A stretch of 64,000 nt of DNA from Croceivirga radicis (GTDB taxonomy: Bacteria; Bacteroidota; Bacteroidia; Flavobacteriales; Flavobacteriaceae). The position numbers and the translations under genes were made by a program. How positions within the stretch are numbered: the first letter of the stretch is position 1; each line of letters opens with the position of its first letter. The notes under the pieces were generated by a model. That model saw nothing but the letters and a program-made list of their open reading frames with translations, was not told the DNA's origin and searched no databases. The DNA lies in NCBI RefSeq assembly GCF_002072105.2, contig NZ_MTBC01000001.1:1-64000 (forward strand). Reading direction: 5' to 3'. Positions 1 through 64,000 of this stretch are shown piece after piece.

Positions 1-77
1 TGATGGTTGATGGTTGATGGTTGATGGTTGATGGTTGATGGTTGATGGTTGATGGTTGATGGTTGATGGTTGATGGT
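1..77. repeat. Tandem heptamer repeat, 11 copies of TGATGGT
   Basis: Eleven perfect head-to-tail copies of the 7-bp unit TGATGGT fill the first 77 bases, and the array may continue before the window. Seven is not a multiple of three that is reached within one unit, so each of the three frames is read in turn. The array precedes about 300 non-coding bases and the 3' end of the flavin reductase gene. It looks like a slippage-prone microsatellite; no function is visible. Confidence 0.97.
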
Positions 78-236
78 AAGGTGTCCTTTTTGTAAATTGA
101 AAAAAATACAACATACTCAAAGTTATCAGATAAAAAGTGAAATTAGTTTTGGTTCACATCATTTCGATAGTTGTAGCGAAGCTACTGCTGAGAAATCTTT
201 CGAAAGTAAAAAGTGCAAAGCTCCAACCAAACCGTC

Positions 237-257
237 ATGCTGAACTTGTTTCAGCAT
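237..257. repeat. Small hairpin, probably a dispersed intergenic repeat
   Basis: Perfect inverted repeat: arms ATGCTGAA (237-244) and TTCAGCAT (250-257) around a 5-nt loop. From memory, similar 'CGTCATGCTGAA...TTCAGCAT' strings recur between genes in flavobacterial genomes; that is recollection, not tested. The remaining bases between the heptamer array and the flavin reductase stop (78-376) hold no open frame I can support. Confidence 0.55.
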
Positions 258-376
258 CTTCTCCACTTTTCATAAAATCTCCAATAAACTACAGCTATTC
301 CCATTAATTAAGGAAACTTTAGACAGGACTTAAGGGTCTAAGGTCTACCGTATTATAATTTTCTTCGGCATTTACC

Positions 377-994
377 CTATTCCGGTTCGGCATAACCATA
401 GCGCCCTAGTTTATCTACAGAATAGTAACTGTCTAAGCCGCCAATGGCTACACTGCCCAAGCGTTCTAAGGCTATATGCCCTCCTTCCAAAAGTACGTCT
501 TCTGGCAAAATCAAATGCTCTACTTTACCAATAATCAACCGGGTATCATTAACCTTTATTAGTTGTTCCTCCACAAAAGAAAGACCAATTTTTATAGGGC
601 TTTCGTACACAAAAGGCGCCTTAAAATCTTCATGATGGTATGGAATTAAACCCACTGCATCAAACTCAGACACGCCTTTATCATACTTAGCAGAAGTTTG
701 ATGGGCTTGCTTATGCATCCCCTCTGTTACCTGATTTATGGTAAAGGCACCCGTTTCCTTTATGTTTTCATAGGTATGCCTAGCCACGGTTGTGGGCCTA
801 AGAATAAACCCTATGTATGGCGGATTGGCCCCTATGTGTACCACACTATTGAAGATGGCCAAATTTGTCTCTCCAGCTTTAGACTGTGTACCTATTAAGT
901 TTGCCGGTTTTAAGCCAGATACCTTATTCATTAATCTACCACGATGCCTGCTGGGCAATGCCATTATCGTTTCAAAAGTGAAAGTTTTCTCCAT
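377..994 (-). CDS. Flavin reductase family protein (FMN-binding split barrel)
   Basis: A 205-residue protein of the flavin-reductase-like family, which binds FMN in a split beta-barrel and either reduces free flavin or uses bound FMN. The family signature is visible in the N-terminal half: 'NLIGT' followed by 'NLAIFNSVVHIGANPP' and 'GFILRP', the usual flavin phosphate and ring-binding strands, then a 'TGAFTINQV' stretch. Length fits the family. ATG start at 994. There is no operon partner: the stop faces non-coding DNA. The substrate cannot be told from sequence. Confidence 0.85.
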   Translation of the reverse strand: MEKTFTFETIMALPSRHRGRLMNKVSGLKPANLIGTQSKAGETNLAIFNSVVHIGANPPYIGFILRPTTVARHTYENIKETGAFTINQVTEGMHKQAHQTSAKYDKGVSEFDAVGLIPYHHEDFKAPFVYESPIKIGLSFVEEQLIKVNDTRLIIGKVEHLILPEDVLLEGGHIALERLGSVAIGGLDSYYSVDKLGRYGYAEPE

Positions 995-1183
995 AGTAAC
1001 AAATAAAACGAAAGAACAGAATCTCTATTGTTTTGTTTAAGGCAGAGGGGAAAATATATTTGGCTTCTACTGCCTAAATATAAATTGAAAATCGAAATAT
1101 AATTACCATTCATCGAAAAGAATCGGTATTCTATCTATACTTTGTGGTACTTTTCTTACTTTTACAATCCAAATCTTTTAGCT

Positions 1184-1342
1184 ATGTATTTAACCCATAC
1201 AGTAGAACACGTAAAGTATAGCAGAAGAAAAAAATCGGTTAAGTTTTTTTTCTTATTGGGCTTTTTGGTTTTCTTGTTGAAAGCTATGTTATATTTTCTT
1301 GTAGAGTATAACTTAATGATTCATTTTAGGTTAGAAAGCTAA
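1184..1342 (+). CDS. Possible small single-pass membrane protein
   Basis: A 52-residue frame starting with ATG: a basic stretch (KYSRRKKSVK) followed by a hydrophobic segment (FFFLLGFLVFLLKAML, about residues 20-38). Its TAA stop (1340-1342) directly abuts the stop of the convergent DUF3352 gene at 1343, the tight tail-to-tail packing expected of a real gene. The frame is open upstream to 1142 but ATG 1184 looks better. No family recognised; chance is a real alternative for so short a frame. Bases 995-1183 hold nothing else I can support. Confidence 0.4.
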   Translation: MYLTHTVEHVKYSRRKKSVKFFFLLGFLVFLLKAMLYFLVEYNLMIHFRLES

Positions 1343-3322
1343 TTAAAAGCGCTTTTTAAGCAACAAATCGCCCTCTAGGCTGTAATAACGCCAGGTTCCG
1401 GTTTGCTCTCCTTTCTTATAACGACCTATTATTTTTCTATTTCCGTTTGGGTAAAACAATTTATACCGTCCATCTTGTTTACCATCCGTAAGGGGTACTT
1501 GCAATCTAATCTGCCCTGTTTTATAATACTCTTGATAATTTCTAGCATTTAAATCCTTTGGATAAATTGGTTTCACGTCAAATACCTTTTCCGTAATTTC
1601 AACTGCCAATTTAGATATGGGCTGTGGCCTTTTCTTACTGGGCATTTTACCATAGAAACTATTCTTTACAATCTGCTCTACGGGTACATAGCCAGTAATT
1701 AAAGTGCTTTTGAACAAATCGTCTTCTGGTGTTAACTGTGCGCCAAAAAGCGGAAAACAAATTATATAATCTTTGTTCTTTTTTAGTTGCTTTCTAGTTT
1801 CAAAATCGGCTTGATCGTACAAACCGCTATACAATAATGGCAAATTGGCGAAAACAAAAACACTAGACTCATTCTTAAATCTATTTTCAAAACCTGTATA
1901 ATCTGGGCTATTTTCTAAGGTTTTGCCATTTTTAGTGGCCGCAATTATAGTTTTTAAGGTATTTGGATTATCACTAAAAACCACATAATCCTCTACTTGC
2001 GTAAAATAAGGTTTATCAAAAGCATTGAATCGATTGCCCAAGAGCATTTTAAAGAACCCTTTAATAGATAAAAAATGGATTTTATGATTAAGGTATTCTA
2101 CAGACTTAAACTTAACAGGTGTTTTCTTGCGAATTTGCTCCAACACAAAGTTCAACTGTTCCCTAGCTAAATTTTTATCCTTTACTTTAATTACGAGTGC
2201 TTTATCATCTTTAGAATTGTTAAGTGCCGAAGCCATTTGAAGTACGGCAATTTCATTGCCCATCCAACTTATAAACTGGTCGTCTATGCTTATTTTCAAA
2301 AAGCGCTCCACACGCTCTAATCCTTCTTTATAATTACGGTATTGAGTACTATCTTTCTTTAATAAGTTTTCAAAATTGTTATAAAAAGTTTCAAAATCTT
2401 TAAACCCATACCCCACATACATAGAGGTAGAATTAGGAGCAATTTTAGGTACGCCCCGTTCTGCCGTTCCAGATTCCCGTAATGCTTCTAAGTAAGATTC
2501 ATTTGCTTCGGTACTATTGGTATACCCTTTTGCGGTAAGTATTTCGTCTTCTAAATCTAAACTAAATCCTGTAAACTTTAAATTTTTACTTAATTGCCCC
2601 AAACCTTGCGGTAAGGGATTAAAATACTGCCCTAGATAATCATCCAGATATTTGTATTGAATGTACCATCTAAAATCATCTACATAGCCTACCGCTTCAT
2701 TTATACGTATAAAATCTAAATCTCTCCCCAATACAGGTTCTTGATGCTGATTTATACTAGCCTCTACCAAAGTATGGGTGTACGAGGCTATCAATTGATT
2801 TTTTATAAAGCTTATGTACAAGGTCTTATTAGTGTTCTTATCTAACAGTTCTAAAATTTCTTGGCCGTGGTATAGCCTTTTACGCAACACATAATCATCA
2901 TTGAGTAGCGTATTAAAGTAAGATTTAACCAGTTTTAGTTTTGCTATTTTCTTTAAATCCAGCACATAAAAAATACCATAATCCCTTTTTGAAATCATGT
3001 GTATGGAAATAAACAAAGACCTACCATCAAACTGTTTAAATAGTCTGTGTTGGTCTTTGAATACCGTATCTAATTTTTGAATGTTTTCTGTTAGTTCAGA
3101 AAAATAGCTATTGCTGGTTAAGTGTGCCCAAGCATCGCTATCACTTACCTTTTGCCAACTTTCTACAGGCTTTTCAGATTCTATGATAAATACCGCATCT
3201 TTTGGTATTAAGTAGATAGGCTGTAAGTTATTGCTGGGCTGTAAAAAGAATACAAACAGAAGATAGCCTAAATAAATCCCAAAAAGGGACAAAACTGTCC
3301 AAAGTATTCGTCTACGGGTCAT
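1343..3322 (-). CDS. DUF3352-like membrane-anchored protein with a YwqK/MORN-like tail
   Basis: A 659-residue protein. An N-terminal signal anchor (residues about 7-27, 'TVLSLFGIYLGYLLFVFFLQ') is followed by a long extracytoplasmic region resembling the DUF3352 proteins common in Bacteroidetes. The last 50 residues change character: 'DGKQDGRYKLFYPNGNRK' and 'GRYKKGEQTGTWRYY' are tyrosine- and glycine-rich repeats like those of YwqK/MORN-type proteins. I know no defined function for this architecture. It probably faces the periplasm. ATG start at 3322; no close partner. Confidence 0.6.
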   Translation of the reverse strand: MTRRRILWTVLSLFGIYLGYLLFVFFLQPSNNLQPIYLIPKDAVFIIESEKPVESWQKVSDSDAWAHLTSNSYFSELTENIQKLDTVFKDQHRLFKQFDGRSLFISIHMISKRDYGIFYVLDLKKIAKLKLVKSYFNTLLNDDYVLRKRLYHGQEILELLDKNTNKTLYISFIKNQLIASYTHTLVEASINQHQEPVLGRDLDFIRINEAVGYVDDFRWYIQYKYLDDYLGQYFNPLPQGLGQLSKNLKFTGFSLDLEDEILTAKGYTNSTEANESYLEALRESGTAERGVPKIAPNSTSMYVGYGFKDFETFYNNFENLLKKDSTQYRNYKEGLERVERFLKISIDDQFISWMGNEIAVLQMASALNNSKDDKALVIKVKDKNLAREQLNFVLEQIRKKTPVKFKSVEYLNHKIHFLSIKGFFKMLLGNRFNAFDKPYFTQVEDYVVFSDNPNTLKTIIAATKNGKTLENSPDYTGFENRFKNESSVFVFANLPLLYSGLYDQADFETRKQLKKNKDYIICFPLFGAQLTPEDDLFKSTLITGYVPVEQIVKNSFYGKMPSKKRPQPISKLAVEITEKVFDVKPIYPKDLNARNYQEYYKTGQIRLQVPLTDGKQDGRYKLFYPNGNRKIIGRYKKGEQTGTWRYYSLEGDLLLKKRF

Positions 3323-3369
3323 TATAATAAAATATAATAACCAAACGAATAAAACTACGCCTTAGTCTA

Positions 3370-4029
3370 CTACAGTGTTTTTAAATCTTTTATGGTTTTA
3401 AAAGCTACATCTACCTGATCATCGTTAACTAAGATGGTAAATTCGTTAGTGGTAGAAATAACCTCGTACAAGACAATACCTTCCCAGGCCAAGCGCTGAA
3501 ATATAAAGTAATAAATACCAGGCACGGATACGTTTTCTGCAGGTAGTTTTACCGTAACCGATGAAAGCTGTTGTGCTTTTTGGGTACAGCGTTCGTTTTG
3601 GAACAACTCTTCTACCGTTTTATCCAAAATATTACTAACCACAATATTAATCTCATTTACACCTCTTGAAGACGTGTAAAAAATATCTTGGTTCTCATGT
3701 ACCTTTTCTAGAAGATTGGCTTGCTTTGCCAAAATGGTTTCAGAATTTAGAAAGGTGTAATCCGTTAGGTTTGATCGTACCGTAATCTCACCAATATTTT
3801 TTAGAACTTTTACAATTTTGTGGGTAGCCCTAAATTCTAAATCATCAGAAAGGCGTTTAAGGGCCATAACAATTGCTCCGTTACGCACATCTTTACCCAA
3901 TTCTTCTTCTATTTCTGGTTTTACGATCCTGGACAAAGAAGTTAGGTTTATTATGCCTTGTGCCAATGCACTCTGTAAAAAAGGTTTCTTTTTAATGTAC
4001 TGCTCTACTACAGACGAGATGGTTTTCAT
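3370..4029 (-). CDS. ACT-domain protein
   Basis: A 219-residue cytosolic protein. The first 100 residues are helical ('SVVEQYIKKKPFLQSALAQGIIN') and look like a DNA-binding or dimerisation module; the last 70 ('SVTVKLPAENVSVPGIYYFIFQRLAWEGI...') resemble the ACT-like regulatory fold of aspartate kinases, without any kinase domain. I chose ATG 4029 rather than the GTG 30 bases upstream (4059), because a good promoter (4048-4079) overlaps the longer version and would leave it without a leader. The function is not established; amino-acid sensing is inference from the ACT fold. Confidence 0.65.
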   Translation of the reverse strand: MKTISSVVEQYIKKKPFLQSALAQGIINLTSLSRIVKPEIEEELGKDVRNGAIVMALKRLSDDLEFRATHKIVKVLKNIGEITVRSNLTDYTFLNSETILAKQANLLEKVHENQDIFYTSSRGVNEINIVVSNILDKTVEELFQNERCTQKAQQLSSVTVKLPAENVSVPGIYYFIFQRLAWEGIVLYEVISTTNEFTILVNDDQVDVAFKTIKDLKTL

Positions 4030-4047
4030 AACTAAGGTTGTTTGGGA

Positions 4048-4079
4048 CAAAATTAACACATTGTTACAAATAAAACAAA
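4048..4079 (-). promoter_or_regulatory. Promoter of the ACT-domain gene
   Basis: On the minus strand: TTTG (4076-4079), a 20-nt spacer, then TAATTTTG (4048-4055), a full match to the Bacteroidetes TTTG / TAnnTTTG promoter. Expected transcription start is about 4043, giving a leader of about 14 nt to ATG 4029. Confidence 0.65.
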
Positions 4080-4082
4080 TAG

Positions 4083-4442
4083 TTAAAAATGATAAAATGC
4101 ATTTTCTACATGATTTATCTTAAATCCTTGTTTTTCTTTTAAAATTGTAATCACATCAAAGCGTACATCTAGGTCTAAGTCAATATTTGTAATGTAATTA
4201 TCAGCAGCAGCCACCAAGAGTTTCATTTTTTTACTGCTCACCGTTTCTAGAATATCTTGCAGATAATTAGAACTCCTTGTCTTAACCTCAACCACGGCCA
4301 GCGTATCTTCTTTAAGGGCCAAAATATCAATTTCAGCCTTTAAGTATCTGTAATTTCGTTCCAGAATACGGTACCCTTTTTTATTTAAAAAATCTACTGC
4401 AAGCTGTTCTCCTTGCCTTCCAAACTCGTTATGTTGCCCCAT
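4083..4442 (-). CDS. yraN: YraN/UPF0102 family nuclease-fold protein
   Basis: A 119-residue protein, the full family length. It keeps the PD-(D/E)xK pattern: E12 in 'GRQGEQLAVDFL', D39 in 'AEIDILAL' and E52-V-K54 in 'VVEVKTR'. The family is widespread but its biological role is not settled; a role in DNA processing is inferred from the Holliday-junction-resolvase-like fold. ATG start at 4442. The downstream ACT gene is 53 bases away and has its own promoter. Confidence 0.85.
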   Translation of the reverse strand: MGQHNEFGRQGEQLAVDFLNKKGYRILERNYRYLKAEIDILALKEDTLAVVEVKTRSSNYLQDILETVSSKKMKLLVAAADNYITNIDLDLDVRFDVITILKEKQGFKINHVENAFYHF

Positions 4443-4606
4443 GAAATCTAATTTATTGAAAAAAGTTGTGCATTTCGTCGAAAAATATTGTAGTTCATCC
4501 TCATAAATACGTTCATATTGTAATTTACAGGCTCAAAAGAACCACGCCTACCTAAATACATAGTTTAAATAATAAACTATGAGACATAATAACGCCAAAA
4601 ACAGCT

Positions 4607-6115
4607 ATGGAATTCTTTGTTAATTGTAATTCTTCTACGCTGGCGCCGTACACTACACCTTTAGACAAACAAAAGGCGGCCCACCTATATAGAAGATTAG
4701 GATTTAGTGCATCTAATGCAACAATAGAAAGTGTAGAAAACAGCAATGCCACTACCTTGGTAAATCAATTGGTAGACCAAGCACTTGCTGCACCAACCCT
4801 TGCAACACCTACTTGGGCAGATTGGACCAATGCCAATTATCCAGAAGATGATGATGCGGCAAGACAAATTAGAAGGGAACAACTTAGAGAAATTAAAATT
4901 GCCTACGGCAACCAAATGTTGGGCAACAACCTGAGAGATCGCATGAGTTTCTTTTGGAGCAACCATGTGGTAACCCAACTTAGTGTGTACAATTGCAATC
5001 CGTTTTTATTTAAATATTTAGCGTGCTTGCAACGTAATGCCTTAGGCAATTTTAAAACGTTGATAAGCGAAGTTGGGCTAACCAGCGCCATGCTTTTTTA
5101 TCTAGATGGTGCCTTTAACAATGGTAACAACCCTAATGAAAACTATGCTAGGGAGCTTTATGAGCTATTTACCCTTGGCGACGGGAATGGTTATACCGAA
5201 GAAGACATTGTAGAAACAGCTAAGGCATTAACCGGCTATGTTGAACGCGGCGAAGTAGGTTGTACCGATGTTACCTTTAGAGCCGATCGTTTTGATGCTG
5301 GGCCTAAGACCATTTTTGGACAAACCGGTAATTGGGATTATAATGATGTTCATGACATTTTGTTTGACAATAGAGCCAATGAAATAGGCCAATTTATTTG
5401 CAAGAAATTATACGAGTTTTTTGTGCATCCAGATTCTGATGATGCAACCGGAAATGCACAAACTATTATAGATGGACTAGCTGCAACTTTTGTAAGTAAT
5501 AATTTTGAAATTGCTCCTGTACTAAGGCAACTATTTGCCAGTCAACATTTTTTTGATGACACTGCTATAGGGGTAATTATAAAGTCTCCGTTTGATTTAT
5601 ACTTTAATTTTATTAAGGAGATGGACTTTGCATATACGGATGATTTAATCGTAAACATTTTTGATGCTTGCGAAATGATTGGACAAGAAGCGTTTGAGCC
5701 CGTAGACGTTGCCGGATGGCAAAGAGACCGGCAATGGATAAACACCAACTACATGATTGGCAGATGGTTAACCATGGAGGTGTTTATAGATTTGCTGTAT
5801 GGCGGCAACGAAGAATTCTTTAGAGCCTTGGCCATGGATTTGGTTGGCCCGGCCAATAGCAACACCAGTAACCCAGAAATTGTGGTAAGGGCCATAGTAG
5901 ACAAGTTTACCCCTAAAGGTCTATTAACCGAACAGGATTTTGAAAACGCTATGGACGCCTTTAAAACAGACGATGTTCCAGAAAATTACTATTCTCCAGA
6001 TTATGTAGACGGCGGACTTAGCTATTGGATGCTAGCCGTAAGTATGGAAGCCCCTAACCAAGTATATCAGCTTATACGTTACCTGTCTAGACAACCAGAA
6101 TTTCAACTTAAATAA
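4607..6115 (+). CDS. DUF1800 family protein
   Basis: A 502-residue DUF1800 protein. Diagnostic strings are the start 'KAAHLYRRLGFSASNATIE', 'LRDRMSFFWSNHVVTQ', 'NPNENYARELYELFTLGDGNGYTEEDI' and 'ARALTGY'-like 'AKALTGYVERG'. These proteins are regularly encoded next to a DUF1501 protein, as here (9 bases to the next gene), and the pair is assumed to act together outside the cytoplasm. I see no clear signal peptide on this protein. Biochemical function is unknown. Confidence 0.85.
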   Translation: MEFFVNCNSSTLAPYTTPLDKQKAAHLYRRLGFSASNATIESVENSNATTLVNQLVDQALAAPTLATPTWADWTNANYPEDDDAARQIRREQLREIKIAYGNQMLGNNLRDRMSFFWSNHVVTQLSVYNCNPFLFKYLACLQRNALGNFKTLISEVGLTSAMLFYLDGAFNNGNNPNENYARELYELFTLGDGNGYTEEDIVETAKALTGYVERGEVGCTDVTFRADRFDAGPKTIFGQTGNWDYNDVHDILFDNRANEIGQFICKKLYEFFVHPDSDDATGNAQTIIDGLAATFVSNNFEIAPVLRQLFASQHFFDDTAIGVIIKSPFDLYFNFIKEMDFAYTDDLIVNIFDACEMIGQEAFEPVDVAGWQRDRQWINTNYMIGRWLTMEVFIDLLYGGNEEFFRALAMDLVGPANSNTSNPEIVVRAIVDKFTPKGLLTEQDFENAMDAFKTDDVPENYYSPDYVDGGLSYWMLAVSMEAPNQVYQLIRYLSRQPEFQLK

Positions 6116-6124
6116 TCTACTCCC

Positions 6125-7834
6125 ATGTGCGATAATCACCACCATCACGATACATCTCCCTTTAAAGGTCTAGAACACGAAGGCCATGATCAAGAACATA
6201 AAAAATGGAGCCGTAGGTCCTTTTTACAGGCTTTAGGTATTGCGGGTTCTGGTACCATGATGCTAGGTAGCAATTTGTTATCAGCATCTGCACCTTCTCC
6301 GTTAACAGCCGCAATAGCCGCAGCTGAAACCGACAATATTCTAATTCTTATAAGACTTAACGGTGGTAATGACGGGTTAAGTACCGTTATTCCTATACAA
6401 CAATATGATACCTATGCAAATGCTAGGCCCAACATCTACATACCAGAAAGTAAAGTACTAAAACTTACAGACGATTTTGGCATACCTTCTTATATGAGTG
6501 CGCTTGAACCACTTTGGGGCAATGGACAATTTAAGGCCGTTCACGGTGTTGGGTATCAAAATCAAAGTTTATCCCACTTTACGGGTTCAGATATTTATGC
6601 CAATACCGATTTGAACACTACTGGATTTTCTGGTTTAAACACAGGTTGGATGGGCCGTCATTTTGAAGACTTGTATCCAGATTACTTAATCAATCCACCG
6701 GCAGCACCTGCCGCGATACAAATTGGGAGTATATCAAATTTGGTTTTTCAAGGAAATGAAACCAATTACGCATTTGTTACCAACAATGTAGACCAGTTGG
6801 AAGAAATTGCACAGTCCGGTGAGTTCTATGATTTATCCAATGACATATTTGATTCTTGTATGTATGGAGACCAACTACGGTTTCTACGTGGTGTAGCCAA
6901 TACTACCTATGAATATTCTGGAAAAATACACGAAGCTTACATGCGTGGTCAAAACCAAGTAGAATACCAAGACAATGGTTTTGCTAGACAATTGGCTCTT
7001 CTAGCGCGTTTAATAAAAGGTAATCTAGGCACTAAAGTTTATATGATTTCTATGGGTGGTTTTGATACCCATGGCAACCAACCCTTGGCCCATGAGCGTT
7101 TAATGTCTACCTTATCTATTGCTATAAACAACTTTTATGAAGACATTGCCTTTACCCAACAAGATGATAAGGTGTTGAGTATGACATTCTCTGAGTTTGG
7201 TCGCCGTATTTATGAGAACGGTTCCAATGGAACCGACCACGGTAAAGCGGCCCCAACTTTATTTTTTGGCTCTGGTTTAAGTGGTAGCGCATTTGTAGGA
7301 GACCATCCAAGTCTAGACGAACCCAATAACAGAGGCAACTTGGAATATACCATGGATTTTAGGGATTTATATGCTACGGTACTAGCAGAATGGATGTGTG
7401 TACCCATAGATAAGGTTGAGGCACATTTGCTAGACCATCCATATAAACCGGTAAACCTTGGTTTTAACTGTAGCGGTGTAGATTTTGATGATATTGCCTA
7501 TAGCGATCAACCACCTACACCTCCAACACCAACAGACCCAGACGGTGAAGTTCCAGAGGAAGAAATTCGCTCAGAAATAGTACACAAACCATACTATCCA
7601 ACAGAGAACAACCCGCACATTCATTTAGAAATGCCCTTTAGCGCCCATGTAGATATTGCACTTTACAACATCCTTGGACAAAAAGTAGGAACTGTTTTTA
7701 ATGAAATGGTAATGGAAGGTTCTGCAGAAATTAATATTAGAGAACGCGTTAGAGGCGGCCTCTCTACCGGAAAATATATATATAGAATACAGGTGGCAGA
7801 CCAAGCAATGAGCAAGTCTGTAATGATTATGTAA
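6125..7834 (+). CDS. DUF1501 protein with Tat signal and T9SS sorting tail
   Basis: A 569-residue protein of the DUF1501 family (sulfatase-like fold). After a His-rich start (HHHHD), a twin-arginine motif 'SRRSFLQ' (residues 29-35) and hydrophobic stretch direct Tat export of a folded protein. Core motifs: 'LNGGNDGLSTVIP', 'HFTGSDIYAN', 'GGFDTHGNQ', 'FSEFGRRIYENGSNGTDHG'. A proline-rich linker (PPTPPTPTDPDGEVPEEE, about residue 465) leads to an approximately 75-residue type A T9SS sorting domain ('ALYNILGQKV...GKYIYRIQ'), so it probably ends up on the cell surface or is secreted. Forms an operon with the DUF1800 gene. Substrate unknown. Confidence 0.85.
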   Translation: MCDNHHHHDTSPFKGLEHEGHDQEHKKWSRRSFLQALGIAGSGTMMLGSNLLSASAPSPLTAAIAAAETDNILILIRLNGGNDGLSTVIPIQQYDTYANARPNIYIPESKVLKLTDDFGIPSYMSALEPLWGNGQFKAVHGVGYQNQSLSHFTGSDIYANTDLNTTGFSGLNTGWMGRHFEDLYPDYLINPPAAPAAIQIGSISNLVFQGNETNYAFVTNNVDQLEEIAQSGEFYDLSNDIFDSCMYGDQLRFLRGVANTTYEYSGKIHEAYMRGQNQVEYQDNGFARQLALLARLIKGNLGTKVYMISMGGFDTHGNQPLAHERLMSTLSIAINNFYEDIAFTQQDDKVLSMTFSEFGRRIYENGSNGTDHGKAAPTLFFGSGLSGSAFVGDHPSLDEPNNRGNLEYTMDFRDLYATVLAEWMCVPIDKVEAHLLDHPYKPVNLGFNCSGVDFDDIAYSDQPPTPPTPTDPDGEVPEEEIRSEIVHKPYYPTENNPHIHLEMPFSAHVDIALYNILGQKVGTVFNEMVMEGSAEINIRERVRGGLSTGKYIYRIQVADQAMSKSVMIM

Positions 7835-7851
7835 AACCCCTGAATTTATTT

Positions 7852-7911
7852 AGATTCCCCATTGGTGCGTTTCTCACCCCATTTGCTAGTTACGAACCGC
7901 TTGGGGAATCT
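7852..7911. terminator. Long-loop inverted repeat, probable terminator
   Basis: AGATTCCCC (7852-7860) pairs with GGGGAATCT (7903-7911), 18 bases after the DUF1501 stop, followed by TCTTTTT. The 42-nt loop can fold a small inner hairpin (GGTG...CACC). It also lies just past the stop of the small convergent gene at 7917. Confidence 0.55.
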
Positions 7912-7916
7912 TCTTT

Positions 7917-8087
7917 TTAAACCAATTTAGATTGGTCCTTTTTGGTCTTAAAATGTAATGCCTTTTTTACTGCTGCATTTTTATCCTTGTAAACCTTTGT
8001 AAGATTTTCATCTTGGCTTTGTACATTTTCCAACGCTTTGGATAACTTTTGTAAATTTTCAAACTTTTTGGGTTTACCGGTGCTCAT
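7917..8087 (-). CDS. Small basic hypothetical protein (56 residues)
   Basis: An ATG-to-TAA frame of 56 codons: 'MSTGKPKKFENLQKLSKAL' start, 'KVYKDKNAAVKKALHF' middle, Lys-rich and probably helical. It is convergent with the DUF1501 gene and shares the terminator region at 7852-7911. No family recognised. Even composition, a helical pattern and the snug position argue for a real gene; length argues for caution. Confidence 0.55.
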   Translation of the reverse strand: MSTGKPKKFENLQKLSKALENVQSQDENLTKVYKDKNAAVKKALHFKTKKDQSKLV

Positions 8088-8251
8088 AATAAAATTTGTA
8101 AGATTAAACTTTCATTATTAGTTCTATTTAGTAAAACAGATTCAACAAGGTTTTATTGTTTACCAATAGTACGGTAGGCGGCATTGTTTATGCTACTTTG
8201 TGCAGATGCATGTGGTTAAATTCTTTATTTTTGACGCCTAAATTTGAATCC

Positions 8252-10324
8252 ATGTCGCAGAACAATCCTTCTAGATATACCATAACAGCTGCTTTGCCTT
8301 ATACCAACGGCCCTATCCACATTGGGCATTTAGCAGGCGTATATGTACCCGCAGATATTTACGCACGTTATCAGCGCTTGCAAGGCAAAGATGTTGCTTT
8401 TATTTGCGGTAGTGATGAGCATGGTGTAGCTATACCCATGAAAGCAAAGAAAGAAGGGGTTTCGCCGCAAGAAATTATAGATAAGTACCACACCATAATC
8501 AAAGATTCTTTTACAGAATTTGGGATTAGCTTTGACAATTATTCTAGAACTTCAGCGCCAATTCACCACCAAACCGCATCTGATTTCTTCAAAAAATTAT
8601 ACGAACAGGGCGATTTTATTGAAGAAACTACAGAGCAGTTGTTCGATGCGGAGGCCAACCAATTTTTAGCAGATCGTTTTGTTACTGGTACTTGCCCAAA
8701 ATGTGGTAATCCAGAAGCGTACGGCGATCAGTGCGAAAATTGTGGGTCGTCTTTAAACGCTACGGATTTAATCAATCCAAAATCTACAATTACCGGTGCC
8801 GTACCCACTCTTAAAGAAACCAAACACTGGTTTTTACCTTTAGACCGTTATGAAGATTTTTTAAAAGAATGGATTTTAAAAGAACATAAGAGCGATTGGA
8901 AACCTAATGTGTACGGGCAATGTAAATCTTGGATAGACGATGGTTTAAAACCCCGTGCCGTTACCAGAGATTTAGACTGGGGTATTCCCGTTCCTGTAGC
9001 TGGTGCCGACGGTAAAGTACTATACGTTTGGTTTGATGCACCTATTGGCTACATATCTTCTACCAAAGAATGGGCCGCTAGAGAAAACAAAGATTGGGAG
9101 GCTTACTGGAAAGACCAAGACACCAAAATGTTGCATTTTATTGGTAAAGACAATATTGTTTTTCACTGTATTATTTTCCCAAGTATGCTTAAAGCGCATG
9201 GCGATTTTATATTACCAGAAAATGTACCTGCAAACGAATTTTTGAATTTGGAAGGCAACAAATTATCCACTTCTAAAAACTGGGCAGTTTGGTTGCACGA
9301 GTATTTGCAAGAATTTCCAGATATGCAAGATGTATTGCGCTATACATTAACGGCAAACGCACCAGAGACCAAGGATAACGATTTTACGTGGAAAGATTTT
9401 CAAGCTCGCAATAACAACGAGTTGGTAGCCATTTTTGGCAACTTTATTAACCGTGTAGCCGTATTAACACACAAATATTACAACGGTGTGGTGCCTACTC
9501 CTTCAGAATTTACTGAATTAGATTCGCAAACCTTAAAAACCATGCGTACCTATCCGCAAATCTTAACTGATTCTTTGGAGCGTTACCGTTTTAGGGAAGC
9601 GAGTCAAGAATTGATGAATTTAGCCCGCTTAGGGAACAAATATTTGGCAGATGAGGAACCTTGGAAATTAATTAAGACCGATGAAGCCCGTACCCAAACT
9701 GTAATGTATGTAGCCCTACAGATAGCTTCTGCCCTTGCGGTGTTAAGTGAGCCTTTCCTTCCTTTTACTTCCGCTAAATTAAAAGGTATACTTGATATTA
9801 GTTCAAGCGATAGCGCATTAGATTGGAAAGATATTAGCGCTAAAGAAGTTTTACTGGCTGCTGGCCACACTATCAATAAAAGTGAATTGCTTTTCCGCAA
9901 AATAGAAGACAAAGAAATAGAAGCACAATTGGAAAAATTAGAAGCCACCAAGCTAAGTAATGCCAGTACCAATGCAGATGCTGCGCCTCAAAAAGAGACC
10001 ATTACGTACGAAGATTTTGCCAAGTTAGACATTCGTGTAGGTACCATTTTAGAAGCAGAAAAAATGCCGAAGGCAGATAAATTGTTGGTGCTTAAAGTAG
10101 ATACAGGTATAGACGTGCGTACCATTGTTTCTGGTATTGCGCAAAGTTTTAAACCAGAAGATATCGTTGGCAAAAAAGTAACCGTCTTGGTGAACTTAGC
10201 GCCTAGAAAACTAAGAGGTATAGAAAGCCAAGGCATGATTTTGATGACGGAAAACACCGATAACAAATTGGTTTTCGTAAACCCTGATGAAGATGGGGTT
10301 GCCAATGGAGAGGGAATTAGTTAG
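8252..10324 (+). CDS. metG: Methionyl-tRNA synthetase
   Basis: A 690-residue class I aminoacyl-tRNA synthetase that charges tRNA-Met. HIGH motif in '[16 protein letters not shown]', zinc-binding CxxC pairs ('[18 protein letters not shown]'), KMSKS-type 'NKLSTSKNW', and a C-terminal tRNA-binding (EMAP/Trbp111) domain from about residue 585 ('[27 protein letters not shown]'). Full length for the long, dimeric form. I chose ATG 8252 ('[17 protein letters not shown]'); the frame is open further up but the added 32 residues have no family counterpart. Confidence 0.97.
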
Positions 10325-10366
10325 CACATAGCTGCGCTTTAATTTACTAATTACAAATTGATAGCA

Positions 10367-10416
10367 GTCGAGAATTTAAAGAACCTAACGTTAATTAGGT
10401 CTTAACAACGCTCGAC
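10367..10416. repeat. Nested inverted repeat between metG and tex
   Basis: Outer arms GTCGAG (10367-10372) and CTCGAC (10411-10416) enclose inner arms ACCTAA (10383-10388) and TTAGGT (10395-10400). No long T-run follows, so it is not a standard terminator. The outer arms resemble the GTCGAG/CTCGAC-containing palindromic repeats I recall from flavobacterial intergenic regions; that is recollection only. Confidence 0.45.
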
Positions 10417-10442
10417 CTGACATTAAAAAATTCCTAAGAGCT

Positions 10443-12569
10443 ATGAACGCTATACAATTCATCACCCAAAACACACAACTAGACAGCAAAAGTGTGGCCA
10501 ACACGGTTAGTCTTTTAGAAGAAGATTGCACCGTACCCTTTATTGCACGTTACCGCAAAGAACGCACGGGTAATTTAGACGAGTTGCAAATTGGTGCAAT
10601 TGTAAAGTTCAAAGAAGCTTTTGTGGCCCTAGAGAAACGCAAGGCTACCATTTTAAAAGCTATTGAAGAGCAAGATGCTTTAACGCCAGAACTTAAAAGC
10701 AAAATAGAACAAACGGTAGATACTACCGTGTTAGAAGATATTTACCTGCCTTTTAAGAAAAGTAGAAAGACCAAAGCCGAAAAAGCACGCAAAAATGGAT
10801 TGGAGCCTTTGGCAAAAATTATCATGGCACAGCGTACTACAGATTTGGAATTTACCGCGGGTAAATACGCCAACGCCAATGTCCCTGATGAAGCTGCTGC
10901 ACTGGAAGGCGCCAGACATATTATTGCGGAATGGATTAATGAGCGTACAGATATTCGCAACCAGATTAGAACGCAATTAGAAAAATATGCCCAATTAGAA
11001 ACCAAAGTAATTGGCACCAAAAAAGACGATGAAAAGGCACAGAAATATCAAGATTATTATGATTGGAACGAGTCCCTTTCTCGCTGTCCATCGCATCGAT
11101 TGTTAGCTATATTACGTGCAGAGAGCGAAGGATTTATTCGCGTAAAAATTAGTATTGATGACGATCGCGCTTTGGATAGCATAGACCGAAAAGTTATCAA
11201 AAGCAATAATGCTTGTGCAGACCAAATTGCTATGGCTGTAGAAGATGCGTATAAAAGATTGCTGCTACCCTCTTTATCTAACGAAATTTTAAAGCAAGCT
11301 AAAGAAAAAGCAGACGAGGCGGCCATTGCCGTATTCACAAAAAATTTAAGGCAATTACTGTTAGCACCACCCTTAGGGGAAAAACGCATTTTGGCCATTG
11401 ATCCCGGCTTCCGAACAGGTTGTAAATTGGTTTGTTTAGATGCCAATGGCAATCTGTTGCATAACGAAACTATTTATCCGCATCCGCCACAAAAACAGTT
11501 AAGGGAAGCCAGTAAAAAGATAGCTTCTTTAGTAGATGCCTATAAAATTGAAGCCATTGCCATTGGTAACGGCACGGCATCTAGAGAGACCGAAAATCTG
11601 GTAAAAAACACGCCATTTAAACGCGATTTGGAAGTGTTTGTGGTGAGCGAAGCCGGAGCCAGTATATATTCTGCTTCTAAAATTGCTAGGGACGAGTTTC
11701 CAAATTATGATGTTACCGTTCGTGGCGCAGTTTCTATAGGCAGACGTTTAGCAGACCCCTTGGCAGAATTGGTTAAGATTGATGCCAAAAGTATTGGCGT
11801 GGGGCAATACCAACACGATGTTGACCAAACCAAATTAAAAACCGCTTTAGATACCGTAGTAGAAAGCTGTGTTAACTCCGTTGGTGTAAACGTAAATACG
11901 GCAAGTGAATCGCTTTTAAGTTATGTATCTGGCATTGGACCTAAACTAGCGGAAAATATTGTAAACCATAGAGCGGAAAATGGAGCTTTTACTTCTAGGG
12001 AAGCCATAAAAAAAGTGCCTCGCTTGGGTGGTAAAGCTTTTGAGCAAGCAGCTGGATTTTTACGTATTCGTGATGCGGAGAACCCACTAGACGATTCGGC
12101 CGTGCATCCAGAGAGTTATGGTATAGTAAAACAAATGGCAAAAGACCAAGGTATACCACTAACCAAGATTGTTCGTAATACCGCAGTACTAAAGAACATC
12201 GACCTAAAAAAATACCAAACAGAAACTATAGGTTTACCCACCCTACAAGATATTTTAGAAGAACTAGAAAAACCAGGGCTAGACCGTAGGGAAAAGGCCA
12301 AAGCCTTTACGTTTGACCAAAATATTAGAACTATAGATGATTTAAGGTCTGGTCAATTGCTGCCCGGCATCGTTAATAATATCACCAACTTTGGTTGTTT
12401 TGTAGATGTAGGTATCAAAGAAAGTGGGCTAATTCATGTATCTAATTTATCGGACAGTTACGTGAGTGATGTCAATAGCATTGTGAGCTTGCATCAACAG
12501 GTAATTGTAAAAGTTTTAGAGGTAGATATAAAACGAAAACGCATACAATTAATGTTGCATAAGGGGTAA
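10443..12569 (+). CDS. tex: Tex family RNA-binding transcription accessory protein
   Basis: A 708-residue Tex protein. Order: N-terminal helical domain ('TVPFIARYRKERTGNLDE'), RuvC-like YqgF domain ('ILAIDPGFRTGCKLVCLD', about residues 318-335), helix-hairpin-helix region ('YVSGIGPKLAENIVNHRAENGAF'), and a C-terminal S1 domain ('LLPGIVNNITNFGCFVDVGIKESGLIH'). All expected domains are present at normal length. Tex is thought to act in transcription and RNA metabolism by binding nucleic acid. ATG start at 10443. Confidence 0.95.
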   Translation: MNAIQFITQNTQLDSKSVANTVSLLEEDCTVPFIARYRKERTGNLDELQIGAIVKFKEAFVALEKRKATILKAIEEQDALTPELKSKIEQTVDTTVLEDIYLPFKKSRKTKAEKARKNGLEPLAKIIMAQRTTDLEFTAGKYANANVPDEAAALEGARHIIAEWINERTDIRNQIRTQLEKYAQLETKVIGTKKDDEKAQKYQDYYDWNESLSRCPSHRLLAILRAESEGFIRVKISIDDDRALDSIDRKVIKSNNACADQIAMAVEDAYKRLLLPSLSNEILKQAKEKADEAAIAVFTKNLRQLLLAPPLGEKRILAIDPGFRTGCKLVCLDANGNLLHNETIYPHPPQKQLREASKKIASLVDAYKIEAIAIGNGTASRETENLVKNTPFKRDLEVFVVSEAGASIYSASKIARDEFPNYDVTVRGAVSIGRRLADPLAELVKIDAKSIGVGQYQHDVDQTKLKTALDTVVESCVNSVGVNVNTASESLLSYVSGIGPKLAENIVNHRAENGAFTSREAIKKVPRLGGKAFEQAAGFLRIRDAENPLDDSAVHPESYGIVKQMAKDQGIPLTKIVRNTAVLKNIDLKKYQTETIGLPTLQDILEELEKPGLDRREKAKAFTFDQNIRTIDDLRSGQLLPGIVNNITNFGCFVDVGIKESGLIHVSNLSDSYVSDVNSIVSLHQQVIVKVLEVDIKRKRIQLMLHKG

Positions 12570-12628
12570 TCCTTATTTTTACAGTACCTTTAATTTCAAT
12601 TAGTTAGATTTTAATATTGTATCTAAAA

Positions 12629-13018
12629 ATGAGTTCTACGGCTAATTTACCCACTATTATGATTGCTGAAGACGAGCATGTGAATTACTTGCTATTAGAA
12701 ATGTGGCTAAAAGGTAAGTGCCATATTTTACATGCTACGGATGGCAATGAAGCAATTGAAATTTTTAAAAACCATCCAGAAATAGCGCTCATTTTAATGG
12801 ACATAAAAATGCCCTATACAGATGGTAAAGAAGCTACAAAAGCGATTAGAAAAATAAACGATACTATACCTATTTTGGCCCAATCTGCTTTCGTAATGGA
12901 TTATGAAAATCAGGATATTCTAGAGTCTGGCTGTAATGCAGTATTGAACAAACCCATAAGAAAAGAAGAATTTAACGCTTTATTAAATAAGTTTCTACCC
13001 AATTTAAATTTGAATTAA
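12629..13018 (+). CDS. Single-domain response regulator receiver
   Basis: A 129-residue stand-alone CheY-like receiver. Acidic pocket E14/D15 ('IAEDE'), phospho-acceptor D58 in 'LILMDIKMPYTDG', a Ser in 'LAQSAFV' and the conserved Lys in 'VLNKPIRKEEF' are all present. There is no output domain, so it probably relays phosphate or acts by protein contacts; such receivers are often split from hybrid kinases. ATG 12629 preferred over TTG 12 bases upstream. No cognate kinase nearby. Confidence 0.88.
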   Translation: MSSTANLPTIMIAEDEHVNYLLLEMWLKGKCHILHATDGNEAIEIFKNHPEIALILMDIKMPYTDGKEATKAIRKINDTIPILAQSAFVMDYENQDILESGCNAVLNKPIRKEEFNALLNKFLPNLNLN

Positions 13019-13042
13019 AAGGGAGTAAGCGAAATTTGCAAT

Positions 13043-13945
13043 ATGCTTAAAATTGCTTATCACCCCATTTATAGGCACCCCCTACCAGAAGGCCATCGTT
13101 TTCCAATGGAAAAATATGAACTTTTACCTCAGCAACTTTTACATGAGGGTACATGTGAAGTTTCTAATTTTTTTGAGCCTATTTATGCAGAAATCCAGCC
13201 CATACTTGCCGTACATACAACAGATTATTACAGTAGATTAACCAAACTCAACTTAGATAAAAAGGAAATACGCAAGATAGGTTTTCCGCTATCCAAACAA
13301 TTGGTAGACCGGGAGCATATTATAACGGATGGCACCCTAAAAGCAATTCAATTTGCACTAAAATATGGGATTGCCATGAACATAGCAGGCGGTACACACC
13401 ACGCCTATAGTAACAGGGGCGAAGCATTTTGCCTTTTAAATGACCAATCCATTGGGGCGCAATATCTCTTGGACCAAAACTTAGCCAGCAAAATTCTAAT
13501 TGTTGATTTAGACGTGCATCAAGGAAATGGTACTGCTGAGATTTTTGAACGCAATCCCCATGTATTTACCTTTTCTATCCACGGAAAAGCAAACTATCCC
13601 TTTAAAAAAGAGATTTCAGATTTAGATATTGCCCTAGAAAAAGGAACCACAGATGATGTGTATTTGAAAATATTGAATGAAACCCTTTCTAACCTATTAG
13701 AGCAAACCCAACCGGACTTTGTGTTTTACCTTGCCGGCGTGGATGTTTTGGCTTCAGATAAATTGGGCACCCTAGGGTTAACCAAAGAAGGTTGCAAGAA
13801 AAGAGATGCAATGGTTTTGCAAGCCTGCAAAAACAATGGCCTTCCGGTCATGTGTAGTATGGGAGGCGGGTATTCACCAGAAATAAAGCATATTGTAGAT
13901 GCACACGCCAATACCTACCGGTTAGCTCAGGAAATATATTTTTAG
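13043..13945 (+). CDS. Histone-deacetylase-like (class II type) deacylase
   Basis: A 300-residue zinc-dependent deacylase of the HDAC/acetoin-utilisation superfamily. Tandem histidines H119-H120 ('AGGTHHAYSNRGEAFC'), zinc ligands D157 and H159 in 'DLDVHQGNGTAEIF', the later Asp in 'LAGVDVLASDKLG', and the catalytic-loop Tyr in 'MGGGYSPE' are visible. In bacteria these enzymes remove acyl groups from small molecules, polyamines or proteins; substrate not predictable. 24 bases after the receiver gene and 18 before PAP2, so possibly one transcript. Confidence 0.88.
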   Translation: MLKIAYHPIYRHPLPEGHRFPMEKYELLPQQLLHEGTCEVSNFFEPIYAEIQPILAVHTTDYYSRLTKLNLDKKEIRKIGFPLSKQLVDREHIITDGTLKAIQFALKYGIAMNIAGGTHHAYSNRGEAFCLLNDQSIGAQYLLDQNLASKILIVDLDVHQGNGTAEIFERNPHVFTFSIHGKANYPFKKEISDLDIALEKGTTDDVYLKILNETLSNLLEQTQPDFVFYLAGVDVLASDKLGTLGLTKEGCKKRDAMVLQACKNNGLPVMCSMGGGYSPEIKHIVDAHANTYRLAQEIYF

Positions 13946-13963
13946 CTTTGTAAAAAATACCAT

Positions 13964-14803
13964 ATGAAAAAGATTCAATTAGCAATAGTATTATTGGCTT
14001 GCTTTGCGCTTAATGCCCAAGATATTAGCGGACCAAAGAAAGATAAATTATGGAATAATTTTACCTATGACATGGGCAATGTTTTTGGCGGCATGGGTTA
14101 TGCCTACAGCCGGCCAGCACATTGGGAAGGTAAGCAGTGGGGACATTTTGGTATGTTAACGGGTGGTACACTGGCTTTATTTCTTGTAGATGACGAGGTA
14201 AATAACTGGACCAGTGGCTTTAAAGAAGACGTGCCGGATATTATTACAGACTATGGTCATAAATACGGTAACCCAAACAATAACTATATGTTTACGGGGG
14301 CCGTGTATTTAACCGGACTTTTCACCAAAAACGAAAAACTTAGAAGAACTGGTGTACTTTTGATTTCTTCCGCAACTGCAGGCGGATTATTGCAACAAGT
14401 AAGCAAACGTATTGTAGGAAGGGCCAGACCCAAAAGTGGTGACCCATCTGGCACTTTTGATCCCATACATTTAGACCGAGTATTCAATTACGATTCTTTC
14501 CCATCTGGACACGCGATGTTAGCCTTTAGCAATGCCTATGCCATAGGCAAACAGTTTAAAAGTCCATGGATAAAAGCAGGTCTTTATATGGTTGGGATGA
14601 TTCCTGGTTTAACCCGGGTCATAGATGATTTTCACTGGATCTCTGATGTTGCGTTTAGCACGGTATTGAGTATATTTATTGTAGAATCCATAGACCGATA
14701 TTTGGATAAAAAATACACTGAAAAGTACAACGACCAAGAAAAAAAGGTTGACTGGAGCTTACAGTTTGCACCCAACCGCATTGGTGTAGTTGCCCGGTTC
14801 TAA
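13964..14803 (+). CDS. PAP2 family membrane phosphatase
   Basis: A 279-residue exported or membrane phosphatase. N-terminal signal (MKKIQLAIVLLACFALNAQ), then the three PAP2 motifs: 'KRIVGRARP', 'SFPSGHAM' and 'TRVIDDFHWISDV' (catalytic His). Family members dephosphorylate lipid phosphates such as undecaprenyl pyrophosphate or phosphatidate. The predicted signal peptide and few hydrophobic segments suggest an outer-membrane or periplasmic member. Ferritin follows after 28 bases. Confidence 0.85.
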   Translation: MKKIQLAIVLLACFALNAQDISGPKKDKLWNNFTYDMGNVFGGMGYAYSRPAHWEGKQWGHFGMLTGGTLALFLVDDEVNNWTSGFKEDVPDIITDYGHKYGNPNNNYMFTGAVYLTGLFTKNEKLRRTGVLLISSATAGGLLQQVSKRIVGRARPKSGDPSGTFDPIHLDRVFNYDSFPSGHAMLAFSNAYAIGKQFKSPWIKAGLYMVGMIPGLTRVIDDFHWISDVAFSTVLSIFIVESIDRYLDKKYTEKYNDQEKKVDWSLQFAPNRIGVVARF

Positions 14804-14831
14804 TCAATGTTAAAGACAAAATCAAAAAACT

Positions 14832-15353
14832 ATGTTATCTAAAAAATTAGAAGAAGCTTTAAACAAACAGATTCGCATAGAAGCAGAATCCAGCCAAGTA
14901 TATTTAAGTATGGCCTGTTGGGCCGAAGTTAAAGGTCTGGAAGGCGTTGCCAAGTTTATGTATGGCCATTCTGACGAGGAAAGAATGCATATGTTAAAAC
15001 TGGTTAAATATGTAAACGAAAGAGGTGGACACGCCAAAATATCCGACTTAAAAGAACCAGATACCGAGTTCGAAAGTTTCCAACAAATGTTTGAGCAGTT
15101 ATATGAACACGAGATTTTTGTTTCGCAAAGTATAAACGAACTAGTACATATTACACTAGAAGAAAAAGATTATGCTACACACAATTTTCTACAGTGGTAC
15201 GTAGCCGAACAATTGGAGGAAGAGGCCCTAGCCCGTACAGTTTTGGATAAACTTAATCTTATTGGCGATGACAAAGGAGGACTTTATCTGTTTGATAGAG
15301 ATATACAACAGTTAAGTGTTGAAAGTGCTGCCTCTGAAACAGGAATGGAATAA
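14832..15353 (+). CDS. ftnA: Ferritin
   Basis: A 173-residue bacterial non-haem ferritin, which oxidises Fe(II) and stores it as a mineral core in a 24-subunit shell. Four-helix bundle with ferroxidase ligands: E in 'IRIEAESSQVY', 'YGHSDEERMHMLKL' (ExxH), and 'WYVAEQLEEEALAR'. Length is normal. Sits 28 bases after PAP2. A Cys-rich small gene follows at 15410. Confidence 0.95.
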   Translation: MLSKKLEEALNKQIRIEAESSQVYLSMACWAEVKGLEGVAKFMYGHSDEERMHMLKLVKYVNERGGHAKISDLKEPDTEFESFQQMFEQLYEHEIFVSQSINELVHITLEEKDYATHNFLQWYVAEQLEEEALARTVLDKLNLIGDDKGGLYLFDRDIQQLSVESAASETGME

Positions 15354-15381
15354 ATATTATTTAGATTAATTAAATATAGTG

Positions 15382-15389
15382 TATTTTTG
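15382..15389 (+). promoter_or_regulatory. -7 promoter element before the Cys-rich small gene
   Basis: TATTTTTG, a full match to TAnnTTTG, ending 20 nt before ATG 15410. No clear TTTG -33 element at the usual distance. Confidence 0.4.
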
Positions 15390-15409
15390 TTTCATAATCC
15401 AGAACGATT

Positions 15410-15571
15410 ATGGGCAAGAAAAAAGTGGCAGACAAAAAGCTTAAGAAAATTCACTTAGAGGAATTAAACCCAAAAAAGTGTAAAACCAAATGTTGTGATA
15501 AGTTTAAAAAAGGAGAACACAAACGCTGTAAACGCTGTCCGTGTTTTGATCTCTTAAAAAAGGTAGCTTAA
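15410..15571 (+). CDS. Small cysteine-rich basic protein (53 residues)
   Basis: A 53-residue ATG-to-TAA frame with nine-plus lysines at the start ('MGKKKVADKKLKKIHLEE') and six cysteines: C24, C28, C29, then C40, C43 and C45 ('KCKTKCCDKF', 'RCKRCPCFDLL'). The CxxxCC...CxxCxC layout suggests binding of a metal. A -7 element lies just upstream. It follows ferritin and is tail-to-tail with a gene 2 bases away. I recognise no named family; cysteine pattern and packing make it very likely real. Confidence 0.75.
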   Translation: MGKKKVADKKLKKIHLEELNPKKCKTKCCDKFKKGEHKRCKRCPCFDLLKKVA

Positions 15572-15573
15572 AC

Positions 15574-15942
15574 TTATTGGGCGGCAATAATTTCTTTGTC
15601 GTCAAGAAAATATTTAGAGGCGTGTTTGGCAAAAAGTGCACTATGCTTACATTTTTCCGAACACGTTTTTTTATGCGCTAAATAAACTATTTTCTTCTTG
15701 GCTAAATAAATAGCAAAAGCATTGGGTTCCTTTTTCTGCAATTCAGCTTCAAAACGCTCTTGATCTTTCCAAAAATCTGCTTCGTCTTCAGCATCTACCA
15801 AATTAAGATTCAATTCGTTTAAGGCATCGCGCTCCGCTAACTTTTCATAAAATAGTACATTGACCTTCTGTGGCTGTTGCGCACAAACCAACAATGGCAT
15901 TATTGCCATAAATAAAACTAGTGTTCTAACGCTTGCCTTCAT
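15574..15942 (-). CDS. Exported hypothetical protein
   Basis: A 122-residue protein with a signal peptide (MKASVRTLVLFMAIMPLLVCAQ, cleavage likely after CAQ), then charged helical segments and a C-terminal 'KKTCSEKCKHSALFAKH' motif with a CxxxC pair. The stop lies 2 bases from the stop of the convergent Cys-rich gene. Periplasmic. No family recognised. Confidence 0.65.
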   Translation of the reverse strand: MKASVRTLVLFMAIMPLLVCAQQPQKVNVLFYEKLAERDALNELNLNLVDAEDEADFWKDQERFEAELQKKEPNAFAIYLAKKKIVYLAHKKTCSEKCKHSALFAKHASKYFLDDKEIIAAQ

Positions 15943-16080
15943 ACTATCCTACTTACGTTAAAGTTAGTCTATTAGGTTCATATTAAGCATCAAAAAACAT
16001 ATTAAGCTAATGTTAAATGCAAATGCGTTACCAATAGGTAGGTAAAATCGAAAAATCTATAGAAAGTGCACCGCATTCTA

Positions 16081-16115
16081 GAAAAAAGAAAGCCCCCGAG
16101 TAACATCGGGGACTT
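16081..16115 (-). terminator. Rho-independent terminator of ssb
   Basis: Ten-pair stem between 16090-16099 and 16106-16115 (one G.T wobble), GC-rich core CCCCGA/TCGGGG, 6-nt loop, followed on the minus strand by a T-rich run (16081-16089). It starts 10 bases after the ssb stop. Confidence 0.88.
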
Positions 16116-16125
16116 CGAATTATTT

Positions 16126-16458
16126 TTATTTACCTAGTAGTAAAAGCTCATTACATTTAACTTCTGTAATGTACCTTTTATCCCCATCCTTGGTTTCATA
16201 GCTTCTATGGATTAGCTTCCCTTCTACCGCAATTTGTTTTCCTTTGGTTACGTAATTCTCCACTATTTCCGCAGTTTTTCCCCAAGCTACTATATTGTGC
16301 CATTGCACCTCTTCTACCTTTTCTCCTTTTTGATTTTTGTAGGTTTCACTAGTAGCAATAGAAAAGCGGGCCAATTTATTCCCGTTATCTAAGGTCAATA
16401 CTTCTGGATCCATTCCTAAATTTCCAATCAACTGTACTTTGTTTTTTAAGGCGTTCAT
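16126..16458 (-). CDS. ssb: Single-stranded DNA-binding protein, short form
   Basis: A 110-residue SSB consisting of the OB fold alone: 'MNALKNKVQLIGNLGMDPEV', 'GNKLARFSIATSETYKNQKGEK', 'TEWH'-type 'EVQWHNIVAWGKTAEIVENYV', 'KGKQIAVEGKLIHRSYETKDG'. It lacks the flexible linker and acidic tip (DDDIPF-like) that housekeeping SSBs use to recruit partners; the end is 'CNELLLLGK'. It is therefore likely a secondary SSB, with the main one elsewhere. Confidence 0.9.
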   Translation of the reverse strand: MNALKNKVQLIGNLGMDPEVLTLDNGNKLARFSIATSETYKNQKGEKVEEVQWHNIVAWGKTAEIVENYVTKGKQIAVEGKLIHRSYETKDGDKRYITEVKCNELLLLGK

Positions 16459-16766
16459 GTTATTTTATTTTAAGATTAAACAGTTAATACTATTGCTTAC
16501 TAACAGCAACGGTACAAACATAGTCTTCCCGTTAATCCATACTCGGTTATGAATTATTTATTTTCGTTTGTAGTCGTTTACAAATGTTTGTATGTGAATA
16601 AAAAATCAAATCAAATGTCAAAATAGTACAGATAAGGGTAAAATATGTTCTGTTATCTTAGGGCTAAAACCAATAGTTTTACAGCTTACTAAGTGAGAAA
16701 TCTCTAAAAACATATATTTTTTTGCTTGGTTAGAAAATAGAACGGACCAAAACCAAAATACGATTC
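16459..16766. other. 308-base intergenic region before the fucosidase cluster
   Basis: AT-rich and without an open frame. On the minus strand TATGTTTG (16515-16522) fits the -7 element and could drive ssb with a leader of about 50 nt, but no TTTG -33 element is at the right distance. On the plus strand I see no convincing promoter or operator for the fucosidase gene. Confidence 0.35.
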
Positions 16767-18845
16767 ATGTTTACCATTAACCACTCTAATAAACGCTTGC
16801 TTTTCCTTTTAATAGCTATTTTTTTCTTTTCTTGTAAAAAAGAACACGTATCCCCTCCCAAACCCTTTGGTATTGTTCCGCATGAACGTCAAATTGCATG
16901 GCATGATTTGGAATTTTACGCATTTATCCATTTTACTATCAACACCTTTACAGATAAAGAATGGGGATTTGGAGATGAATCCCCAACGTTATTTAACCCA
17001 AGTGAATTTAATGCCGAGCAGATTGTACGAACCGCAAAAAATGCTGGCATGAAAGGTCTGGTTTTAACCGCAAAACACCACGATGGATTTTGCCTTTGGC
17101 CCACAAAGACTACCGAACATAATATTTCAAAATCACCCTACAAAAATGGAGAAGGAGACATTGTACAAGAAATAGCAGATGCTTGCCGTAAATACGATAT
17201 AAAATTAGGTTTGTACCTCTCTCCTTGGGATCGTAACAATGCAGCCTACGGAAAACCAGAATATGTAGAAACCTTTAGGGCCCAATTAACAGAGTTATTG
17301 ACTAACTATGGGGAGGTATTTGAAGTTTGGTTTGATGGAGCCAATGGCGGAGATGGTTATTATGGTGGTGCAAATGAAAAAAGACAAATAGATAGATCTA
17401 CTTACTACGATTGGGAAAACACCTATGCCTTGGTAAGAGAACTACAGCCCAATGCCGTAATCTTCTCAGATGTTGGCCCAGATGTACGTTGGGTGGGCAC
17501 GGAAGCTGGTTTTTCTGGCGACCCTTGTTGGCACCGGTTTACTCCAGAAGGTTTAGAACCTGGCGTGGAACCGGCTCCGGGACAAATTAAATATTGGGAG
17601 TCCTTAAATGGAACAAGGGAAGGAAAGTTCTGGCTTCCTGCAGAAACCAATACATCTATTAGACCGGGTTGGTTTTATCATGAATCTGAGAACGACCAAG
17701 TTAAATCTCCCGAAAAATTAGTAGATACACACTATGCCAGTATTGGCCATGGCACCAGTTTTATACTAAACCTAACACCAGATAAAAGAGGGTTAATTCC
17801 AGATACCGATATTTCTGCCTTAAATGGTTTTAAAGCGATTTTAGATAGCACCTTCAACACCAATTTAGCAGAAGGGTCAAGTATTAGTGCATCAAATGTT
17901 AGGGGAACATCTAAAAAATATAGCGCTAACAACCTCTTAGATACCGATAATACTACCTTGTGGGCAGTAGAAGACTCCGTTAAGAAGCCATCTGTAGTAG
18001 TAAATTTTCCAAAGGAAACCACATTTAATGTAGTTAATATTAGAGAATACATACCTCTTGGCCAACGCGTTTGGGGCTGGGCTCTAGACCGATGGGAAAA
18101 TAATGAGTGGGTAGAATTTGCAGCAGCAGAATCAATTGGCAACCGCAGATTGTGGAGAGGTTCCCTACAAACCACCAAAAAAATAAGATTACGGATAACA
18201 GATGCGGGGGCAGCACCTATATTAAGTACGCTCTCTGTACACAAAGAACCCGTACGTTTAACCCCACCAAAGGTATATAGGGATACCACTGGCCTTTTAT
18301 ATCTTGAAAGTAATGGTAAAATAAAATATACGTTAGACAATACCGAACCCAACACAACTTCTAAAGAATACCTAGGACCAATACCCTTTGTTAAGGGAGG
18401 CATCTTAAAAACTAAGACCTTTGATGGTGACAAGGAAAGTGAAACCCAAACTAGCTTATTAGGTTATAGCCCAAATAAGTGGAGTTGTATAGACTGCCTT
18501 AACAACCATGCAATAGATGAGAATAGTTCCACGCCATATAGCAGCCCAAATAAGGAAGTAATCGTGGATTTTGGTGAAGTTTTAAACGTTTCTCAACTAT
18601 TGATGACGCCTGCTACAAAAGGTAAGAAAGAGGGCATGGTATTGAATTATGCGTATTATGGCAGTACCGATAAAACCAATTGGACGCTTTTAGCCAAAGG
18701 TGAATTTTCTAATATTTTCAACAATCCAATAATGCAAGTAACCCCAATAAAAAAGACCTCCATGAAATATTTAAAATTGGTGGCAGAGCGTACCGTTGCA
18801 GACAAACCGCTTCGTATTGGTGAGTTAAGCGTGGTTGTTGACTAA
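16767..18845 (+). CDS. Alpha-L-fucosidase, GH29, lipoprotein
   Basis: A 692-residue exo-acting fucosidase that releases L-fucose. The N-terminus is a lipoprotein signal with lipobox ending 'FFFSC' (Cys23), so the enzyme is tethered to a membrane. GH29 strings: 'HHDGFCLWPTKTTEHNI', 'DIKLGLYLSPWDRN', and the nucleophile D190 in 'EVWFDGANGG'. After the catalytic barrel come F5/8-type C (discoidin-like) carbohydrate-binding regions and a chitobiase-C-like domain ('SNGKIKYTLDNTEPNTTS', about residues 515-535). First gene of a three-gene cluster; 68 bases to GH2. Confidence 0.93.
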   Translation: MFTINHSNKRLLFLLIAIFFFSCKKEHVSPPKPFGIVPHERQIAWHDLEFYAFIHFTINTFTDKEWGFGDESPTLFNPSEFNAEQIVRTAKNAGMKGLVLTAKHHDGFCLWPTKTTEHNISKSPYKNGEGDIVQEIADACRKYDIKLGLYLSPWDRNNAAYGKPEYVETFRAQLTELLTNYGEVFEVWFDGANGGDGYYGGANEKRQIDRSTYYDWENTYALVRELQPNAVIFSDVGPDVRWVGTEAGFSGDPCWHRFTPEGLEPGVEPAPGQIKYWESLNGTREGKFWLPAETNTSIRPGWFYHESENDQVKSPEKLVDTHYASIGHGTSFILNLTPDKRGLIPDTDISALNGFKAILDSTFNTNLAEGSSISASNVRGTSKKYSANNLLDTDNTTLWAVEDSVKKPSVVVNFPKETTFNVVNIREYIPLGQRVWGWALDRWENNEWVEFAAAESIGNRRLWRGSLQTTKKIRLRITDAGAAPILSTLSVHKEPVRLTPPKVYRDTTGLLYLESNGKIKYTLDNTEPNTTSKEYLGPIPFVKGGILKTKTFDGDKESETQTSLLGYSPNKWSCIDCLNNHAIDENSSTPYSSPNKEVIVDFGEVLNVSQLLMTPATKGKKEGMVLNYAYYGSTDKTNWTLLAKGEFSNIFNNPIMQVTPIKKTSMKYLKLVAERTVADKPLRIGELSVVVD

Positions 18846-18913
18846 GACCTAAACTTTTAAAAAAACCAGTATACCAACAATTTTGGTCTGTTAGACCGTT
18901 AAAAACCGTACCA

Positions 18914-21900
18914 TTGAAATTTACCAAATTCCCCCTTACACTATTCCTATTCATTGTAGGATTGGCGACACATGCGCAAAATACGTCAGAATTAAACCTT
19001 TCAGGCACATGGCAAGTACAACTAGCTCCGTCTACAATATATCCTAAACTAGAAAAATCTGAAGGCACTATTAACCTACCTGGATCATTGGCCCAGAATG
19101 GGTATGGCTTTAAGACCAAAGGAGCAGATATTGGCATACTTACACCAACCTATAAATACATTGGTATAGCCAGCTATTCAAGGGAATTTGAAATACCCAA
19201 ATCTTGGAAGAACAAAAAGATTACGCTATTCTTAGAACGCGTTTTATGGCAATCTGAAGTTTGGATAGACGGTAAACCACTAGGTAAAAAAGATGCCTTA
19301 GGCATACCACATATACACGAACTGGGCAATCTTAAACCTGGCAAACATACCTTAATGGTAAAGGTAGATAACAATATGATTTACAATATTGGAGACAAAG
19401 GCCATGCATATAGTGAATCTACCCAAACCATCTGGAACGGTTTGGTTGGTGAACTAAAACTGATTGCCAAAGACCAAACTCATTTTGTAGATCTAAAAAC
19501 CATTTCTAATCTTAAAGAAGATAAACTAGAGGTATGGACAAAAATATACGCGTCAAAAGCTAGCAAAATCTCCATTTCCGCCAGTATAAAACATATAAAT
19601 GGAAACGACATTTTACTTTCAGATAAGTATACCTTTCAATTAGAAAAAGGCATACAAAACATCAACTTCCACCTTAATCTAATGGACAAGATTAAACCGT
19701 GGAGCGAGTTTGATCCTGAGGTGTACGAAATTACCCTTAGCCTTAAAGCTGGCAAAAACCAAGATAGTATTGATTCTGAATTTGGCTTTGTAGAAGTTGC
19801 CCATAACGGTACGCAGGTAACAATTAATGGCGAACCGGTTTTTCTTAGAGGTAATTTAGACAACGTACATTTTCCCCTAACGGGTTACCCATCTACCAAA
19901 GTAGAAGATTGGTTGGCCATTTTTAAAACCTATAAAGATTATGGACTTAATCATGTAAGATTCCATTCTTGGTGCCCACCACAGGCCGCCTTTAAGGCTG
20001 CCAATAGAATGGGTATCTATATTCAAGCAGAAGCATCGGTTTGGATAGACTCTTGGATGAACGAGGATATGATAGCCAAGGGACGTCCAGAAATGGAAAC
20101 CAAAGGCCATCCAAAAGGTTTAGGGTTTAACAGCCGCAGAGATTTATGGGTACAAGATGAAATGAAACGAGTAGTAGACCAATACGGCAACCACCCCTCT
20201 TTTATCATGTTTTGTATTGGAAATGAATTAGGAAGCTCAGACTTTGAACAGACCAAAGAATGGATTGCCAAACTAAAAAAGTATGATAACCGTAGATTGT
20301 ATGCTGGCTCCACCGCTAGAAAAATAACCGAAAACGACGATTATACGGTTACCCATTTAATAGACAATGTAGGCTGGACCAGAGGACTTAATGGCGCCCA
20401 CACCAATTGGGATTTTGAAAAAGCATATAGCCAGATGAACATTCCCATCCTTGCGCATGAAATTGGCCAATGGCCAGTATACCCTAGTTGGTCAGAAATT
20501 GACAAATACACTGGTATTCTTAAAGCTAGAAACTTAGAAGCATTTAAAAAGGTAGCCCAACAAAATGGCATTGCAGATCAAGCCGATGCTTTTAAACAGG
20601 CTACCGGAGCACTAAATCAAATCATGTATAAATATGAGATTGAATCGTTTTTAAGAACGGAGAGCTGTGCGGGTATTCAGTTATTGAGCATGCAAGATTA
20701 CCAAGGGCAAGGTGAAGCCTTGGTAGGATGGCTAGATATATTTTATGATAGTAAGAATATAACCACACCACAACAATTTAAACAACACCACAATACGGTA
20801 GTCCCTCTTTTAAGAACACCCAAATTTGTTTACGATAACACGGAGCATTTTACCGGTACCGTACAAGTATCCAACTTTGGCAAAGAAAATCTAGAAGACG
20901 TTAAGGCTACTATTACTATAACAGACGAAGAAAACAATACGATTTATTCAGACCTATGGCAAAATAAAACCTTACCAAGAGCAAAGCTTACCACCCTAGG
21001 TTTAATAGAATTACCCTTGAACACGGTTACCAAGGCAGGTAAATACACCGTTACCATAGCAATTAAGGGAACCGAATTTAAAAATCAATGGAACTTTTGG
21101 GTTTTTCCAAAAGAAACGGAGATTACCTTAGGAAAAGTACTCCTTGCCCATGAAATTAATCCAACTATTTTAGCCCAATTGCATGCTGGTAAAAAGGTGT
21201 TATTAAACGCACATAATTTAGGCACCAAGAAGAACTCGGTAGACTACAATTTTTATCCACTATATTGGTCTTACACCTATTTTCCTGGGCAAGGAAAAAC
21301 AAGCTTGGGTATGCTTATCCAAGATAAGCACAAAGCTATGGAGGGCTTTCCAACAGATTATCATTCAGATTGGCAATGGGAAACTTTTGACAAAAAAGCA
21401 AAGGCCTTTTTATTGAATGAAACTCCAAAAGATTACAAACCCATAATCCAGTTGGTAGACGATTTTCACCGGAACAACAAAGAAGGTTTATTATTTGAGT
21501 TTAAAGTAGGCAAAGGAAAACTCTTGGTAAGTGGTTTTGATCTAGAAGACACTACCTCCGTAACGGCCATGCAACTTAAAAAAAGCATTTTACAATACAT
21601 GAATTCCAATGCTTTTGTCCCCACCACGACCGTAAGCAACGAGTTTTTATTGAATAATTTTTCTGAACAACTTAGTACTAAAACAAACGACGCCATTTTG
21701 TTAGAAGTAAAAGCTTCTGGAAAGTTAGGAAAAGATAAAACACAGTCTTGGTCTGCTGATGGAGATACCGTTTTAAAACAGCAAAAGAATGCTGCTTATA
21801 CCATATCAAATGCATTTCAGGCGAACCAGAATGGCTCCACTTACTGGAAAAGTAATAACGTTACGGTAGATTTAACCTGCCCAGATGGCTTTTTGGGTAG

Positions 21901-22123
21901 CCTATATGTTTTGGCAAAAAGACCAAAAGGTACAACAGACCATATGACCATCACATTTGAAGGCAGACATATAACCATCGCTCTAAAAAATGAAGGTGAT
22001 GAACAATGGATAAAATTTCATGTAATGCGAGAAGACAGCAACGATGGCAAACTTGAATTATCTGTAAAATCCAACACAGATTTACCTGCTGCAGCTGCAG
22101 AATTAGTGGTAAAAATGGATTAA
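18914..22123 (+). CDS. Glycoside hydrolase family 2 protein
   Basis: A 1069-residue secreted GH2 enzyme. The signal peptide (KFTKFPLTLFLFIVGLATHAQ) starts directly at a TTG codon, and no ATG precedes it in frame, so TTG 18914 is the start. Order: jelly-roll sugar-binding domain ('LWQSEVWIDGKPLGKKDALG'), Ig-like domain, TIM barrel with acid/base E438 in 'FCIGNELGSSD' and candidate nucleophile E516 in 'ILAHEIGQW', then a long C-terminal extension with beta-rich domains. GH2 covers beta-galactosidase, -glucuronidase and -mannosidase; the specificity here is not clear. It sits between two fucosidases, so it likely acts on the same glycan. Confidence 0.9.
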   Translation: MKFTKFPLTLFLFIVGLATHAQNTSELNLSGTWQVQLAPSTIYPKLEKSEGTINLPGSLAQNGYGFKTKGADIGILTPTYKYIGIASYSREFEIPKSWKNKKITLFLERVLWQSEVWIDGKPLGKKDALGIPHIHELGNLKPGKHTLMVKVDNNMIYNIGDKGHAYSESTQTIWNGLVGELKLIAKDQTHFVDLKTISNLKEDKLEVWTKIYASKASKISISASIKHINGNDILLSDKYTFQLEKGIQNINFHLNLMDKIKPWSEFDPEVYEITLSLKAGKNQDSIDSEFGFVEVAHNGTQVTINGEPVFLRGNLDNVHFPLTGYPSTKVEDWLAIFKTYKDYGLNHVRFHSWCPPQAAFKAANRMGIYIQAEASVWIDSWMNEDMIAKGRPEMETKGHPKGLGFNSRRDLWVQDEMKRVVDQYGNHPSFIMFCIGNELGSSDFEQTKEWIAKLKKYDNRRLYAGSTARKITENDDYTVTHLIDNVGWTRGLNGAHTNWDFEKAYSQMNIPILAHEIGQWPVYPSWSEIDKYTGILKARNLEAFKKVAQQNGIADQADAFKQATGALNQIMYKYEIESFLRTESCAGIQLLSMQDYQGQGEALVGWLDIFYDSKNITTPQQFKQHHNTVVPLLRTPKFVYDNTEHFTGTVQVSNFGKENLEDVKATITITDEENNTIYSDLWQNKTLPRAKLTTLGLIELPLNTVTKAGKYTVTIAIKGTEFKNQWNFWVFPKETEITLGKVLLAHEINPTILAQLHAGKKVLLNAHNLGTKKNSVDYNFYPLYWSYTYFPGQGKTSLGMLIQDKHKAMEGFPTDYHSDWQWETFDKKAKAFLLNETPKDYKPIIQLVDDFHRNNKEGLLFEFKVGKGKLLVSGFDLEDTTSVTAMQLKKSILQYMNSNAFVPTTTVSNEFLLNNFSEQLSTKTNDAILLEVKASGKLGKDKTQSWSADGDTVLKQQKNAAYTISNAFQANQNGSTYWKSNNVTVDLTCPDGFLGSLYVLAKRPKGTTDHMTITFEGRHITIALKNEGDEQWIKFHVMREDSNDGKLELSVKSNTDLPAAAAELVVKMD

Positions 22124-22152
22124 AACAAATTCTTACCGAAACCTATTTACGA

Positions 22153-24396
22153 ATGAAAAAATACCAATTTACCCTTTTCTTTATTTTACTTTACAATTTT
22201 AGCATAAGCCAACAACCTATCTATGATATTGGGCAAAATTATATAAGTATTTCACCCACGGATACCAAAGCGGATATTATTGAAAAGGCCTCAAAAGTTG
22301 CTCCCAGCCAAAGACAATACAATTGGCAGAAACAAGAGATGACCGCATTTATACATTTTGGTGTTAAAACCTATGACGATAACGGTTTTTTCAAAAGAGA
22401 TACAGATATATCGCTTTTTAATCCCAAAGAGATTGATGTGAAACAATGGGTTAGGGTATTGAAAGAAGCCGGAATGAAATTGGTAGTTTTTACGGCCAAA
22501 CATTCAGATGGTCTATGCCTTTGGCCCAGTAAGTACACCGATTATAATATTACCAAAACGCCTTACCAAAATGGCAAGGGCGATTTGGTAAGGGATATGG
22601 CACAGGCTTGCGAAGCGGCTGGCTTAAAATTTGGCGTTTACATTTCTCCTTATGATATGCACGAGCCTTCTTTTGGAACCGAAGCCTACAACGTTCTTTT
22701 TAAAAATCACTTAACAGAACTCTTGACCAATTATGGCCCCATACACGAAGTTTGGTTTGATGGTCATGGAGACGGCACTAAAGTACCTTATGATTGGGAA
22801 GGTTATTACTCCCTAATTAGAAAATTACAACCAGAGGCAGTTATTGCCGTTATGGGGCCAGATGTGAGATGGGTTGGCACAGAATCTGGCTATGGTAGAC
22901 ATACAGAGTGGAGCGTTTTACCGGGTAATGCGGTTAACCAAGATGATATTGCGGCCAACTCCCAACAAAGCAACGTAGAAGGAGCTTTTGTGCCTAGAAA
23001 TCTTATGAAAGAAGATTTGGGCAGCAAGGAAATATTGAAAAAAGCAACTAGTTTGGTTTGGTATCCTGCAGAAATAGATGTTTCTATAAGACCAGGCTGG
23101 TTTTATGCGCAAGAAGACGACCATTTGGTTAAAAGTCCACAGAAATTGGTAGACATCTATTACAATTCTGTTGGCCTAAACGGTGTATTACTTTTAAATA
23201 TAGCACCAGACGAAAGAGGCTTGGTACCTGAGCAGGACGTTAAAAGTTTACAAGGAATGCGTTACCTATTGAACAGAACCTTTGATACCAATTTATTTTC
23301 TGATGCTAGTATAACTTTAAACAACCAACATAAAAAACATAAGGTAACAACGTTATTGGATGGAGATAATGAATCTTTTTGGACGCCAAAAAAAGACCTT
23401 CCAGCTACAGTAGTTCTTTCAACAAAAAACAGGCAACGTTTTAATACCCTATTATTACAAGAGAACATTATTAATGGTCAACGAATTGAAAACTTTGTGG
23501 TTGAAATTAAAAATGGCTCAAAATGGGATACCTTAACTACAGGTACTACCGTTGGTTTTAAAAGGTTATTTCGATTTGATGAAGTGTTTACAGACCAAGT
23601 AAGACTTACCATTACGGGTAGCAGGGGAATACCAGAATTATCTGAAATAGGCGTATACAACGCGCCGCCAGAAGTTATTTTTGAGCAAGAATCGCAGTCT
23701 TTTGCTAATAATTTAACCGTAGAGCTCAAAAGCACTAGCAGTACCGCCACCATCTTCTACACCATAGATGGCAGCGAACCAACTACGGAGAGTGCTATTT
23801 ACCAAAATCCTATTACCATTAGTGAAAATAGCACAATAAAAGCCATTGCCAAGTCCAAAGACAATAAAACAGGGCTTGTACAAACGGCTACCTACCACAA
23901 AGCGAACTATAAGGTAAAGTACAACGAACCTTTTAGTAAAAAGTTTCCTGGAGAAAAAGAATTAAGCTTAGTAGATGGAAAAATGGGAATTTTAGCTTAC
24001 AACCAGGGTAATTGGCAGGGGTTTAGAACTAACAATGTTGATGTGGTTGTAGACCTAGGCAGTAACAAAACCATACATTCACTTAGTACACGTTACCTCA
24101 AAACCATACAAGCTAGCATATTTGCACCTGAATGGGTGAGCTATTCCTTTTCTGAAGACGGCATTCATTTTTCTGAACCTATTATTTTAAAAAATACGGA
24201 TGGCGATGAAATTGATAAAAATGAAATACCTACCTATCATGGTAAAAAATCCATTAAAACATTTGCTACAGAAAAGCTTAATATCACCACCAGATACATT
24301 AGAGTTATAGCTAAAAACCGGAGTGTTTGCCCAGAATGGCATAAAAACGCCGGTAAGGAAGCCTGGCTATTTATAGATGAGGTACTTATAAAATAA
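22153..24396 (+). CDS. Alpha-L-fucosidase, GH29, secreted
   Basis: A 747-residue paralogue of the lipoprotein fucosidase at 16767. Signal peptide without a lipobox (MKKYQFTLFFILLYNFSISQ). Catalytic strings 'KHSDGLCLWPSKYTDYNI', 'LKFGVYISPYDMHE', nucleophile D203 in 'EVWFDGHGDG', 'IRPGWFYAQEDD'. The C-terminal half has F5/8-type C regions around a chitobiase-C-like domain ('STATIFYTIDGSEPTTES', about residues 530-550). 29 bases after GH2, so co-transcribed. Different anchoring and diverged active-site surroundings suggest different linkages or positions on the glycan. Confidence 0.93.
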   Translation: MKKYQFTLFFILLYNFSISQQPIYDIGQNYISISPTDTKADIIEKASKVAPSQRQYNWQKQEMTAFIHFGVKTYDDNGFFKRDTDISLFNPKEIDVKQWVRVLKEAGMKLVVFTAKHSDGLCLWPSKYTDYNITKTPYQNGKGDLVRDMAQACEAAGLKFGVYISPYDMHEPSFGTEAYNVLFKNHLTELLTNYGPIHEVWFDGHGDGTKVPYDWEGYYSLIRKLQPEAVIAVMGPDVRWVGTESGYGRHTEWSVLPGNAVNQDDIAANSQQSNVEGAFVPRNLMKEDLGSKEILKKATSLVWYPAEIDVSIRPGWFYAQEDDHLVKSPQKLVDIYYNSVGLNGVLLLNIAPDERGLVPEQDVKSLQGMRYLLNRTFDTNLFSDASITLNNQHKKHKVTTLLDGDNESFWTPKKDLPATVVLSTKNRQRFNTLLLQENIINGQRIENFVVEIKNGSKWDTLTTGTTVGFKRLFRFDEVFTDQVRLTITGSRGIPELSEIGVYNAPPEVIFEQESQSFANNLTVELKSTSSTATIFYTIDGSEPTTESAIYQNPITISENSTIKAIAKSKDNKTGLVQTATYHKANYKVKYNEPFSKKFPGEKELSLVDGKMGILAYNQGNWQGFRTNNVDVVVDLGSNKTIHSLSTRYLKTIQASIFAPEWVSYSFSEDGIHFSEPIILKNTDGDEIDKNEIPTYHGKKSIKTFATEKLNITTRYIRVIAKNRSVCPEWHKNAGKEAWLFIDEVLIK

Positions 24397-24421
24397 AAAA
24401 AGGGGCCAAGCCCCTTTTTTT
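24394..24421. terminator. Bidirectional terminator between GH29 and marC
   Basis: GGGGC (24402-24406) and GCCCC (24410-24414) with a 3-nt loop, flanked by a run of A (24395-24401) and a run of T (24415-24421). Symmetric, so it can stop transcription from both converging genes; it touches both stop codons. Confidence 0.92.
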
Positions 24422-25040
24422 ATGTTGTTAATCCAAAAGATAATTTTAGGCCATCTATTACCATACTGGTACCAATTATTGCAATAATTAGTCCCATAAT
24501 CTTACCCACTACAGAAATTACATTTTGCCCAATTTTGTTGGCGATAAAGTCACTAGCCCTAAAAGTTAAATAAGTTAGTAAACACATGAAAGCAAAAACC
24601 AACACTACAACTGCCATGTGGAAATAGGTTACCTTAGAAATAAAATTCATGGCCGTAACAATAGTTCCTGGTCCTGCTAAAATTGGTATGGCCAGTGGAG
24701 AAACGGCTATGTTTTCATCTACATTGGTTTCTTTTAAATTATGCACATTCGATTTTTTGGATTGTAACATTTCAAAGCCCACATAAAAAATAAGTATGCC
24801 GCCCGTTATTTTAAAAGCCGGTATGGTTATCCCAAACAATTCAAAAATAAACTTACCCAACACTACAAAGGCAGTTACTATTATAAAGGCAATCAAAACG
24901 GCCTTTTTACCAATCTTTCTTTTAGTGGTTTCATCTGCTCCGTCAACCAAAGAAAGAAAAATAGGCATATTTGAAATTGGATTCATGATTGCAAAAAAAC
25001 CAGTAAAAACGGTTATGGCATAGGTGAGTAAATCTGTCAT
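24420..25040 (-). CDS. marC: MarC family integral membrane protein
   Basis: A 206-residue protein with about six transmembrane segments and family strings 'TGFFAIMNPISNMPIFLSLV', 'ITGGILIFYVGFEML', 'SPLAIPILAGPGTIVTAM'. MarC proteins were once linked to multiple antibiotic resistance, a link later withdrawn; transport function is unknown. Full length, ATG at 25040. Not in an operon. Confidence 0.9.
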   Translation of the reverse strand: MTDLLTYAITVFTGFFAIMNPISNMPIFLSLVDGADETTKRKIGKKAVLIAFIIVTAFVVLGKFIFELFGITIPAFKITGGILIFYVGFEMLQSKKSNVHNLKETNVDENIAVSPLAIPILAGPGTIVTAMNFISKVTYFHMAVVVLVFAFMCLLTYLTFRASDFIANKIGQNVISVVGKIMGLIIAIIGTSMVIDGLKLSFGLTT

Positions 25041-25144
25041 CTAGAAATAATTATAATTTCTTATACCCACAAAGGAACAAAACCAATTTTTAAATTAATG
25101 ATGGATTTAAAAATAACACTCCTTTATTGCACAAACTGCAATAC

Positions 25145-25175
25145 TTTGTTACTATTTATTTAAACGTTACTTTTA
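25145..25175 (+). promoter_or_regulatory. Promoter of the outer-membrane-type gene at 25203
   Basis: TTTG (25145-25148), 19-nt spacer, TACTTTTA (25168-25175), which matches TAnnTTTG at 7 of 8 positions. Leader of about 22 nt to ATG 25203. Confidence 0.5.
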
Positions 25176-25202
25176 TACCAAGCCGTATTTAATTTATTCA
25201 CC

Positions 25203-25751
25203 ATGAAATTCCTTACATTAATACTAACAATCTTTATGACCGTAACTGGTCTAGCGCAAAATGGAGATATAAGATTAGACTCCACAAAAAATCACGAAAT
25301 TAAATTAAACGGTCTTTTTCTAATTTTGGGAGCAGCAGAGGTAGACTATCAGTATCTATTAAATGATGAGTCTGCACTGGGTCTGGATTTGATGATTGGT
25401 TTTGATGACTATGACCTAGACATTAATTACCATATTACGCCATACTACCGGCAGTATTTTGGCAAAAAATATGCTTCTGGCTTTTTTGTGGAAGGCTTTG
25501 CCATGCTTAATTCTACTAATGATTATGTTGACTACCAAACAAATGGGCAAGATGGCTCAATTTATTATGATTATATCTATGAGGAAAACATTGTAGATTT
25601 GGCCGTAGGCATTGGTACTGGAATAAAAATTCTTACTAAAAGAGGTTTTATAGCAGAGTTAGATTTGGGTATTGGTAGAAACCTATTTAAAAAAGACAGA
25701 GATTTTACTATTATTGGTAAAGGGGGGTTACAATTAGGTTATCGTTTTTAA
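25203..25751 (+). CDS. Probable outer-membrane beta-barrel protein
   Basis: A 182-residue exported protein. Signal peptide MKFLTLILTIFMTVTGLAQ, then alternating hydrophobic/polar strands ('LNGLFLILGAAEVDYQYL', 'SALGLDLMIGFDDYD', 'YASGFFVEGFAMLNS') and a typical closing strand ending in an aromatic ('GKGGLQLGYRF'). This is the pattern of a small DUF3575-like 8-strand barrel. No close partners. Confidence 0.65.
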   Translation: MKFLTLILTIFMTVTGLAQNGDIRLDSTKNHEIKLNGLFLILGAAEVDYQYLLNDESALGLDLMIGFDDYDLDINYHITPYYRQYFGKKYASGFFVEGFAMLNSTNDYVDYQTNGQDGSIYYDYIYEENIVDLAVGIGTGIKILTKRGFIAELDLGIGRNLFKKDRDFTIIGKGGLQLGYRF

Positions 25752-25943
25752 ATTACTATCCCTTTTATTATAGAAAATTAATAGTGGTTTAAGGGGGTAA
25801 TAGCGCTTTATATCAACTTTTCCTTCTTTGCCAAAACGCTTTTACCTAACCCAAAGCAACCGTTGGCTAACACTAACGTCTTATACACGCAATACATAAA
25901 GGTTATGGTATAAGAATTGCTACCTTTAACTAAAATCTTAAAC

Positions 25944-26633
25944 ATGAAAAAACAGCTCTTATTATTTATTTATTTAATTCCATTAATTACTATGGCACAG
26001 ACCAAAAACTTTTTAGATGTCCCGTATCTTGAAACTTCGGCCAAAGTAGACACCTTGGTTGCTCCAGATAAAATCTATTTGAGTATTACCATAAATGAAC
26101 AAGACTCCAAAGGAAGAACTTCTGTAGAAAAACAAGAAAATGAAATGGCCAAAGAATTGAAAGCTTTGGGTATTGATGTTGAAAAACAATTAAAAATAAA
26201 AGACCTAAGCAGTAATTTCAAAAATTACTTTTTGCGCTCCAAAACCGTACTTAAAAGCAAACAATTTTCTCTTTTGGTGTATGATGGTCTAACCGCAGGC
26301 AAAGTAATGGCCGCATTAGAAGATATAGGCATCGCAAACACCTATTTAGAGAAAACAGAATATTCTAAAATGGACCAATTAGAGTTAGAATTAAAAACCA
26401 AAGCGGTTAAAAAAGCAAAAGAAAAAGCAGTGGCCTTAACCACGGCATTAGACCAAAAGGTAGGTGCGGCAATTCATATACAAGACAACTCCCAACCGTA
26501 TTACCGTAGTGTTGCTAGACCTAAACTAGAAATGCGGGCTATGGCCGCAGATGCCGTTGCAGAGCCATTAGATGTTGGTTTCGAGAAAATAAGCGTAGAA
26601 AGTTCTGTACAGGTAACCTTTAAACTGTTATAA
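25944..26633 (+). CDS. SIMPL domain protein
   Basis: A 229-residue periplasmic protein with signal peptide MKKQLLLFIYLIPLITMAQ and a SIMPL (DUF541) domain ('VAPDKIYLSITINEQDSKGRTSVEKQENE...KELKALGI', 'AVKKAKEKAVALTTALDQKVG'). The family has no agreed function; some members affect membrane stress. ATG 25944 chosen because it begins the signal peptide; the frame is open 9 codons upstream. First of four genes with gaps of 8, 2 and 2 bases. Confidence 0.8.
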   Translation: MKKQLLLFIYLIPLITMAQTKNFLDVPYLETSAKVDTLVAPDKIYLSITINEQDSKGRTSVEKQENEMAKELKALGIDVEKQLKIKDLSSNFKNYFLRSKTVLKSKQFSLLVYDGLTAGKVMAALEDIGIANTYLEKTEYSKMDQLELELKTKAVKKAKEKAVALTTALDQKVGAAIHIQDNSQPYYRSVARPKLEMRAMAADAVAEPLDVGFEKISVESSVQVTFKLL

Positions 26634-26641
26634 GACTTTAA

Positions 26642-27151
26642 ATGAAAACACTAACTAGACCACTGCTTCTACTGTTGTTATTTAGCTTTTCATTGAATGC
26701 TCAAAAGGTTATGCAGCTAAAAGAAGGAGATACATCTCCAAATGCATATTTAAAACAAGTAGATTGGATAGAAGGCCACTGGCGTGGCGAAGCCTTTGGA
26801 GGTATTGCAGAAGAAATATGGAGCCCACCTTTAGGGGGCTCCATGATGTTCTCGTTTAAATTGGTAGACGAAAATGGCATCTCTTTTTATGAACTAGGTC
26901 ATATCATAGAAAAAGAAAATACCATTTTAATGCAACTAAAACATTTTGACAGTGCATTAAAAGGATGGGAATCAAAAGAAGAAACAATCGATTTTAAATT
27001 GGTTAAAATAGAACCAGGAATTGTTTATTTTGATGGTCTAACCATGGAAAAAATAGATGAAAACCATATAAATGTATATGTTATAGTGGGTAACGAAGAA
27101 GAAGGCAAGGCTAAAGAGGTGCTTTTTGCTTACGAAAGATACAAGAGTTAG
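26642..27151 (+). CDS. DUF6265-like exported protein
   Basis: A 169-residue protein with signal peptide (MKTLTRPLLLLLLFSFSLNAQ) and the lipocalin-like strings 'QVDWIEGHWRGEAFGGIAEEIWSPP', 'GGSMMFSFKLVDENG', 'LQLKHF'-type 'LMQLKHFDS' that mark DUF6265 proteins. Function unknown. Second gene of the operon starting at 25944. Confidence 0.7.
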   Translation: MKTLTRPLLLLLLFSFSLNAQKVMQLKEGDTSPNAYLKQVDWIEGHWRGEAFGGIAEEIWSPPLGGSMMFSFKLVDENGISFYELGHIIEKENTILMQLKHFDSALKGWESKEETIDFKLVKIEPGIVYFDGLTMEKIDENHINVYVIVGNEEEGKAKEVLFAYERYKS

Positions 27152-27153
27152 GT

Positions 27154-27726
27154 ATGAATAACTTTTTCTGTGATATAACCTATAATGGTGATGATTTTAA
27201 AACCCATAAATTACCTAAGGGAGATTACGAGAACTGTACGTTTGCAAATTGTAATTTTAAAGAAGGCTTTATAGACAATATTAACTTTATAGAATGTACG
27301 TTCCAAGAATGTGACCTTACTAATGTAAATTGTACTGCTACTATTTTTAATCAGGTAACTTTTATAGGTTGTAAAATGATAGGAATAGATTTTTCTACTT
27401 GTAACCCTATGTTCTTAAACCTTGGGTTTACCAATTGCAATTTAACCTTGGCCAATTTTAATGCTTTAGAATTGCCAAAAACAAACTTTAAGGACTGTAC
27501 GTTAGATCAAGTAGATTTTTCTGAAACGCAATTAAAAGGTAGCAACATAGAAAATTGTCAACTAAAAAACACGGTCTTTTACAACACCAAACTAGACAGT
27601 TGTAATTTTAATAATAGTACTTATTTATTAATAGACCCTGACCAAAACTCAATTAAAAAAACCAAGTTCAACATTGACCAGCTACCTGGATTATTAAAAA
27701 AACACGATATTGTTGTAGCTTATTAA
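27154..27726 (+). CDS. Pentapeptide-repeat protein
   Basis: A 190-residue cytosolic protein made of A(D/N)LXX-type five-residue repeats ('CTFANCNFKEG', 'CTFQECDLTNVNCT', 'CKMIGIDFSTCN', 'CTLDQVDFSETQLKGSNIENC'), expected to fold as a right-handed quadrilateral beta-helix. Unusually rich in Cys at the corner positions. Some family members mimic DNA and bind gyrase, but nothing here shows that role. 2 bases from each neighbour. Confidence 0.85.
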   Translation: MNNFFCDITYNGDDFKTHKLPKGDYENCTFANCNFKEGFIDNINFIECTFQECDLTNVNCTATIFNQVTFIGCKMIGIDFSTCNPMFLNLGFTNCNLTLANFNALELPKTNFKDCTLDQVDFSETQLKGSNIENCQLKNTVFYNTKLDSCNFNNSTYLLIDPDQNSIKKTKFNIDQLPGLLKKHDIVVAY

Positions 27727-27728
27727 CT

Positions 27729-28082
27729 ATGGAATCTAAAGTTTGTTTGGAATGTGGCGTTCCCGTAAAAGGCAGGGCAGATAAAAAATTCTGTTCAGAT
27801 TATTGCCGTAATGCACATAATAACAAACTGAATAAGGATAGTAAAAATCTAATTAGAAATATTAACAATCGCCTTAGAAAAAACTACAGGATACTAGATA
27901 GCTTTACTTTACAAGATGGCAAAACCAAGACCACAAAAAATCAGTTAATAGATAAGGGTTTTAGCTTTGATTATTTCACCCATTTGTATACCACAAAAAA
28001 AGGAACAACTTACTTTTTCTTGTATGATTTGGGGTATCTACCCTTAGAAAACGATTATTACATGGTGGTAAAACGCCAATAA
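27729..28082 (+). CDS. Zinc-ribbon hypothetical protein
   Basis: A 117-residue protein with an N-terminal CxxC...CxxxC zinc finger ('CLECGVPVKGRADKKFCSDYC') followed by 'RNAHNNKLNKDSKN', then a basic helix and a short beta-rich C-terminal half ('KGTTYFFLYDLGYLPLEND'). Related small proteins are common and unnamed in flavobacteria. It is the last gene of the operon, ending in the terminator at 28085. Confidence 0.65.
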   Translation: MESKVCLECGVPVKGRADKKFCSDYCRNAHNNKLNKDSKNLIRNINNRLRKNYRILDSFTLQDGKTKTTKNQLIDKGFSFDYFTHLYTTKKGTTYFFLYDLGYLPLENDYYMVVKRQ

Positions 28083-28084
28083 AA

Positions 28085-28104
28085 AAGCCCCAAGTGGGGC
28101 TTAA
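28085..28104 (+). terminator. Rho-independent terminator
   Basis: AAGCCCC (28085-28091), loop AAGT, GGGGCTT (28096-28102), followed by only a short T stretch (TTAATTAATT). Immediately after the TAA of the zinc-ribbon gene. Confidence 0.75.
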
Positions 28105-28128
28105 TTAATTAAAATAACCACAAACTAG

Positions 28129-28611
28129 TTATACTTTACTCATTTTCCAGTTAACACCGGTTAACTTCAATGCCGCTATTACAATATCCTTTCTACTTAT
28201 TTGACCAACCAACAAACCATTATTCATTACGGGCAAACGTCTCCTATTGTGCCTAACAAATATACCGGCCGCATCAAAAATAGTCATGTCATGCGGTATG
28301 GTCTCTACAGCTTTGGTCATAAAACGTTCCACACTTTTATCCAAAATAGGTTGGTTAAAATACCTACTCTCGGAAATCTGCTTCATACAATCAGCTTCAG
28401 AAATTATTCCTACTAAAAAACCACTATCGTCCAAAACTGGACCACCAGAAATGTTGTATTTGGCAAAAGACTCCATAACTTCCAAAATGGATTGGTCCGG
28501 TCTAAATGTGATTAATTTTCTGGTCATATAGTCCGAAACCAAAATAGGATGCTCTGCCTTACCATTATCTACTACCTTTGCCCTAGCGCCTTGAAAACTC
28601 TTGATTGCCAT
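28129..28611 (-). CDS. CBS-domain pair protein
   Basis: A 160-residue protein with two CBS domains (about residues 28-85 and 95-150): 'VSDYMTRKLITFRPDQSILEVMESF' and 'FMTKAVETIPHDMTIFDAAGIFVRHNRRRLPVM'. CBS pairs bind adenine nucleotides and usually regulate a partner domain; here they stand alone. No neighbour suggests the partner. Confidence 0.85.
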   Translation of the reverse strand: MAIKSFQGARAKVVDNGKAEHPILVSDYMTRKLITFRPDQSILEVMESFAKYNISGGPVLDDSGFLVGIISEADCMKQISESRYFNQPILDKSVERFMTKAVETIPHDMTIFDAAGIFVRHNRRRLPVMNNGLLVGQISRKDIVIAALKLTGVNWKMSKV

Positions 28612-28732
28612 ATTAGTTAATTTATTGGTTATCTATTAAATATAATGATTTTTAGGAGTTTACATAATTTTTAACATAATTAATTAGCAATACCATACAT
28701 TTTATTAAATTTAATTATCAACTACACCAGCA

Positions 28733-31018
28733 ATGAAATTAACCAAACTACTATGCCTATTACTACTAGTAGCAGCCGCTTACTGGAGCATTAGATCTTT
28801 AATGCCTTCTTACCAAGAAAATAAACCAGTTGCAACAGACCATTTTTCTGTAGACCGTGCTTTAAAACATGTAGAGGAAATTTCAGTTGCACCTCACGCA
28901 GTTGGCTTTAAAGCACACGCAACGGTAAGGGCCTATATTACCAAAGCCTTAAAAGAAATGGGGTTGGAAGTTACCATCCAAGAAGGAAAAACAATTGGCG
29001 ATTGGGGTAATTTGAGCAATGCCGTAAATATTATTTCCAAAATTCCAGGAACCAACCCTAACGGTAAGGCATTGCTGCTTTTATCTCACTATGATAGTAA
29101 TCCGCACTCTTCTTATGGTGCAAGTGATGCCGGCAGTGGCGTGGCAACTATTCTTGAGGGTGTAAGAGCCTTTCTAGAAAATAAGAAAGAGCCTAAAAAT
29201 GATATTATTATCGTTTTCACAGACGCAGAAGAATTAGGACTAAATGGAGCTAATCTATTTGTGACCCAACACCCATGGGCAAAAAATGTTGGCTTGGTGC
29301 TAAATTTTGAAGCCCGTGGAAGCGGTGGACCTTCTTATATGTTGATAGAAACCAATCGTAAGAATGCTAAATTAATACGTGAATTCACTAGGGCGAATCC
29401 CAAATACCCTGTAGCCAACTCATTACTTTATAGTATTTACAAAATGCTACCTAACGATACGGATTTAACTGTTTTTAGAGAAAAAGCAGATATAGACGGT
29501 TTTAATTTTGCTTTTATAGATGACCATTTTGATTACCATACCGCTTTGGACACTTACGACCGTTTGGACCGAAATACGTTAGCCCATCAAGGTAGTTATT
29601 TAATACCGCTTCTTGATTATTTTAGCCAGGCAGACCTAACGGATATTAAAAGCTTAACGGATTATATCTATTTTAATTTTCCAATTTTCGGTCTGGTATC
29701 CTATCCGTTTGATTGGATTTGGCCCATGTTTATTTTAGCGTGTATTCTTTTTGTAGCTATTCTAATTCATGGTTTAAAGAACAAAAGTATTGGGCTAAAA
29801 GGCTTATGGCTTGGCTTTGTGCCGCTTATAATTGTTTTGCTAATAAATGGTTTGGCCGGTTACATAAGTTGGCCTGCTTTAAAATGGTGGTATCCGTGGT
29901 ATCAAGACATGTTACACGGCTTTACTTACAATGGCCACCTCTATATTTTTATAATGGCCATCTTTTCCCTAAGCGTTTGTTTACTAGTCTATAATAGATT
30001 TAAAAAAGTAGGTACCGCAAGCTTGTTGGTTGCCCCAATGTTTCTATGGCTTGTTGTTTGCGCTATGTTATCTAGCTATTTAGAAGGAGCCAGTTTTTTT
30101 ATTATCCCTGTTTTTGGCACGCTAGCGGCTTGGTATGTTGTAACCAATCAAAAAGAACCCTCCCCATTTCTTTTGGTATTCTTGGCTTTACCTGCCGTTT
30201 TTATTTTTGTACCCTTTATTCAAATGTTTCCGGTAGGCCTTGGCCTTAAACTGCTAGTGGCATCAACGCTATTTACTACTTTACTGTATTTTCTGTTGTT
30301 GCCGTTCTTTGGATTATTAAAACATAAAAAAAGGTACATGGTAATAGGTGTTGTGTTATTCTTTGTCTTTGGAATCAAAGCCCACATTAAATCAGGATAC
30401 AACTCTGAATGTCCCAAACCTAATAGCTTACTTTATGTTTATAATGCAGACACCCAAAAAGCCAATTGGGCCACCTATGACAACGTTTTAAGTGAATGGA
30501 ACCAACAATTTTTGAAAACAGAAAACCCAAATGATTCTACTTCTGCGCTTAACATAATTAGCAGTAAATACAATACCAAATTTACCCATACCGCAGAAGC
30601 TCCAATTAAATCATTAAAATCGCCAGAAATTATGGTTGTCCAAGACACCGTAATCGGTTCCCTTAGAAAGTTAAATATTTGTGTAACCCATCAAAGAGAG
30701 GTAAACCGGCTAGAGGTTTTTACCAATAAAACACCCATTAAAAATGCAGTTATCAATGGTCAATCAATTACAGAAGATTTTCTAGAGAAAAGAAATTCGG
30801 GTAGATTGTTCACCCATTACATTAGCAATAATGATTTTACGGAAATAGAATTAACCATAGAAAACCATTCGCCCTTAGAACTAACATTTTATGAGGCTTC
30901 TAATGATTTATTGAGCAACCCGTTATTTACGGTACCTAAAAGACCAGCAGAAAACATACCTATGCCCTTTGTACTAAACGATGCTATTTTATTAATTAAA
31001 TCTATAACTATTGAGTAA
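28733..31018 (+). CDS. M28 family peptidase with membrane-embedded C-terminus
   Basis: A 761-residue zinc aminopeptidase-type protein. An N-terminal anchor (MKLTKLLCLLLLVAAAYW) precedes the M28 domain (about residues 40-300): 'LLLLSHYDSNPHSSYGASDAGSG' (zinc His and Asp), 'IIIVFTDAEELGLNGANLF' (catalytic Glu pair) and 'FDYHTALDTYDRL' (zinc His). A block of about eight transmembrane helices follows (about residues 320-560) and then a soluble tail. Resembles ER-type M28 proteins. Its TAA overlaps the start of the next gene by 8 bases. Confidence 0.88.
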   Translation: MKLTKLLCLLLLVAAAYWSIRSLMPSYQENKPVATDHFSVDRALKHVEEISVAPHAVGFKAHATVRAYITKALKEMGLEVTIQEGKTIGDWGNLSNAVNIISKIPGTNPNGKALLLLSHYDSNPHSSYGASDAGSGVATILEGVRAFLENKKEPKNDIIIVFTDAEELGLNGANLFVTQHPWAKNVGLVLNFEARGSGGPSYMLIETNRKNAKLIREFTRANPKYPVANSLLYSIYKMLPNDTDLTVFREKADIDGFNFAFIDDHFDYHTALDTYDRLDRNTLAHQGSYLIPLLDYFSQADLTDIKSLTDYIYFNFPIFGLVSYPFDWIWPMFILACILFVAILIHGLKNKSIGLKGLWLGFVPLIIVLLINGLAGYISWPALKWWYPWYQDMLHGFTYNGHLYIFIMAIFSLSVCLLVYNRFKKVGTASLLVAPMFLWLVVCAMLSSYLEGASFFIIPVFGTLAAWYVVTNQKEPSPFLLVFLALPAVFIFVPFIQMFPVGLGLKLLVASTLFTTLLYFLLLPFFGLLKHKKRYMVIGVVLFFVFGIKAHIKSGYNSECPKPNSLLYVYNADTQKANWATYDNVLSEWNQQFLKTENPNDSTSALNIISSKYNTKFTHTAEAPIKSLKSPEIMVVQDTVIGSLRKLNICVTHQREVNRLEVFTNKTPIKNAVINGQSITEDFLEKRNSGRLFTHYISNNDFTEIELTIENHSPLELTFYEASNDLLSNPLFTVPKRPAENIPMPFVLNDAILLIKSITIE

Positions 31019-31814
31019 AACTATAGGAATATTAGGTTGTGGATGGCTAGGTACGCCCCTAGCAGAAAATTTATTAGAAAGAAAGTTTCAAGTACTTGGC
31101 ACAACAACCCAATCTAATAAATTACCGCTTTTGACTGCAAAGGGAATAAAAGCTTTTGAGCTGTATGTAGCGGAAGATAAAATTTCTGGCGATTTAAATA
31201 CATTTTTAACCAATCTAACGGTTTTAATCGTAAACATACCACCTAAATTAAGAGGACCTAATCCTCAAAATTTTACGGCAAAAATGCAACTGTTGCTCAA
31301 AGCCATAGGTACCTTAAAACTTAAGGTGATTTTTGTAAGTAGTACTTCCGTATATGGAAACGTAGATGGAGAGGTTACGGAAGACACCCCACCCAACCCG
31401 GTTACCGAATCTGGCAAGCAGTTACTAAAAGCAGAAAACCTATTTAGAAATACGCCAAATTTAGAAACCACAGTGGTCCGATTTGGTGGATTGATTGGCC
31501 CTGATAGACACCCCATAAACCATCTCAGTGGTAAAAGAGATTTGACCAATGGCGATGAAATCATAAATCTTATACATATTAAAGATTGTATCCGTATGAT
31601 TACCTTGATTTTAGAGAATAATTGGTGGAATATTACCATTAATGGAGCATGTCCGTATCATCCTACAAAAAAGGAATATTATACGCAAGAAGCGCTAAAA
31701 AGAGGACTACAAATACCTGTATATTCGCAAAATTCTTCTAAAATTTATCAAAAATTCATAAAAAGTAGGAATTTTCCTTACTATAATGAAGGTTTCTACA
31801 CAACCATACAATAA
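31011..31814 (+). CDS. NAD(P)-dependent epimerase/dehydratase-type protein
   Basis: A 267-residue Rossmann-fold protein: dinucleotide motif 'GILGCGWLGTPLAENLL' at the N-terminus, 'FVSSTSVYGNVDGEVTEDTPPNPVTESGKQLLKAE' in the middle (extended SDR; the YxxxK lysine equivalent is in 'SGKQLLK'), 'VRFGGLIGPDRHP'. Resembles YeeZ-like proteins. The start is TTG 31011, sharing TTGAGTAA with the stop of the M28 gene: translational coupling is likely. Substrate unknown. Confidence 0.82.
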   Translation: MSKTIGILGCGWLGTPLAENLLERKFQVLGTTTQSNKLPLLTAKGIKAFELYVAEDKISGDLNTFLTNLTVLIVNIPPKLRGPNPQNFTAKMQLLLKAIGTLKLKVIFVSSTSVYGNVDGEVTEDTPPNPVTESGKQLLKAENLFRNTPNLETTVVRFGGLIGPDRHPINHLSGKRDLTNGDEIINLIHIKDCIRMITLILENNWWNITINGACPYHPTKKEYYTQEALKRGLQIPVYSQNSSKIYQKFIKSRNFPYYNEGFYTTIQ

Positions 31815-31907
31815 ATCTTAACCACACTTAAAGTGGTTTTCACAACAATTAAGACTTTATTAAGTTAATAAAGCCGATGATTTTCAAGCTTTTAATTGGC
31901 TTGTCAT

Positions 31908-31915
31908 TAACTTTG
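31908..31915 (+). promoter_or_regulatory. -7 promoter element
   Basis: TAACTTTG, a full TAnnTTTG match, 28 bases before ATG 31944. No TTTG at the normal -33 distance. Confidence 0.4.
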
Positions 31916-31943
31916 TTCCATCATAAATACTTAAAATCAGCAC

Positions 31944-32318
31944 ATGGAAAAGTCAGGATTAAAGTTTAGAATATTGATGGAAATAGAGCGATTGATTGTA
32001 CAGACCAGTACTAGTAGAAAAACATCTGAAAGATGTATGGAGTTCCATATAAGTTTAATAAAGAAGTATTTTAATGCTTCTGATGTTACTATAGATTACC
32101 ATAGAAGAAGGGTAAAGATGAATTTGGTTGTAGACGACCAAGCGTACAATCCAGAAGAAGTAAACATAGACATTCCCGTAATGCCTATGAACCTTTACTA
32201 TTTGGATTTAACCAGCTTTTTACGCTCTTGTGTAGAAGAAGACGATAAGAGCTTAGCTTTTTACGCACGTTTGATCAAAGAACACAAATTAATAAGCAGT
32301 AAAGAGATGTCTGCTTAA
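31944..32318 (+). CDS. Hypothetical cytosolic protein
   Basis: A 124-residue protein, charged and without signal or membrane segment: 'MEIERLIVQTSTSRKTSERCMEF', 'YHRRRVKMNLVVDDQAYNPEE', 'YLDLTSFLRSCVEEDDKSL'. I recognise no family. Single gene between a -7 element and a strong palindromic terminator. Confidence 0.6.
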   Translation: MEKSGLKFRILMEIERLIVQTSTSRKTSERCMEFHISLIKKYFNASDVTIDYHRRRVKMNLVVDDQAYNPEEVNIDIPVMPMNLYYLDLTSFLRSCVEEDDKSLAFYARLIKEHKLISSKEMSA

Positions 32319-32341
32319 CAGTACTTTTCCTAACCAAAAAT

Positions 32342-32373
32342 AAAAAAGCCCCATGATATCATGGGGCTTTTTT
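32342..32373. terminator. Perfect 32-bp palindrome, bidirectional terminator
   Basis: Both 16-base halves are exact reverse complements: A6 run, GCCCCATGAT, then ATCATGGGGC and T6 run. Eleven GC-rich/AT pairs and U-runs in both directions make it a strong terminator for the gene ending at 32318. Confidence 0.92.
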
Positions 32374-32412
32374 ATGGGCAATAGTTTAACAAGACCTTAT
32401 AACCATTTTTTT

Positions 32413-32420
32413 TAGCTTTG
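32413..32420 (+). promoter_or_regulatory. -7 promoter element before the TPR gene
   Basis: TAGCTTTG, full TAnnTTTG match, 19 bases before ATG 32440. Confidence 0.45.
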
Positions 32421-32439
32421 GCATCTTAACCAAAAGAGA

Positions 32440-33141
32440 ATGAAAAAATTAGTTACCACATTTGTTTTTTTGGCGCTATGCAGTATAACTACGGCACAGA
32501 CCAATGAAAATTTAATTAAGCATTATAACGCATTTTATAAGCAAATGCGCTTGCAAGGAGACGTAAATGGGATCATAAACGCTTTGACCCATTTAAACGT
32601 GCTACAGCCATCTGAGCAAAGAATGGACACCCTTGCATACATCTATATGAACAACAACCAGTACATGCAGGCCCTTAACACCATTGGTATTGATAAAAAA
32701 AGTACCGATTCTGATTTAGCAATTCAGGTAAAGGCGGTTTCTTTAAAATCCCTGAACCAACCCAAACGTGCTTTAGAACAATTTATAGCTTTATACGAGC
32801 GTAACAAGAATCCGTATCTGGCTTATGAAATTGCTGATCTACAAATCCAAACCGGAGATACAGATGGTGCGGCCTCTTATATTACGTATGGAATTACCAA
32901 TGCTACGGATGATATGAAACATGCTTTTTTTGAAAGACAACAACCCTATGAGGTATCTTTAAAAGCAGCTTTCTACCATTTACAAGGCCTTTTGATTTTT
33001 AATGAGGATAAAACCAAAATAGACGAAGCTATAGCGCAAATGGACAAAGCTTTAGAAATTGCCCCTACCTTTAATTTAGCCAGCTTAAGCAAACAGGCTT
33101 TAGAAACCCGTAAAAACGAAGGGACAGAAACACAAGAATAA
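32440..33141 (+). CDS. Exported TPR-like protein
   Basis: A 233-residue protein with signal peptide (MKKLVTTFVFLALCSITTAQ) and helical repeats of tetratricopeptide type ('LAYIYMNNNQYMQALNTIGI', 'VKAVSLKSLNQPKRALEQFIALYE', 'IDEAIAQMDKALEIAPTFNLA'). Periplasmic, probably a protein-interaction scaffold. Own -7 element. It ends tail-to-tail with the next gene without a gap. Confidence 0.75.
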   Translation: MKKLVTTFVFLALCSITTAQTNENLIKHYNAFYKQMRLQGDVNGIINALTHLNVLQPSEQRMDTLAYIYMNNNQYMQALNTIGIDKKSTDSDLAIQVKAVSLKSLNQPKRALEQFIALYERNKNPYLAYEIADLQIQTGDTDGAASYITYGITNATDDMKHAFFERQQPYEVSLKAAFYHLQGLLIFNEDKTKIDEAIAQMDKALEIAPTFNLASLSKQALETRKNEGTETQE

Positions 33142-33642
33142 TTAGTTTTTAATTTTATTCTTAAAACCTACAAGCAGAAGGCTATCCTTCTGCTTTTTTA
33201 TTTTTACCAACGCATCTACATTTTCGTTAGGTACCAGAATAGACAACACATAATGTGCTATTTTCCAATCCCCATCAACTAACTTAAGAATGCCAGAGCC
33301 TCTACAAAGTTTCATCTGTGTATCCAACACCTCATCAAACCAGGCTACGCTTCCATCTACATAAATATTTCTATCAACAGCAGTAAAACTCCATGCCCTA
33401 CCCTTATCAAAATAAGGCTTAGAAAACGCCCTGAACGCATCGTTTTGCCAATTTTCCGTAGCATCAGTACCTAGAAAAACACCATCTTGGGTCATTAAAC
33501 CAAAATAGGTGTCAAAATCGGCATCAGCTGCTGCCTTGTGCCAAGAATCTAGCACCATGTTTATTTTGTCCTTTTGTCCTTGCGCACTTAGGGTTACACA
33601 TAACAAACCAAATAGTGCTATAAATACTAATTTATTCCCCAT
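33142..33642 (-). CDS. SnoaL/NTF2-like exported protein
   Basis: A 166-residue protein with signal peptide (MGNKLVFIALFGLLCVTLSAQ) and an NTF2-like fold: 'VLDSWHKAAADADFDTYFGLMTQDGVFLGTDATENW', 'GSVAWFDEVLDTQMKLCRGSGILKLVDGDWKIAHY'. Such domains bind small molecules or act in secretion; no substrate predicted. It overlaps the upstream lipoprotein gene by 11 bases, so they are co-translated. Confidence 0.75.
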   Translation of the reverse strand: MGNKLVFIALFGLLCVTLSAQGQKDKINMVLDSWHKAAADADFDTYFGLMTQDGVFLGTDATENWQNDAFRAFSKPYFDKGRAWSFTAVDRNIYVDGSVAWFDEVLDTQMKLCRGSGILKLVDGDWKIAHYVLSILVPNENVDALVKIKKQKDSLLLVGFKNKIKN

Positions 33643-34132
33643 TTAATAAGAGTTTAATGTCTATGGTATCTCTTGCTATTCTATTAAAATGATTTCTTAG
33701 CGCGTTTCTAGCAACCAAGACCTCTTTAATTGGCTCTTTTACATCCTCTTGCATTTCTAAATACCCTTTTGTTTTCAACAAAAAGTTTCGCAATATGGTC
33801 TGTCTACTTTTTATCTGATTATTATCATAGGGTTCTGGAAACGTATCTTTGGCCCATCTAGCTTCTTTCTCCAATAAATCCGCAACGGCCAATTTTAAAT
33901 CTTCCGTATTTCTAGATTTTTTAAATACGGCAAAGCTGTTTTCAAAAGCATCGTAAGTTTTCCAGTTCTTAAGTTCTTCCCGTGCGGCATCAGACAGTTC
34001 CACGTCTACCGGCATACTTTTAAACGTAAATTCGGCAACCGGTTTATCTGTTTCATTTGCCCCAGTATCTTCTTGGTCTTTACAAGAAAACACAAAGAAC
34101 AAGAGACTGTAGAGTACAAGTAGTTTTCGCAT
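33632..34132 (-). CDS. Hypothetical lipoprotein
   Basis: A 166-residue lipoprotein: 'MRKLLVLYSLLFFVFSC' gives a signal II peptide with Cys17, then a charged helical region. ATG 34132 is preferred to the codon 15 bases upstream because it begins the signal directly. No family recognised. Upstream partner of the NTF2-like gene. Confidence 0.65.
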   Translation of the reverse strand: MRKLLVLYSLLFFVFSCKDQEDTGANETDKPVAEFTFKSMPVDVELSDAAREELKNWKTYDAFENSFAVFKKSRNTEDLKLAVADLLEKEARWAKDTFPEPYDNNQIKSRQTILRNFLLKTKGYLEMQEDVKEPIKEVLVARNALRNHFNRIARDTIDIKLLLNGE

Positions 34133-34161
34133 AAAACGAAAATACAAACTTTAAGAAAGAT

Positions 34162-34169
34162 TATCTTTG
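34162..34169 (+). promoter_or_regulatory. -7 promoter element before the threonine dehydrogenase gene
   Basis: TATCTTTG, full TAnnTTTG match, 27 bases before ATG 34197. Confidence 0.45.
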
Positions 34170-34196
34170 CCGCGACTAGAATAAACTACTACCTAA

Positions 34197-35135
34197 ATGG
34201 CAAAAAACATTCTCATTATTGGTGCTTGTGGACAAATTGGCACCGAATTAACCCTGGCACTACGTGAAAAATATGGAAATGACCATGTAATAGCGAGCGA
34301 TATTAGAGAGGGAGGCGAATCTTTGATGGCTTCTGGACCTTTTGAGTCTTTAGATGCAACCCAATACAGTGCAATAGAAGATGTGGTTATGCATTATGAA
34401 ATTGAAGAGGTGTACTTGATGGCCGCCATGCTAAGTGCCACCGCCGAAAAATTTCCAATGCGTGCCTGGAATTTAAATATGAATTCGCTTTTTAATGTAC
34501 TTAACCTGGCCAAAGAAGGCAAAATAAGTAAAGTATTTTGGCCATCCAGCATTGCCGTATTTGGGCCAAACACCCCAAAAGAAAATACGCCACAGAACAC
34601 CATTATGGAACCAAGTACCGTATACGGTATTAGCAAGCAATCTGGAGAGCGCTGGTGCGAGTATTATTTTAAAAAATATGGAGTTGATGTACGTAGCGTA
34701 CGGTATCCTGGGTTAATAAGCTGGAAAACCCTACCTGGCGGAGGCACCACGGACTATGCTGTAGAAATTTATCACGAAGCCATAAAAAACAAACGTTATA
34801 CGAGTTTTTTACAAAAGGGAACCAAATTGCCTATGATGTTTATGGAAGATGCCATTAGAGCAACTATGGCCATTATGGAGGCTCCTACGGAGCACTTAAA
34901 CATACGTTCTTCTTATAATTTAGCGGCAATGAGTTTTGCCCCTGAGGAAATTGCTTCAAGTATTACTGCTGAAATACCCGATTTTATAATTGACTATGAC
35001 CCAGATTTTAGACAAGAAATCGCGGATTCGTGGCCTAGCAGCATAGACGATTCCCAAGCCAGAAAAGACTGGGGTTGGGAACCTTCCTTTGATTTAAAAA
35101 ATACAACTAAAGAGATGTTGACTAACTTAAACTAG
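34197..35135 (+). CDS. L-threonine 3-dehydrogenase, SDR (epimerase-like) type
   Basis: A 312-residue short-chain dehydrogenase. NAD-binding 'IIGACGQIGTELTLAL' (about residue 7), 'ASDI' end-of-strand Asp for NAD, Ser in 'FWPSSIAVFGP', catalytic 'YGISK' (YxxxK), then 'VRSVRYPGLISW' and 'GGGTTDYAVEIYHEA'. These strings are typical of the epimerase-like threonine dehydrogenases of Bacteroidetes, which oxidise L-threonine to 2-amino-3-ketobutyrate. No kbl (2-amino-3-ketobutyrate CoA-ligase) gene adjoins. Confidence 0.85.
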   Translation: MAKNILIIGACGQIGTELTLALREKYGNDHVIASDIREGGESLMASGPFESLDATQYSAIEDVVMHYEIEEVYLMAAMLSATAEKFPMRAWNLNMNSLFNVLNLAKEGKISKVFWPSSIAVFGPNTPKENTPQNTIMEPSTVYGISKQSGERWCEYYFKKYGVDVRSVRYPGLISWKTLPGGGTTDYAVEIYHEAIKNKRYTSFLQKGTKLPMMFMEDAIRATMAIMEAPTEHLNIRSSYNLAAMSFAPEEIASSITAEIPDFIIDYDPDFRQEIADSWPSSIDDSQARKDWGWEPSFDLKNTTKEMLTNLN

Positions 35136-35441
35136 TTAGTCTTCATCTTCTTCTGGCATGGCATCTGGATCAACAACGGCAGTTGGATCATCGTCATCAA
35201 AATCTTCATAATCGTCCTCATCATAGTTGGCCATTGTTTTCTCTAGTTTAGAGCTAATCTTTACTAGATACTTTGTATCTTCTGTTAACACCTCTACACA
35301 CTCTACTTTTTCACCGGCAGCATTTTTAAAGCCAATGATGTCCCTGTCATCATATCCGTCTGGATATTCTTCTACCAAAAGGCGAAGTACCTCTGGGGTT
35401 AATTTTTTAAAGTCTACAATTACACGTTTTCTATTGTCCAT
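35136..35441 (-). CDS. Hypothetical protein with acidic tail
   Basis: A 101-residue cytosolic protein. The N-terminal two-thirds ('VIVDFKKLTPEVLRLLVEEYPDGYDDRDIIGFKN') are well ordered; the last 30 residues are almost all acidic ('DEDDYEDFDDDDP', 'MPEEDED'). Its stop abuts the stop of the dehydrogenase gene. Conserved-looking, family function unknown. Confidence 0.7.
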   Translation of the reverse strand: MDNRKRVIVDFKKLTPEVLRLLVEEYPDGYDDRDIIGFKNAAGEKVECVEVLTEDTKYLVKISSKLEKTMANYDEDDYEDFDDDDPTAVVDPDAMPEEDED

Positions 35442-35496
35442 TTCATATCAATTGATAAATTAAAAGTAGAAAAATAAACGTGCAAACAAGAAAAAC

Positions 35497-35925
35497 TTAC
35501 AAATTATTAATGTCTGATTTTCCCCCCGTTTTTTTCAACAGTCTTATTGTGCTTATTTCTATGTTTTTATCTATTGGCTTAAGCATGTCATACAGGTTTA
35601 AAGCCACAACACTAGCACCATGCATGGCTTCTACTTCTACGCCAGTTTTATAATATGTTTTAACCAAAACCTGTATTTCTATAGTTAAACCATCTATGGT
35701 ATAGTCTATTTTAGTGTGTTCTATGGGCAAGGGGTGGCAATCTGGTAATAAATCTGGTGTTTTTTTAACCCCTAGAAAACCAGCTGCCCTACTCATTTCA
35801 AAAACATTTCCTTTTGGTACGGTACCATTTTGTATTGCGGTAATGGTTTCTTTGCTACCTACTTTTACCAAAGCTTGGGCAATTGCGGTTCTATAGGTAT
35901 TCTTCTTTTGCGTAATATCTACCAT
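35497..35925 (-). CDS. moaC: Cyclic pyranopterin monophosphate synthase MoaC
   Basis: A 142-residue MoaC, which converts the MoaA product to cyclic pyranopterin monophosphate in molybdenum cofactor synthesis. Signatures: 'MVDITQKKNTYRTAIA', 'LLPDCHPLPIEHTKID' and 'YYKTGVEVEAMHGASVVALNLYDM'. Stop of moaE and start of moaC are 3 bases apart, so one operon. MoaA, MoaB and MoaD are not adjacent. Confidence 0.93.
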   Translation of the reverse strand: MVDITQKKNTYRTAIAQALVKVGSKETITAIQNGTVPKGNVFEMSRAAGFLGVKKTPDLLPDCHPLPIEHTKIDYTIDGLTIEIQVLVKTYYKTGVEVEAMHGASVVALNLYDMLKPIDKNIEISTIRLLKKTGGKSDINNL

Positions 35926-35928
35926 CTT

Positions 35929-36369
35929 CTAGGTATTAACTTTCCATTGATAAGAATCGTCCTCAAATAATTCCTTTCCAAATACGGGCACCTCTTTTTT
36001 AATTGCCTCTACTACATACTCCAAAGCTTCAAAAACCACTCTTCTATGTGGTGCGGAAACAAAAACGAACAAACATACCTCGCCCACGGCAACCTTACCA
36101 AGACTATGGTAAATATGCATACAAGTTATGTTGTACTCTAGAAAGGTCTGTTCCTTTATTTCATGAAATTTATGATTTGCCATAGTCTCATAAGCAGAAT
36201 ATTCTATAGCAGAAACCATTTTACCATCTATTTTATCTGCCCTTACCTGGCCTAAGAAAATATTGTGGGCACCAATGTTGGTTTTTACTTGATGTTTGGC
36301 AATTGCATTAGCAATAAAATCCGGAGCAATAGCTCCTTCCTTAAAAACATTCTTAACCTTTTTTTCCAT
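35929..36369 (-). CDS. moaE: Molybdopterin synthase catalytic subunit MoaE
   Basis: A 146-residue MoaE, which with MoaD inserts sulfur into cPMP to make molybdopterin. Signatures: 'AHNIFLGQVRADKIDGKMVSAIEYSAYETMA', 'IYHSLGKVAVGEVCLFVFVSAPHR', 'VPVFGKELFEDDSYQW' with the catalytic Lys. First gene of moaEC. The product cofactor would serve the sulfite-oxidase-like enzyme (41.2 kb) and the xanthine-oxidase-type enzyme (48.4 kb) nearby. Confidence 0.93.
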   Translation of the reverse strand: MEKKVKNVFKEGAIAPDFIANAIAKHQVKTNIGAHNIFLGQVRADKIDGKMVSAIEYSAYETMANHKFHEIKEQTFLEYNITCMHIYHSLGKVAVGEVCLFVFVSAPHRRVVFEALEYVVEAIKKEVPVFGKELFEDDSYQWKVNT

Positions 36370-36493
36370 GTTTTAAAGGTAGCTAGTTTAAAGAAAAGAG
36401 GGTATAGCCCTTTCTAGAAAATTTATTGAATTAAGGTGATTATAGCTGTAGACTAGTAAAAAGTTATTCTTAATTTTGAAATTCTTTACAATT

Positions 36494-36565
36494 GGCCCCG
36501 TAGTTCAATGGATAGAATAGAAGTTTCCTAAACTTTAGATGCAAGTTCGATTCTTGCCGGGGCTA
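36494..36565 (+). tRNA. tRNA-Arg (anticodon CCT)
   Basis: Full cloverleaf: acceptor GGCCCCG / CGGGGCT with discriminator A36565, D stem GTTC/GAAT, anticodon stem GAAGT/ACTTT with loop TTCCTAA (anticodon CCT at 36527-36529), T stem GCAAG/CTTGC with loop TTCGATT. Reads AGG codons. CCA is not encoded. Confidence 0.95.
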
Positions 36566-36573
36566 CTACTTTT

Positions 36574-36966
36574 CTAAGATGCCTTTTTAAATACTTTGTT
36601 GAGGTTGGTCTTTGCCAAGGGTTTATCAAAATAGCCTGCAATTACCGGATTGTTTTTGGCCTTTTCCCTGTCCTTACTATTAACAAAAGAAGAAAGTACA
36701 TATACTTTTGGCATGGTATACTTTCCTTCGTATACCTTTAGATGCTCTAAAAAATCCCATCCATCCATTTCGCCCATAATTAAATCTAGAAAAATTATAT
36801 CTGGCAATTTTCCGTATTCTTCTACCCAAGTGGCGCATTTATCCAAGCCTTCCTCCGCACTACCGCAGGTAGTTACTTCAAAAGACAGACCGGTCTGCTC
36901 TATACAATATCTAGTTGCGAATTGCGAAACTAAATCATCATCTATGATAAAAATTTCTTGACTCAT
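36574..36966 (-). CDS. Single-domain response regulator receiver
   Basis: A 130-residue stand-alone receiver: 'IFIIDDDLVSQFATRYCIE' acidic pair, phospho-acceptor Asp in 'IIFLDLIMGEMDGWDF', 'VYVLSSFVNSKD' Ser, and the conserved Lys in 'YFDKPLAKTNL'. It resembles CheY-like proteins used in phosphorelays. Stop lies 9 bases past the tRNA-Arg. A 16-bp palindrome lies just upstream of its start. Confidence 0.88.
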   Translation of the reverse strand: MSQEIFIIDDDLVSQFATRYCIEQTGLSFEVTTCGSAEEGLDKCATWVEEYGKLPDIIFLDLIMGEMDGWDFLEHLKVYEGKYTMPKVYVLSSFVNSKDREKAKNNPVIAGYFDKPLAKTNLNKVFKKAS

Positions 36967-36996
36967 AGCTACTTTAGGGTTCTTTTGGCTGTTATT

Positions 36997-37012
36997 TAGG
37001 TCATTTGACCTA
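36997..37012. promoter_or_regulatory. 16-bp palindrome upstream of the receiver gene
   Basis: TAGGTCA (36997-37003), TT, TGACCTA (37006-37012): a perfect 7-2-7 inverted repeat centred 38 nt upstream of the receiver start at 36966. No T-run follows, so it is an operator candidate, not a terminator. Different from the GTAAC palindromes downstream. Confidence 0.55.
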
Positions 37013-37090
37013 TCAAATGTAAAACGAAATTTTTGTAGTAAAAATCCTATTCGACATTATGTTAAAAAAAACACCTAAAATACATACTTT

Positions 37091-37504
37091 TTAGTGTGGT
37101 AACTTAGATTTTATCAACCCGTAGAACAATGTACCTAAGGTTGCAGCGGCCAAAACAACCAAAATGGGCAAGTAACCCGCACCCACCAGAACATACATTG
37201 GGCCCGGACATGCACCCGCTAGCGCCCAACCCAATCCAAAGCAGACACCTCCTATAGCGTATCGGTAAAACGATTTGTCTTTATCCGCAATAACTATTTT
37301 TTCTCCAAAGAAAGACTTTAGTCCTTTTCTTTTGGTTATTTGGGTAAATAGGATACCCAAAGCCAAGGCCGAACCTATGATACCATACATATGAAAAGAA
37401 TCGAATTGAAACATTTCATAAATACGAAACCAACTAGCTGCCTCTGACTTAAATAGCACTATACCAAAGAAAGTTCCTATCAATAAATACAATATACTTT
37501 TCAT
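37091..37504 (-). CDS. YeeE/YedE family sulfur transporter, half-size subunit
   Basis: A 137-residue membrane protein with four hydrophobic segments and the family string 'FGLGWALAGACPGPMYVLVGAG', which carries the conserved Cys. YeeE/YedE proteins import thiosulfate or related sulfur compounds. Three bases after its partner at 37508, so the two half-proteins probably pair to make the usual full-length transporter. Confidence 0.85.
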   Translation of the reverse strand: MKSILYLLIGTFFGIVLFKSEAASWFRIYEMFQFDSFHMYGIIGSALALGILFTQITKRKGLKSFFGEKIVIADKDKSFYRYAIGGVCFGLGWALAGACPGPMYVLVGAGYLPILVVLAAATLGTLFYGLIKSKLPH

Positions 37505-37507
37505 AGC

Positions 37508-38065
37508 TTAGAATAAAATTGGAAAGATTAGGTGTGTCATAATTAAACCTCCAACAAAAAAACCTATCACGGCAATTAAGGATGGTAGTTGCAAATTACT
37601 TAGACCAGAAATAGCGTGACCAGAAGTACAACCACCGGCATAACGTGCACCAAAGCCTACTAGAAATCCACCCAGGATTAGCAATACTAAATTCTTAGGG
37701 TTGGAAAAAACCTTATTTTCAAATAAGGCTTGTGGCATATAGGCTTGCCCGCCATCTTTAAAACCTAATGTATTTAACTTAGTAATTGTATTTTCAGAAA
37801 TGGCAACAGCGTCATTAGGCGATAAAAAGTTTTGTGCAATAAAACCACCGATAAGTACTCCCAAGGCAACTAACAAATTCCAACGTTGTGCTTTCCAATC
37901 AAACTTAAAAAAACCAGCCAATTTGCCAGCACCACCAATTGCACACAGGGTTCTTAAATTGGAAGACATTCCAAAGCGTTTTCCCATTAAGATAAGTATT
38001 GCCATGGTTAACGCAATTAACGGCCCAGAAATATACCAAGGCCATGGTTCTAATATCAAATTCAT
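37508..38065 (-). CDS. YeeE/YedE family sulfur transporter, half-size subunit
   Basis: A 185-residue membrane protein with about five segments and the family string 'GFGARYAGGCTSGHAISGLSNLQ' including the conserved Cys. Upstream partner of 37091. A Crp/Fnr-type site precedes it (38110-38123). Imports thiosulfate or polysulfide-type sulfur by family analogy. Confidence 0.87.
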   Translation of the reverse strand: MNLILEPWPWYISGPLIALTMAILILMGKRFGMSSNLRTLCAIGGAGKLAGFFKFDWKAQRWNLLVALGVLIGGFIAQNFLSPNDAVAISENTITKLNTLGFKDGGQAYMPQALFENKVFSNPKNLVLLILGGFLVGFGARYAGGCTSGHAISGLSNLQLPSLIAVIGFFVGGLIMTHLIFPILF

Positions 38066-38079
38066 AAATCTATTTTGTG

Positions 38080-38123
38080 CAAAGAAATTAATAGTTGTTG
38101 GGTTTGAAAGTAACTTAGGTAAC
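38080..38123 (-). promoter_or_regulatory. Crp/Fnr-type site and -7 box before yeeE pair (imperfect)
   Basis: GTAAC-TTAG-GTAAC (38110-38123); the right half differs from GTTAC by one base. A -7-like box TTTCTTTG (38080-38087 on the minus strand) begins 29.5 nt from the site centre. Predicted leader about 10 nt to the start at 38065. See the regulon finding. Confidence 0.55.
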
Positions 38124-38130
38124 CAAAGTA

Positions 38131-39168
38131 CTAATAGCTTGTATCATCTAACTTTACTTTTCCATTGAAGGTACGGTATAAAAAGATGAAATAAAAAGCC
38201 AGCAAAGGCGCACCTATTAAAACAATGGTTAACATAATACCCAGTGATTTTTGTGAAGAAGCTGCGTTATAAATCGTAACACTAAAATCAGGATTTACGG
38301 TAGAAGGCAGCAATACTGGATACAATTGAAAAGCTACCAGCATCAGTAGAAAGGCCATAGTCAAGGATGAAAACAATAAGGCTTGCATATACTTTTTCTT
38401 GGACACCAATCTAGGCACATTGGCCACTGCCAGAAAAGCTAAGACTGGTAAAATAAAAAATATAGGATATTGCTTAAATTTATCAGTAACGCCAGGTAAG
38501 TATTGGAGTGTATAGGCAGAAGTAAATACAAAGGCCAATATAAAGAAAAGCATGGCTCTTTTTAATAAGAACGTGAGTCTATCAAATAATTTTCCTTCGG
38601 TCTTGAGCAACAAAAAAATTGCGCCTTGTGTCATAAAAACAGAAACCGTAGTTAACCCAACTAAAATAGCATACGGATTTAAGAAAGTAAAAAAAGGTCC
38701 GCCTTTGTACTCATAGTTTTTATGCAGTTCAAAACCCTGTAAAACATTACCTAGAACTACGCCAAGTAAAAAAGCAATTATGACGTTGGAAATAAAATAA
38801 ATTACATCCCAAGTCTTACGCCACCAAACCATTTCTTCCGCGCTTCTAAACTTAATAGCAGCCGAACGCAATACCAAAAACATAAGAAAAAGCATAAAGG
38901 GCACATACATTGCAGACAACATAGTTGCGTACATTACAGGGAAGCCTGCGAACAACGCCCCTGCACCTATTATGAGCCATACTTGATTGGCATCCCAAAG
39001 TGGGCCTATTGCATTAATTGCAATGCGCCTACTTAAATCTTTCTTAAAAAATAAATGCCAAGCTCCTGCTCCATAATCGAACCCTTCTAAAATAGCGTAG
39101 CCAGAAAATAGCAACCCCACAACCAAATACCATAAAGTAGGATAATCTATACCTAAAAATGTTTCCAT
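38131..39168 (-). CDS. cydB: Cytochrome bd oxidase subunit II
   Basis: A 345-residue membrane protein with nine-odd hydrophobic segments: 'LDYPTLWYLVVGLLF'-type start ('LGIDYPTLWYLVVG'), 'LEGFDYGAGAWHLFF', 'IGPLWDANQVWLIIGAGALFAGFP'. Pairs with CydA to make the quinol:O2 oxidoreductase. 10 bases after cydA. Cytochrome bd is relatively insensitive to sulfide, relevant to the sulfur genes around it. Confidence 0.95.
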   Translation of the reverse strand: METFLGIDYPTLWYLVVGLLFSGYAILEGFDYGAGAWHLFFKKDLSRRIAINAIGPLWDANQVWLIIGAGALFAGFPVMYATMLSAMYVPFMLFLMFLVLRSAAIKFRSAEEMVWWRKTWDVIYFISNVIIAFLLGVVLGNVLQGFELHKNYEYKGGPFFTFLNPYAILVGLTTVSVFMTQGAIFLLLKTEGKLFDRLTFLLKRAMLFFILAFVFTSAYTLQYLPGVTDKFKQYPIFFILPVLAFLAVANVPRLVSKKKYMQALLFSSLTMAFLLMLVAFQLYPVLLPSTVNPDFSVTIYNAASSQKSLGIMLTIVLIGAPLLAFYFIFLYRTFNGKVKLDDTSY

Positions 39169-39178
39169 GCCGTTTCTG

Positions 39179-40534
39179 TTATGTATACTTTAAAAATTCG
39201 TTCGGGTTATCCGCTTCATCATACGGGCCGTGTTTTATCTTTTTATTTACCGAATAAAGGAATAATAAGAACAAAATAGAATACACTACTAGAAATAATA
39301 TCAAGGAAAATAGAATTTGATTAGAAGAGACTTCTTGCGAAAAAGCATCGCTCGTTTTTAAATGACCATAGACTACCCAAGGCTGCCTACCCATTTCTGC
39401 AGCAAACCACCCTACTTGGTTAGCAATCTGTGGTAATAATGCCGATAAAACAAAAATCCTTAACAACCATTTCTTTTTAAACAAGGTACCTCGCCACCAC
39501 AAATAACACGCATAGAGGGTTAAACCTATCAAAAACATACCAATAGCAATCATGATATGATAAAACTGAAACACAGCATTTACCTGTGTGGGTACTTCAT
39601 TTTTAGGAAACGCGTTTAAACCGCTAATTGGTGCTTCAAAATCTTGATGTACCAAAAAAGAAAGTCCACCAGGAATACCTATTCCCGTCACCTCTTGCGA
39701 TTCATTATCAACCCATCCTAATAAATATAAATCTGCTGCAGAAGAGGCATTATAATGGCCTTCCATTGCAGCTAATTTAGCTGGCTGGTTTTTTGCTACA
39801 CCATCGGCCGAGCTATGCCCTGAAAACAATTGCGACAGCGAGACCAATGTAGCAACCGCCAATGCCATTTTAAATGCCTTTTTAGAAATCTCTACATACT
39901 TACCCTTTAACAAGTAATACGCATGCACACTCAGTACTAAAAACGCACCCGCCAAAAATGCTCCTTGCCATACATGTATTATTCTATCTACACTAGAAGG
40001 GTTAAAAACCATGGCCCAAAAGTCCGTAACCTCTGCCCTGGCATTTAAGCCTTCACCAACAATGTGGTAACCAGCCGGAGTTTGTTGCCAACTATTGGCT
40101 ACCACTATCCAGACAGCAGAAAACATAGAACCTAAAAAAACACCAATAGTAGAAATGAAATGAACCTTAGGGGAAACCCTATTCCACCCAAACAACAAAA
40201 TCCCTAAAAAGGTACTTTCCAAGCCAAAAGCAAATAAACCTTCTGCTGCCAAGGCGCTACCAAAAATATCCCCAACGTATCTAGAATACACGGACCAGTT
40301 GGTTCCAAACTCAAATTCCATGATAATGCCCGTTGCCACCCCAATCCCAAAGGTTATTGCAAAAATTTTTAACCAAAAGCGGGTTAATATTTCATAAGCC
40401 TTTTTACCTGTTTTTAAATAAAGTCCTTCAAAAACAACCATTAAAAGTCCTAAACCAATACTTAAGGGAGGGTATATGTAGTGAAAAGCAATAGTAAAAG
40501 CAAACTGGATTCTAGCAAGTAATTCCGTATCCAT
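39179..40534 (-). CDS. cydA: Cytochrome bd oxidase subunit I
   Basis: A 451-residue membrane protein with the haem ligands in 'ARIQFAFTIAFHYIYPPLSIGLG' (His19 region) and 'GIIMEFEFGTNWSVYSRYVGDIFGS', and a short Q loop before 'FYHIMIAIGMFLIGL'. Oxidises quinol and reduces O2 to water. Leader of about 17 nt from a -7-like box; an imperfect Crp/Fnr site lies at 40587. Confidence 0.96.
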   Translation of the reverse strand: MDTELLARIQFAFTIAFHYIYPPLSIGLGLLMVVFEGLYLKTGKKAYEILTRFWLKIFAITFGIGVATGIIMEFEFGTNWSVYSRYVGDIFGSALAAEGLFAFGLESTFLGILLFGWNRVSPKVHFISTIGVFLGSMFSAVWIVVANSWQQTPAGYHIVGEGLNARAEVTDFWAMVFNPSSVDRIIHVWQGAFLAGAFLVLSVHAYYLLKGKYVEISKKAFKMALAVATLVSLSQLFSGHSSADGVAKNQPAKLAAMEGHYNASSAADLYLLGWVDNESQEVTGIGIPGGLSFLVHQDFEAPISGLNAFPKNEVPTQVNAVFQFYHIMIAIGMFLIGLTLYACYLWWRGTLFKKKWLLRIFVLSALLPQIANQVGWFAAEMGRQPWVVYGHLKTSDAFSQEVSSNQILFSLILFLVVYSILFLLFLYSVNKKIKHGPYDEADNPNEFLKYT

Positions 40535-40555
40535 AAGGCCGTAAAATTTCTACTA

Positions 40556-40600
40556 TAAAAATACGGCACAATGGTTAGATAAACGAGTAATTTAAGTTAC
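40556..40600 (-). promoter_or_regulatory. Crp/Fnr-type site and -7 box before cydAB
   Basis: GTAAT-TTAA-GTTAC (40587-40600), one mismatch from GTAAC-N4-GTTAC, and box TATTTTTA (40556-40563, minus strand) 30.5 nt from the site centre. Predicted leader about 17 nt to cydA. Confidence 0.55.
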
Positions 40601-40812
40601 AAAACCCGTAAAAAGTATGCTCTTAATTTTACCCTATTGTTTTCTGGGTGCACCCAATCATAGAGAGCAATTACCAGTGCCAATACAACCAAAATAAAAA
40701 TGGAAGGTGTTATACCAATACGCTTATGCGCAAACAAGGGATATGTTCTTGAACAAAATAGTAGAACCGAAAATTAACCCTATTCCAAACCACAGAAAAT
40801 AGCAAACAGCAG
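40597..40812 (-). pseudogene. Possible remnant of a small membrane protein gene
   Basis: On the minus strand two adjoining open pieces in different frames both look like membrane protein: 'YFLWFGIGLIFGSTILFKN' (ending in TAA at 40724-40726) and 'HKRIGITPSIFILVVLALVI' then 'ALYDWVHPENN' (stop at 40597-40599). A one-base shift joins them, but no start codon is available. This fits a frameshifted, decayed gene between the DUF2892 gene and cydA. The cydA Crp/Fnr site overlaps its end. Confidence 0.3.
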
Positions 40813-40816
40813 TAAA

Positions 40817-40849
40817 GAAAAAAGGCTACTTCCAGTAAGAAGCAGCCTT
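40817..40849 (-). terminator. Rho-independent terminator after the DUF2892 gene
   Basis: On the minus strand AAGGCTgCTTC / GAAGtAGCCTT (stem of ten pairs with one mismatch, 40822-40832 and 40839-40849), then a T run at 40817-40821. It begins 21 bases after the stop at 40870. Confidence 0.8.
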
Positions 40850-40869
40850 AAATCAATCAATCAATAAAT

Positions 40870-41076
40870 TTATTCTTTCAGTTTGCAAGTATTAAACCCA
40901 AAAGGAGTGTATACAGGACAAAAACCTGTTATGCTCGTAAATAAAAAAACGGCACTCAAAATCAAAAGCACATACGCAAAAACACCACCTACAATGTTAA
41001 AATGAAATAATAGTGCCACCACAATAGCAACTACAATTCTAAAAACTCTATCCACAACACCCATATTCTTTTTCAT
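40870..41076 (-). CDS. DUF2892 (YgaP-like) small membrane protein
   Basis: A 68-residue protein with two transmembrane segments: 'GVVDRVFRIVVAIVVALLFHF' and 'YVLLILSAVFLFTSITGFCPVY', ending 'TPFGFNTCKLKE'. Family DUF2892 is found beside or fused to rhodaneses (as in YgaP), so a role in sulfur handling fits. Divergent from the sulfite oxidase gene with which it shares a perfect Crp/Fnr palindrome. Confidence 0.87.
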   Translation of the reverse strand: MKKNMGVVDRVFRIVVAIVVALLFHFNIVGGVFAYVLLILSAVFLFTSITGFCPVYTPFGFNTCKLKE

Positions 41077-41119
41077 ATCCTTAATTTTAGTTACTAACAG
41101 CTTTTAAAGAGAGCCATCA

Positions 41120-41193
41120 TAAAATTACGTAAAGTGTAGCGGTAACGGTGTAACCTTGGTTACACAAAAGATTACTTTTTAAGGATACTTTTA
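41120..41193. promoter_or_regulatory. Perfect Crp/Fnr palindrome shared by two divergent promoters
   Basis: TGTAAC-CTTG-GTTACA (41149-41164), a perfect 6-4-6 inverted repeat. To the right, TACTTTTA (41186-41193) starts 29.5 nt from the centre and would start transcription about 13 nt before ATG 41211. To the left, minus-strand TAATTTTA (41120-41127) also starts 29.5 nt from the centre and serves the DUF2892 gene. One site thus fits both directions. Confidence 0.8.
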
Positions 41194-41210
41194 AAATTCC
41201 ATCATAGCTA

Positions 41211-42431
41211 ATGAAAAGAAGGTTTTTCGCAAAGAATATAGGCTTGGCTACCATGAGTAGCATTTTGGGGGCTAAAATTGTCCAAGGTAATTTTATGCCT
41301 GAAGGATATACACCTCTTGGATTACAAGACCAAGACCCCTTTAGCCTTTTTGATAAGAACAAAGAAATGGTGGTATTAAATGATAAGCCATGGAATATTG
41401 AAGCTAAGGCCCATTTGTTGGATGATGCGATTACTCCTAATAAAAATATGTTTATTAGAAATAACGGAAAACTACCCGTAAACATAGACGCAGACTCATG
41501 GAAAATTACCTTTAACGGGGAGTCGGTTGTACAAGAAAAATCATTTAGCCTAAACGATTTAAAAAAACAGTTTAAACAGTACACCTACCAACTTACTTTA
41601 GAATGTGGCGGAAACGGACGGGCGGAATTTAATCCACCAGCTAAGGGAAATCAGTGGACCGTAGGCGCCGTACATTGTGCAAAATGGACAGGGGTTCGCC
41701 TTAAAGATGTATTACAGGCTGTTGGAATAAAAGATGATGCCGTTTATATTGGTTACCACGCCGCAGATGTACATTTAAGCGGTAACCCAGAGAAAGAGCC
41801 CATTTCTAGAGGTGTACCCATAGCAAAAGCCCTACAAGACGAAACCTTATTGGCTTTTAAAATGAATGGTGAGGACATACCTTTAGCGCACGGTTTTCCG
41901 TTACGTTTGGTTTGTGGTGGTTGGCCAGCATCTACCTCTGGTAAATGGCTTACAGAAATTAGTGTCCGTAACATTGTACATGATGGAGCAAAAATGACGG
42001 GTACCGCCTACCGCGTTCCCTGCAAACCAGTAGCGCCTGGTGCAAAGGTAAAAGATGAAGATATGTGCATTATAGAATCTATGCCAGTAAAGTCTTTAAT
42101 TACCTATCCAAAAACAGGTGCTATGCTTAAGAAAGAACAATCATTGACCATTCGCGGTCATGCTTGGGCAGGTGAACTAGAAGTAGCTAAAATGGAATAT
42201 TCTATAGATTTTGGAGCAACTTGGAAACTATGTAAGCTTAATAAACCCTCCAATAGATTAGCGTGGCAACATTTTTCTGCGATGGTAGATTTTCCCGAAA
42301 CAGGTTACTATGAGGTTTGGGCAAAAGCCACGGATACCAATGGTGTAAGTCAACCCATGTTATTACCAGGCTGGAACCCCAAAGGCTATTTAAATAACGC
42401 TTGCCATAGAATTGCCGTAAAAATAGGATAA
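41211..42431 (+). CDS. Sulfite-oxidase-like molybdopterin oxidoreductase
   Basis: A 406-residue molybdoenzyme. N-terminal twin-arginine-type signal ('MKRRFFAKNIGLATMSSIL'). Moco-binding region with cysteine ligand in 'LTLECGGNGRAEF' (about residue 129), 'CAKWTGVRLKDVL', 'HGFPLRLVCGGWPASTSGKWL', and a C-terminal dimerisation domain ('IRGHAWAGELEVAKMEYSIDFGATWK'). Sulfite oxidase/SorA-type enzymes oxidise sulfite to sulfate and pass electrons to cytochrome c. The next gene, overlapping by one base (TAATG), encodes that cytochrome. Confidence 0.88.
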   Translation: MKRRFFAKNIGLATMSSILGAKIVQGNFMPEGYTPLGLQDQDPFSLFDKNKEMVVLNDKPWNIEAKAHLLDDAITPNKNMFIRNNGKLPVNIDADSWKITFNGESVVQEKSFSLNDLKKQFKQYTYQLTLECGGNGRAEFNPPAKGNQWTVGAVHCAKWTGVRLKDVLQAVGIKDDAVYIGYHAADVHLSGNPEKEPISRGVPIAKALQDETLLAFKMNGEDIPLAHGFPLRLVCGGWPASTSGKWLTEISVRNIVHDGAKMTGTAYRVPCKPVAPGAKVKDEDMCIIESMPVKSLITYPKTGAMLKKEQSLTIRGHAWAGELEVAKMEYSIDFGATWKLCKLNKPSNRLAWQHFSAMVDFPETGYYEVWAKATDTNGVSQPMLLPGWNPKGYLNNACHRIAVKIG

Positions 42432-42913
42432 TGGAGCAGCCCAATAAATTTAAAGAAAGTGCGGCATTAATTCGCAAGTTAAGCGTAACCCTATTTGTTT
42501 TCTTTATTGCTATTGCTGGAATTCTAGTTTACTTGATGGTTGACCCCAGTTTATCTGCATTTTCTTCTAAACCAGAGACTACGCTTACCGTATTAGAAAC
42601 CAACGAAATTAAGGATGATTTTGATGCCATTGAAGATGGTATACATTTACGTACTGGATTTATTGCAGACGATGGGTTAATGACGGTGGTAAATAACTGT
42701 ACCAATTGCCACTCCGCTAAATTGGTAACGCAAAATAGAATGACCAAAGAAGGTTGGTCAGCTACTATAAAATGGATGCAAGAAACCCAAAACCTATGGG
42801 ATTTAGGGGACAATGAAGTTATAATTTTAAATTATCTGGCAAAAAATTACGCGCCAGAACAGAAAGGTAGAAGAGAAAACTTGACCAATATAGAGTGGTA
42901 CACCTTAAATTGA
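42431..42913 (+). CDS. Membrane-anchored c-type cytochrome, partner of the molybdoenzyme
   Basis: A 160-residue protein: N-terminal transmembrane anchor ('LFVFFIAIAGILVYLMV'), then 'VVNNCTNCHSAKLVTQNRM', one CxxCH haem c site, and 'WDLGDNEVIILNYLAKNYAPE', a helix typical of the distal haem region. Likely accepts electrons from the sulfite-oxidising subunit. One base overlap with 41211 (TAATG). Confidence 0.82.
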   Translation: MEQPNKFKESAALIRKLSVTLFVFFIAIAGILVYLMVDPSLSAFSSKPETTLTVLETNEIKDDFDAIEDGIHLRTGFIADDGLMTVVNNCTNCHSAKLVTQNRMTKEGWSATIKWMQETQNLWDLGDNEVIILNYLAKNYAPEQKGRRENLTNIEWYTLN

Positions 42914-42918
42914 TGTAA

Positions 42919-43791
42919 GTGGAATACGTAGATGCGTTTTTAAACGCTATTAGTGGCACCTTTGATTATACTTTAAAAGCAATACTGTTTAAAGTACCAT
43001 GGTATAAAAACTATTTTTGGGGCTTGGTGGTTATATCCATTGTAGTATGGATGTTAGAGATACTATTTCCATGGCGAAAAGACCAAAAAATAATACGTAA
43101 AGACTTTTGGTTAGACGCTTTTTACATGTTCTTCAATTTTTTCATTTTTGCTCTAGTTGTTAGTGGTTTTTATAAGGTTATAGAACTTGCTTTTGCCAAA
43201 GGGGGACTTACAATAGAAAGTCTAGCGGTAATAGATACTAGGAGCTGGCCCGTTTGGTCCCAATTGTTGGTGTTTTTTATTCTGCTCGATTTTGTACAGT
43301 GGTTTACCCATGTTTGCCTGCATAAATTTCCAATTTTCTGGAATTTTCATCAGGTACATCACAGCGTTAAAGAAATGGGGTTCGCTGCGCATTTACGATA
43401 CCATTGGATGGAAAACATTCTTTATAAGCCATTAAAAACATTTGGCGTAATGCTTTTGGGCGGCTTTGAGCCAGAACAAGCCTACATTGTTCATTTTATT
43501 GCCATTACCATTGGCCATCTAAATCACGCCAACATCAAATTGAGCTATGGCCCCTTAAAATATATATTTAATAATCCCGTAATGCATTTGTACCACCATG
43601 CCTATACCCTACCAAAAGGTAGTTTTGGGGTCAACTTTGGGATTAGTCTAAGTTTATGGGACTATATTTTTAAAACCAATTACCTACCAGAAGATAGTGG
43701 TAATGTGCCATTAGGCTACCCTGGAGACGAAAAAATGCCCCAAAACTTTTTGGGGCAATTAACTCATGGGTTTAAAAAACAGAAATCTTAA
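42919..43791 (+). CDS. Sterol desaturase / fatty-acid hydroxylase family protein
   Basis: A 290-residue integral membrane di-iron protein. Histidine boxes: '[11 protein letters not shown]', 'NFHQVHHS', and '[19 protein letters not shown]'. Several hydrophobic segments precede them. It starts at GTG 42919, 5 bases after the cytochrome stop, and ends 4 bases into the end of trxA. Family members hydroxylate or desaturate lipids; why one lies in the sulfite oxidase operon is unexplained. Confidence 0.85.
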
Positions 43792-44081
43792 TTGGCCTGT
43801 ATTAGCCTAACTAAATCTTGAGATTGTACCACCCCAGATTGTCTCCATAGCATTTCGCCATTTTTAAACAACATTAAGGTAGGCACCCCTTTAACTTGGT
43901 AACGAGCCGCCAAAGCCTGATTTTTATCTACATCTATTTTTACAATCTTAGCTTGTTCCCCAACTTGGTCTTTTACCTGCTTGAGTATAGGTCCCATGGT
44001 TTTACATGGCCCACACCATTCTGCAAAAAAATCGACCAAAACAGGTTTTTCACTTGCTACTATTTCATTGAAACTTGCCAT
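43788..44081 (-). CDS. trxA: Thioredoxin
   Basis: A 97-residue thioredoxin: active site '[16 protein letters not shown]' with the WCGPC motif, '[25 protein letters not shown]' with the cis-Pro. No signal peptide, so cytosolic. Third gene of the operon PDO-rhodanese-trxA, six bases after the rhodanese; may return reduced thiols to the sulfur-transfer reactions upstream. Confidence 0.93.
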
Positions 44082-44087
44082 ACGTGT

Positions 44088-44462
44088 TTATTTTATCCAA
44101 TCGTTATAACCACCTGTATAGTCGTAAATTTTAGTAAAACCTTGCTTTTTTAATAGTTGCGCCGCCTTATTGCTTCTACCCCCCATTTTACAATATAGGT
44201 ATACCGGCTCTTCTTTATCTAAACCTTGAATTTGTTGAACAAAATCTGGACTGCCTACATTTATGTTTTTGGCATCATCTATATGTCCGACGCCATACTC
44301 TTGTGGCGTACGCACATCAATGAGTTGTACTTCCTTACCAATGGCATGGGTTTTTAAGAATGCCTTATCAACTTTAGTAACTACAACGTCATTGTTATCT
44401 TGGCAGGCACCTAGTTGTATAAAAGACAAAGCTGCACATAAGACTTTAAGGATATTCTTCAT
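44088..44462 (-). CDS. Rhodanese-like lipoprotein
   Basis: A 124-residue protein with signal II peptide ('MKNILKVLCAALSFIQLGAC', lipid Cys20) and one rhodanese domain with active-site Cys in 'YLYCKMGGRSNKAAQLL'. Placed outside the cytoplasmic membrane; would transfer sulfane sulfur. Five bases after the dioxygenase gene. Confidence 0.87.
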   Translation of the reverse strand: MKNILKVLCAALSFIQLGACQDNNDVVVTKVDKAFLKTHAIGKEVQLIDVRTPQEYGVGHIDDAKNINVGSPDFVQQIQGLDKEEPVYLYCKMGGRSNKAAQLLKKQGFTKIYDYTGGYNDWIK

Positions 44463-44466
44463 ACGT

Positions 44467-45879
44467 CTATTTTATAGTTGTTGGGCAAACATAATCAGAC
44501 ACAGGAATTCCTGCCTCTTTAATAGCCTTAAATCCGCCAGCAACATCAATTAAATTGTGAATTCCTCTACTTTTTAGAATACTTGCGGCAATCATACTTC
44601 TATAACCACCGGCACAATACACATAAAATGTTTGCTCAGAAGGGAATTCTGCCAGGTGATTATTTAAGAAATCTAAGGGTGTTGCATGGGCATTTGGGAT
44701 GTGTTCAGAAATATATTCTCCTGGTTTTCTAACGTCAAATACCGGTACATCTTCGGCCTCCATGGCCTCTTTTAGTGCGGTTGCAGGCACGGTACTTACC
44801 GTATCATATTCCATAGAGGCCTTTTTCCAGGCTTCAAAACCGCCTTTTAGATAACCTAAGGTATTATCAAAACCAACACGTGAAAGCCTTGTAACCACTT
44901 CTTCTTCCCTACCTTCTTCTACCACTAATAAAATAGGCTGTTGTACATCGCCAATCAAAGCACCCACCCAAGGCGCAAAACCGCCATCTATTCCTATAAA
45001 AATGGAGCGTGGTATGTGCCCCTTGGCAAATTCGTTTTGATGTCTAACATCTAAGACAATAGCACCGGTTTCGTTGGCCGCAGCCTCAAATGCGGTTGGT
45101 GATAACGCCTGGGTACCTCTTTCCAAAACCTCATCAATATCATCATAGCCTTCCTTGTTCATCTTAACGTTTAATGGAAAGTATTGTGGAGGAGGCAACA
45201 AACCTTCTGTAACTTCTTTTACAAATTCTTCCTTGGTCATATCTGCCCGCAGGGCATAATTCATCTTCTTTTGGTTCCCTAGCGTGTCTACCGTTTCCTT
45301 CATCATATTTTTACCACAAGCAGAACCGGCACCATGCGCAGGGTATACCACTACATCATCTGCCAAAGGCATTATTTTGGTACGCAAACTATCAAACAAA
45401 GTAGCTGCCAATTGTTCTTGGGTCATATCCGCAGCTTTTTGAGCCAAATCTGGCCTACCTACATCCCCTAAAAACAAAGTATCTCCACTAAAAATAGCAT
45501 GGTCTTTTCCATTTTCGTCTTTTAGTAAATAGGTGGTACTTTCCATGGTATGTCCAGGTGTGTGCAAGGCTACAATGGTTACCTTGCCCAATTTAAACTC
45601 CTGATTGTCTTTTGCTATTATGGCATCAAACGTAGGATTGGCGTTTGGCCCATACACAATTGGAGCTCCCGTTTCTTTAGACAAGGTAACATGTCCGCTC
45701 ACAAAATCTGCATGAAAATGGGTCTCAAAAATATACTTGATTTCTGCATTGGCCTTAGCCGCTCTATCCAAATATGGTTTTACCTCTCTAAGGGGATCAA
45801 TTATAGCCACTTCGCCATCACTTTCAATGTAATATGCCCCTTGGGCCAAGCATCCGGTATATATTTGTTCTATTTTCAT
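44467..45879 (-). CDS. Persulfide dioxygenase-rhodanese fusion (MBL fold)
   Basis: A 470-residue protein. The N-terminal metallo-beta-lactamase domain (about 1-240) has the iron site of ETHE1-type persulfide dioxygenases ('ETHFHADFVSGHVTLS', 'AIFSGDTLFLGDVGRPD', 'YPAHGAGSACG'), which oxidise GSSH to sulfite. Two rhodanese domains follow: the first (about 260-355) has lost its Cys (in 'ILLVVEEGREEEVV'), the second (about 370-460) keeps it in 'FYVYCAGGYRSMIAAS'. First gene of the operon with rhodanese and trxA, behind a Crp/Fnr palindrome. Confidence 0.9.
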   Translation of the reverse strand: MKIEQIYTGCLAQGAYYIESDGEVAIIDPLREVKPYLDRAAKANAEIKYIFETHFHADFVSGHVTLSKETGAPIVYGPNANPTFDAIIAKDNQEFKLGKVTIVALHTPGHTMESTTYLLKDENGKDHAIFSGDTLFLGDVGRPDLAQKAADMTQEQLAATLFDSLRTKIMPLADDVVVYPAHGAGSACGKNMMKETVDTLGNQKKMNYALRADMTKEEFVKEVTEGLLPPPQYFPLNVKMNKEGYDDIDEVLERGTQALSPTAFEAAANETGAIVLDVRHQNEFAKGHIPRSIFIGIDGGFAPWVGALIGDVQQPILLVVEEGREEEVVTRLSRVGFDNTLGYLKGGFEAWKKASMEYDTVSTVPATALKEAMEAEDVPVFDVRKPGEYISEHIPNAHATPLDFLNNHLAEFPSEQTFYVYCAGGYRSMIAASILKSRGIHNLIDVAGGFKAIKEAGIPVSDYVCPTTIK

Positions 45880-45899
45880 TGTAATTGTATTTAATACTC

Positions 45900-45943
45900 C
45901 AAAATTAAGTCTAAGTTTTTTCTTACGCAGTAACTTCTGTTAC
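45900..45943 (-). promoter_or_regulatory. Crp/Fnr palindrome and -7 box before the persulfide dioxygenase operon
   Basis: GTAAC-TTCT-GTTAC (45930-45943), perfect 5-4-5. A full TAnnTTTG box, TAATTTTG (45900-45907 on the minus strand), starts 29.5 nt from the site centre. Predicted transcription start about 45895, leader about 16 nt. Confidence 0.8.
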
Positions 45944-45947
45944 ACAA

Positions 45948-47666
45948 TTATTTATACTGCATAGACACCTTGTTCTGCATGGGCGATTTGCCCACATGTG
46001 CCAAACAATCTTCATAGGCTTCTGCCGTACGTACGTGGATATGGTCTGGCCCAATAACTTTGACCAAGCCACTTTTTACCAGAATATCACGTATGGGGCC
46101 TATGGCACCTGCAAGTTTAAAGGTGATTCCTTTTTCTTTTAGGTCGATGACTATTTTTTCTAATTCTGCGGCAGCAGTATTGTCTATATAATTCACTGGC
46201 TCCGCATTAAGAATAACATAACTCAGCGTTCCTTTTTTAAGGTGGATTTGTTTGTATAAGGCTGTTTTAAAATGTTGCACATTGGCAAAGAACAGCTGTG
46301 CATCAAAACGAAGAATCAGAATGCCGTTATCGCATTCCACATCTTCAGAAAAGCGCTCTACATTCTTAAAATAGTCCATCCCTTTTATTTTACCCAACAC
46401 GGCTACGTGTGGTTTAGAGGTACGATATATTAATAGAAACAAGGAAAACAACACCCCAAAAATGATACCTTGGGCAATACCAACAAAAAGCGTAGTTACA
46501 AAGGTGACAATCAACAATATCAATTCGTCTTTTTGATGTTTGTACAGCTGCGCCGGATATTTTAAATCTAGTAAACCAAAAACAGCCACTAAAATAATGG
46601 CTCCAAGAATAGACTTAGGTAAATATTGAAAGTATGGCGTTAAAAACAACAACACCAAGCCTACTACCAAAGCACTGATAATAGATGCCAGTCCTGTTTT
46701 TGCACCTTCATTTACATTTACGGCGGTACGAGACATACTTGCGTTAGCAGAAAAAGATTGAAATAGTGCCCCAATAATATTACTTACCCCCAATGCTTTT
46801 AATTCTTGGTCTGGCACGGTATGGTACTCTTGGGTACGTTCTTCTACACCTTTGGCAATTGCCATTTCTTCTGCAAAAGCAATAAATGCCAAAGCCATGG
46901 CTAACGGAAATGCAAGTGTTAATTGTTCCCACGTAAAATTGGGCAAAGTAAAAGCGGGTAAACCATTAGGCACATAGCCCACAATGTTTACATCTGCCTC
47001 ATTTACCATAAAAAGATAAATACCCACAATACCCAATACCACTACTATCATGGCAGAAGGCAATTTTCTATTCCATTTTTTTAACCCTACAATAACGAGC
47101 ATGGCCGCAACACCAATGGTAAAATCATACCAATTTAGCGTATGTAAATTGGTAAACAACTGCTGTATGGTCTCTACTGTATTAGACGAAGAAACCTTTA
47201 CCCCAAATAAGTGTTTTAACTGGCTTACCCCTATAACTATAGCTGCCGCAGAAGTAAAACCACTCACTACAGGCCTGGACAAAAAATTGGCTAAAAATCC
47301 TAGTTTTAAGAAGCCCATTGCCAATTGCAACACACCCACAAATAAGGCTATGAACAAGGCCATGGCTATATATTCTCCTTCTGTTGCCAATTTCATGGCA
47401 GATAAGCCAGAAGCCACAATTAGGGCATCCAAAGCTACAGGCCCAACGGCCAATTTTCTACTGGTACCTGTAAGCGCATATACCAAATTTGGAACTAGTG
47501 CGGTATACAACCCGTAGACCGGCGGCAAACCAACTATCATAGCATAGGCCATACCCTGCGGAATTAGCATTACACCAACGGTTAAGCCCGCTACTAGGTC
47601 TCCAGATAAATAAGACTTTTTGTAGTTGGGCAACCAATCTAGAATAGGAAAGTATTTTTTAAGCAT
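45948..47666 (-). CDS. SulP family inorganic anion transporter
   Basis: A 572-residue transporter with about 12 transmembrane segments ('VGLPPVYGLYTALVPNLVYALTGTS', 'SRPVVSGFTSAAAIVIGVSQLKHLFG') and a C-terminal STAS domain (about residues 430-550). SulP proteins move sulfate or bicarbonate. Eight bases after the Crp/Fnr gene, so likely co-transcribed. Given the neighbours, sulfate export or uptake is the best guess; bicarbonate remains possible. Confidence 0.87.
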   Translation of the reverse strand: MLKKYFPILDWLPNYKKSYLSGDLVAGLTVGVMLIPQGMAYAMIVGLPPVYGLYTALVPNLVYALTGTSRKLAVGPVALDALIVASGLSAMKLATEGEYIAMALFIALFVGVLQLAMGFLKLGFLANFLSRPVVSGFTSAAAIVIGVSQLKHLFGVKVSSSNTVETIQQLFTNLHTLNWYDFTIGVAAMLVIVGLKKWNRKLPSAMIVVVLGIVGIYLFMVNEADVNIVGYVPNGLPAFTLPNFTWEQLTLAFPLAMALAFIAFAEEMAIAKGVEERTQEYHTVPDQELKALGVSNIIGALFQSFSANASMSRTAVNVNEGAKTGLASIISALVVGLVLLFLTPYFQYLPKSILGAIILVAVFGLLDLKYPAQLYKHQKDELILLIVTFVTTLFVGIAQGIIFGVLFSLFLLIYRTSKPHVAVLGKIKGMDYFKNVERFSEDVECDNGILILRFDAQLFFANVQHFKTALYKQIHLKKGTLSYVILNAEPVNYIDNTAAAELEKIVIDLKEKGITFKLAGAIGPIRDILVKSGLVKVIGPDHIHVRTAEAYEDCLAHVGKSPMQNKVSMQYK

Positions 47667-47674
47667 CTACTAAT

Positions 47675-48307
47675 CTATAAGTTGATGATTTCTATATGGC
47701 TTCTACTAAGTTTAATTTTACCCATGTTCTCCAACTTTTTTAGTAAGCGAGATATCACGACACGAGAGCTATGCAAATCATACGCAATTTCTTGATGGGT
47801 GTTGGTGATAATTGTACTGTTGTTTACCTCAGACTTTCGTACCAAAAAATCAATTAGCCGCTCATCCATATTCATAAAAGCGATACTATCTACTGTATGT
47901 AGCAACTCATTTAAGCGAGAATGGTAACTCTCGAACACAAAATTTCGCCATGTTTTGTACTTAGCGGTCCATTCTTCCATTTTGTGAATTGGAACCATAA
48001 TAAGCTTGGCATCCGTCTCTGCAATAGCCCTAATGTTACTTTTTGCATCGCCTAGACAACATGCCATTGTCATGCTACAGGTATCTCCTTGCTCCAAATA
48101 ATAAAGTAACAATTCATCACCTTCATCATCCTCTCTAAGTATTTTAATTACACCTTCTAAGAGCAGCGGCATATATTTTATGTACTGCCCAATATCCATC
48201 AATTGAAAACCGGCAGGCACTTCTTTAAAAGTCCCCACTTGGGCAATATCGTTTAACAAAGCTTGCTCAAACGTATTTCCAAAACTGGTATGTAATTCTT
48301 GTATCAC
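47675..48307 (-). CDS. Crp/Fnr family transcriptional regulator
   Basis: A 210-residue regulator: cyclic-nucleotide-binding-like domain (about 20-130), dimer helix, C-terminal winged HTH ('NTHQEIAYDLHSSRVVISRLLKKLENMGKI', about 165-195). A Cys cluster, C77, C83 and C84 ('GDTCSMTMACCLGD'), sits at the effector region, and no Arg/Ser cAMP-binding motif is obvious. The start codon appears to be GTG 48307. It is first in an operon with the SulP gene and has a matching palindrome upstream, suggesting autoregulation. Confidence 0.9.
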   Translation of the reverse strand: MIQELHTSFGNTFEQALLNDIAQVGTFKEVPAGFQLMDIGQYIKYMPLLLEGVIKILREDDEGDELLLYYLEQGDTCSMTMACCLGDAKSNIRAIAETDAKLIMVPIHKMEEWTAKYKTWRNFVFESYHSRLNELLHTVDSIAFMNMDERLIDFLVRKSEVNNSTIITNTHQEIAYDLHSSRVVISRLLKKLENMGKIKLSRSHIEIINL

Positions 48308-48311
48308 AGTA

Positions 48312-48355
48312 CGAATTTACACATTAACAATAGCAACTTTAGTAACTCTTGTTAC
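48312..48355 (-). promoter_or_regulatory. Crp/Fnr palindrome and -7 box before the regulator gene
   Basis: GTAAC-TCTT-GTTAC (48342-48355), perfect 5-4-5, overlapping the end of the xanthine-oxidase-type gene. Minus-strand box TAAATTCG (48312-48319, 7 of 8 to TAnnTTTG) again starts 29.5 nt from the centre. It would place the transcription start at or next to GTG 48307, so the mRNA may be leaderless, or the true start is slightly different. Confidence 0.7.
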
Positions 48356-50502
48356 ATCTTGTTCAAGGTCTTTTGTAATGGCATATGATTTAGCCGTTTT
48401 CCCGTTAAACGATACACTGCATTGGCAATAGCGGCACCTATAGGCCCTAAAGGTGGTTCCCCCACTGGCCCAGGAACTTCACGACCTTGTAAAAGGGTTA
48501 CGTTTATTTCCTTTGGTGCGTGTTTCATTAAAGCCATTTGGTAAGGTCCGTAAATAGTGGGCTGTAATTGCCCATCCACTACGGTCATCTCTTCAAAAAG
48601 CGAAGCACTAATGCCCATAATTATGGCTCCTTCGCATTGCGCTTTTACTTGGTCTGGATTCACTGCGAACCCTGGGTCTAAAACACAGGTTACTTTGTGT
48701 ATTTTTATTTGCTGTTTTTCTATAGAAAGTGCTACCACTTGGGCACAAGGGGTACCTGCATCCGTAGAGGCGGCAAAACCCATGGCCTTACCATCGATCA
48801 CCTTGTCCGTATAGCCCGCCTTTTCCGCGGCTGTTTCTATCACCTTTCGTAATCGTGCACCTGCGTCATCGTCCTTAATGTGTTCCAAACGAAAATCGAC
48901 CGGGTTTTTCCCCGCCTTTTCTGCCAAGATATCCATAAAACTTTCCCAAGCAAAGGTATTGGCCAATAAGCCTAAACTACGCCACCAACTGGTAGCAAAT
49001 GGGAGTTCTACATGCCAAGAGGTAGTTCTAATGTTGGGAATAGCAAAATATTGACAAAATCCGCCACGTATGGCCCCCACATCTGCGCCCAACATTTTGT
49101 TTAAAAATCCGGGTAATAAGGCTGAATCTATGGCTACATCTCCACTAGAGAAATCGTGCTGAATGCTTTCTATTTTGCCATTAGCCGTAAGTTTTGCTTT
49201 AAGTTGATGATGTGTAGGCGGCCTAAACATATCATGCTGAAACTCTTCTTTACGACTAAAAAAATATTTTACGGGTTTGCCAACCAATTTGGACATTACT
49301 GCCGCTTGCACTGCATGTGGCGTGTGTAACCGTCTACCAAAACCGCCTCCTAAAAAAGTGGGAATTATATTCACTTTATCAGTATCTAAATCCAATCGTT
49401 TTGCTACCTCCTTTTGGGTAATAGCTACTACCTGAGTAGATAAAAATAAAGTAGCACCATCATCGGTTACATGTGCTACCACGCCGTTAGGTTCTATCTG
49501 GGCATGTGCAGCTATTGGCGTGGTAAACTCCGCCTCTACAGCTACTTCTTCTAAGGCATCTCCCTTTTTCTGAATTAGCGTAGGATTGCCATTGCCCACT
49601 TTCATCTTGGCCTCAATATCCTTTAACTGCAACTGTGTAGGGGCATCCCAAGTTACCTTAATTGCCTGTTTTGCATTTTCGGCTTCCAAATACGAGTTGG
49701 CTACCACGCCCACAAAATCATCTTCCTGAATAATCTTAAGCACGCCTGGCATTGACGCTGCTTGGCTAACATCTGCACTTATAAATGTTGCCCCTATGTA
49801 TTCTGGCCTTACCACCGTACCATACACCATGTCTGGCATGCTCGCATCCATACCAAAAATGGGTACTCCAAATACCTTATCCTCTAAATCTACCCTAGGT
49901 AAGGGTTTGCCAATTAGTTTATAATCCGATAGCTTTTTAAGTTCTGGGGTATCTACTTCTGGCCATTGGTTTACCTGTTTTGCCAAAGCCGCAAAAGTAA
50001 GTTCCTTCTTGCCAGCACTCACCTTCGTTTCTTCCATTACAACATCAGCAACAGCTACCTCCCACAGCTCTGCAGCAGCGGTTTTAATCATTTCTCGCAT
50101 GGTTGCGGCAAGTTCCCGTAAGGGTTGCCATAAACTTGCAATAGAAGTACTACCTCCTGTAGCAAAACTATCCATATTACCAGTGATGGAAGGTGCGTGA
50201 ACCACCTCTATACTAGATAAGGGCAATTCTAACTCATCTGCTGCCAATTGTGCCATACCCGTAAAGGTTCCTTGACCCATTTCTACCTTTGGAGAATATA
50301 GGCGAATTCTATTTTCTTCAGTCAGTTCAAACCACAAAACGGGTTCCATACCGCTACCTAAATAAGGAGAATCGGCGGAATTTGCATAAGCTAAAACCTG
50401 CCTACGAATAGGGTTGCGAAACAAGTACGTACCAACCGCTACAATGCCAGCCGTACCTAATGCTCCTCTTACCAAAAACTTTCTTCTAGATACCTTTGCC
50501 AT
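48352..50502 (-). CDS. Xanthine-oxidase-type molybdopterin subunit (isoquinoline oxidoreductase-like)
   Basis: A 716-residue molybdenum-hydroxylase large subunit. Twin-arginine signal 'VSRRKFLVRGALG' directs export. Strings: 'PYLGSGMEPVLWFELTEENR', 'PKVEMGQGTFTGMAQL', 'FLGGGFGRRLHTPHAVQAAV', 'GEPPLGPIGAAIANAVY' with the Moco-binding glutamate in 'VGEPP'. Resembles IorB. ATG 50502 is one base after the stop of the 2Fe-2S subunit. Substrate unknown. The end overlaps the Crp/Fnr site. Confidence 0.88.
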   Translation of the reverse strand: MAKVSRRKFLVRGALGTAGIVAVGTYLFRNPIRRQVLAYANSADSPYLGSGMEPVLWFELTEENRIRLYSPKVEMGQGTFTGMAQLAADELELPLSSIEVVHAPSITGNMDSFATGGSTSIASLWQPLRELAATMREMIKTAAAELWEVAVADVVMEETKVSAGKKELTFAALAKQVNQWPEVDTPELKKLSDYKLIGKPLPRVDLEDKVFGVPIFGMDASMPDMVYGTVVRPEYIGATFISADVSQAASMPGVLKIIQEDDFVGVVANSYLEAENAKQAIKVTWDAPTQLQLKDIEAKMKVGNGNPTLIQKKGDALEEVAVEAEFTTPIAAHAQIEPNGVVAHVTDDGATLFLSTQVVAITQKEVAKRLDLDTDKVNIIPTFLGGGFGRRLHTPHAVQAAVMSKLVGKPVKYFFSRKEEFQHDMFRPPTHHQLKAKLTANGKIESIQHDFSSGDVAIDSALLPGFLNKMLGADVGAIRGGFCQYFAIPNIRTTSWHVELPFATSWWRSLGLLANTFAWESFMDILAEKAGKNPVDFRLEHIKDDDAGARLRKVIETAAEKAGYTDKVIDGKAMGFAASTDAGTPCAQVVALSIEKQQIKIHKVTCVLDPGFAVNPDQVKAQCEGAIIMGISASLFEEMTVVDGQLQPTIYGPYQMALMKHAPKEINVTLLQGREVPGPVGEPPLGPIGAAIANAVYRLTGKRLNHMPLQKTLNKM

Positions 50503-50503
50503 A

Positions 50504-50995
50504 CTATTCCTTTTCTTGTTCAGTAATTGGTAATTCACTATTCAGTGCTGCAGCTCTATGTATTGCCTTACGCATGCGATAGTACGTACCGCAACGGCAT
50601 ACGTTAATAATATTGTTGTCAATATCTTCATCTGTTGGCTTAGGCACTTTTTTTAGAAGCGCAGCGGTAGCCATCATAAACCCAGGCTGGCAATAACCAC
50701 ATTGCGGCACTACTTCTTCTATCCACGCTTGCTGAACAGGATGTGGATTTTCTTTTGTTCCTAGACCTTCTATAGTAGTTATGGTTTTTCCTTCTGCAAA
50801 TTTTATAGGGTACGAACAAGAACGTACCGCTTGGTCATCCACCAAGAGCGTACAAGCCCCACAGGCAGCCTTTCCGCACCCAAACTTGGTACCTTTTTGG
50901 TCTAACACATCCCGAATTACCCATAATAGTGGGGTCATTTCGTCTTCTATTTGTACTAATTGCGGAGTGCCATTTACTATAAGTTGTATTTTCAT
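50504..50995 (-). CDS. 2Fe-2S subunit of the molybdenum hydroxylase
   Basis: A 163-residue iron-sulfur protein with both clusters: plant-ferredoxin-type 'CGKAACGACTLLVDDQAVRSC', then 'CGYCQPGFMM' and 'VCRCGTYYRM'. It transfers electrons from the Mo subunit. ATG 50995 ('MKIQLIVNGTPQLVQIED') starts the ferredoxin fold; the 14-residue longer form overlaps the next gene upstream. Located between the large subunit and the dihaem cytochrome. Confidence 0.92.
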   Translation of the reverse strand: MKIQLIVNGTPQLVQIEDEMTPLLWVIRDVLDQKGTKFGCGKAACGACTLLVDDQAVRSCSYPIKFAEGKTITTIEGLGTKENPHPVQQAWIEEVVPQCGYCQPGFMMATAALLKKVPKPTDEDIDNNIINVCRCGTYYRMRKAIHRAAALNSELPITEQEKE

Positions 50996-51000
50996 TTGTT

Positions 51001-51606
51001 TTATTTTGTGGGTATTACAGCTCCGTCTGCGAACCATTTTTCTACAACTGCGATATATTCTTCCTTAGATAAGGGTGGTTTTTCTCGTTCTACACCGTTG
51101 GCATCCACCCCAGGATTCCATGCCCATAAAACCAGTGCATCTTTGGTAAGGTGTTCTACGAGCGCTTCATGATTTTTACCGCCGTTCGTTTCGGTGTTTA
51201 ACAAGCGTTCCGCAATTTCTATTCTGGTTAATCCCTGCCACCCCATAGATGCTGGTGCTAGCCCCCAATGGGGTGCTCCTGGAACTCCTGAATAGGGATT
51301 ATTTTCTTTTTGGTGACAGGTATGGCATTGGGTAGCTTCAAAACCATGGTCATCCGCACCTCTGGCCATATCAAAATGATGCGGCTGCCGTTCCATGCCT
51401 TGTTTGGGCAGGTTGTCTGTCGGGTGGCAGTTCATACAACGGGGATGGGTTAACACATCCATCAGTTGATGAAAAGTAGTCTCGTTAGACACTTCTACTG
51501 GCTTATCTATTGTTTTATAATTGCTTACGTGGACGGATGTATTAAGACCGAAGAGCATTCCCGTGAGCAGAACTAGCAGGAATAGTAAGGGGAGCGATTT
51601 TTTCAT
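51001..51606 (-). CDS. Dihaem c-type cytochrome of the hydroxylase operon
   Basis: A 201-residue exported protein (signal 'MKKSLPLLFLLVLLTGMLFG') with two CxxCH sites: 'HPRCMNCHPTDNLP' and 'QCHTCHQKENNP'. Six bases before the 2Fe-2S gene, so probably the electron outlet of the molybdoenzyme. First gene of the operon. Confidence 0.82.
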   Translation of the reverse strand: MKKSLPLLFLLVLLTGMLFGLNTSVHVSNYKTIDKPVEVSNETTFHQLMDVLTHPRCMNCHPTDNLPKQGMERQPHHFDMARGADDHGFEATQCHTCHQKENNPYSGVPGAPHWGLAPASMGWQGLTRIEIAERLLNTETNGGKNHEALVEHLTKDALVLWAWNPGVDANGVEREKPPLSKEEYIAVVEKWFADGAVIPTK

Positions 51607-51645
51607 CCTTTCGTTTTTTCCAAGATACGAAATATAGCAAAGCCA

Positions 51646-51653
51646 TACCTTTG
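51646..51653 (+). promoter_or_regulatory. -7 promoter element before phnA
   Basis: TACCTTTG, full TAnnTTTG match, ending 26 bases before TTG 51680. Confidence 0.4.
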
Positions 51654-51679
51654 CCGTTACAACCTAAACGTCTACTATT

Positions 51680-52243
51680 TTGATTAAAGAATTACAAGAA
51701 CGAAGTGGTAACCAATGCGAACTTTGTGGTAGCCAAGATAATTTAGAACCTTATATTGTTGCTCCAAAAACAGGAAGCATTGCCGAGGAGTACGCCCTGC
51801 TCTGTGCTGTTTGCTCAAAACAATTAGACCAGCCAGAAACCGCAGACCCTAATCATTGGCGATTGCTAAATGATAGTATTTGGAACCCCAATGCAGCCGT
51901 GCAAGTACTTTCTTTTAGAATGCTACATCATCTTAAACACGAAGGCTGGCCCGTAGATTTATTAGATATGATGTATTTAGAGGACGATACCCGTAGTTGG
52001 GCAGAGGCTACATTACCCAATGAAAATGCTCTAGTACACAAAGACAGCAATGGTAATATTTTAGCTGTAGGGGACAATGTGGTTTTAATACAAGATTTAA
52101 ACGTGAAAGGAGCTGGTTTTACCGCTAAAAGAGGTACAGCAGTGCGTAATATTTCTTTAGACCACGAGAACGAAACCTACATAGAAGGCAAAGTAAATGG
52201 GCAGCATATTGTGATACTAACGAAATATGTAAAGAAACTATAG
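51680..52243 (+). CDS. phnA: PhnA-like zinc-ribbon protein
   Basis: A 187-residue protein: N-terminal zinc ribbon ('CELCGSQDNLEPYIV', 'LLCAVCSKQLDQ'), a C-terminal PhnA domain (about 125-187: 'LVHKDSNGNILAVGDNVVLIQDLNVKGAGFTAKRGTAV', 'DHENETYIEGKVNGQHIVILTKYVKK'). The alkylphosphonate link in the name is historical; the function is unsettled. The start is TTG 51680, with no ATG in frame before 'IKELQERSGNQCEL'. Confidence 0.9.
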   Translation: MIKELQERSGNQCELCGSQDNLEPYIVAPKTGSIAEEYALLCAVCSKQLDQPETADPNHWRLLNDSIWNPNAAVQVLSFRMLHHLKHEGWPVDLLDMMYLEDDTRSWAEATLPNENALVHKDSNGNILAVGDNVVLIQDLNVKGAGFTAKRGTAVRNISLDHENETYIEGKVNGQHIVILTKYVKKL

Positions 52244-52372
52244 ACCATACTTTTATCATAAAAATAATTGGGATTACCATGTAGTATTTCTCTTATTTTA
52301 TGGACGTAAACGACAAAAAAAATTGTTTTAAAAATATTTTAAAATAGCGTGGTCACGAACGTTCAAGCCTAT

Positions 52373-52380
52373 TATATTTG
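52373..52380 (+). promoter_or_regulatory. -7 promoter element before the alkaline phosphatase gene
   Basis: TATATTTG, full TAnnTTTG match, 14 bases before ATG 52395. No TTTG -33 element seen. Confidence 0.45.
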
Positions 52381-52394
52381 TTAAAAGTACACTT

Positions 52395-53522
52395 ATGAAA
52401 CAGGTGAAAAATATTATCCTTACCGCACTAATTATTAGCGTTTTAAACGCTTGCAACACCAAAACTGAAACAAAAAATACAATAGAAGAAAAAGAACCTA
52501 CCAGTATCATTTTTATGATTGGTGATGGTATGGGAGTACCCCAAGTCTCTACCGCTTATTACTTTGGGCAACAAGAGCCAAATTTTTCACAATTCAAGCA
52601 AATAGGATTTCACCAAACATCAGATAAAACCCATAGAATAACAGATTCTGCTGCCGGGGCAACGGCATTTGCCATTGGCGAGAAAACATACAAAAGGGCC
52701 ATAGGGGTAAATGCAGACACCCTAGCAAAAGAGTCAATTTTAAAAAAGCTGCAAAAAAAAGGTTACAGCACAGGTCTAGTAAGTTTAACCTCTATAACAC
52801 ATGCCACACCTGCTGCTTTTTATGCCCATGTACCTGATAGGGATTTACATGAAGATATTGCACTTCAGCTTATGGATGCAGATATAGATTTCCTTGCCGG
52901 TGGCGGTAAAAAATTCTTTAATAAAAGAACTGACAATAAAGATTTATTTAAAGAGCTGCAAAATAAGGGTTACCATTTGGACACTACCAACTTAAGTGAG
53001 CCCCAACAAAACCAAAAGAGCGCTTTTATATTAGCCGAAGAAGGCCTACCGTCTAAAATAGAAGGCAGAAAAGACTACTTAAGTGAGGCAACCCTTAAAG
53101 CAATTACACATCTTGGCGCAACCAAGAAACCATTCTTTTTAATGGTAGAAGGCTCTTATATAGATTGGGGTGGCCATGCCAAAAATGATGAAATGGTGAT
53201 AACAGAGGTCCAAGATTTTGATAAAACCCTAGGGGTGGTAATGCAATATGTAAAAGAAAACCCCAACACGCTATTGGTAGTTACTGCAGACCATGAAACC
53301 GGAGGAGTAAGTATTGGCAAATTTTATGAAACGGATACAGCAACGGGCGAGAATAAAGAGGTGCCAACAAAAGCTAAGGTGTACTTTAATACAGACCAAC
53401 ATAGTGGGGAGTTAATACCTGTTTTTGCTATGGGCCAAGGTGCAGAACATTTTCAGGGCATATACCAAAACAATGCTATTTTTCATAAAATGCTAAAAGT
53501 TGCCAGCTTGGATAAGCAATAA
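52395..53522 (+). CDS. Alkaline phosphatase family lipoprotein
   Basis: A 375-residue phosphomonoesterase. Signal II peptide 'MKQVKNIILTALIISVLNAC' (lipid Cys20). Metal and nucleophile motifs: 'FMIGDGMGVPQVSTAYYF' (Asp), 'ITDSAAGATAFAIGEKTYKRAIG' (nucleophile Ser), 'VEGSYIDWGGHAKND', 'VVTADHETGGVSIG', 'QHSGELIPVFAMG' (His). Shorter than E. coli PhoA. Exported to release phosphate from organic esters. Ends before a terminator at 53591. Confidence 0.9.
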   Translation: MKQVKNIILTALIISVLNACNTKTETKNTIEEKEPTSIIFMIGDGMGVPQVSTAYYFGQQEPNFSQFKQIGFHQTSDKTHRITDSAAGATAFAIGEKTYKRAIGVNADTLAKESILKKLQKKGYSTGLVSLTSITHATPAAFYAHVPDRDLHEDIALQLMDADIDFLAGGGKKFFNKRTDNKDLFKELQNKGYHLDTTNLSEPQQNQKSAFILAEEGLPSKIEGRKDYLSEATLKAITHLGATKKPFFLMVEGSYIDWGGHAKNDEMVITEVQDFDKTLGVVMQYVKENPNTLLVVTADHETGGVSIGKFYETDTATGENKEVPTKAKVYFNTDQHSGELIPVFAMGQGAEHFQGIYQNNAIFHKMLKVASLDKQ

Positions 53523-53590
53523 AACGATACAAACGTTTTTGAATATCTATATATTGAAACACACGTAGCTAACTATTAGCCAACTAATAG

Positions 53591-53617
53591 AACCATCCCT
53601 TAGAGATGGTTTTATTA
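53591..53617 (+). terminator. Rho-independent terminator of the alkaline phosphatase gene
   Basis: AACCATC (53591-53597) pairs with GATGGTT (53605-53611) around a short loop, followed by TTATT. About 70 bases after the stop. Confidence 0.75.
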
Positions 53618-53630
53618 ATTCCTAAAACTA

Positions 53631-53670
53631 GTTTAAAAAGAAAAAGCCTCTCGATTTCTCGAAAGGCTTT
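53631..53670 (-). terminator. Hairpin terminator, probably the original tRNA-Asn terminator
   Basis: Twelve-pair stem (53643-53654 with 53659-53670, one mismatch), 4-nt loop, and on the minus strand a T-rich run at 53631-53645. It reads leftwards, the direction of tRNA-Asn, and lies directly beyond the left att copy, so before integration it would have followed the tRNA. Confidence 0.6.
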
Positions 53671-53680
53671 CTATCATTAA

Positions 53681-53695
53681 GCTCCCCCTCTTGGG
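53681..53695. repeat. attL-type copy of the integration repeat
   Basis: GCTCCCCCTCTTGGG, identical to 60877-60891. On this side it is followed by unrelated sequence (GTGTAATT), so no tRNA is reconstituted here. Confidence 0.88.
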
Positions 53696-53810
53696 GTGTA
53701 ATTGTGGTTTTGAAATTAATCGAAGTAAACCCCTATAAATCATATATAACTTATTATTCAGGTCTTTATAATTGTATATGATTGTTAATTATTGCATATA
53801 ATTTTAATAT

Positions 53811-53834
53811 TGTTGGATATATTGTTGGATAAAT
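53811..53834. repeat. Paired TTGGATA repeats, left end of element
   Basis: Two copies of TGTTGGATA with period 12 (TTGGATA at 53813-53819 and 53825-53831), 118 bp inside the left repeat and 42 bp before the recombinase start. Same motif and same 12-bp period at 60801-60819. Candidate arm-type integrase sites. Confidence 0.65.
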
Positions 53835-53854
53835 AATGGCAAAAAGATAATTTG
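53825..53854 (+). promoter_or_regulatory. Possible promoter of the recombinase gene, overlapping the left arm repeat
   Basis: TTGG (53825-53828), 19 bases, TAATTTG (53848-53854), one base short of TAnnTTTG. If used, binding at the TTGGATA repeat would block it. Weak evidence. Confidence 0.3.
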
Positions 53855-53875
53855 CAATTATTCTATGTTTTATCA

Positions 53876-55195
53876 ATGGCAAATATCAAATACTACCCTT
53901 ACAAAAAATCAGGTACATGTAAAGTATACTTACGATTAAGTATTGGCAGACATAAGGACTTTAGACTATCTACGGGATTAACTATAAAAGAGGCTAAAGA
54001 TTGGAATGAGAGCAAAAATTTACCTAAAACAAATTCAGCCCATAATAAAAGCCTTAAAAATCGTCTGAATGACCTTACTAAAGCAATTGAAGAGTTTATT
54101 GATGAGGTTGAAAAAGCTGAAAACAAAAGTATTTTAGACATTGAAAGTAAAGAGTTGAAAAAATTGATTCAACATTTCAATAATCTTGAACCTACAAAAG
54201 AGTTCGATTATTTAATTCCCTTTGCAAAATGGTATTGTGAGGATTTAAAAAAACGAACATATATCAGAAATAACGTAAAATCATATTTCAAGCAAAATAC
54301 AATTGATAAGTACTTAAACTTTTTGAAAGTACTCGAGAAATATCAAAACCATTTAGGAAAAAGAATTAAGATTAAAGACGTTAATAATGCCTTTGCCAAT
54401 GATTTACTAGACTTTCTTACCGATGTTGAACCAAAAAGCATAAATACTAAGGGAAGGTATATAAAACGTTTAAAAACTATAATTAAGGACGCACAATTAA
54501 ACGGTTACCAAGTTGACCCAGACTATTTGAATATTAAAGGATTTACAGACGAAAATATAGTAACCTATTTAACTTTTGAAGAGATAGATAAGATTATAGA
54601 TAAGAAAATGCCAACGGAAAGACTGCAAATAGCAAAAGATTGGTTTATCATATCGTGTTTTACCGCGCAAAGGATATCTGATTTACATAGGTTTACAAAA
54701 AACAACATTCAAAAAATTGATGGAGGCGATTACATTGTATTAAAACAGTTTAAAACAAATAAAAATCTCGAAATACCAATACACCACATAGTAAGAGATG
54801 TTTTAAAACGACATAATAACGACTTCCCTCCTAAATTTACAGATAATGAGCAAAGCCAAAGAAGCCTATTAAGTTCTTTGATTAAGGAGGTCTGTCGTAT
54901 TTCAGGAATACGAGAAAAAGTAAAAGGAAGATATAATGGAATAAAAGGAACTTACCCAAAGTATAAATTAATTAGCAATCATACAGGTAGACGTTCATTT
55001 GCTTGTAATTTTTATAATAGCGGAAATTGGACAACACAAGAAATAATGAATATAACAGGGCACGTAAACGAAAAGAACTTTCTAACTTATATTGATAAGT
55101 CTGACTCCACACTAAGCCGAATTGCAAGGTCTAAATTCGATGAAATGGAGAAAAAATATTTAAAGAATAAAGAGTCCAAACTTAGGGTTATATAA
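53876..55195 (+). CDS. int: Tyrosine recombinase (site-specific integrase)
   Basis: A 439-residue Bacteroidetes-type tyrosine recombinase. An N-terminal arm-binding region ('YYPYKKSGTCKVYLRLSIGRHKDFRLSTGL'), a SAM-like core-binding region (about 110-210), and the catalytic domain with Arg in 'FTAQRISDLHRF', Lys in 'LKQFKTNKNLEIP', 'NHTGRRSFACNF' (HxxR), 'ITGHVNEKNF' (His) and Tyr in 'FLTYID'. All catalytic residues are present, so it is probably active. ATG 53876 ('MANIKYYPY') is preferred. It should act on the tRNA-Asn att site. Confidence 0.93.
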   Translation: MANIKYYPYKKSGTCKVYLRLSIGRHKDFRLSTGLTIKEAKDWNESKNLPKTNSAHNKSLKNRLNDLTKAIEEFIDEVEKAENKSILDIESKELKKLIQHFNNLEPTKEFDYLIPFAKWYCEDLKKRTYIRNNVKSYFKQNTIDKYLNFLKVLEKYQNHLGKRIKIKDVNNAFANDLLDFLTDVEPKSINTKGRYIKRLKTIIKDAQLNGYQVDPDYLNIKGFTDENIVTYLTFEEIDKIIDKKMPTERLQIAKDWFIISCFTAQRISDLHRFTKNNIQKIDGGDYIVLKQFKTNKNLEIPIHHIVRDVLKRHNNDFPPKFTDNEQSQRSLLSSLIKEVCRISGIREKVKGRYNGIKGTYPKYKLISNHTGRRSFACNFYNSGNWTTQEIMNITGHVNEKNFLTYIDKSDSTLSRIARSKFDEMEKKYLKNKESKLRVI

Positions 55196-55261
55196 AAATC
55201 CTCAATTGGTTAGTTTCTAAATCTAGTAACTTTAATATTCTTTCAAACTAAACCATTTAAA

Positions 55262-56062
55262 ATGCTAAAACCCAATTTCTATATCCCAAAATATGATTTC
55301 TTTATAAGTGATATAATAGAAGAGGTTAATGATTATATAACAAACACTTTTTTCAACAAAATAGAGGAATTAAACCTTGAATTAAAATTCATAATAGAAA
55401 AGCAAGAAAAATTAAACTATCTACATACATTCATTGGTGAACAAAAGAATAAAGTTGAGATAAATAAATTTTCAAAATCCCGTAATGGATTACAATATAA
55501 AATTGATTTAGAAAGAAGAAAGGTATTTATTACCCAAAATAGCCTAATAAATTGCTGTGCTTATTATGATATTAATTCGAGCCAAAATGTTATAAGCCTT
55601 TTAGGAAAAGAATTAATGCACAACGAATATCACGTTGACTCTTATAATTTAATTGAAATAGATGATTGCGAACGTTATACCTCAATTTTCTTTAAACTTT
55701 ACAGCCCACTAATTAAAAATATTTCAAAATATATTTTACTAGATTATGTAATTGATTACTCTAAAAATATAGGGCACATTCACTCCAACAATGTAGTACT
55801 TGAAGAGAAAAAACCCAAAACAAATTTACCTTATCAAATTGCCTTATTGAACGAACTTGGATTTTTCGAAAATGAAATCATAAAAAAAATTCCCAAACAA
55901 AAACAGTATCAACTAATAAGCAAATTGTTGGGCACTTCTGAAAGGCAAGTAAAAGGAAACGTATTGGTCTTAAGTCCTATTAGTAGGGAAGACCGCATGA
56001 GATACACCTCATATGCATATATAGATTCTGTAAAAAAATACATTCAAAACATATTGAAATAA
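55262..56062 (+). CDS. Hypothetical element protein
   Basis: A 266-residue cytosolic protein, Lys/Ile/Asn-rich. The C-terminal part ('PYQIALLNELGFFENEIIKK', 'LISKLLGTSERQVKGNVLVL', 'SREDRMRYTSYAYI') looks like the HTH-like tail of RteC-related proteins found on Bacteroidetes mobile elements, though I cannot confirm it. N-terminal half unrecognised. Between the integrase and the HTH gene. Confidence 0.6.
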   Translation: MLKPNFYIPKYDFFISDIIEEVNDYITNTFFNKIEELNLELKFIIEKQEKLNYLHTFIGEQKNKVEINKFSKSRNGLQYKIDLERRKVFITQNSLINCCAYYDINSSQNVISLLGKELMHNEYHVDSYNLIEIDDCERYTSIFFKLYSPLIKNISKYILLDYVIDYSKNIGHIHSNNVVLEEKKPKTNLPYQIALLNELGFFENEIIKKIPKQKQYQLISKLLGTSERQVKGNVLVLSPISREDRMRYTSYAYIDSVKKYIQNILK

Positions 56063-56142
56063 ATCACTGGGAGCATTTACAGGCGTACACCCACCTATTA
56101 AATGAATTGATATTTGAGCATTAATAATTAAAAAAATTAAAG

Positions 56143-56415
56143 ATGCCCACATTACAATTTATTGCAACAACTCCAGAGCAATTAAAAAGAGAGATTACCG
56201 AAAACGTAAAACTTTTATTTGAAGATTTTAAAACAAACTTTCAACCCAGAGCCGCTGAAGAATTTCTAACTAGGAAAAGAACCGCTGAAATTTTAAAAAT
56301 AAACCTCAGTACTCTTTATTTGTGGACTAGAAAAGGTTTATTGAAGTCTTATGGAATAGCAGGTAAGGTTTATTACAAAAGAAGCGAAGTAGAACAAGCT
56401 TTAATAGAACTTTAA
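56143..56415 (+). CDS. HTH (excisionase-like) protein
   Basis: A 90-residue protein; residues about 43-90 form a MerR/excisionase-type winged HTH: 'FLTRKRTAEILKINLSTLYLWTRKGLLKSYGIAGKVYYKRSEVEQAL'-like, with the 'TLYLWTRKG' recognition helix and 'KVYYKRSEVEQAL' wing. Proteins of this size and type next to an integrase usually act as excisionase or element regulator. Five bases before the next gene. Confidence 0.8.
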   Translation: MPTLQFIATTPEQLKREITENVKLLFEDFKTNFQPRAAEEFLTRKRTAEILKINLSTLYLWTRKGLLKSYGIAGKVYYKRSEVEQALIEL

Positions 56416-56419
56416 ACTT

Positions 56420-56806
56420 ATGACAACGACAATAATACCAAAGCCCGTTGTCATGAATTACAACCTCAACACGGAGCGATTATTTAAATCCACAAGGCAT
56501 TACGATTTACAAAAGGGATTACCAATATTAAGCGATAAACTTAACATCTCTTTAAATCAGAATTGTAGTAAAGCAAACTATACATACTCTTTAAAGATTA
56601 GAGATAATAATAAGTGGTCAAAACAAATTACTGGCTTGTTTCCCACCTATGATGCAAATATCTTCTTTGGCGACACAGAAGGCAAAAAAAACCTAATAAT
56701 ATTTCGCTTTTTAGAAAACGGCTATAAACTGAAAGTATATTTTTTTAGGGAGTTTTACACCAGAAAGTTAGTTGCTTTCCTACGCGCTTTTAAAGCTTAT
56801 TATTAA
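56420..56806 (+). CDS. Hypothetical element protein
   Basis: A 128-residue protein, basic, no signal peptide ('YSLKIRDNNKWSKQITGLFPTYD', 'KLKVYFFREFYTRKLVAFLRAFK'). The start could be ATG 56420 or the internal ATG 33 bases later. No family recognised. Co-transcribed with the HTH gene and followed by a terminator. Confidence 0.6.
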   Translation: MTTTIIPKPVVMNYNLNTERLFKSTRHYDLQKGLPILSDKLNISLNQNCSKANYTYSLKIRDNNKWSKQITGLFPTYDANIFFGDTEGKKNLIIFRFLENGYKLKVYFFREFYTRKLVAFLRAFKAYY

Positions 56807-56813
56807 ACAAAAA

Positions 56814-56841
56814 AGAGGGTGGTACGAACACCCTCTAATTT
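56814..56841 (+). terminator. Rho-independent terminator
   Basis: AGAGGGTG (56814-56821) and CACCCTCT (56829-56836), 7-nt loop, followed by AATTTTTC. 8 bases after the stop of the 128-residue protein. Confidence 0.88.
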
Positions 56842-56876
56842 TTCAAATTATACGCTAATATAACATCGTAAAGATA

Positions 56877-57809
56877 ATGATTGATTTCACAAAAATTTGG
56901 GTTACCAATCCAATAATTATAGATAAAACGTGGAGACACCCACTGTTATACACAGAATCCCATTTAGATACACTCAATTACGGTACAGGTGAATTATTAA
57001 AGATTGAAAAGAAAGCCTATAAAGGGGTGAAATTTATTTTAGAACCTCATTGTCCAAAAGATATGAATGAAGCAAACAAACGGCTTGTTATTGAGTTTAA
57101 ACCTCATTACTGGCATAACGCAAATATTCATAATGCAAACGATTTTAATGTTAGGCAGTCAATAGGAACATTTAATCAATTCATAAATCTATTTGGATTA
57201 ATTGACACCCAATACTTTAAAATAGTTAATCTAGAGTTTGGGGTTAATTTCAGTGTAAATGGTTATGACAAAAACCTTGTTTTATATCCGTCATTTCATT
57301 CTAGAAATGAATTTCGAAAATCTAGAGATTTAAAATACAGCAGTATTGCACATTCTTTTGATAAAAGCGGAAAGCCAAATAAGTACTTGCAAATAAAATT
57401 TTATTCTAAAGGCTTTCAATTTCCAGATTACTGTAATGAAAACACCCTCAGATTTGAAGTAAAAACTAAACAGTCAAGGAAATTGAAAAAACTAGGCATT
57501 GCTAATTTGAAAGACCTTACTGAATTAAAAACATACGATAATATATATGACGAACTTTTAAAACAAGCAGGGAAATTACTTTTAATAGACCTCGATATTA
57601 AACCTAATAAATTAAAGAAAAGAGAAGTAAATAAACTTATTGAATGTTCAAATCCATTTTATTGGAATAAAGCAATAAATCAAAAAAGAGTTCAAGCCTT
57701 TAATGACAAAAAGAAAAGATATCTAAACAGTCTAGAAAAGACAGGTTTCAATCTAACCCAAACCGTAATTGACGCTATTTGCAACAAAGCAAACCTTTTG
57801 ATGGTTTAA
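56877..57809 (+). CDS. Possible replication-initiation protein of the element
   Basis: A 310-residue protein. 'VIEFKPHYWHNANIHNANDF' and 'CNENTLRFEVKTKQSRKLKK' (about residues 192-211) recall the phage/plasmid gene II / CRI-type replication proteins ('lRxExkxksrxLkkLGI'). I see no clear HUH motif or catalytic Tyr that I can place with confidence. The family call is tentative; alternative is an unknown element protein. Confidence 0.4.
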   Translation: MIDFTKIWVTNPIIIDKTWRHPLLYTESHLDTLNYGTGELLKIEKKAYKGVKFILEPHCPKDMNEANKRLVIEFKPHYWHNANIHNANDFNVRQSIGTFNQFINLFGLIDTQYFKIVNLEFGVNFSVNGYDKNLVLYPSFHSRNEFRKSRDLKYSSIAHSFDKSGKPNKYLQIKFYSKGFQFPDYCNENTLRFEVKTKQSRKLKKLGIANLKDLTELKTYDNIYDELLKQAGKLLLIDLDIKPNKLKKREVNKLIECSNPFYWNKAINQKRVQAFNDKKKRYLNSLEKTGFNLTQTVIDAICNKANLLMV

Positions 57810-57910
57810 AACGCTAAAAATTCCACAGGAGTAATATTGAAGATAAAAGGTAAATATTCTACTATAATATAGTGTGAATACTTACCTTTTGTACTTTAAA
57901 TCCTGTAGCA

Positions 57911-58150
57911 ATGAATATACCAGAAGTAATATTACCAAAAGTCAAAGAAGCCTTTAACGATATGCATCTAAACTATGATGAGGTTAATTTTCAATTCATG
58001 AAAGTTGGAGACGCCACTATACACATTTTACATGAGGGGCAATATGTATGTAGTTATAATAATGAACCTAAATTCAATCATAGGTTCGACTATGGAATGA
58101 AGCATCTACATCTAGATTATTATACCACAAACAACAAATATCTTATTTAG
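57911..58150 (+). CDS. Small hypothetical element protein
   Basis: A 79-residue acidic protein ('VKEAFNDMHLNYDEVNFQFM', 'HILHEGQYVCSYNNEPKF'). Its end overlaps the end of the convergent nuclease-like gene by 8 bases. No family recognised. The preceding 57810-57910 holds an AT-rich leader. Confidence 0.6.
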   Translation: MNIPEVILPKVKEAFNDMHLNYDEVNFQFMKVGDATIHILHEGQYVCSYNNEPKFNHRFDYGMKHLHLDYYTTNNKYLI

Positions 58151-58763
58151 CCTTATCCAATTTCTTAAGACCTAAAAAAATCAATAAATGGTGGACTTCT
58201 ACAAATTTTAAAAAGTTCATAATAGCAGTCAAAAAAAAATAAAAAAGTGCTATTAGAAATAATATTATAGCAGATAAGTCTTTTAACGTAATAGATTCTG
58301 TATAACCATTTGAAATATTATCAGAAATCAGAACACCTATTACATAAAAAACAAAAGCAAAGAAAAAGAAATGAGGCTTTCCTTTCCTGATATATCTATT
58401 TAGAGAATATCTTAAGATACTCCACCTACTATAATAAATCGGATAAGCATATAATTTATGCAATTTGCTATGAAAAGAGTAATCCAAAATACCTAAATCT
58501 TCAGGAGTAAGAATTACGGTAGGCATCCTGTTTTTAATAAGAATGTCCGTTTTTGTATCATAATCTTGTCTATGCAATTTAGATTTATTGTATAAACCAT
58601 AATATTCAACATAGACTTTTAAAGTTGGTAAGTAAAAATCGATTACCCTATAATTTTTTACATCCCCTTTAAGATTAATCTCCTTTACTTGTTCTTTATA
58701 CTTAATGCCATTTTCAATAAAATAATTGGCGATATAATCTTCTCCTAAGGTTGGTTGGTACAA
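58143..58763 (-). CDS. PD-(D/E)xK-like nuclease domain with two C-terminal membrane helices
   Basis: A 206-residue protein. The N-terminal half matches the nuclease pattern found in Vsr/UvrD-tail-like proteins: E8/E9 region ('GEDYIANYFIENGIKY'), D42 in 'VIDFYLPTLKVYVEYYG', E53, and K71 in 'DYDTKTDILIKN'. Two hydrophobic segments follow (about 131-148, 'FFFFAFVFYVIGVLI', and 163-186). It starts at TTG 58763; a TAA precedes in frame and no ATG exists. It is antisense to its neighbours. Membrane-attached nuclease of unknown role; the catalytic set is incomplete (E-x-Y not E-x-K). Confidence 0.5.
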   Translation of the reverse strand: MYQPTLGEDYIANYFIENGIKYKEQVKEINLKGDVKNYRVIDFYLPTLKVYVEYYGLYNKSKLHRQDYDTKTDILIKNRMPTVILTPEDLGILDYSFHSKLHKLYAYPIYYSRWSILRYSLNRYIRKGKPHFFFFAFVFYVIGVLISDNISNGYTESITLKDLSAIILFLIALFYFFLTAIMNFLKFVEVHHLLIFLGLKKLDKAK

Positions 58764-59081
58764 TTTGATTCGGTTGTTTATTTAATATCGATAAAAACAG
58801 ACAAGATATTATTTTATTGATAAAATTCACATGAACATTCTACTAATCCTAACAAATCCTAACCAGTACGCGCGCGTGAGTGTGAAATATTAGAATTACA
58901 TCATCAAATAACGGCATGTTTACGGCATTTAATTAATTAATCTAAATTAATAGTTAATTCAGAAATTTTGATTAATCAACTTTATTTCAAGTTTTACCCA
59001 AACAGTATTGCACTATCTGTATCGCGTATAAAAAAACTATTGATTAACAATGGTTTAAAATAAAAGTTGTTATTTTATGCC
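58764..59081. other. 318-base non-coding region of the element
   Basis: AT-rich, no open frame. Holds two tandem copies of AATCCTAAC and a CG-rich palindrome (see 58845), then A/T stretches (TTAATTAATTAATC at about 58931, GATTAATCAA at 58971-58980). May hold the promoter of the nuclease-like gene and of the lipoprotein, or an origin. Confidence 0.4.
58845..58877. repeat. Tandem AATCCTAAC repeats next to an ACGCGCGCGT palindrome
   Basis: AATCCTAAC at 58845-58853 and 58855-58863 (period 10), then ACGCGCGCGT (58868-58877), a perfect 10-bp palindrome in otherwise AT-rich DNA. Iteron-like or operator-like layout. Confidence 0.5.
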
Positions 59082-59255
59082 ATGCGTTATTTATTGATAA
59101 CAATTCTAGTAGTTGGCTGTAATACTTCCCCCGAAATAGACCGACTAAAAATTGAAAACAAGAATTTAAAGAAAGAAATAGACAGTTTAAAAACTGAACT
59201 GAATGAATGCGATATGCTATTAAAGGCATATGAAGAAATCAATTTACACCTTTAG
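59082..59255 (+). CDS. Small lipoprotein with coiled coil
   Basis: A 57-residue protein: lipoprotein signal 'MRYLLITILVVGC' (Cys13), then a heptad-patterned helix ('DRLKIENKNLKKEIDSLKTELNEC'). Anchored in a membrane; the pattern recalls lysis-associated or lpp-like small proteins, but nothing proves that. ATG 59082 starts the signal directly. Confidence 0.65.
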   Translation: MRYLLITILVVGCNTSPEIDRLKIENKNLKKEIDSLKTELNECDMLLKAYEEINLHL

Positions 59256-59418
59256 GTTAACACTTTATTTAAGTTATAACCTGTACCTGTAGTAAGATTA
59301 ATATATTTTCTATAACCGAAACCAATCAAATAATCATTAATGTATGAGTTACATTATTGTAATCACATTTTAAGAAATATTCAAAAAAATTGACCATAAT
59401 CAAAACACCTTCAAAAAC

Positions 59419-60234
59419 ATGAGATTTATAATATTATTATTTCTAGCCGTAAATTTAACAAACGCCCAAACCAGTTATTCCGAAGTAAGCAACCCAGATA
59501 AAAAGATAAGGGGAAAATTTGATTCTTATACTGCTTACAACGATGAGACCTATAAAGTGGGAGATAAATTTAACCTTCAAATAGCCGCAAATAATGGTGT
59601 TTATTTATCAGTATTCAGACCAGGTTTAATGATGTCTTACAGCCCTGAAAACTTCGGTGAAATAATTGAAATTTTAAAATTTAAAGCTCAACATACTATG
59701 GGATATGGCTATATGTACGCCATTGCAAAAGGTGAAAATGAAAATACATATCAGATAGCATTTGATGAAGCATTGAGATTAAAAGAAATCAAGAAGTTTT
59801 CAGACAACATTCAAGTTAAGGAAATTTATGATGAAATGAATGAAACTACAACCTATGAGACAACAAGCGTAACAATTGCATACAAATCACAACCCTATTT
59901 GGATTTTGATATTCGTAAGTTAACAGGTGGGAAGTATTATTTACGAGTATTATATCGCTCAAGATATGACATAGATGGATGTTTTAGAAAAAATGATAAG
60001 ATCCAAATAAAAACTGATAAATATGGCATTATTGAACTGAACAATGTCTTGGAAACAGTTTGTGGCGATACAGGAGTATTAGCATATGAAATCCCTAAAA
60101 ACTTACTTGAAAAATTATCTAGTAGCAATTGGACGTTAATGAGAGTACATCACAGCGAAATGTATCTTGAATATAAACCTGATGGCAATGATGATTATTT
60201 TGCTCAAATTTCAAATGCAATTCTAAAATATTAA
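59419..60234 (+). CDS. Exported hypothetical element protein
   Basis: A 271-residue protein with signal peptide (MRFIILLFLAVNLTNAQ). Beta-rich ('YKVGDKFNLQIAANNGVYLSVF', 'GKYYLRVLYRSRYD') with 'DGCFRKNDKIQI' and 'ETVCGDTGVLA' cysteines that could form a disulfide. No family recognised. Confidence 0.7.
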   Translation: MRFIILLFLAVNLTNAQTSYSEVSNPDKKIRGKFDSYTAYNDETYKVGDKFNLQIAANNGVYLSVFRPGLMMSYSPENFGEIIEILKFKAQHTMGYGYMYAIAKGENENTYQIAFDEALRLKEIKKFSDNIQVKEIYDEMNETTTYETTSVTIAYKSQPYLDFDIRKLTGGKYYLRVLYRSRYDIDGCFRKNDKIQIKTDKYGIIELNNVLETVCGDTGVLAYEIPKNLLEKLSSSNWTLMRVHHSEMYLEYKPDGNDDYFAQISNAILKY

Positions 60235-60254
60235 TTACCTCAATACTTCAAATC

Positions 60255-60770
60255 ATGAAAAAATTGACATTCATAATCATTCAACTAGCATTCATGTTTG
60301 TAATGAGTCAAACAATCGAAGTAAATAATGGAAAAGTGATTTGGCAAAAAATATACAACAATAACAATAGCATCGATGAAGTCTATAATGCAATGGTTAA
60401 AACTGGACATTTTTATGATTTAACAAAAACAGAAAACCAAATAACCGCAAACATCAACCAATTCTTGCTTAACCGAAAAATCAGCGATTCTAAAGGAAGT
60501 CTTTATATGTATACTGATGATATAACTGGATTTGTCTTAGTCGAGTTTAAAGAAAAACGATATAGAATTACGGTAAAAAACTTAATCTTTATTAGTAACA
60601 CTGAAATAAATATTTTGGGCAATGGAGTTGGAACGAGAGTGCCAATAGAAAAATATGCCCTAAACAGTAAAGGAGAATTTAGAAATTCATTTTTAAAGAG
60701 AGACGACGATATAATTAGCGCAAATTTGAATCAACTTTTCGAATTAAATAATCCAAATAATGAATGGTAA
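60255..60770 (+). CDS. Exported DUF4468-like protein
   Basis: A 171-residue protein with signal peptide (MKKLTFIIIQLAFMFVMSQ) and a start typical of DUF4468 (TBP-like fold): 'NGKVIWQKIYNNNNSIDEVYNAM', then 'GFVLVEFKEKRYRITVKNL'. Function unknown. Twenty bases after the preceding exported protein, likely one operon. Confidence 0.65.
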   Translation: MKKLTFIIIQLAFMFVMSQTIEVNNGKVIWQKIYNNNNSIDEVYNAMVKTGHFYDLTKTENQITANINQFLLNRKISDSKGSLYMYTDDITGFVLVEFKEKRYRITVKNLIFISNTEINILGNGVGTRVPIEKYALNSKGEFRNSFLKRDDDIISANLNQLFELNNPNNEW

Positions 60771-60800
60771 ACTTTAAAAACTAATCTATATCTAAATTTC

Positions 60801-60819
60801 TTGGATAAAATGTTGGATA
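60801..60819. repeat. Paired TTGGATA repeats, right end of element
   Basis: TTGGATA at 60801-60807 and 60813-60819, period 12, same orientation as the left pair; the following bases (AAAATAATG vs AATAATGG) are also similar. 58 bp inside the right repeat. Confidence 0.65.
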
Positions 60820-60830
60820 AAAAATAATGC

Positions 60831-60869
60831 GAAAATAAAAAAGCCTAGTAATTACAATAACTACTAGGC
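60831..60869 (-). terminator. Terminator now following tRNA-Asn, supplied by the element
   Basis: GCCTAGTA (60843-60850) with TACTAGGC (60862-60869), 11-nt loop, T-rich run on the minus strand at 60831-60842. It lies inside the element next to the right repeat and ends transcription from tRNA-Asn. Confidence 0.8.
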
Positions 60870-60876
60870 ATTTAAT

Positions 60877-60891
60877 GCTCCCCCTCTTGGG
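60877..60891. repeat. attR-type copy of the integration repeat
   Basis: GCTCCCCCTCTTGGG, covering the acceptor 3' side, discriminator and part of the T stem of tRNA-Asn. Identical to 53681-53695. Confidence 0.88.
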
Positions 60892-60951
60892 CTCGAACCA
60901 AGGACCCTCTGATTAACAGTCAGATGCTCTAACCAACTGAGCTAAGGAGGA
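60878..60951 (-). tRNA. tRNA-Asn (anticodon GTT)
   Basis: Complete cloverleaf on the minus strand: acceptor TCCTCCT / AGGGGGA with discriminator G (normal for Asn), anticodon stem TCTGA/TCAGA with loop CTGTTAA (GTT), T arm CTTGG-TTCGAGC-CCAAG. 3' CCA not encoded. It is the insertion site of the element to its left. Confidence 0.96.
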
Positions 60952-61020
60952 ATGTTTCATTCAAAACGGGTGCAAATATAAATTTTTCTTTTTTATACTA
61001 CAAAGAAAAAATGCATCAAT

Positions 61021-62376
61021 TTATTTAAAAATCATTTTGTACAAATCGTTTCCATTCGCAAACAACAGTAAACCAATCAATAAGAAGAAACCAACCATTT
61101 GTGCATATTCTAAAAATTTATCGCTTGGCTTTCTTCCAGAAATCATTTCGTATAGTAAAAACATTACATGCCCCCCATCTAGAGCAGGTATTGGTAATAC
61201 ATTCATGAAGGCCAAAATAATAGATATAAGCGCGGTTGTGGCCCAAAATGCCCTCCAGTCCCATGTTTCTGGGAACATGCTACCAATGGCCTTAAAACCA
61301 CCAACACCCTTATAGGCCCCCGTAGAAGGATTAAATATCTTTTTTAAATTCTTGGCATAGTTGCCCAAAGTTTCCACACCTTGGTTAATACCCGCTGGTA
61401 TGGCCTCAAAAAATCCGTATTTAACAGTGGCTACTTTAAAATAACCCATCTGCTCATACTCTTCCATTGTAAACTGTTGTAGACCCAAACCTAAAGTAGC
61501 TTCTTCAGAAACTTTGGCCACAACGTTTTTGGTCTTCCCTGATTTTGATTTTAAACTAAGGGTAACCTCTTTCCCTTTGTTCGCTTCTAATAACGGTGCC
61601 ACCTGATCCATATATTCTGCCGGCTCACCGTTTATTGCAAGTAAGTGGTCACCTTTTTGCAAATCTATACCTTGATTGTGGCTACCTTTAGAAATGTCTT
61701 TTACATAAAAAGGCGAACGCAAAGAGATAAACCTTGCTTTATCCTCGTCTTCAATAAGTGTAGAAATAAAATCTACCGGTAGCTCCTTTTCAATTACTTG
61801 TCCGTCCCTTTCTATGGTAAGCGAATTTCCATTAATAAGTTCAAGCATTAAACTGCCGTAAGATTCTACGGGCTCACCATCTACCGCTAAAATTTTATCA
61901 CCAGATTTAAGCCCTGCTTTGTCCCCTATGGTAGGCTCTACAATAGCAATACCGTCTTTTAAGCTGTCCATAGGAATATATTCCTTGCCGTATTTATAGG
62001 CCAGACCAATATATATTATAACAGCTAGTATAAAATTCACGGTAACCCCGCCCAGCATAATTATTAAACGTTGCCATGCTGGTTTACTTCTAAACTCCCA
62101 AGGTTTTGGTTCTTCTTTCATTGCTTCGGTATCCATACTTTCGTCTATCATACCAGCAATTTTTACATAGCCGCCCAAAGGCAACCATCCAATCCCGTAA
62201 ACGGTTTCTCCAATTTTCTTTTGGAACAAAGCGAATTTTACGTCAAAAAATAAAAAGAACTTCTCTACTTTGGTTTTAAACAATTTTGCTGGAATAAAGT
62301 GTCCCAACTCATGCAAAACAATTAAAATAGAAAGGCTTAGAAAGAATTGTATAATCTGTATAACTACGGGGCTCAT
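61021..62376 (-). CDS. rseP: RIP metalloprotease RseP
   Basis: A 451-residue site-2 protease that cuts membrane-spanning regulators. Zinc motif HExxH in 'VLHELGHFIPAKLF' (H22, E23, H26), N-terminal membrane segments, two PDZ domains (about 130-270), then 'NVLPIPALDGGHVMFLLYEMI' (LDG motif) near the end. Full length. Conventional start ATG 62376. No neighbour in an operon. Confidence 0.95.
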   Translation of the reverse strand: MSPVVIQIIQFFLSLSILIVLHELGHFIPAKLFKTKVEKFFLFFDVKFALFQKKIGETVYGIGWLPLGGYVKIAGMIDESMDTEAMKEEPKPWEFRSKPAWQRLIIMLGGVTVNFILAVIIYIGLAYKYGKEYIPMDSLKDGIAIVEPTIGDKAGLKSGDKILAVDGEPVESYGSLMLELINGNSLTIERDGQVIEKELPVDFISTLIEDEDKARFISLRSPFYVKDISKGSHNQGIDLQKGDHLLAINGEPAEYMDQVAPLLEANKGKEVTLSLKSKSGKTKNVVAKVSEEATLGLGLQQFTMEEYEQMGYFKVATVKYGFFEAIPAGINQGVETLGNYAKNLKKIFNPSTGAYKGVGGFKAIGSMFPETWDWRAFWATTALISIILAFMNVLPIPALDGGHVMFLLYEMISGRKPSDKFLEYAQMVGFFLLIGLLLFANGNDLYKMIFK

Positions 62377-62529
62377 ATTTTTTTATCTCTTAAAAACCAA
62401 CAAAAGTACATTTTTAAAGGAGCTTACAAAACATTGGTCAACAGCCAGCAATTGTTTTTAAGAAAGAATTGGCAAGAATTACCGCTCAACTGGTTTGATT
62501 AATAGCATGTTCCCGTTTAATTTTGCTAA

Positions 62530-63201
62530 ATGCTACAGTTTTTTTCCAAATTCAAAAAATTCTTTATCGTTCTAGGCATTTTATCGGTGATTATACTATA
62601 TCTCATGTACAATGCTTTAAAACCGGAAAAAAGACTTCCTGTTTACCAACCCAACATGGTAAACCCAGAATTGGTAGATAGCACCTTGCTAGATGTTAAA
62701 AAGTACCATACCATAGCAGACTTTTCCCTGGTAAATCAAAACGGAAAAACCATTACACAAAAAGATTATAAAGGTAAAATCTACGTAGCTGACTTTTTCT
62801 TTACTACCTGCCCTACAATTTGCCCTATTATGACCAAGAACATGGCGGCAATTCAAGATAAAATTGGCGAAGAGGTAATGCTACTATCCCACTCGGTTAC
62901 CCCCCAGATAGATTCTGTTGCCCAATTAAAAAAATATGCTCTTGAAAAAGGAGTGGACGATAGCAAATGGAATTTAGTAACAGGCGATAAAAAACAAATA
63001 TATGCCTTGGCACGCAAGTCTTATTTAGCGGTAAAAAACGATGGCGATGGTGGCCCTTATGATATGATACATACCGAAAATTTTATTTTGGTAGATAAAG
63101 AAAGACGCATTCGCGGTTTTTATGATGGTACCAACCCAAAGGAAATAGATAAACTATTAGGTGATATTGAAATTCTAAAAAGTTCTTATTTAAAGGACTA
63201 A
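62530..63201 (+). CDS. SCO1/SenC family copper-binding protein
   Basis: A 223-residue membrane-anchored thioredoxin-fold protein. N-terminal TM ('FFIVLGILSVIILYLMY'), CxxxC copper motif in 'FFTTCPTICPIMTKNM', and the copper-binding His in 'DMIHTENFILVD'. SCO proteins help load the Cu(A) centre of cytochrome c oxidase. ATG 62530. No oxidase gene adjoins. Confidence 0.93.
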   Translation: MLQFFSKFKKFFIVLGILSVIILYLMYNALKPEKRLPVYQPNMVNPELVDSTLLDVKKYHTIADFSLVNQNGKTITQKDYKGKIYVADFFFTTCPTICPIMTKNMAAIQDKIGEEVMLLSHSVTPQIDSVAQLKKYALEKGVDDSKWNLVTGDKKQIYALARKSYLAVKNDGDGGPYDMIHTENFILVDKERRIRGFYDGTNPKEIDKLLGDIEILKSSYLKD

Positions 63202-63227
63202 TCCTCTTTAGTGTCTTTTTTTTACTG

Positions 63228-63235
63228 TATTTTTG
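63228..63235 (+). promoter_or_regulatory. -7 promoter element before feoAB
   Basis: TATTTTTG, full TAnnTTTG match, 29 bases before TTG 63265; TTTA at 63207 with a 17-nt spacer could be a degenerate -33 element. Confidence 0.45.
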
Positions 63236-63264
63236 CTCTTACTTATATTAAATCTAAATAAGCT

Positions 63265-63504
63265 TTGTTAACGACGGTTGATACACTTAAGAAAGGACAG
63301 AAAGGCATCATAAAAGAGTTTACCACCAATTTACTCCCTATAAAACTATTAGAACTTGGTTGCTTACCAGGTAATGTAATAGAACTTGTGCAAACCGCCC
63401 CTTTACGAGACCCAATATACATTAACGTTAACGGCTCACACATTGCTATAAGAAAAGCTCTTGCCAAACAAATAGAGTTAGAGCTAATAGAAGAGTCCCT
63501 GTAA
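63265..63504 (+). CDS. feoA: FeoA family ferrous iron transport protein
   Basis: A 79-residue SH3-like FeoA domain: 'TLKKGQKGIIKEFTTNLLPIKLLELGCLPGNVIELVQTAP', 'IYINVNGSHIAIRKALAKQIELEL'. Start is TTG 63265; no ATG in frame nearby. FeoA regulates or assists FeoB. One base before feoB. Confidence 0.88.
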   Translation: MLTTVDTLKKGQKGIIKEFTTNLLPIKLLELGCLPGNVIELVQTAPLRDPIYINVNGSHIAIRKALAKQIELELIEESL

Positions 63505-63505
63505 A

Positions 63506-64000
63506 ATGAGTAAAAACATAAACGTAGCCTTAATTGGAAACCCAAATACTGGAAAAACCTCCGTTTTTAATCAGCTAACAGGTCTAAAACAAAAAGTTGG
63601 CAACTATCCTGGCATAACGGTAGAAAAGAAAGAGGGTATCTGCAAACTACCTAGAGGGGTAAAAGCCTATATATTGGACCTGCCCGGGACCTACAGCCTA
63701 AATACTACTTCTTTGGATGAAAGTGTAGTAGTAGAATTATTGCTTAACAAGAACGATAAGGATTATCCAGATGTTGCGGTAGTTATTAGCGATGTTGAAA
63801 ATTTGAAAAGAAATCTTTTACTGTTTACACAAATTAAAGATTTAAAAATACCTTCTATTCTGGTTATTAACATGGCCGATCGTATGGACCGTAAGGGCAT
63901 TAGTTTGGATGTTGAACTTATGGAACAACGCCTAGACACCAAGATTGCCTTAGTTAGCACCCGAAAAGGATTTGGCATAGACCGCTTAAAAGAACTAATT
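63506..64000 (+). CDS. feoB: Ferrous iron transporter FeoB, N-terminal part
   Basis: The first 165 residues of a FeoB, cut off by the window edge. GTPase motifs are visible: G1 'ALIGNPNTGKTSVFNQLTG', G2 'GNYPGITVEKKEG', G3 'LDLPGTYSL', G4 'VINMADRMD' (NxxD). ATG at 63506, one base after the feoA stop. The membrane permease part lies beyond the window. Confidence 0.95.
   Translation, partial: MSKNINVALIGNPNTGKTSVFNQLTGLKQKVGNYPGITVEKKEGICKLPRGVKAYILDLPGTYSLNTTSLDESVVVELLLNKNDKDYPDVAVVISDVENLKRNLLLFTQIKDLKIPSILVINMADRMDRKGISLDVELMEQRLDTKIALVSTRKGFGIDRLKELI

Follow-up and report, generated by a model that had tools for sequence, protein, structure and literature searches.

Marine flavobacteria appear to share a conserved switch in which a single Crp/Fnr-family activator governs genes for oxidising and exporting sulfur; this is a computed prediction, centred on a locus of Croceivirga radicis. 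We put at roughly four in five the probability that the Crp/Fnr protein encoded at 47675-48307 of the window (the whole stretch of 64,000 nucleotides analysed) is a class II activator that acts on the palindrome GTAAC-N4-GTTAC and controls a regulon for the oxidation and export of reactive sulfur. In this mechanism, the regulator would bind the palindrome centred about 41.5 nt before the transcription start and would recruit the Bacteroidota RNA polymerase to promoters with a -7 box (TAnnTTTG) and without a -33 box. Predicted targets are persulfide dioxygenase (PDO), rhodanese, thioredoxin, sulfite dehydrogenase, and the SulP and YeeE/TauE transporters, with cytochrome bd included as a presumably sulfide-resistant oxidase. 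Sulfur oxidation in a dominant group of marine heterotrophs (28 genera are named in one locus sample) gains a proposed regulator, operator, and target list, and Crp/Fnr activation at Bacteroidota-type promoters gains a very regular natural data set.

The genes of the locus (Table 1) look like genes for the oxidation and transport of persulfide, sulfite, and thiosulfate, accompanied by cytochrome bd. The preliminary description had spoken of a sulfur-respiration block; the genes look instead like sulfur oxidation and detoxification. No SQR-like gene was returned from the genome by one SQR-like query, an empty answer of low weight.

Table 1. Genes, operators, and -7-like boxes of the sulfur locus, in window coordinates
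Feature	Position	Strand	Basis or remark
YeeE-type sulfur transporter pair (37508-38065 and 37091-37504)	37091..38065	-	PF04143 Sulf_transp; weak TsuA match
Putative -7-like box TTTCTTTG, yeeE pair	38080..38087	-	starts 29.5 nt from site centre
Operator, one mismatch, yeeE pair, GTAACTTAGGTAAC	38110..38123	.	motif scan; orthologous site exact in L048
cydB, cytochrome bd oxidase	38131-39168	-	position and tblastn label
cydA, cytochrome bd oxidase	39179-40534 (cydAB 38131..40534)	-	profile match
Putative -7-like box TATTTTTA, cydAB	40556..40563	-	spacing 30.5
Operator, one mismatch, cydAB, GTAATTTAAGTTAC	40587..40600	.	motif scan
YgaP-like transmembrane protein (DUF2892), 68 aa	40870..41076	-	clusters with L048:1566-1862, PF11127
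Putative -7-like box TAATTTTA, YgaP-TM/DUF2892 promoter	41120..41127	-	starts 29.5 nt from site centre
Operator, exact, common to two divergent promoters	41150..41163	.	motif scan
Putative -7-like box TACTTTTA, sulfite dehydrogenase operon	41186..41193	+	starts 29.5 nt from site centre
SorA-like sulfite dehydrogenase (molybdopterin)	41211..42431	+	SorA E 6e-70, below curated cut-off
Cytochrome c subunit, weakly SorB-like	42431..42913	+	28.5 bits vs cut-off 93
Fatty-acid-hydroxylase-type membrane protein	42919..43791	+	profile match
Thioredoxin	43788..44081	-	profile match
Rhodanese	44088..44462	-	profile match
PDO-like: metallo-beta-lactamase and two rhodanese stretches	44467..45879	-	profile match
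Putative -7-like box TAATTTTG, PDO operon	45900..45907	-	starts 29.5 nt from site centre
Operator, exact, PDO operon	45930..45943	.	motif scan
SulP-type sulfate permease with STAS domain	45948..47666	-	TIGR00815 over cut-off
Crp/Fnr-family regulator, 210 aa, GTG start	47675..48307	-	Pfam, alignment, model
Putative -7-like box TAAATTCG, crp-sulP promoter	48312..48319	-	starts 29.5 nt from site centre
Operator, exact, crp-sulP promoter	48342..48355	.	overlaps stop codon of gene 48352-50538

A rescan of the window recovered the five GTAAC-N4-GTTAC sites first reported there, three exact and two with one mismatch. Matches with at most one mismatch number seven, against 1.8 expected and a maximum of five in 100 window shuffles; the two further matches, at 24655 and 45209, lie inside ORFs. 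As originally claimed, none lies upstream of the neighbouring xanthine-oxidase operon (molybdopterin-hydroxylase genes 48352-51606). The stop codon of the last molybdopterin-hydroxylase gene and the crp operator overlap.

The genome scan proposed in the preliminary description gave five exact sites in 3.60 Mb, three of them at this locus; the remaining two are intragenic, in a SusD-like and a glpK-like ORF (named from their translations). With one mismatch allowed, 136 sites are found against 205 for a reversed control, so an isolated site with a mismatch carries no weight. When site and box are sought together, matches with zero or one mismatch are confined to four of the promoters described here, among which crp-sulP has one mismatch. 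The yeeE site has two mismatches to this pattern, a level at which the control exceeds the pattern in this genome (32 against 17), and the cydA site is missed because of its 30.5 spacing; both sites therefore rest on orthologues. The yeeE site is exact in L048 and a cydA-like site is exact in L136; the cydA site of L046 has one mismatch, with a changed spacer and unchanged arms.

Relatives carry the same operator in abundance. In sixty neighbourhoods of the regulator gene (1.04 Mb) there are 79 exact sites, 74 of them outside ORFs, where 20 first-order Markov simulations predict 0.6; in this set GTAAC-N4-GTTAC ranks first of all 1024 N4 palindromes, and arm spacings of 0-3 and 5-12 give zero or one site each. 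Another 80 named loci supplied 200 additional exact sites. Sites surround the regulator gene in 44/60 and 72/80 neighbourhoods, all selected for carrying that gene. Any exact site is lacking from 16/60 and 8/80 loci, Flavobacterium-like loci have asymmetric sites, and a perfect palindrome with a box occurs at only 65/79 sites (set A) and 196/207 (set B). Across 119 genomes, site plus box yields 145 matches in 53 genomes, against five matches of a control pattern in all; these are 53 of the 88 genomes with a regulator homologue and none of the 31 without one (Fisher 2e-10, relatedness ignored).

Promoter geometry is equally regular. The six boxes lie where they had been placed, five at 29.5 nt from the site centre and that of cydA at 30.5; the match once given as 7 or 8 of 8 corresponds to 5 or 6 of the 6 specified letters of TAnnTTTG. 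The 41150 site would serve divergent promoters, with boxes at 41186 (+) and 41120 (-), both at 29.5 nt. In the 60-loci set, a box with 5-6 of 6 letters starts at exactly +29.5 for 57 of 76 oriented sites (76 orientations of 68/79 sites, with a gene start required 30-160 nt away), and other tested offsets give at most 5. The 80 loci replicate this register at 183/200 new sites, with seven already-seen sites left out; the next offset reaches 12/200. The -33 TTTG is not conserved at site-bearing promoters, and A is preferred at +41 from the site centre (0.60, 60-loci set).

A fixed site-to-box register with no separate -33 box is the arrangement of a class II promoter. The earlier reading, in which the site replaces the -33 box, is upheld as a prediction, and the shared operator and geometry hold across both locus sets. 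One feature counts against it: the predicted crp transcription start coincides with the GTG start codon. A repressor that covers the -33 region and is released when sulfur is present would accord with the best-studied bacterial persulfide sensors, BigR, sHdrR, and SoxR, which are described as repressors. A repressor needs no fixed register, so the single 29.5 spacing in most promoters, together with the missing -33 box, counts against this option and makes it very improbable.

The genes behind the sites point to sulfur. PDO promoters carry an exact site, or one with 1-2 mismatches plus box, in 30/35 and 58/62 cases in the two sets, against exact sites at 63/3987 and 119/3993 random ATG codons. 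Operon-internal yeeE2 genes have sites in 0/24 and 0/25 cases (0/49 overall), and operon-internal cytochrome c copies in 0/11. This promoter test used matches of at least 40% identity that began no later than residue 25 and had at least 150 nt upstream. Operon-leading sulfur genes behind sites encode persulfide dioxygenase, YeeE, TauE, SulP, SorA-like, SQR-like, cytochrome bd, and TolC-RND proteins; candidate functions are thereby offered for the TolC-RND operon, the YgaP-TM protein, and similar genes. The targets of 153 site-plus-box promoters are concentrated among sulfur genes (8/153 have no called ORF), in counts from a biased sample, the 60 distal loci having been chosen for carrying the pattern. 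Sites with at most one mismatch precede 4/60 and 15/80 crp genes, so crp is not generally controlled through a site of its own. Many sites sit directly behind crp, ahead of the next gene.

The protein itself exceeds the cut-offs for PF00027 (cNMP_binding) and PF13545 (HTH_Crp_2); both domains, a predicted model (mean pLDDT 87.9), and fold matches agree on the Crp/Fnr superfamily. Its recognition helix reads R182-V183-x3-R187; among aligned sequences, R182 and R187 are each present in 61/61 and V183 in 60/61, with Ile in one. The genome encodes three HTH_Crp_2 proteins, of which only this one has R-V-x3-R, and five further cNMP proteins also lack the motif (seven others compared in total). Adjacency, helix, and a homologue in all 53 genomes with site and box support the original nomination of this protein as the likely regulator, and we infer that it binds the site and activates. 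That another Crp/Fnr protein encoded in this genome binds the sites, with the neighbouring one acting elsewhere, is suggested by the two other HTH_Crp_2 proteins and by some E183 homologues that coexist with GTAAC sites. We give this little credence: the helix is confined to the neighbouring protein among those compared, the sites lie round its gene (in loci chosen for the gene), and V183 and E183 proteins differ in operator, a contrast that is a single tree event.

That contrast is as follows. In five cases an E183 paralogue next to a YgaP-TM gene is accompanied by a GTGAC palindrome, and GTGAC alone lies within 1.5 kb of 0/151 V183 genes (Fisher 5e-7 for Val/Glu against operator, partial and identical matches left out). 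A FastTree phylogeny that excluded the recognition helix shows the switch as one event, and two pairs are available for an independent-pairs test. The Val/Glu operator code, strong at first sight, was accordingly demoted to a single concordant contrast, to which there are three exceptions. Exact GTAAC sites occur in L274 and G084 (L187) despite their E183 regulators, and in G020 a single site plus box is accompanied only by an E183 paralogue of 36%. GTGAC-N4-GTCAC also precedes PDO in some V183 genomes (L329, L332, L095).

As to the signal, our guess is reactive sulfur species, which would be sensed by Cys77 with Cys83-Cys84, the latter in a loop that would replace the cAMP phosphate-binding cassette. 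These are the only cysteines of the regulator and are candidate sensing residues; Cys77 also occurs in 20/20 more distant homologues and is thus not specific to the sulfur regulon. Met79 and Lys89 stand where we take the cAMP-contacting Glu and Arg of CRP to be, by hand alignment to the CRP residues. The protein scores 47.4 bits against 266 for the CRP (cAMP) NCBIfam equivalog and lacks the N-terminal cysteine cluster for 4Fe-4S of FNR. In the most far-reaching picture, a ligand pocket turned persulfide/polysulfide cysteine sensor (Cys77, Cys83-Cys84) would give this protein master control over the oxidation and export of sulfur and over sulfide-resistant respiration throughout Flavobacteriaceae, with base-exact spacing and in place of the -33 box; this is tentative, and somewhat likelier to fail than to hold in full. 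The signal is made directly testable.

No description of the regulon was found in the literature searched, which covered few subscription papers and in which a single paper contains the exact operator string. In both sequence and fold, the PDB entry that matches best is 3dv8, a Crp/Fnr protein of Eubacterium rectale with, to our knowledge, no known function, which has Glu in place of V183. In other systems, PDO, SQR, and rhodanese genes are controlled by the sulfide and persulfide regulators SqrR, BigR, and sHdrR/SoxR, and by CstR and FisR. These are mostly repressors and belong to other protein families than Crp/Fnr, CsoR and sigma-54 among them. ArsR is the family given in PMC12423496.

The operator had been thought undescribed; the same letters, GTAACnnnnGTTAC, were published as the consensus of HcpR2, also of the Crp/Fnr family (Rodionov et al. 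2005, PMC1274295). Sulfate-reduction genes have been predicted among the Desulfovibrio HcpR targets, and HcpR2 carries a Pro at position 181. We regard it as highly unlikely that the sites belong to a nitrosative-stress regulon of the HcpR2 type whose reach incidentally includes sulfur genes: residue 183, which corresponds to CRP 181 in our alignment, is Val rather than Pro; the targets are sulfur genes; and hcp (PF03063), the central target of HcpR, is missing from the Croceivirga genome and present in 3/119 relatives, all three outside the family. Compared with the sulfur regulator proposed here, the cyanobacterial nitrogen regulator NtcA, its second-best PDB relative, likewise shows R-V-x3-R in the aligned recognition helix, and the NtcA consensus GTA-N8-TAC, centred near -41.5 (PMC3898017), is contained in GTAAC-N4-GTTAC. 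The flavobacterial protein scores 40.5 bits against the cut-off of 244.95 for the NtcA NCBIfam equivalog, and differs from NtcA in its sulfur-gene targets and in the cysteines of its sensor loop.

The five palindromes and six promoter boxes of the preliminary description were all recovered from the window sequence. Across the whole 3.60 Mb genome, the exact palindrome GTAAC-N4-GTTAC occurs five times; three copies lie in the window and the other two within a SusD-like ORF and a glpK-like ORF. With one mismatch permitted, the motif matches at 136 places versus 205 for its reversed control, and because it is no commoner than that control, the yeeE and cydA sites need outside support. When the site is combined with the -7-like box TAnnTTTG, every genomic match at 0 or 1 mismatch falls in the sulfur locus, at four promoters.

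Conservation in relatives, proposed as a check on the operator, is borne out. Set A comprises 60 loci of related genomes, each a stretch of 6.7 to 18.6 kb around a regulator homologue. It contains 79 exact palindromes spread over 44 loci, versus a simulated mean of 0.6 and maximum of 3; 74 of the 79 lie outside ORFs. The motif ranks first among all 1024 palindromes with a 4-base gap, and other gaps between the same arms (0-3 and 5-12) give 0 or 1 occurrence. Set B, 80 loci of named genomes almost separate from set A, has a site at 72 loci. The set B loci came from 28 named genera, with at least one exact site in each.

Counting exact sites, or those with 1-2 mismatches and a box, persulfide dioxygenase (PDO) promoters have a site at 30/35 loci in set A and 58/62 in set B, versus 63/3987 and 119/3993 for exact sites at random ATGs. 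The corresponding figures are 15/24 and 19/27 for yeeE1, 5/6 and 4/6 for sorA, 11/16 and 15/24 for sulP, and 4/60 and 15/80 for crp. No site precedes the operon-internal yeeE2 (0/24 and 0/25 copies) or cytochrome c (0/5 and 0/6). Flavobacterium-like loci lacking an exact site have asymmetric GTAAC-N4-ATTAC or GTAAC-N4-ATCAC in the same position. Genome-wide, site plus box gives 145 matches in 53 of 119 related genomes (reversed control, 5 matches); these 53 are among the 88 genomes with a regulator homologue (E up to 1e-20), and the 31 without one have none.

Set A has 76 site orientations that face a gene start at a distance of 30-160 nt. In 57 of these, a box with 5 or 6 of its 6 letters starts exactly 29.5 nt from the palindrome center, and in 37 all six letters match; any other tested offset gives at most 5. 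Here the right arm occupies the position of the would-be -33 TTTG, and A is preferred at +41. In set B, after removal of 7 duplicate sites, the box stands at 29.5 in 183 of 200 new sites (runner-up offset, 12). A constant register without a -33 box points to class II activation, as first proposed. At crp, the 41-nt distance is identical in the window and at loci L047 and L048; the message may be leaderless, or its true start may lie later.

R182 and R187 of the regulator are invariant across 61 sequences, and residue 183 is Val in 60. Among PDB matches, 3dv8 alone ranks above NtcA. R-V-x3-R is absent from the other proteins of this genome that were compared, two with HTH_Crp_2 and five with cNMP domains, which covers all but two large cNMP proteins. 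In the published Crp/Fnr recognition code (PMC1274295), Arg180 pairs with G3 and Glu181 with A6; R182 and V183 align to these positions, which fits GTAAC. Five E183 paralogues beside YgaP-TM genes (L196, L197, L200, L202, L215) are accompanied by GTGAC-N4-GTCAC and the same box, probably marking a sister regulon. The Val/Glu operator change is a single evolutionary switch. Exceptions are locus L274 and two of the 53 genomes, G084 (an orthologue with Glu183) and G020 (its sole homologue a 36% paralogue with Glu183); opposite exceptions, with GTGAC upstream of PDO in V183 genomes, are L329, L332 and L095.

Of the candidate sensor residues, Cys77 occurs in all 61 sequences, Cys83 in 56 and Cys84 in 55; by hand alignment the three lie where CRP has its phosphate-binding cassette. 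Because Cys77 also occurs in 20/20 more distant homologues, a special role for it is disfavored; the Cys83-Cys84 pair, present in 1/20, is the more specific trait.

The window, set A and 60 more stretches chosen for carrying site plus box together yielded 153 promoters with this pattern, which we clustered by target. Targets are persulfide dioxygenase or rhodanese (41), TolC-type outer membrane protein (22), TauE/SafE (12), SQR-like (9), YgaP-TM (8), YeeE (7), cytochrome c/Tll0287 (6), sulfite dehydrogenase (4), SulP (4), crp (3) and CydA-like (3); the remaining groups have one or two members and include SoxB-like, SoxA-like, NrfD-type and molybdopterin oxidoreductases. NCBIfam scores are mostly under curated cut-offs, SulP being an exception. 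In the proposed logic of the regulon, PDO would convert persulfide to sulfite and SorA would convert sulfite to sulfate; SulP, YeeE and TauE would carry sulfate and other sulfur species, and cytochrome bd would sustain respiration under sulfide.

Locations of the regulator gene and of individual features
Feature	Location	Remark
Regulator gene (crp)	window, 47675..48307 (-)	210 aa, Crp/Fnr family
Predicted crp transcription start	window, 48307	coincides with GTG start codon
TolC-HlyD(-RND) efflux operon headed by operator	L136:1-3167; L172:2577-4989	HlyD and RND genes downstream in the example checked
2-mismatch site plus box	G000:C1:546386-546428 (L305)	57 nt upstream of 487-aa lipoprotein-like ORF; chance matches expected at 2 mismatches

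TAnnTTTG also stands at +29.5 from another palindrome, ATGAT-N4-ATCAT (also ATGAC), in 10/24 strand-wise occurrences in set A and 7/34 in set B; examples are at L057, L060, L074, L226, L280-L282 and other loci. Since the genes that follow look, by eye, UspA-, CcoI-, HPF- and sugar-kinase-like, it may mark an Fnr-type regulon of the same geometry.

The sulfur operator had been thought undescribed, a view that does not hold: within the literature searched, the same string appears in one paper, for HcpR2 (PMC1274295). No Crp/Fnr sulfur regulon in flavobacteria was found in that literature, which left most subscription papers outside its scope. The regulator would be an activator of ordinary type in an apparently undescribed role, and the promoter evidence for it is unusually clean.
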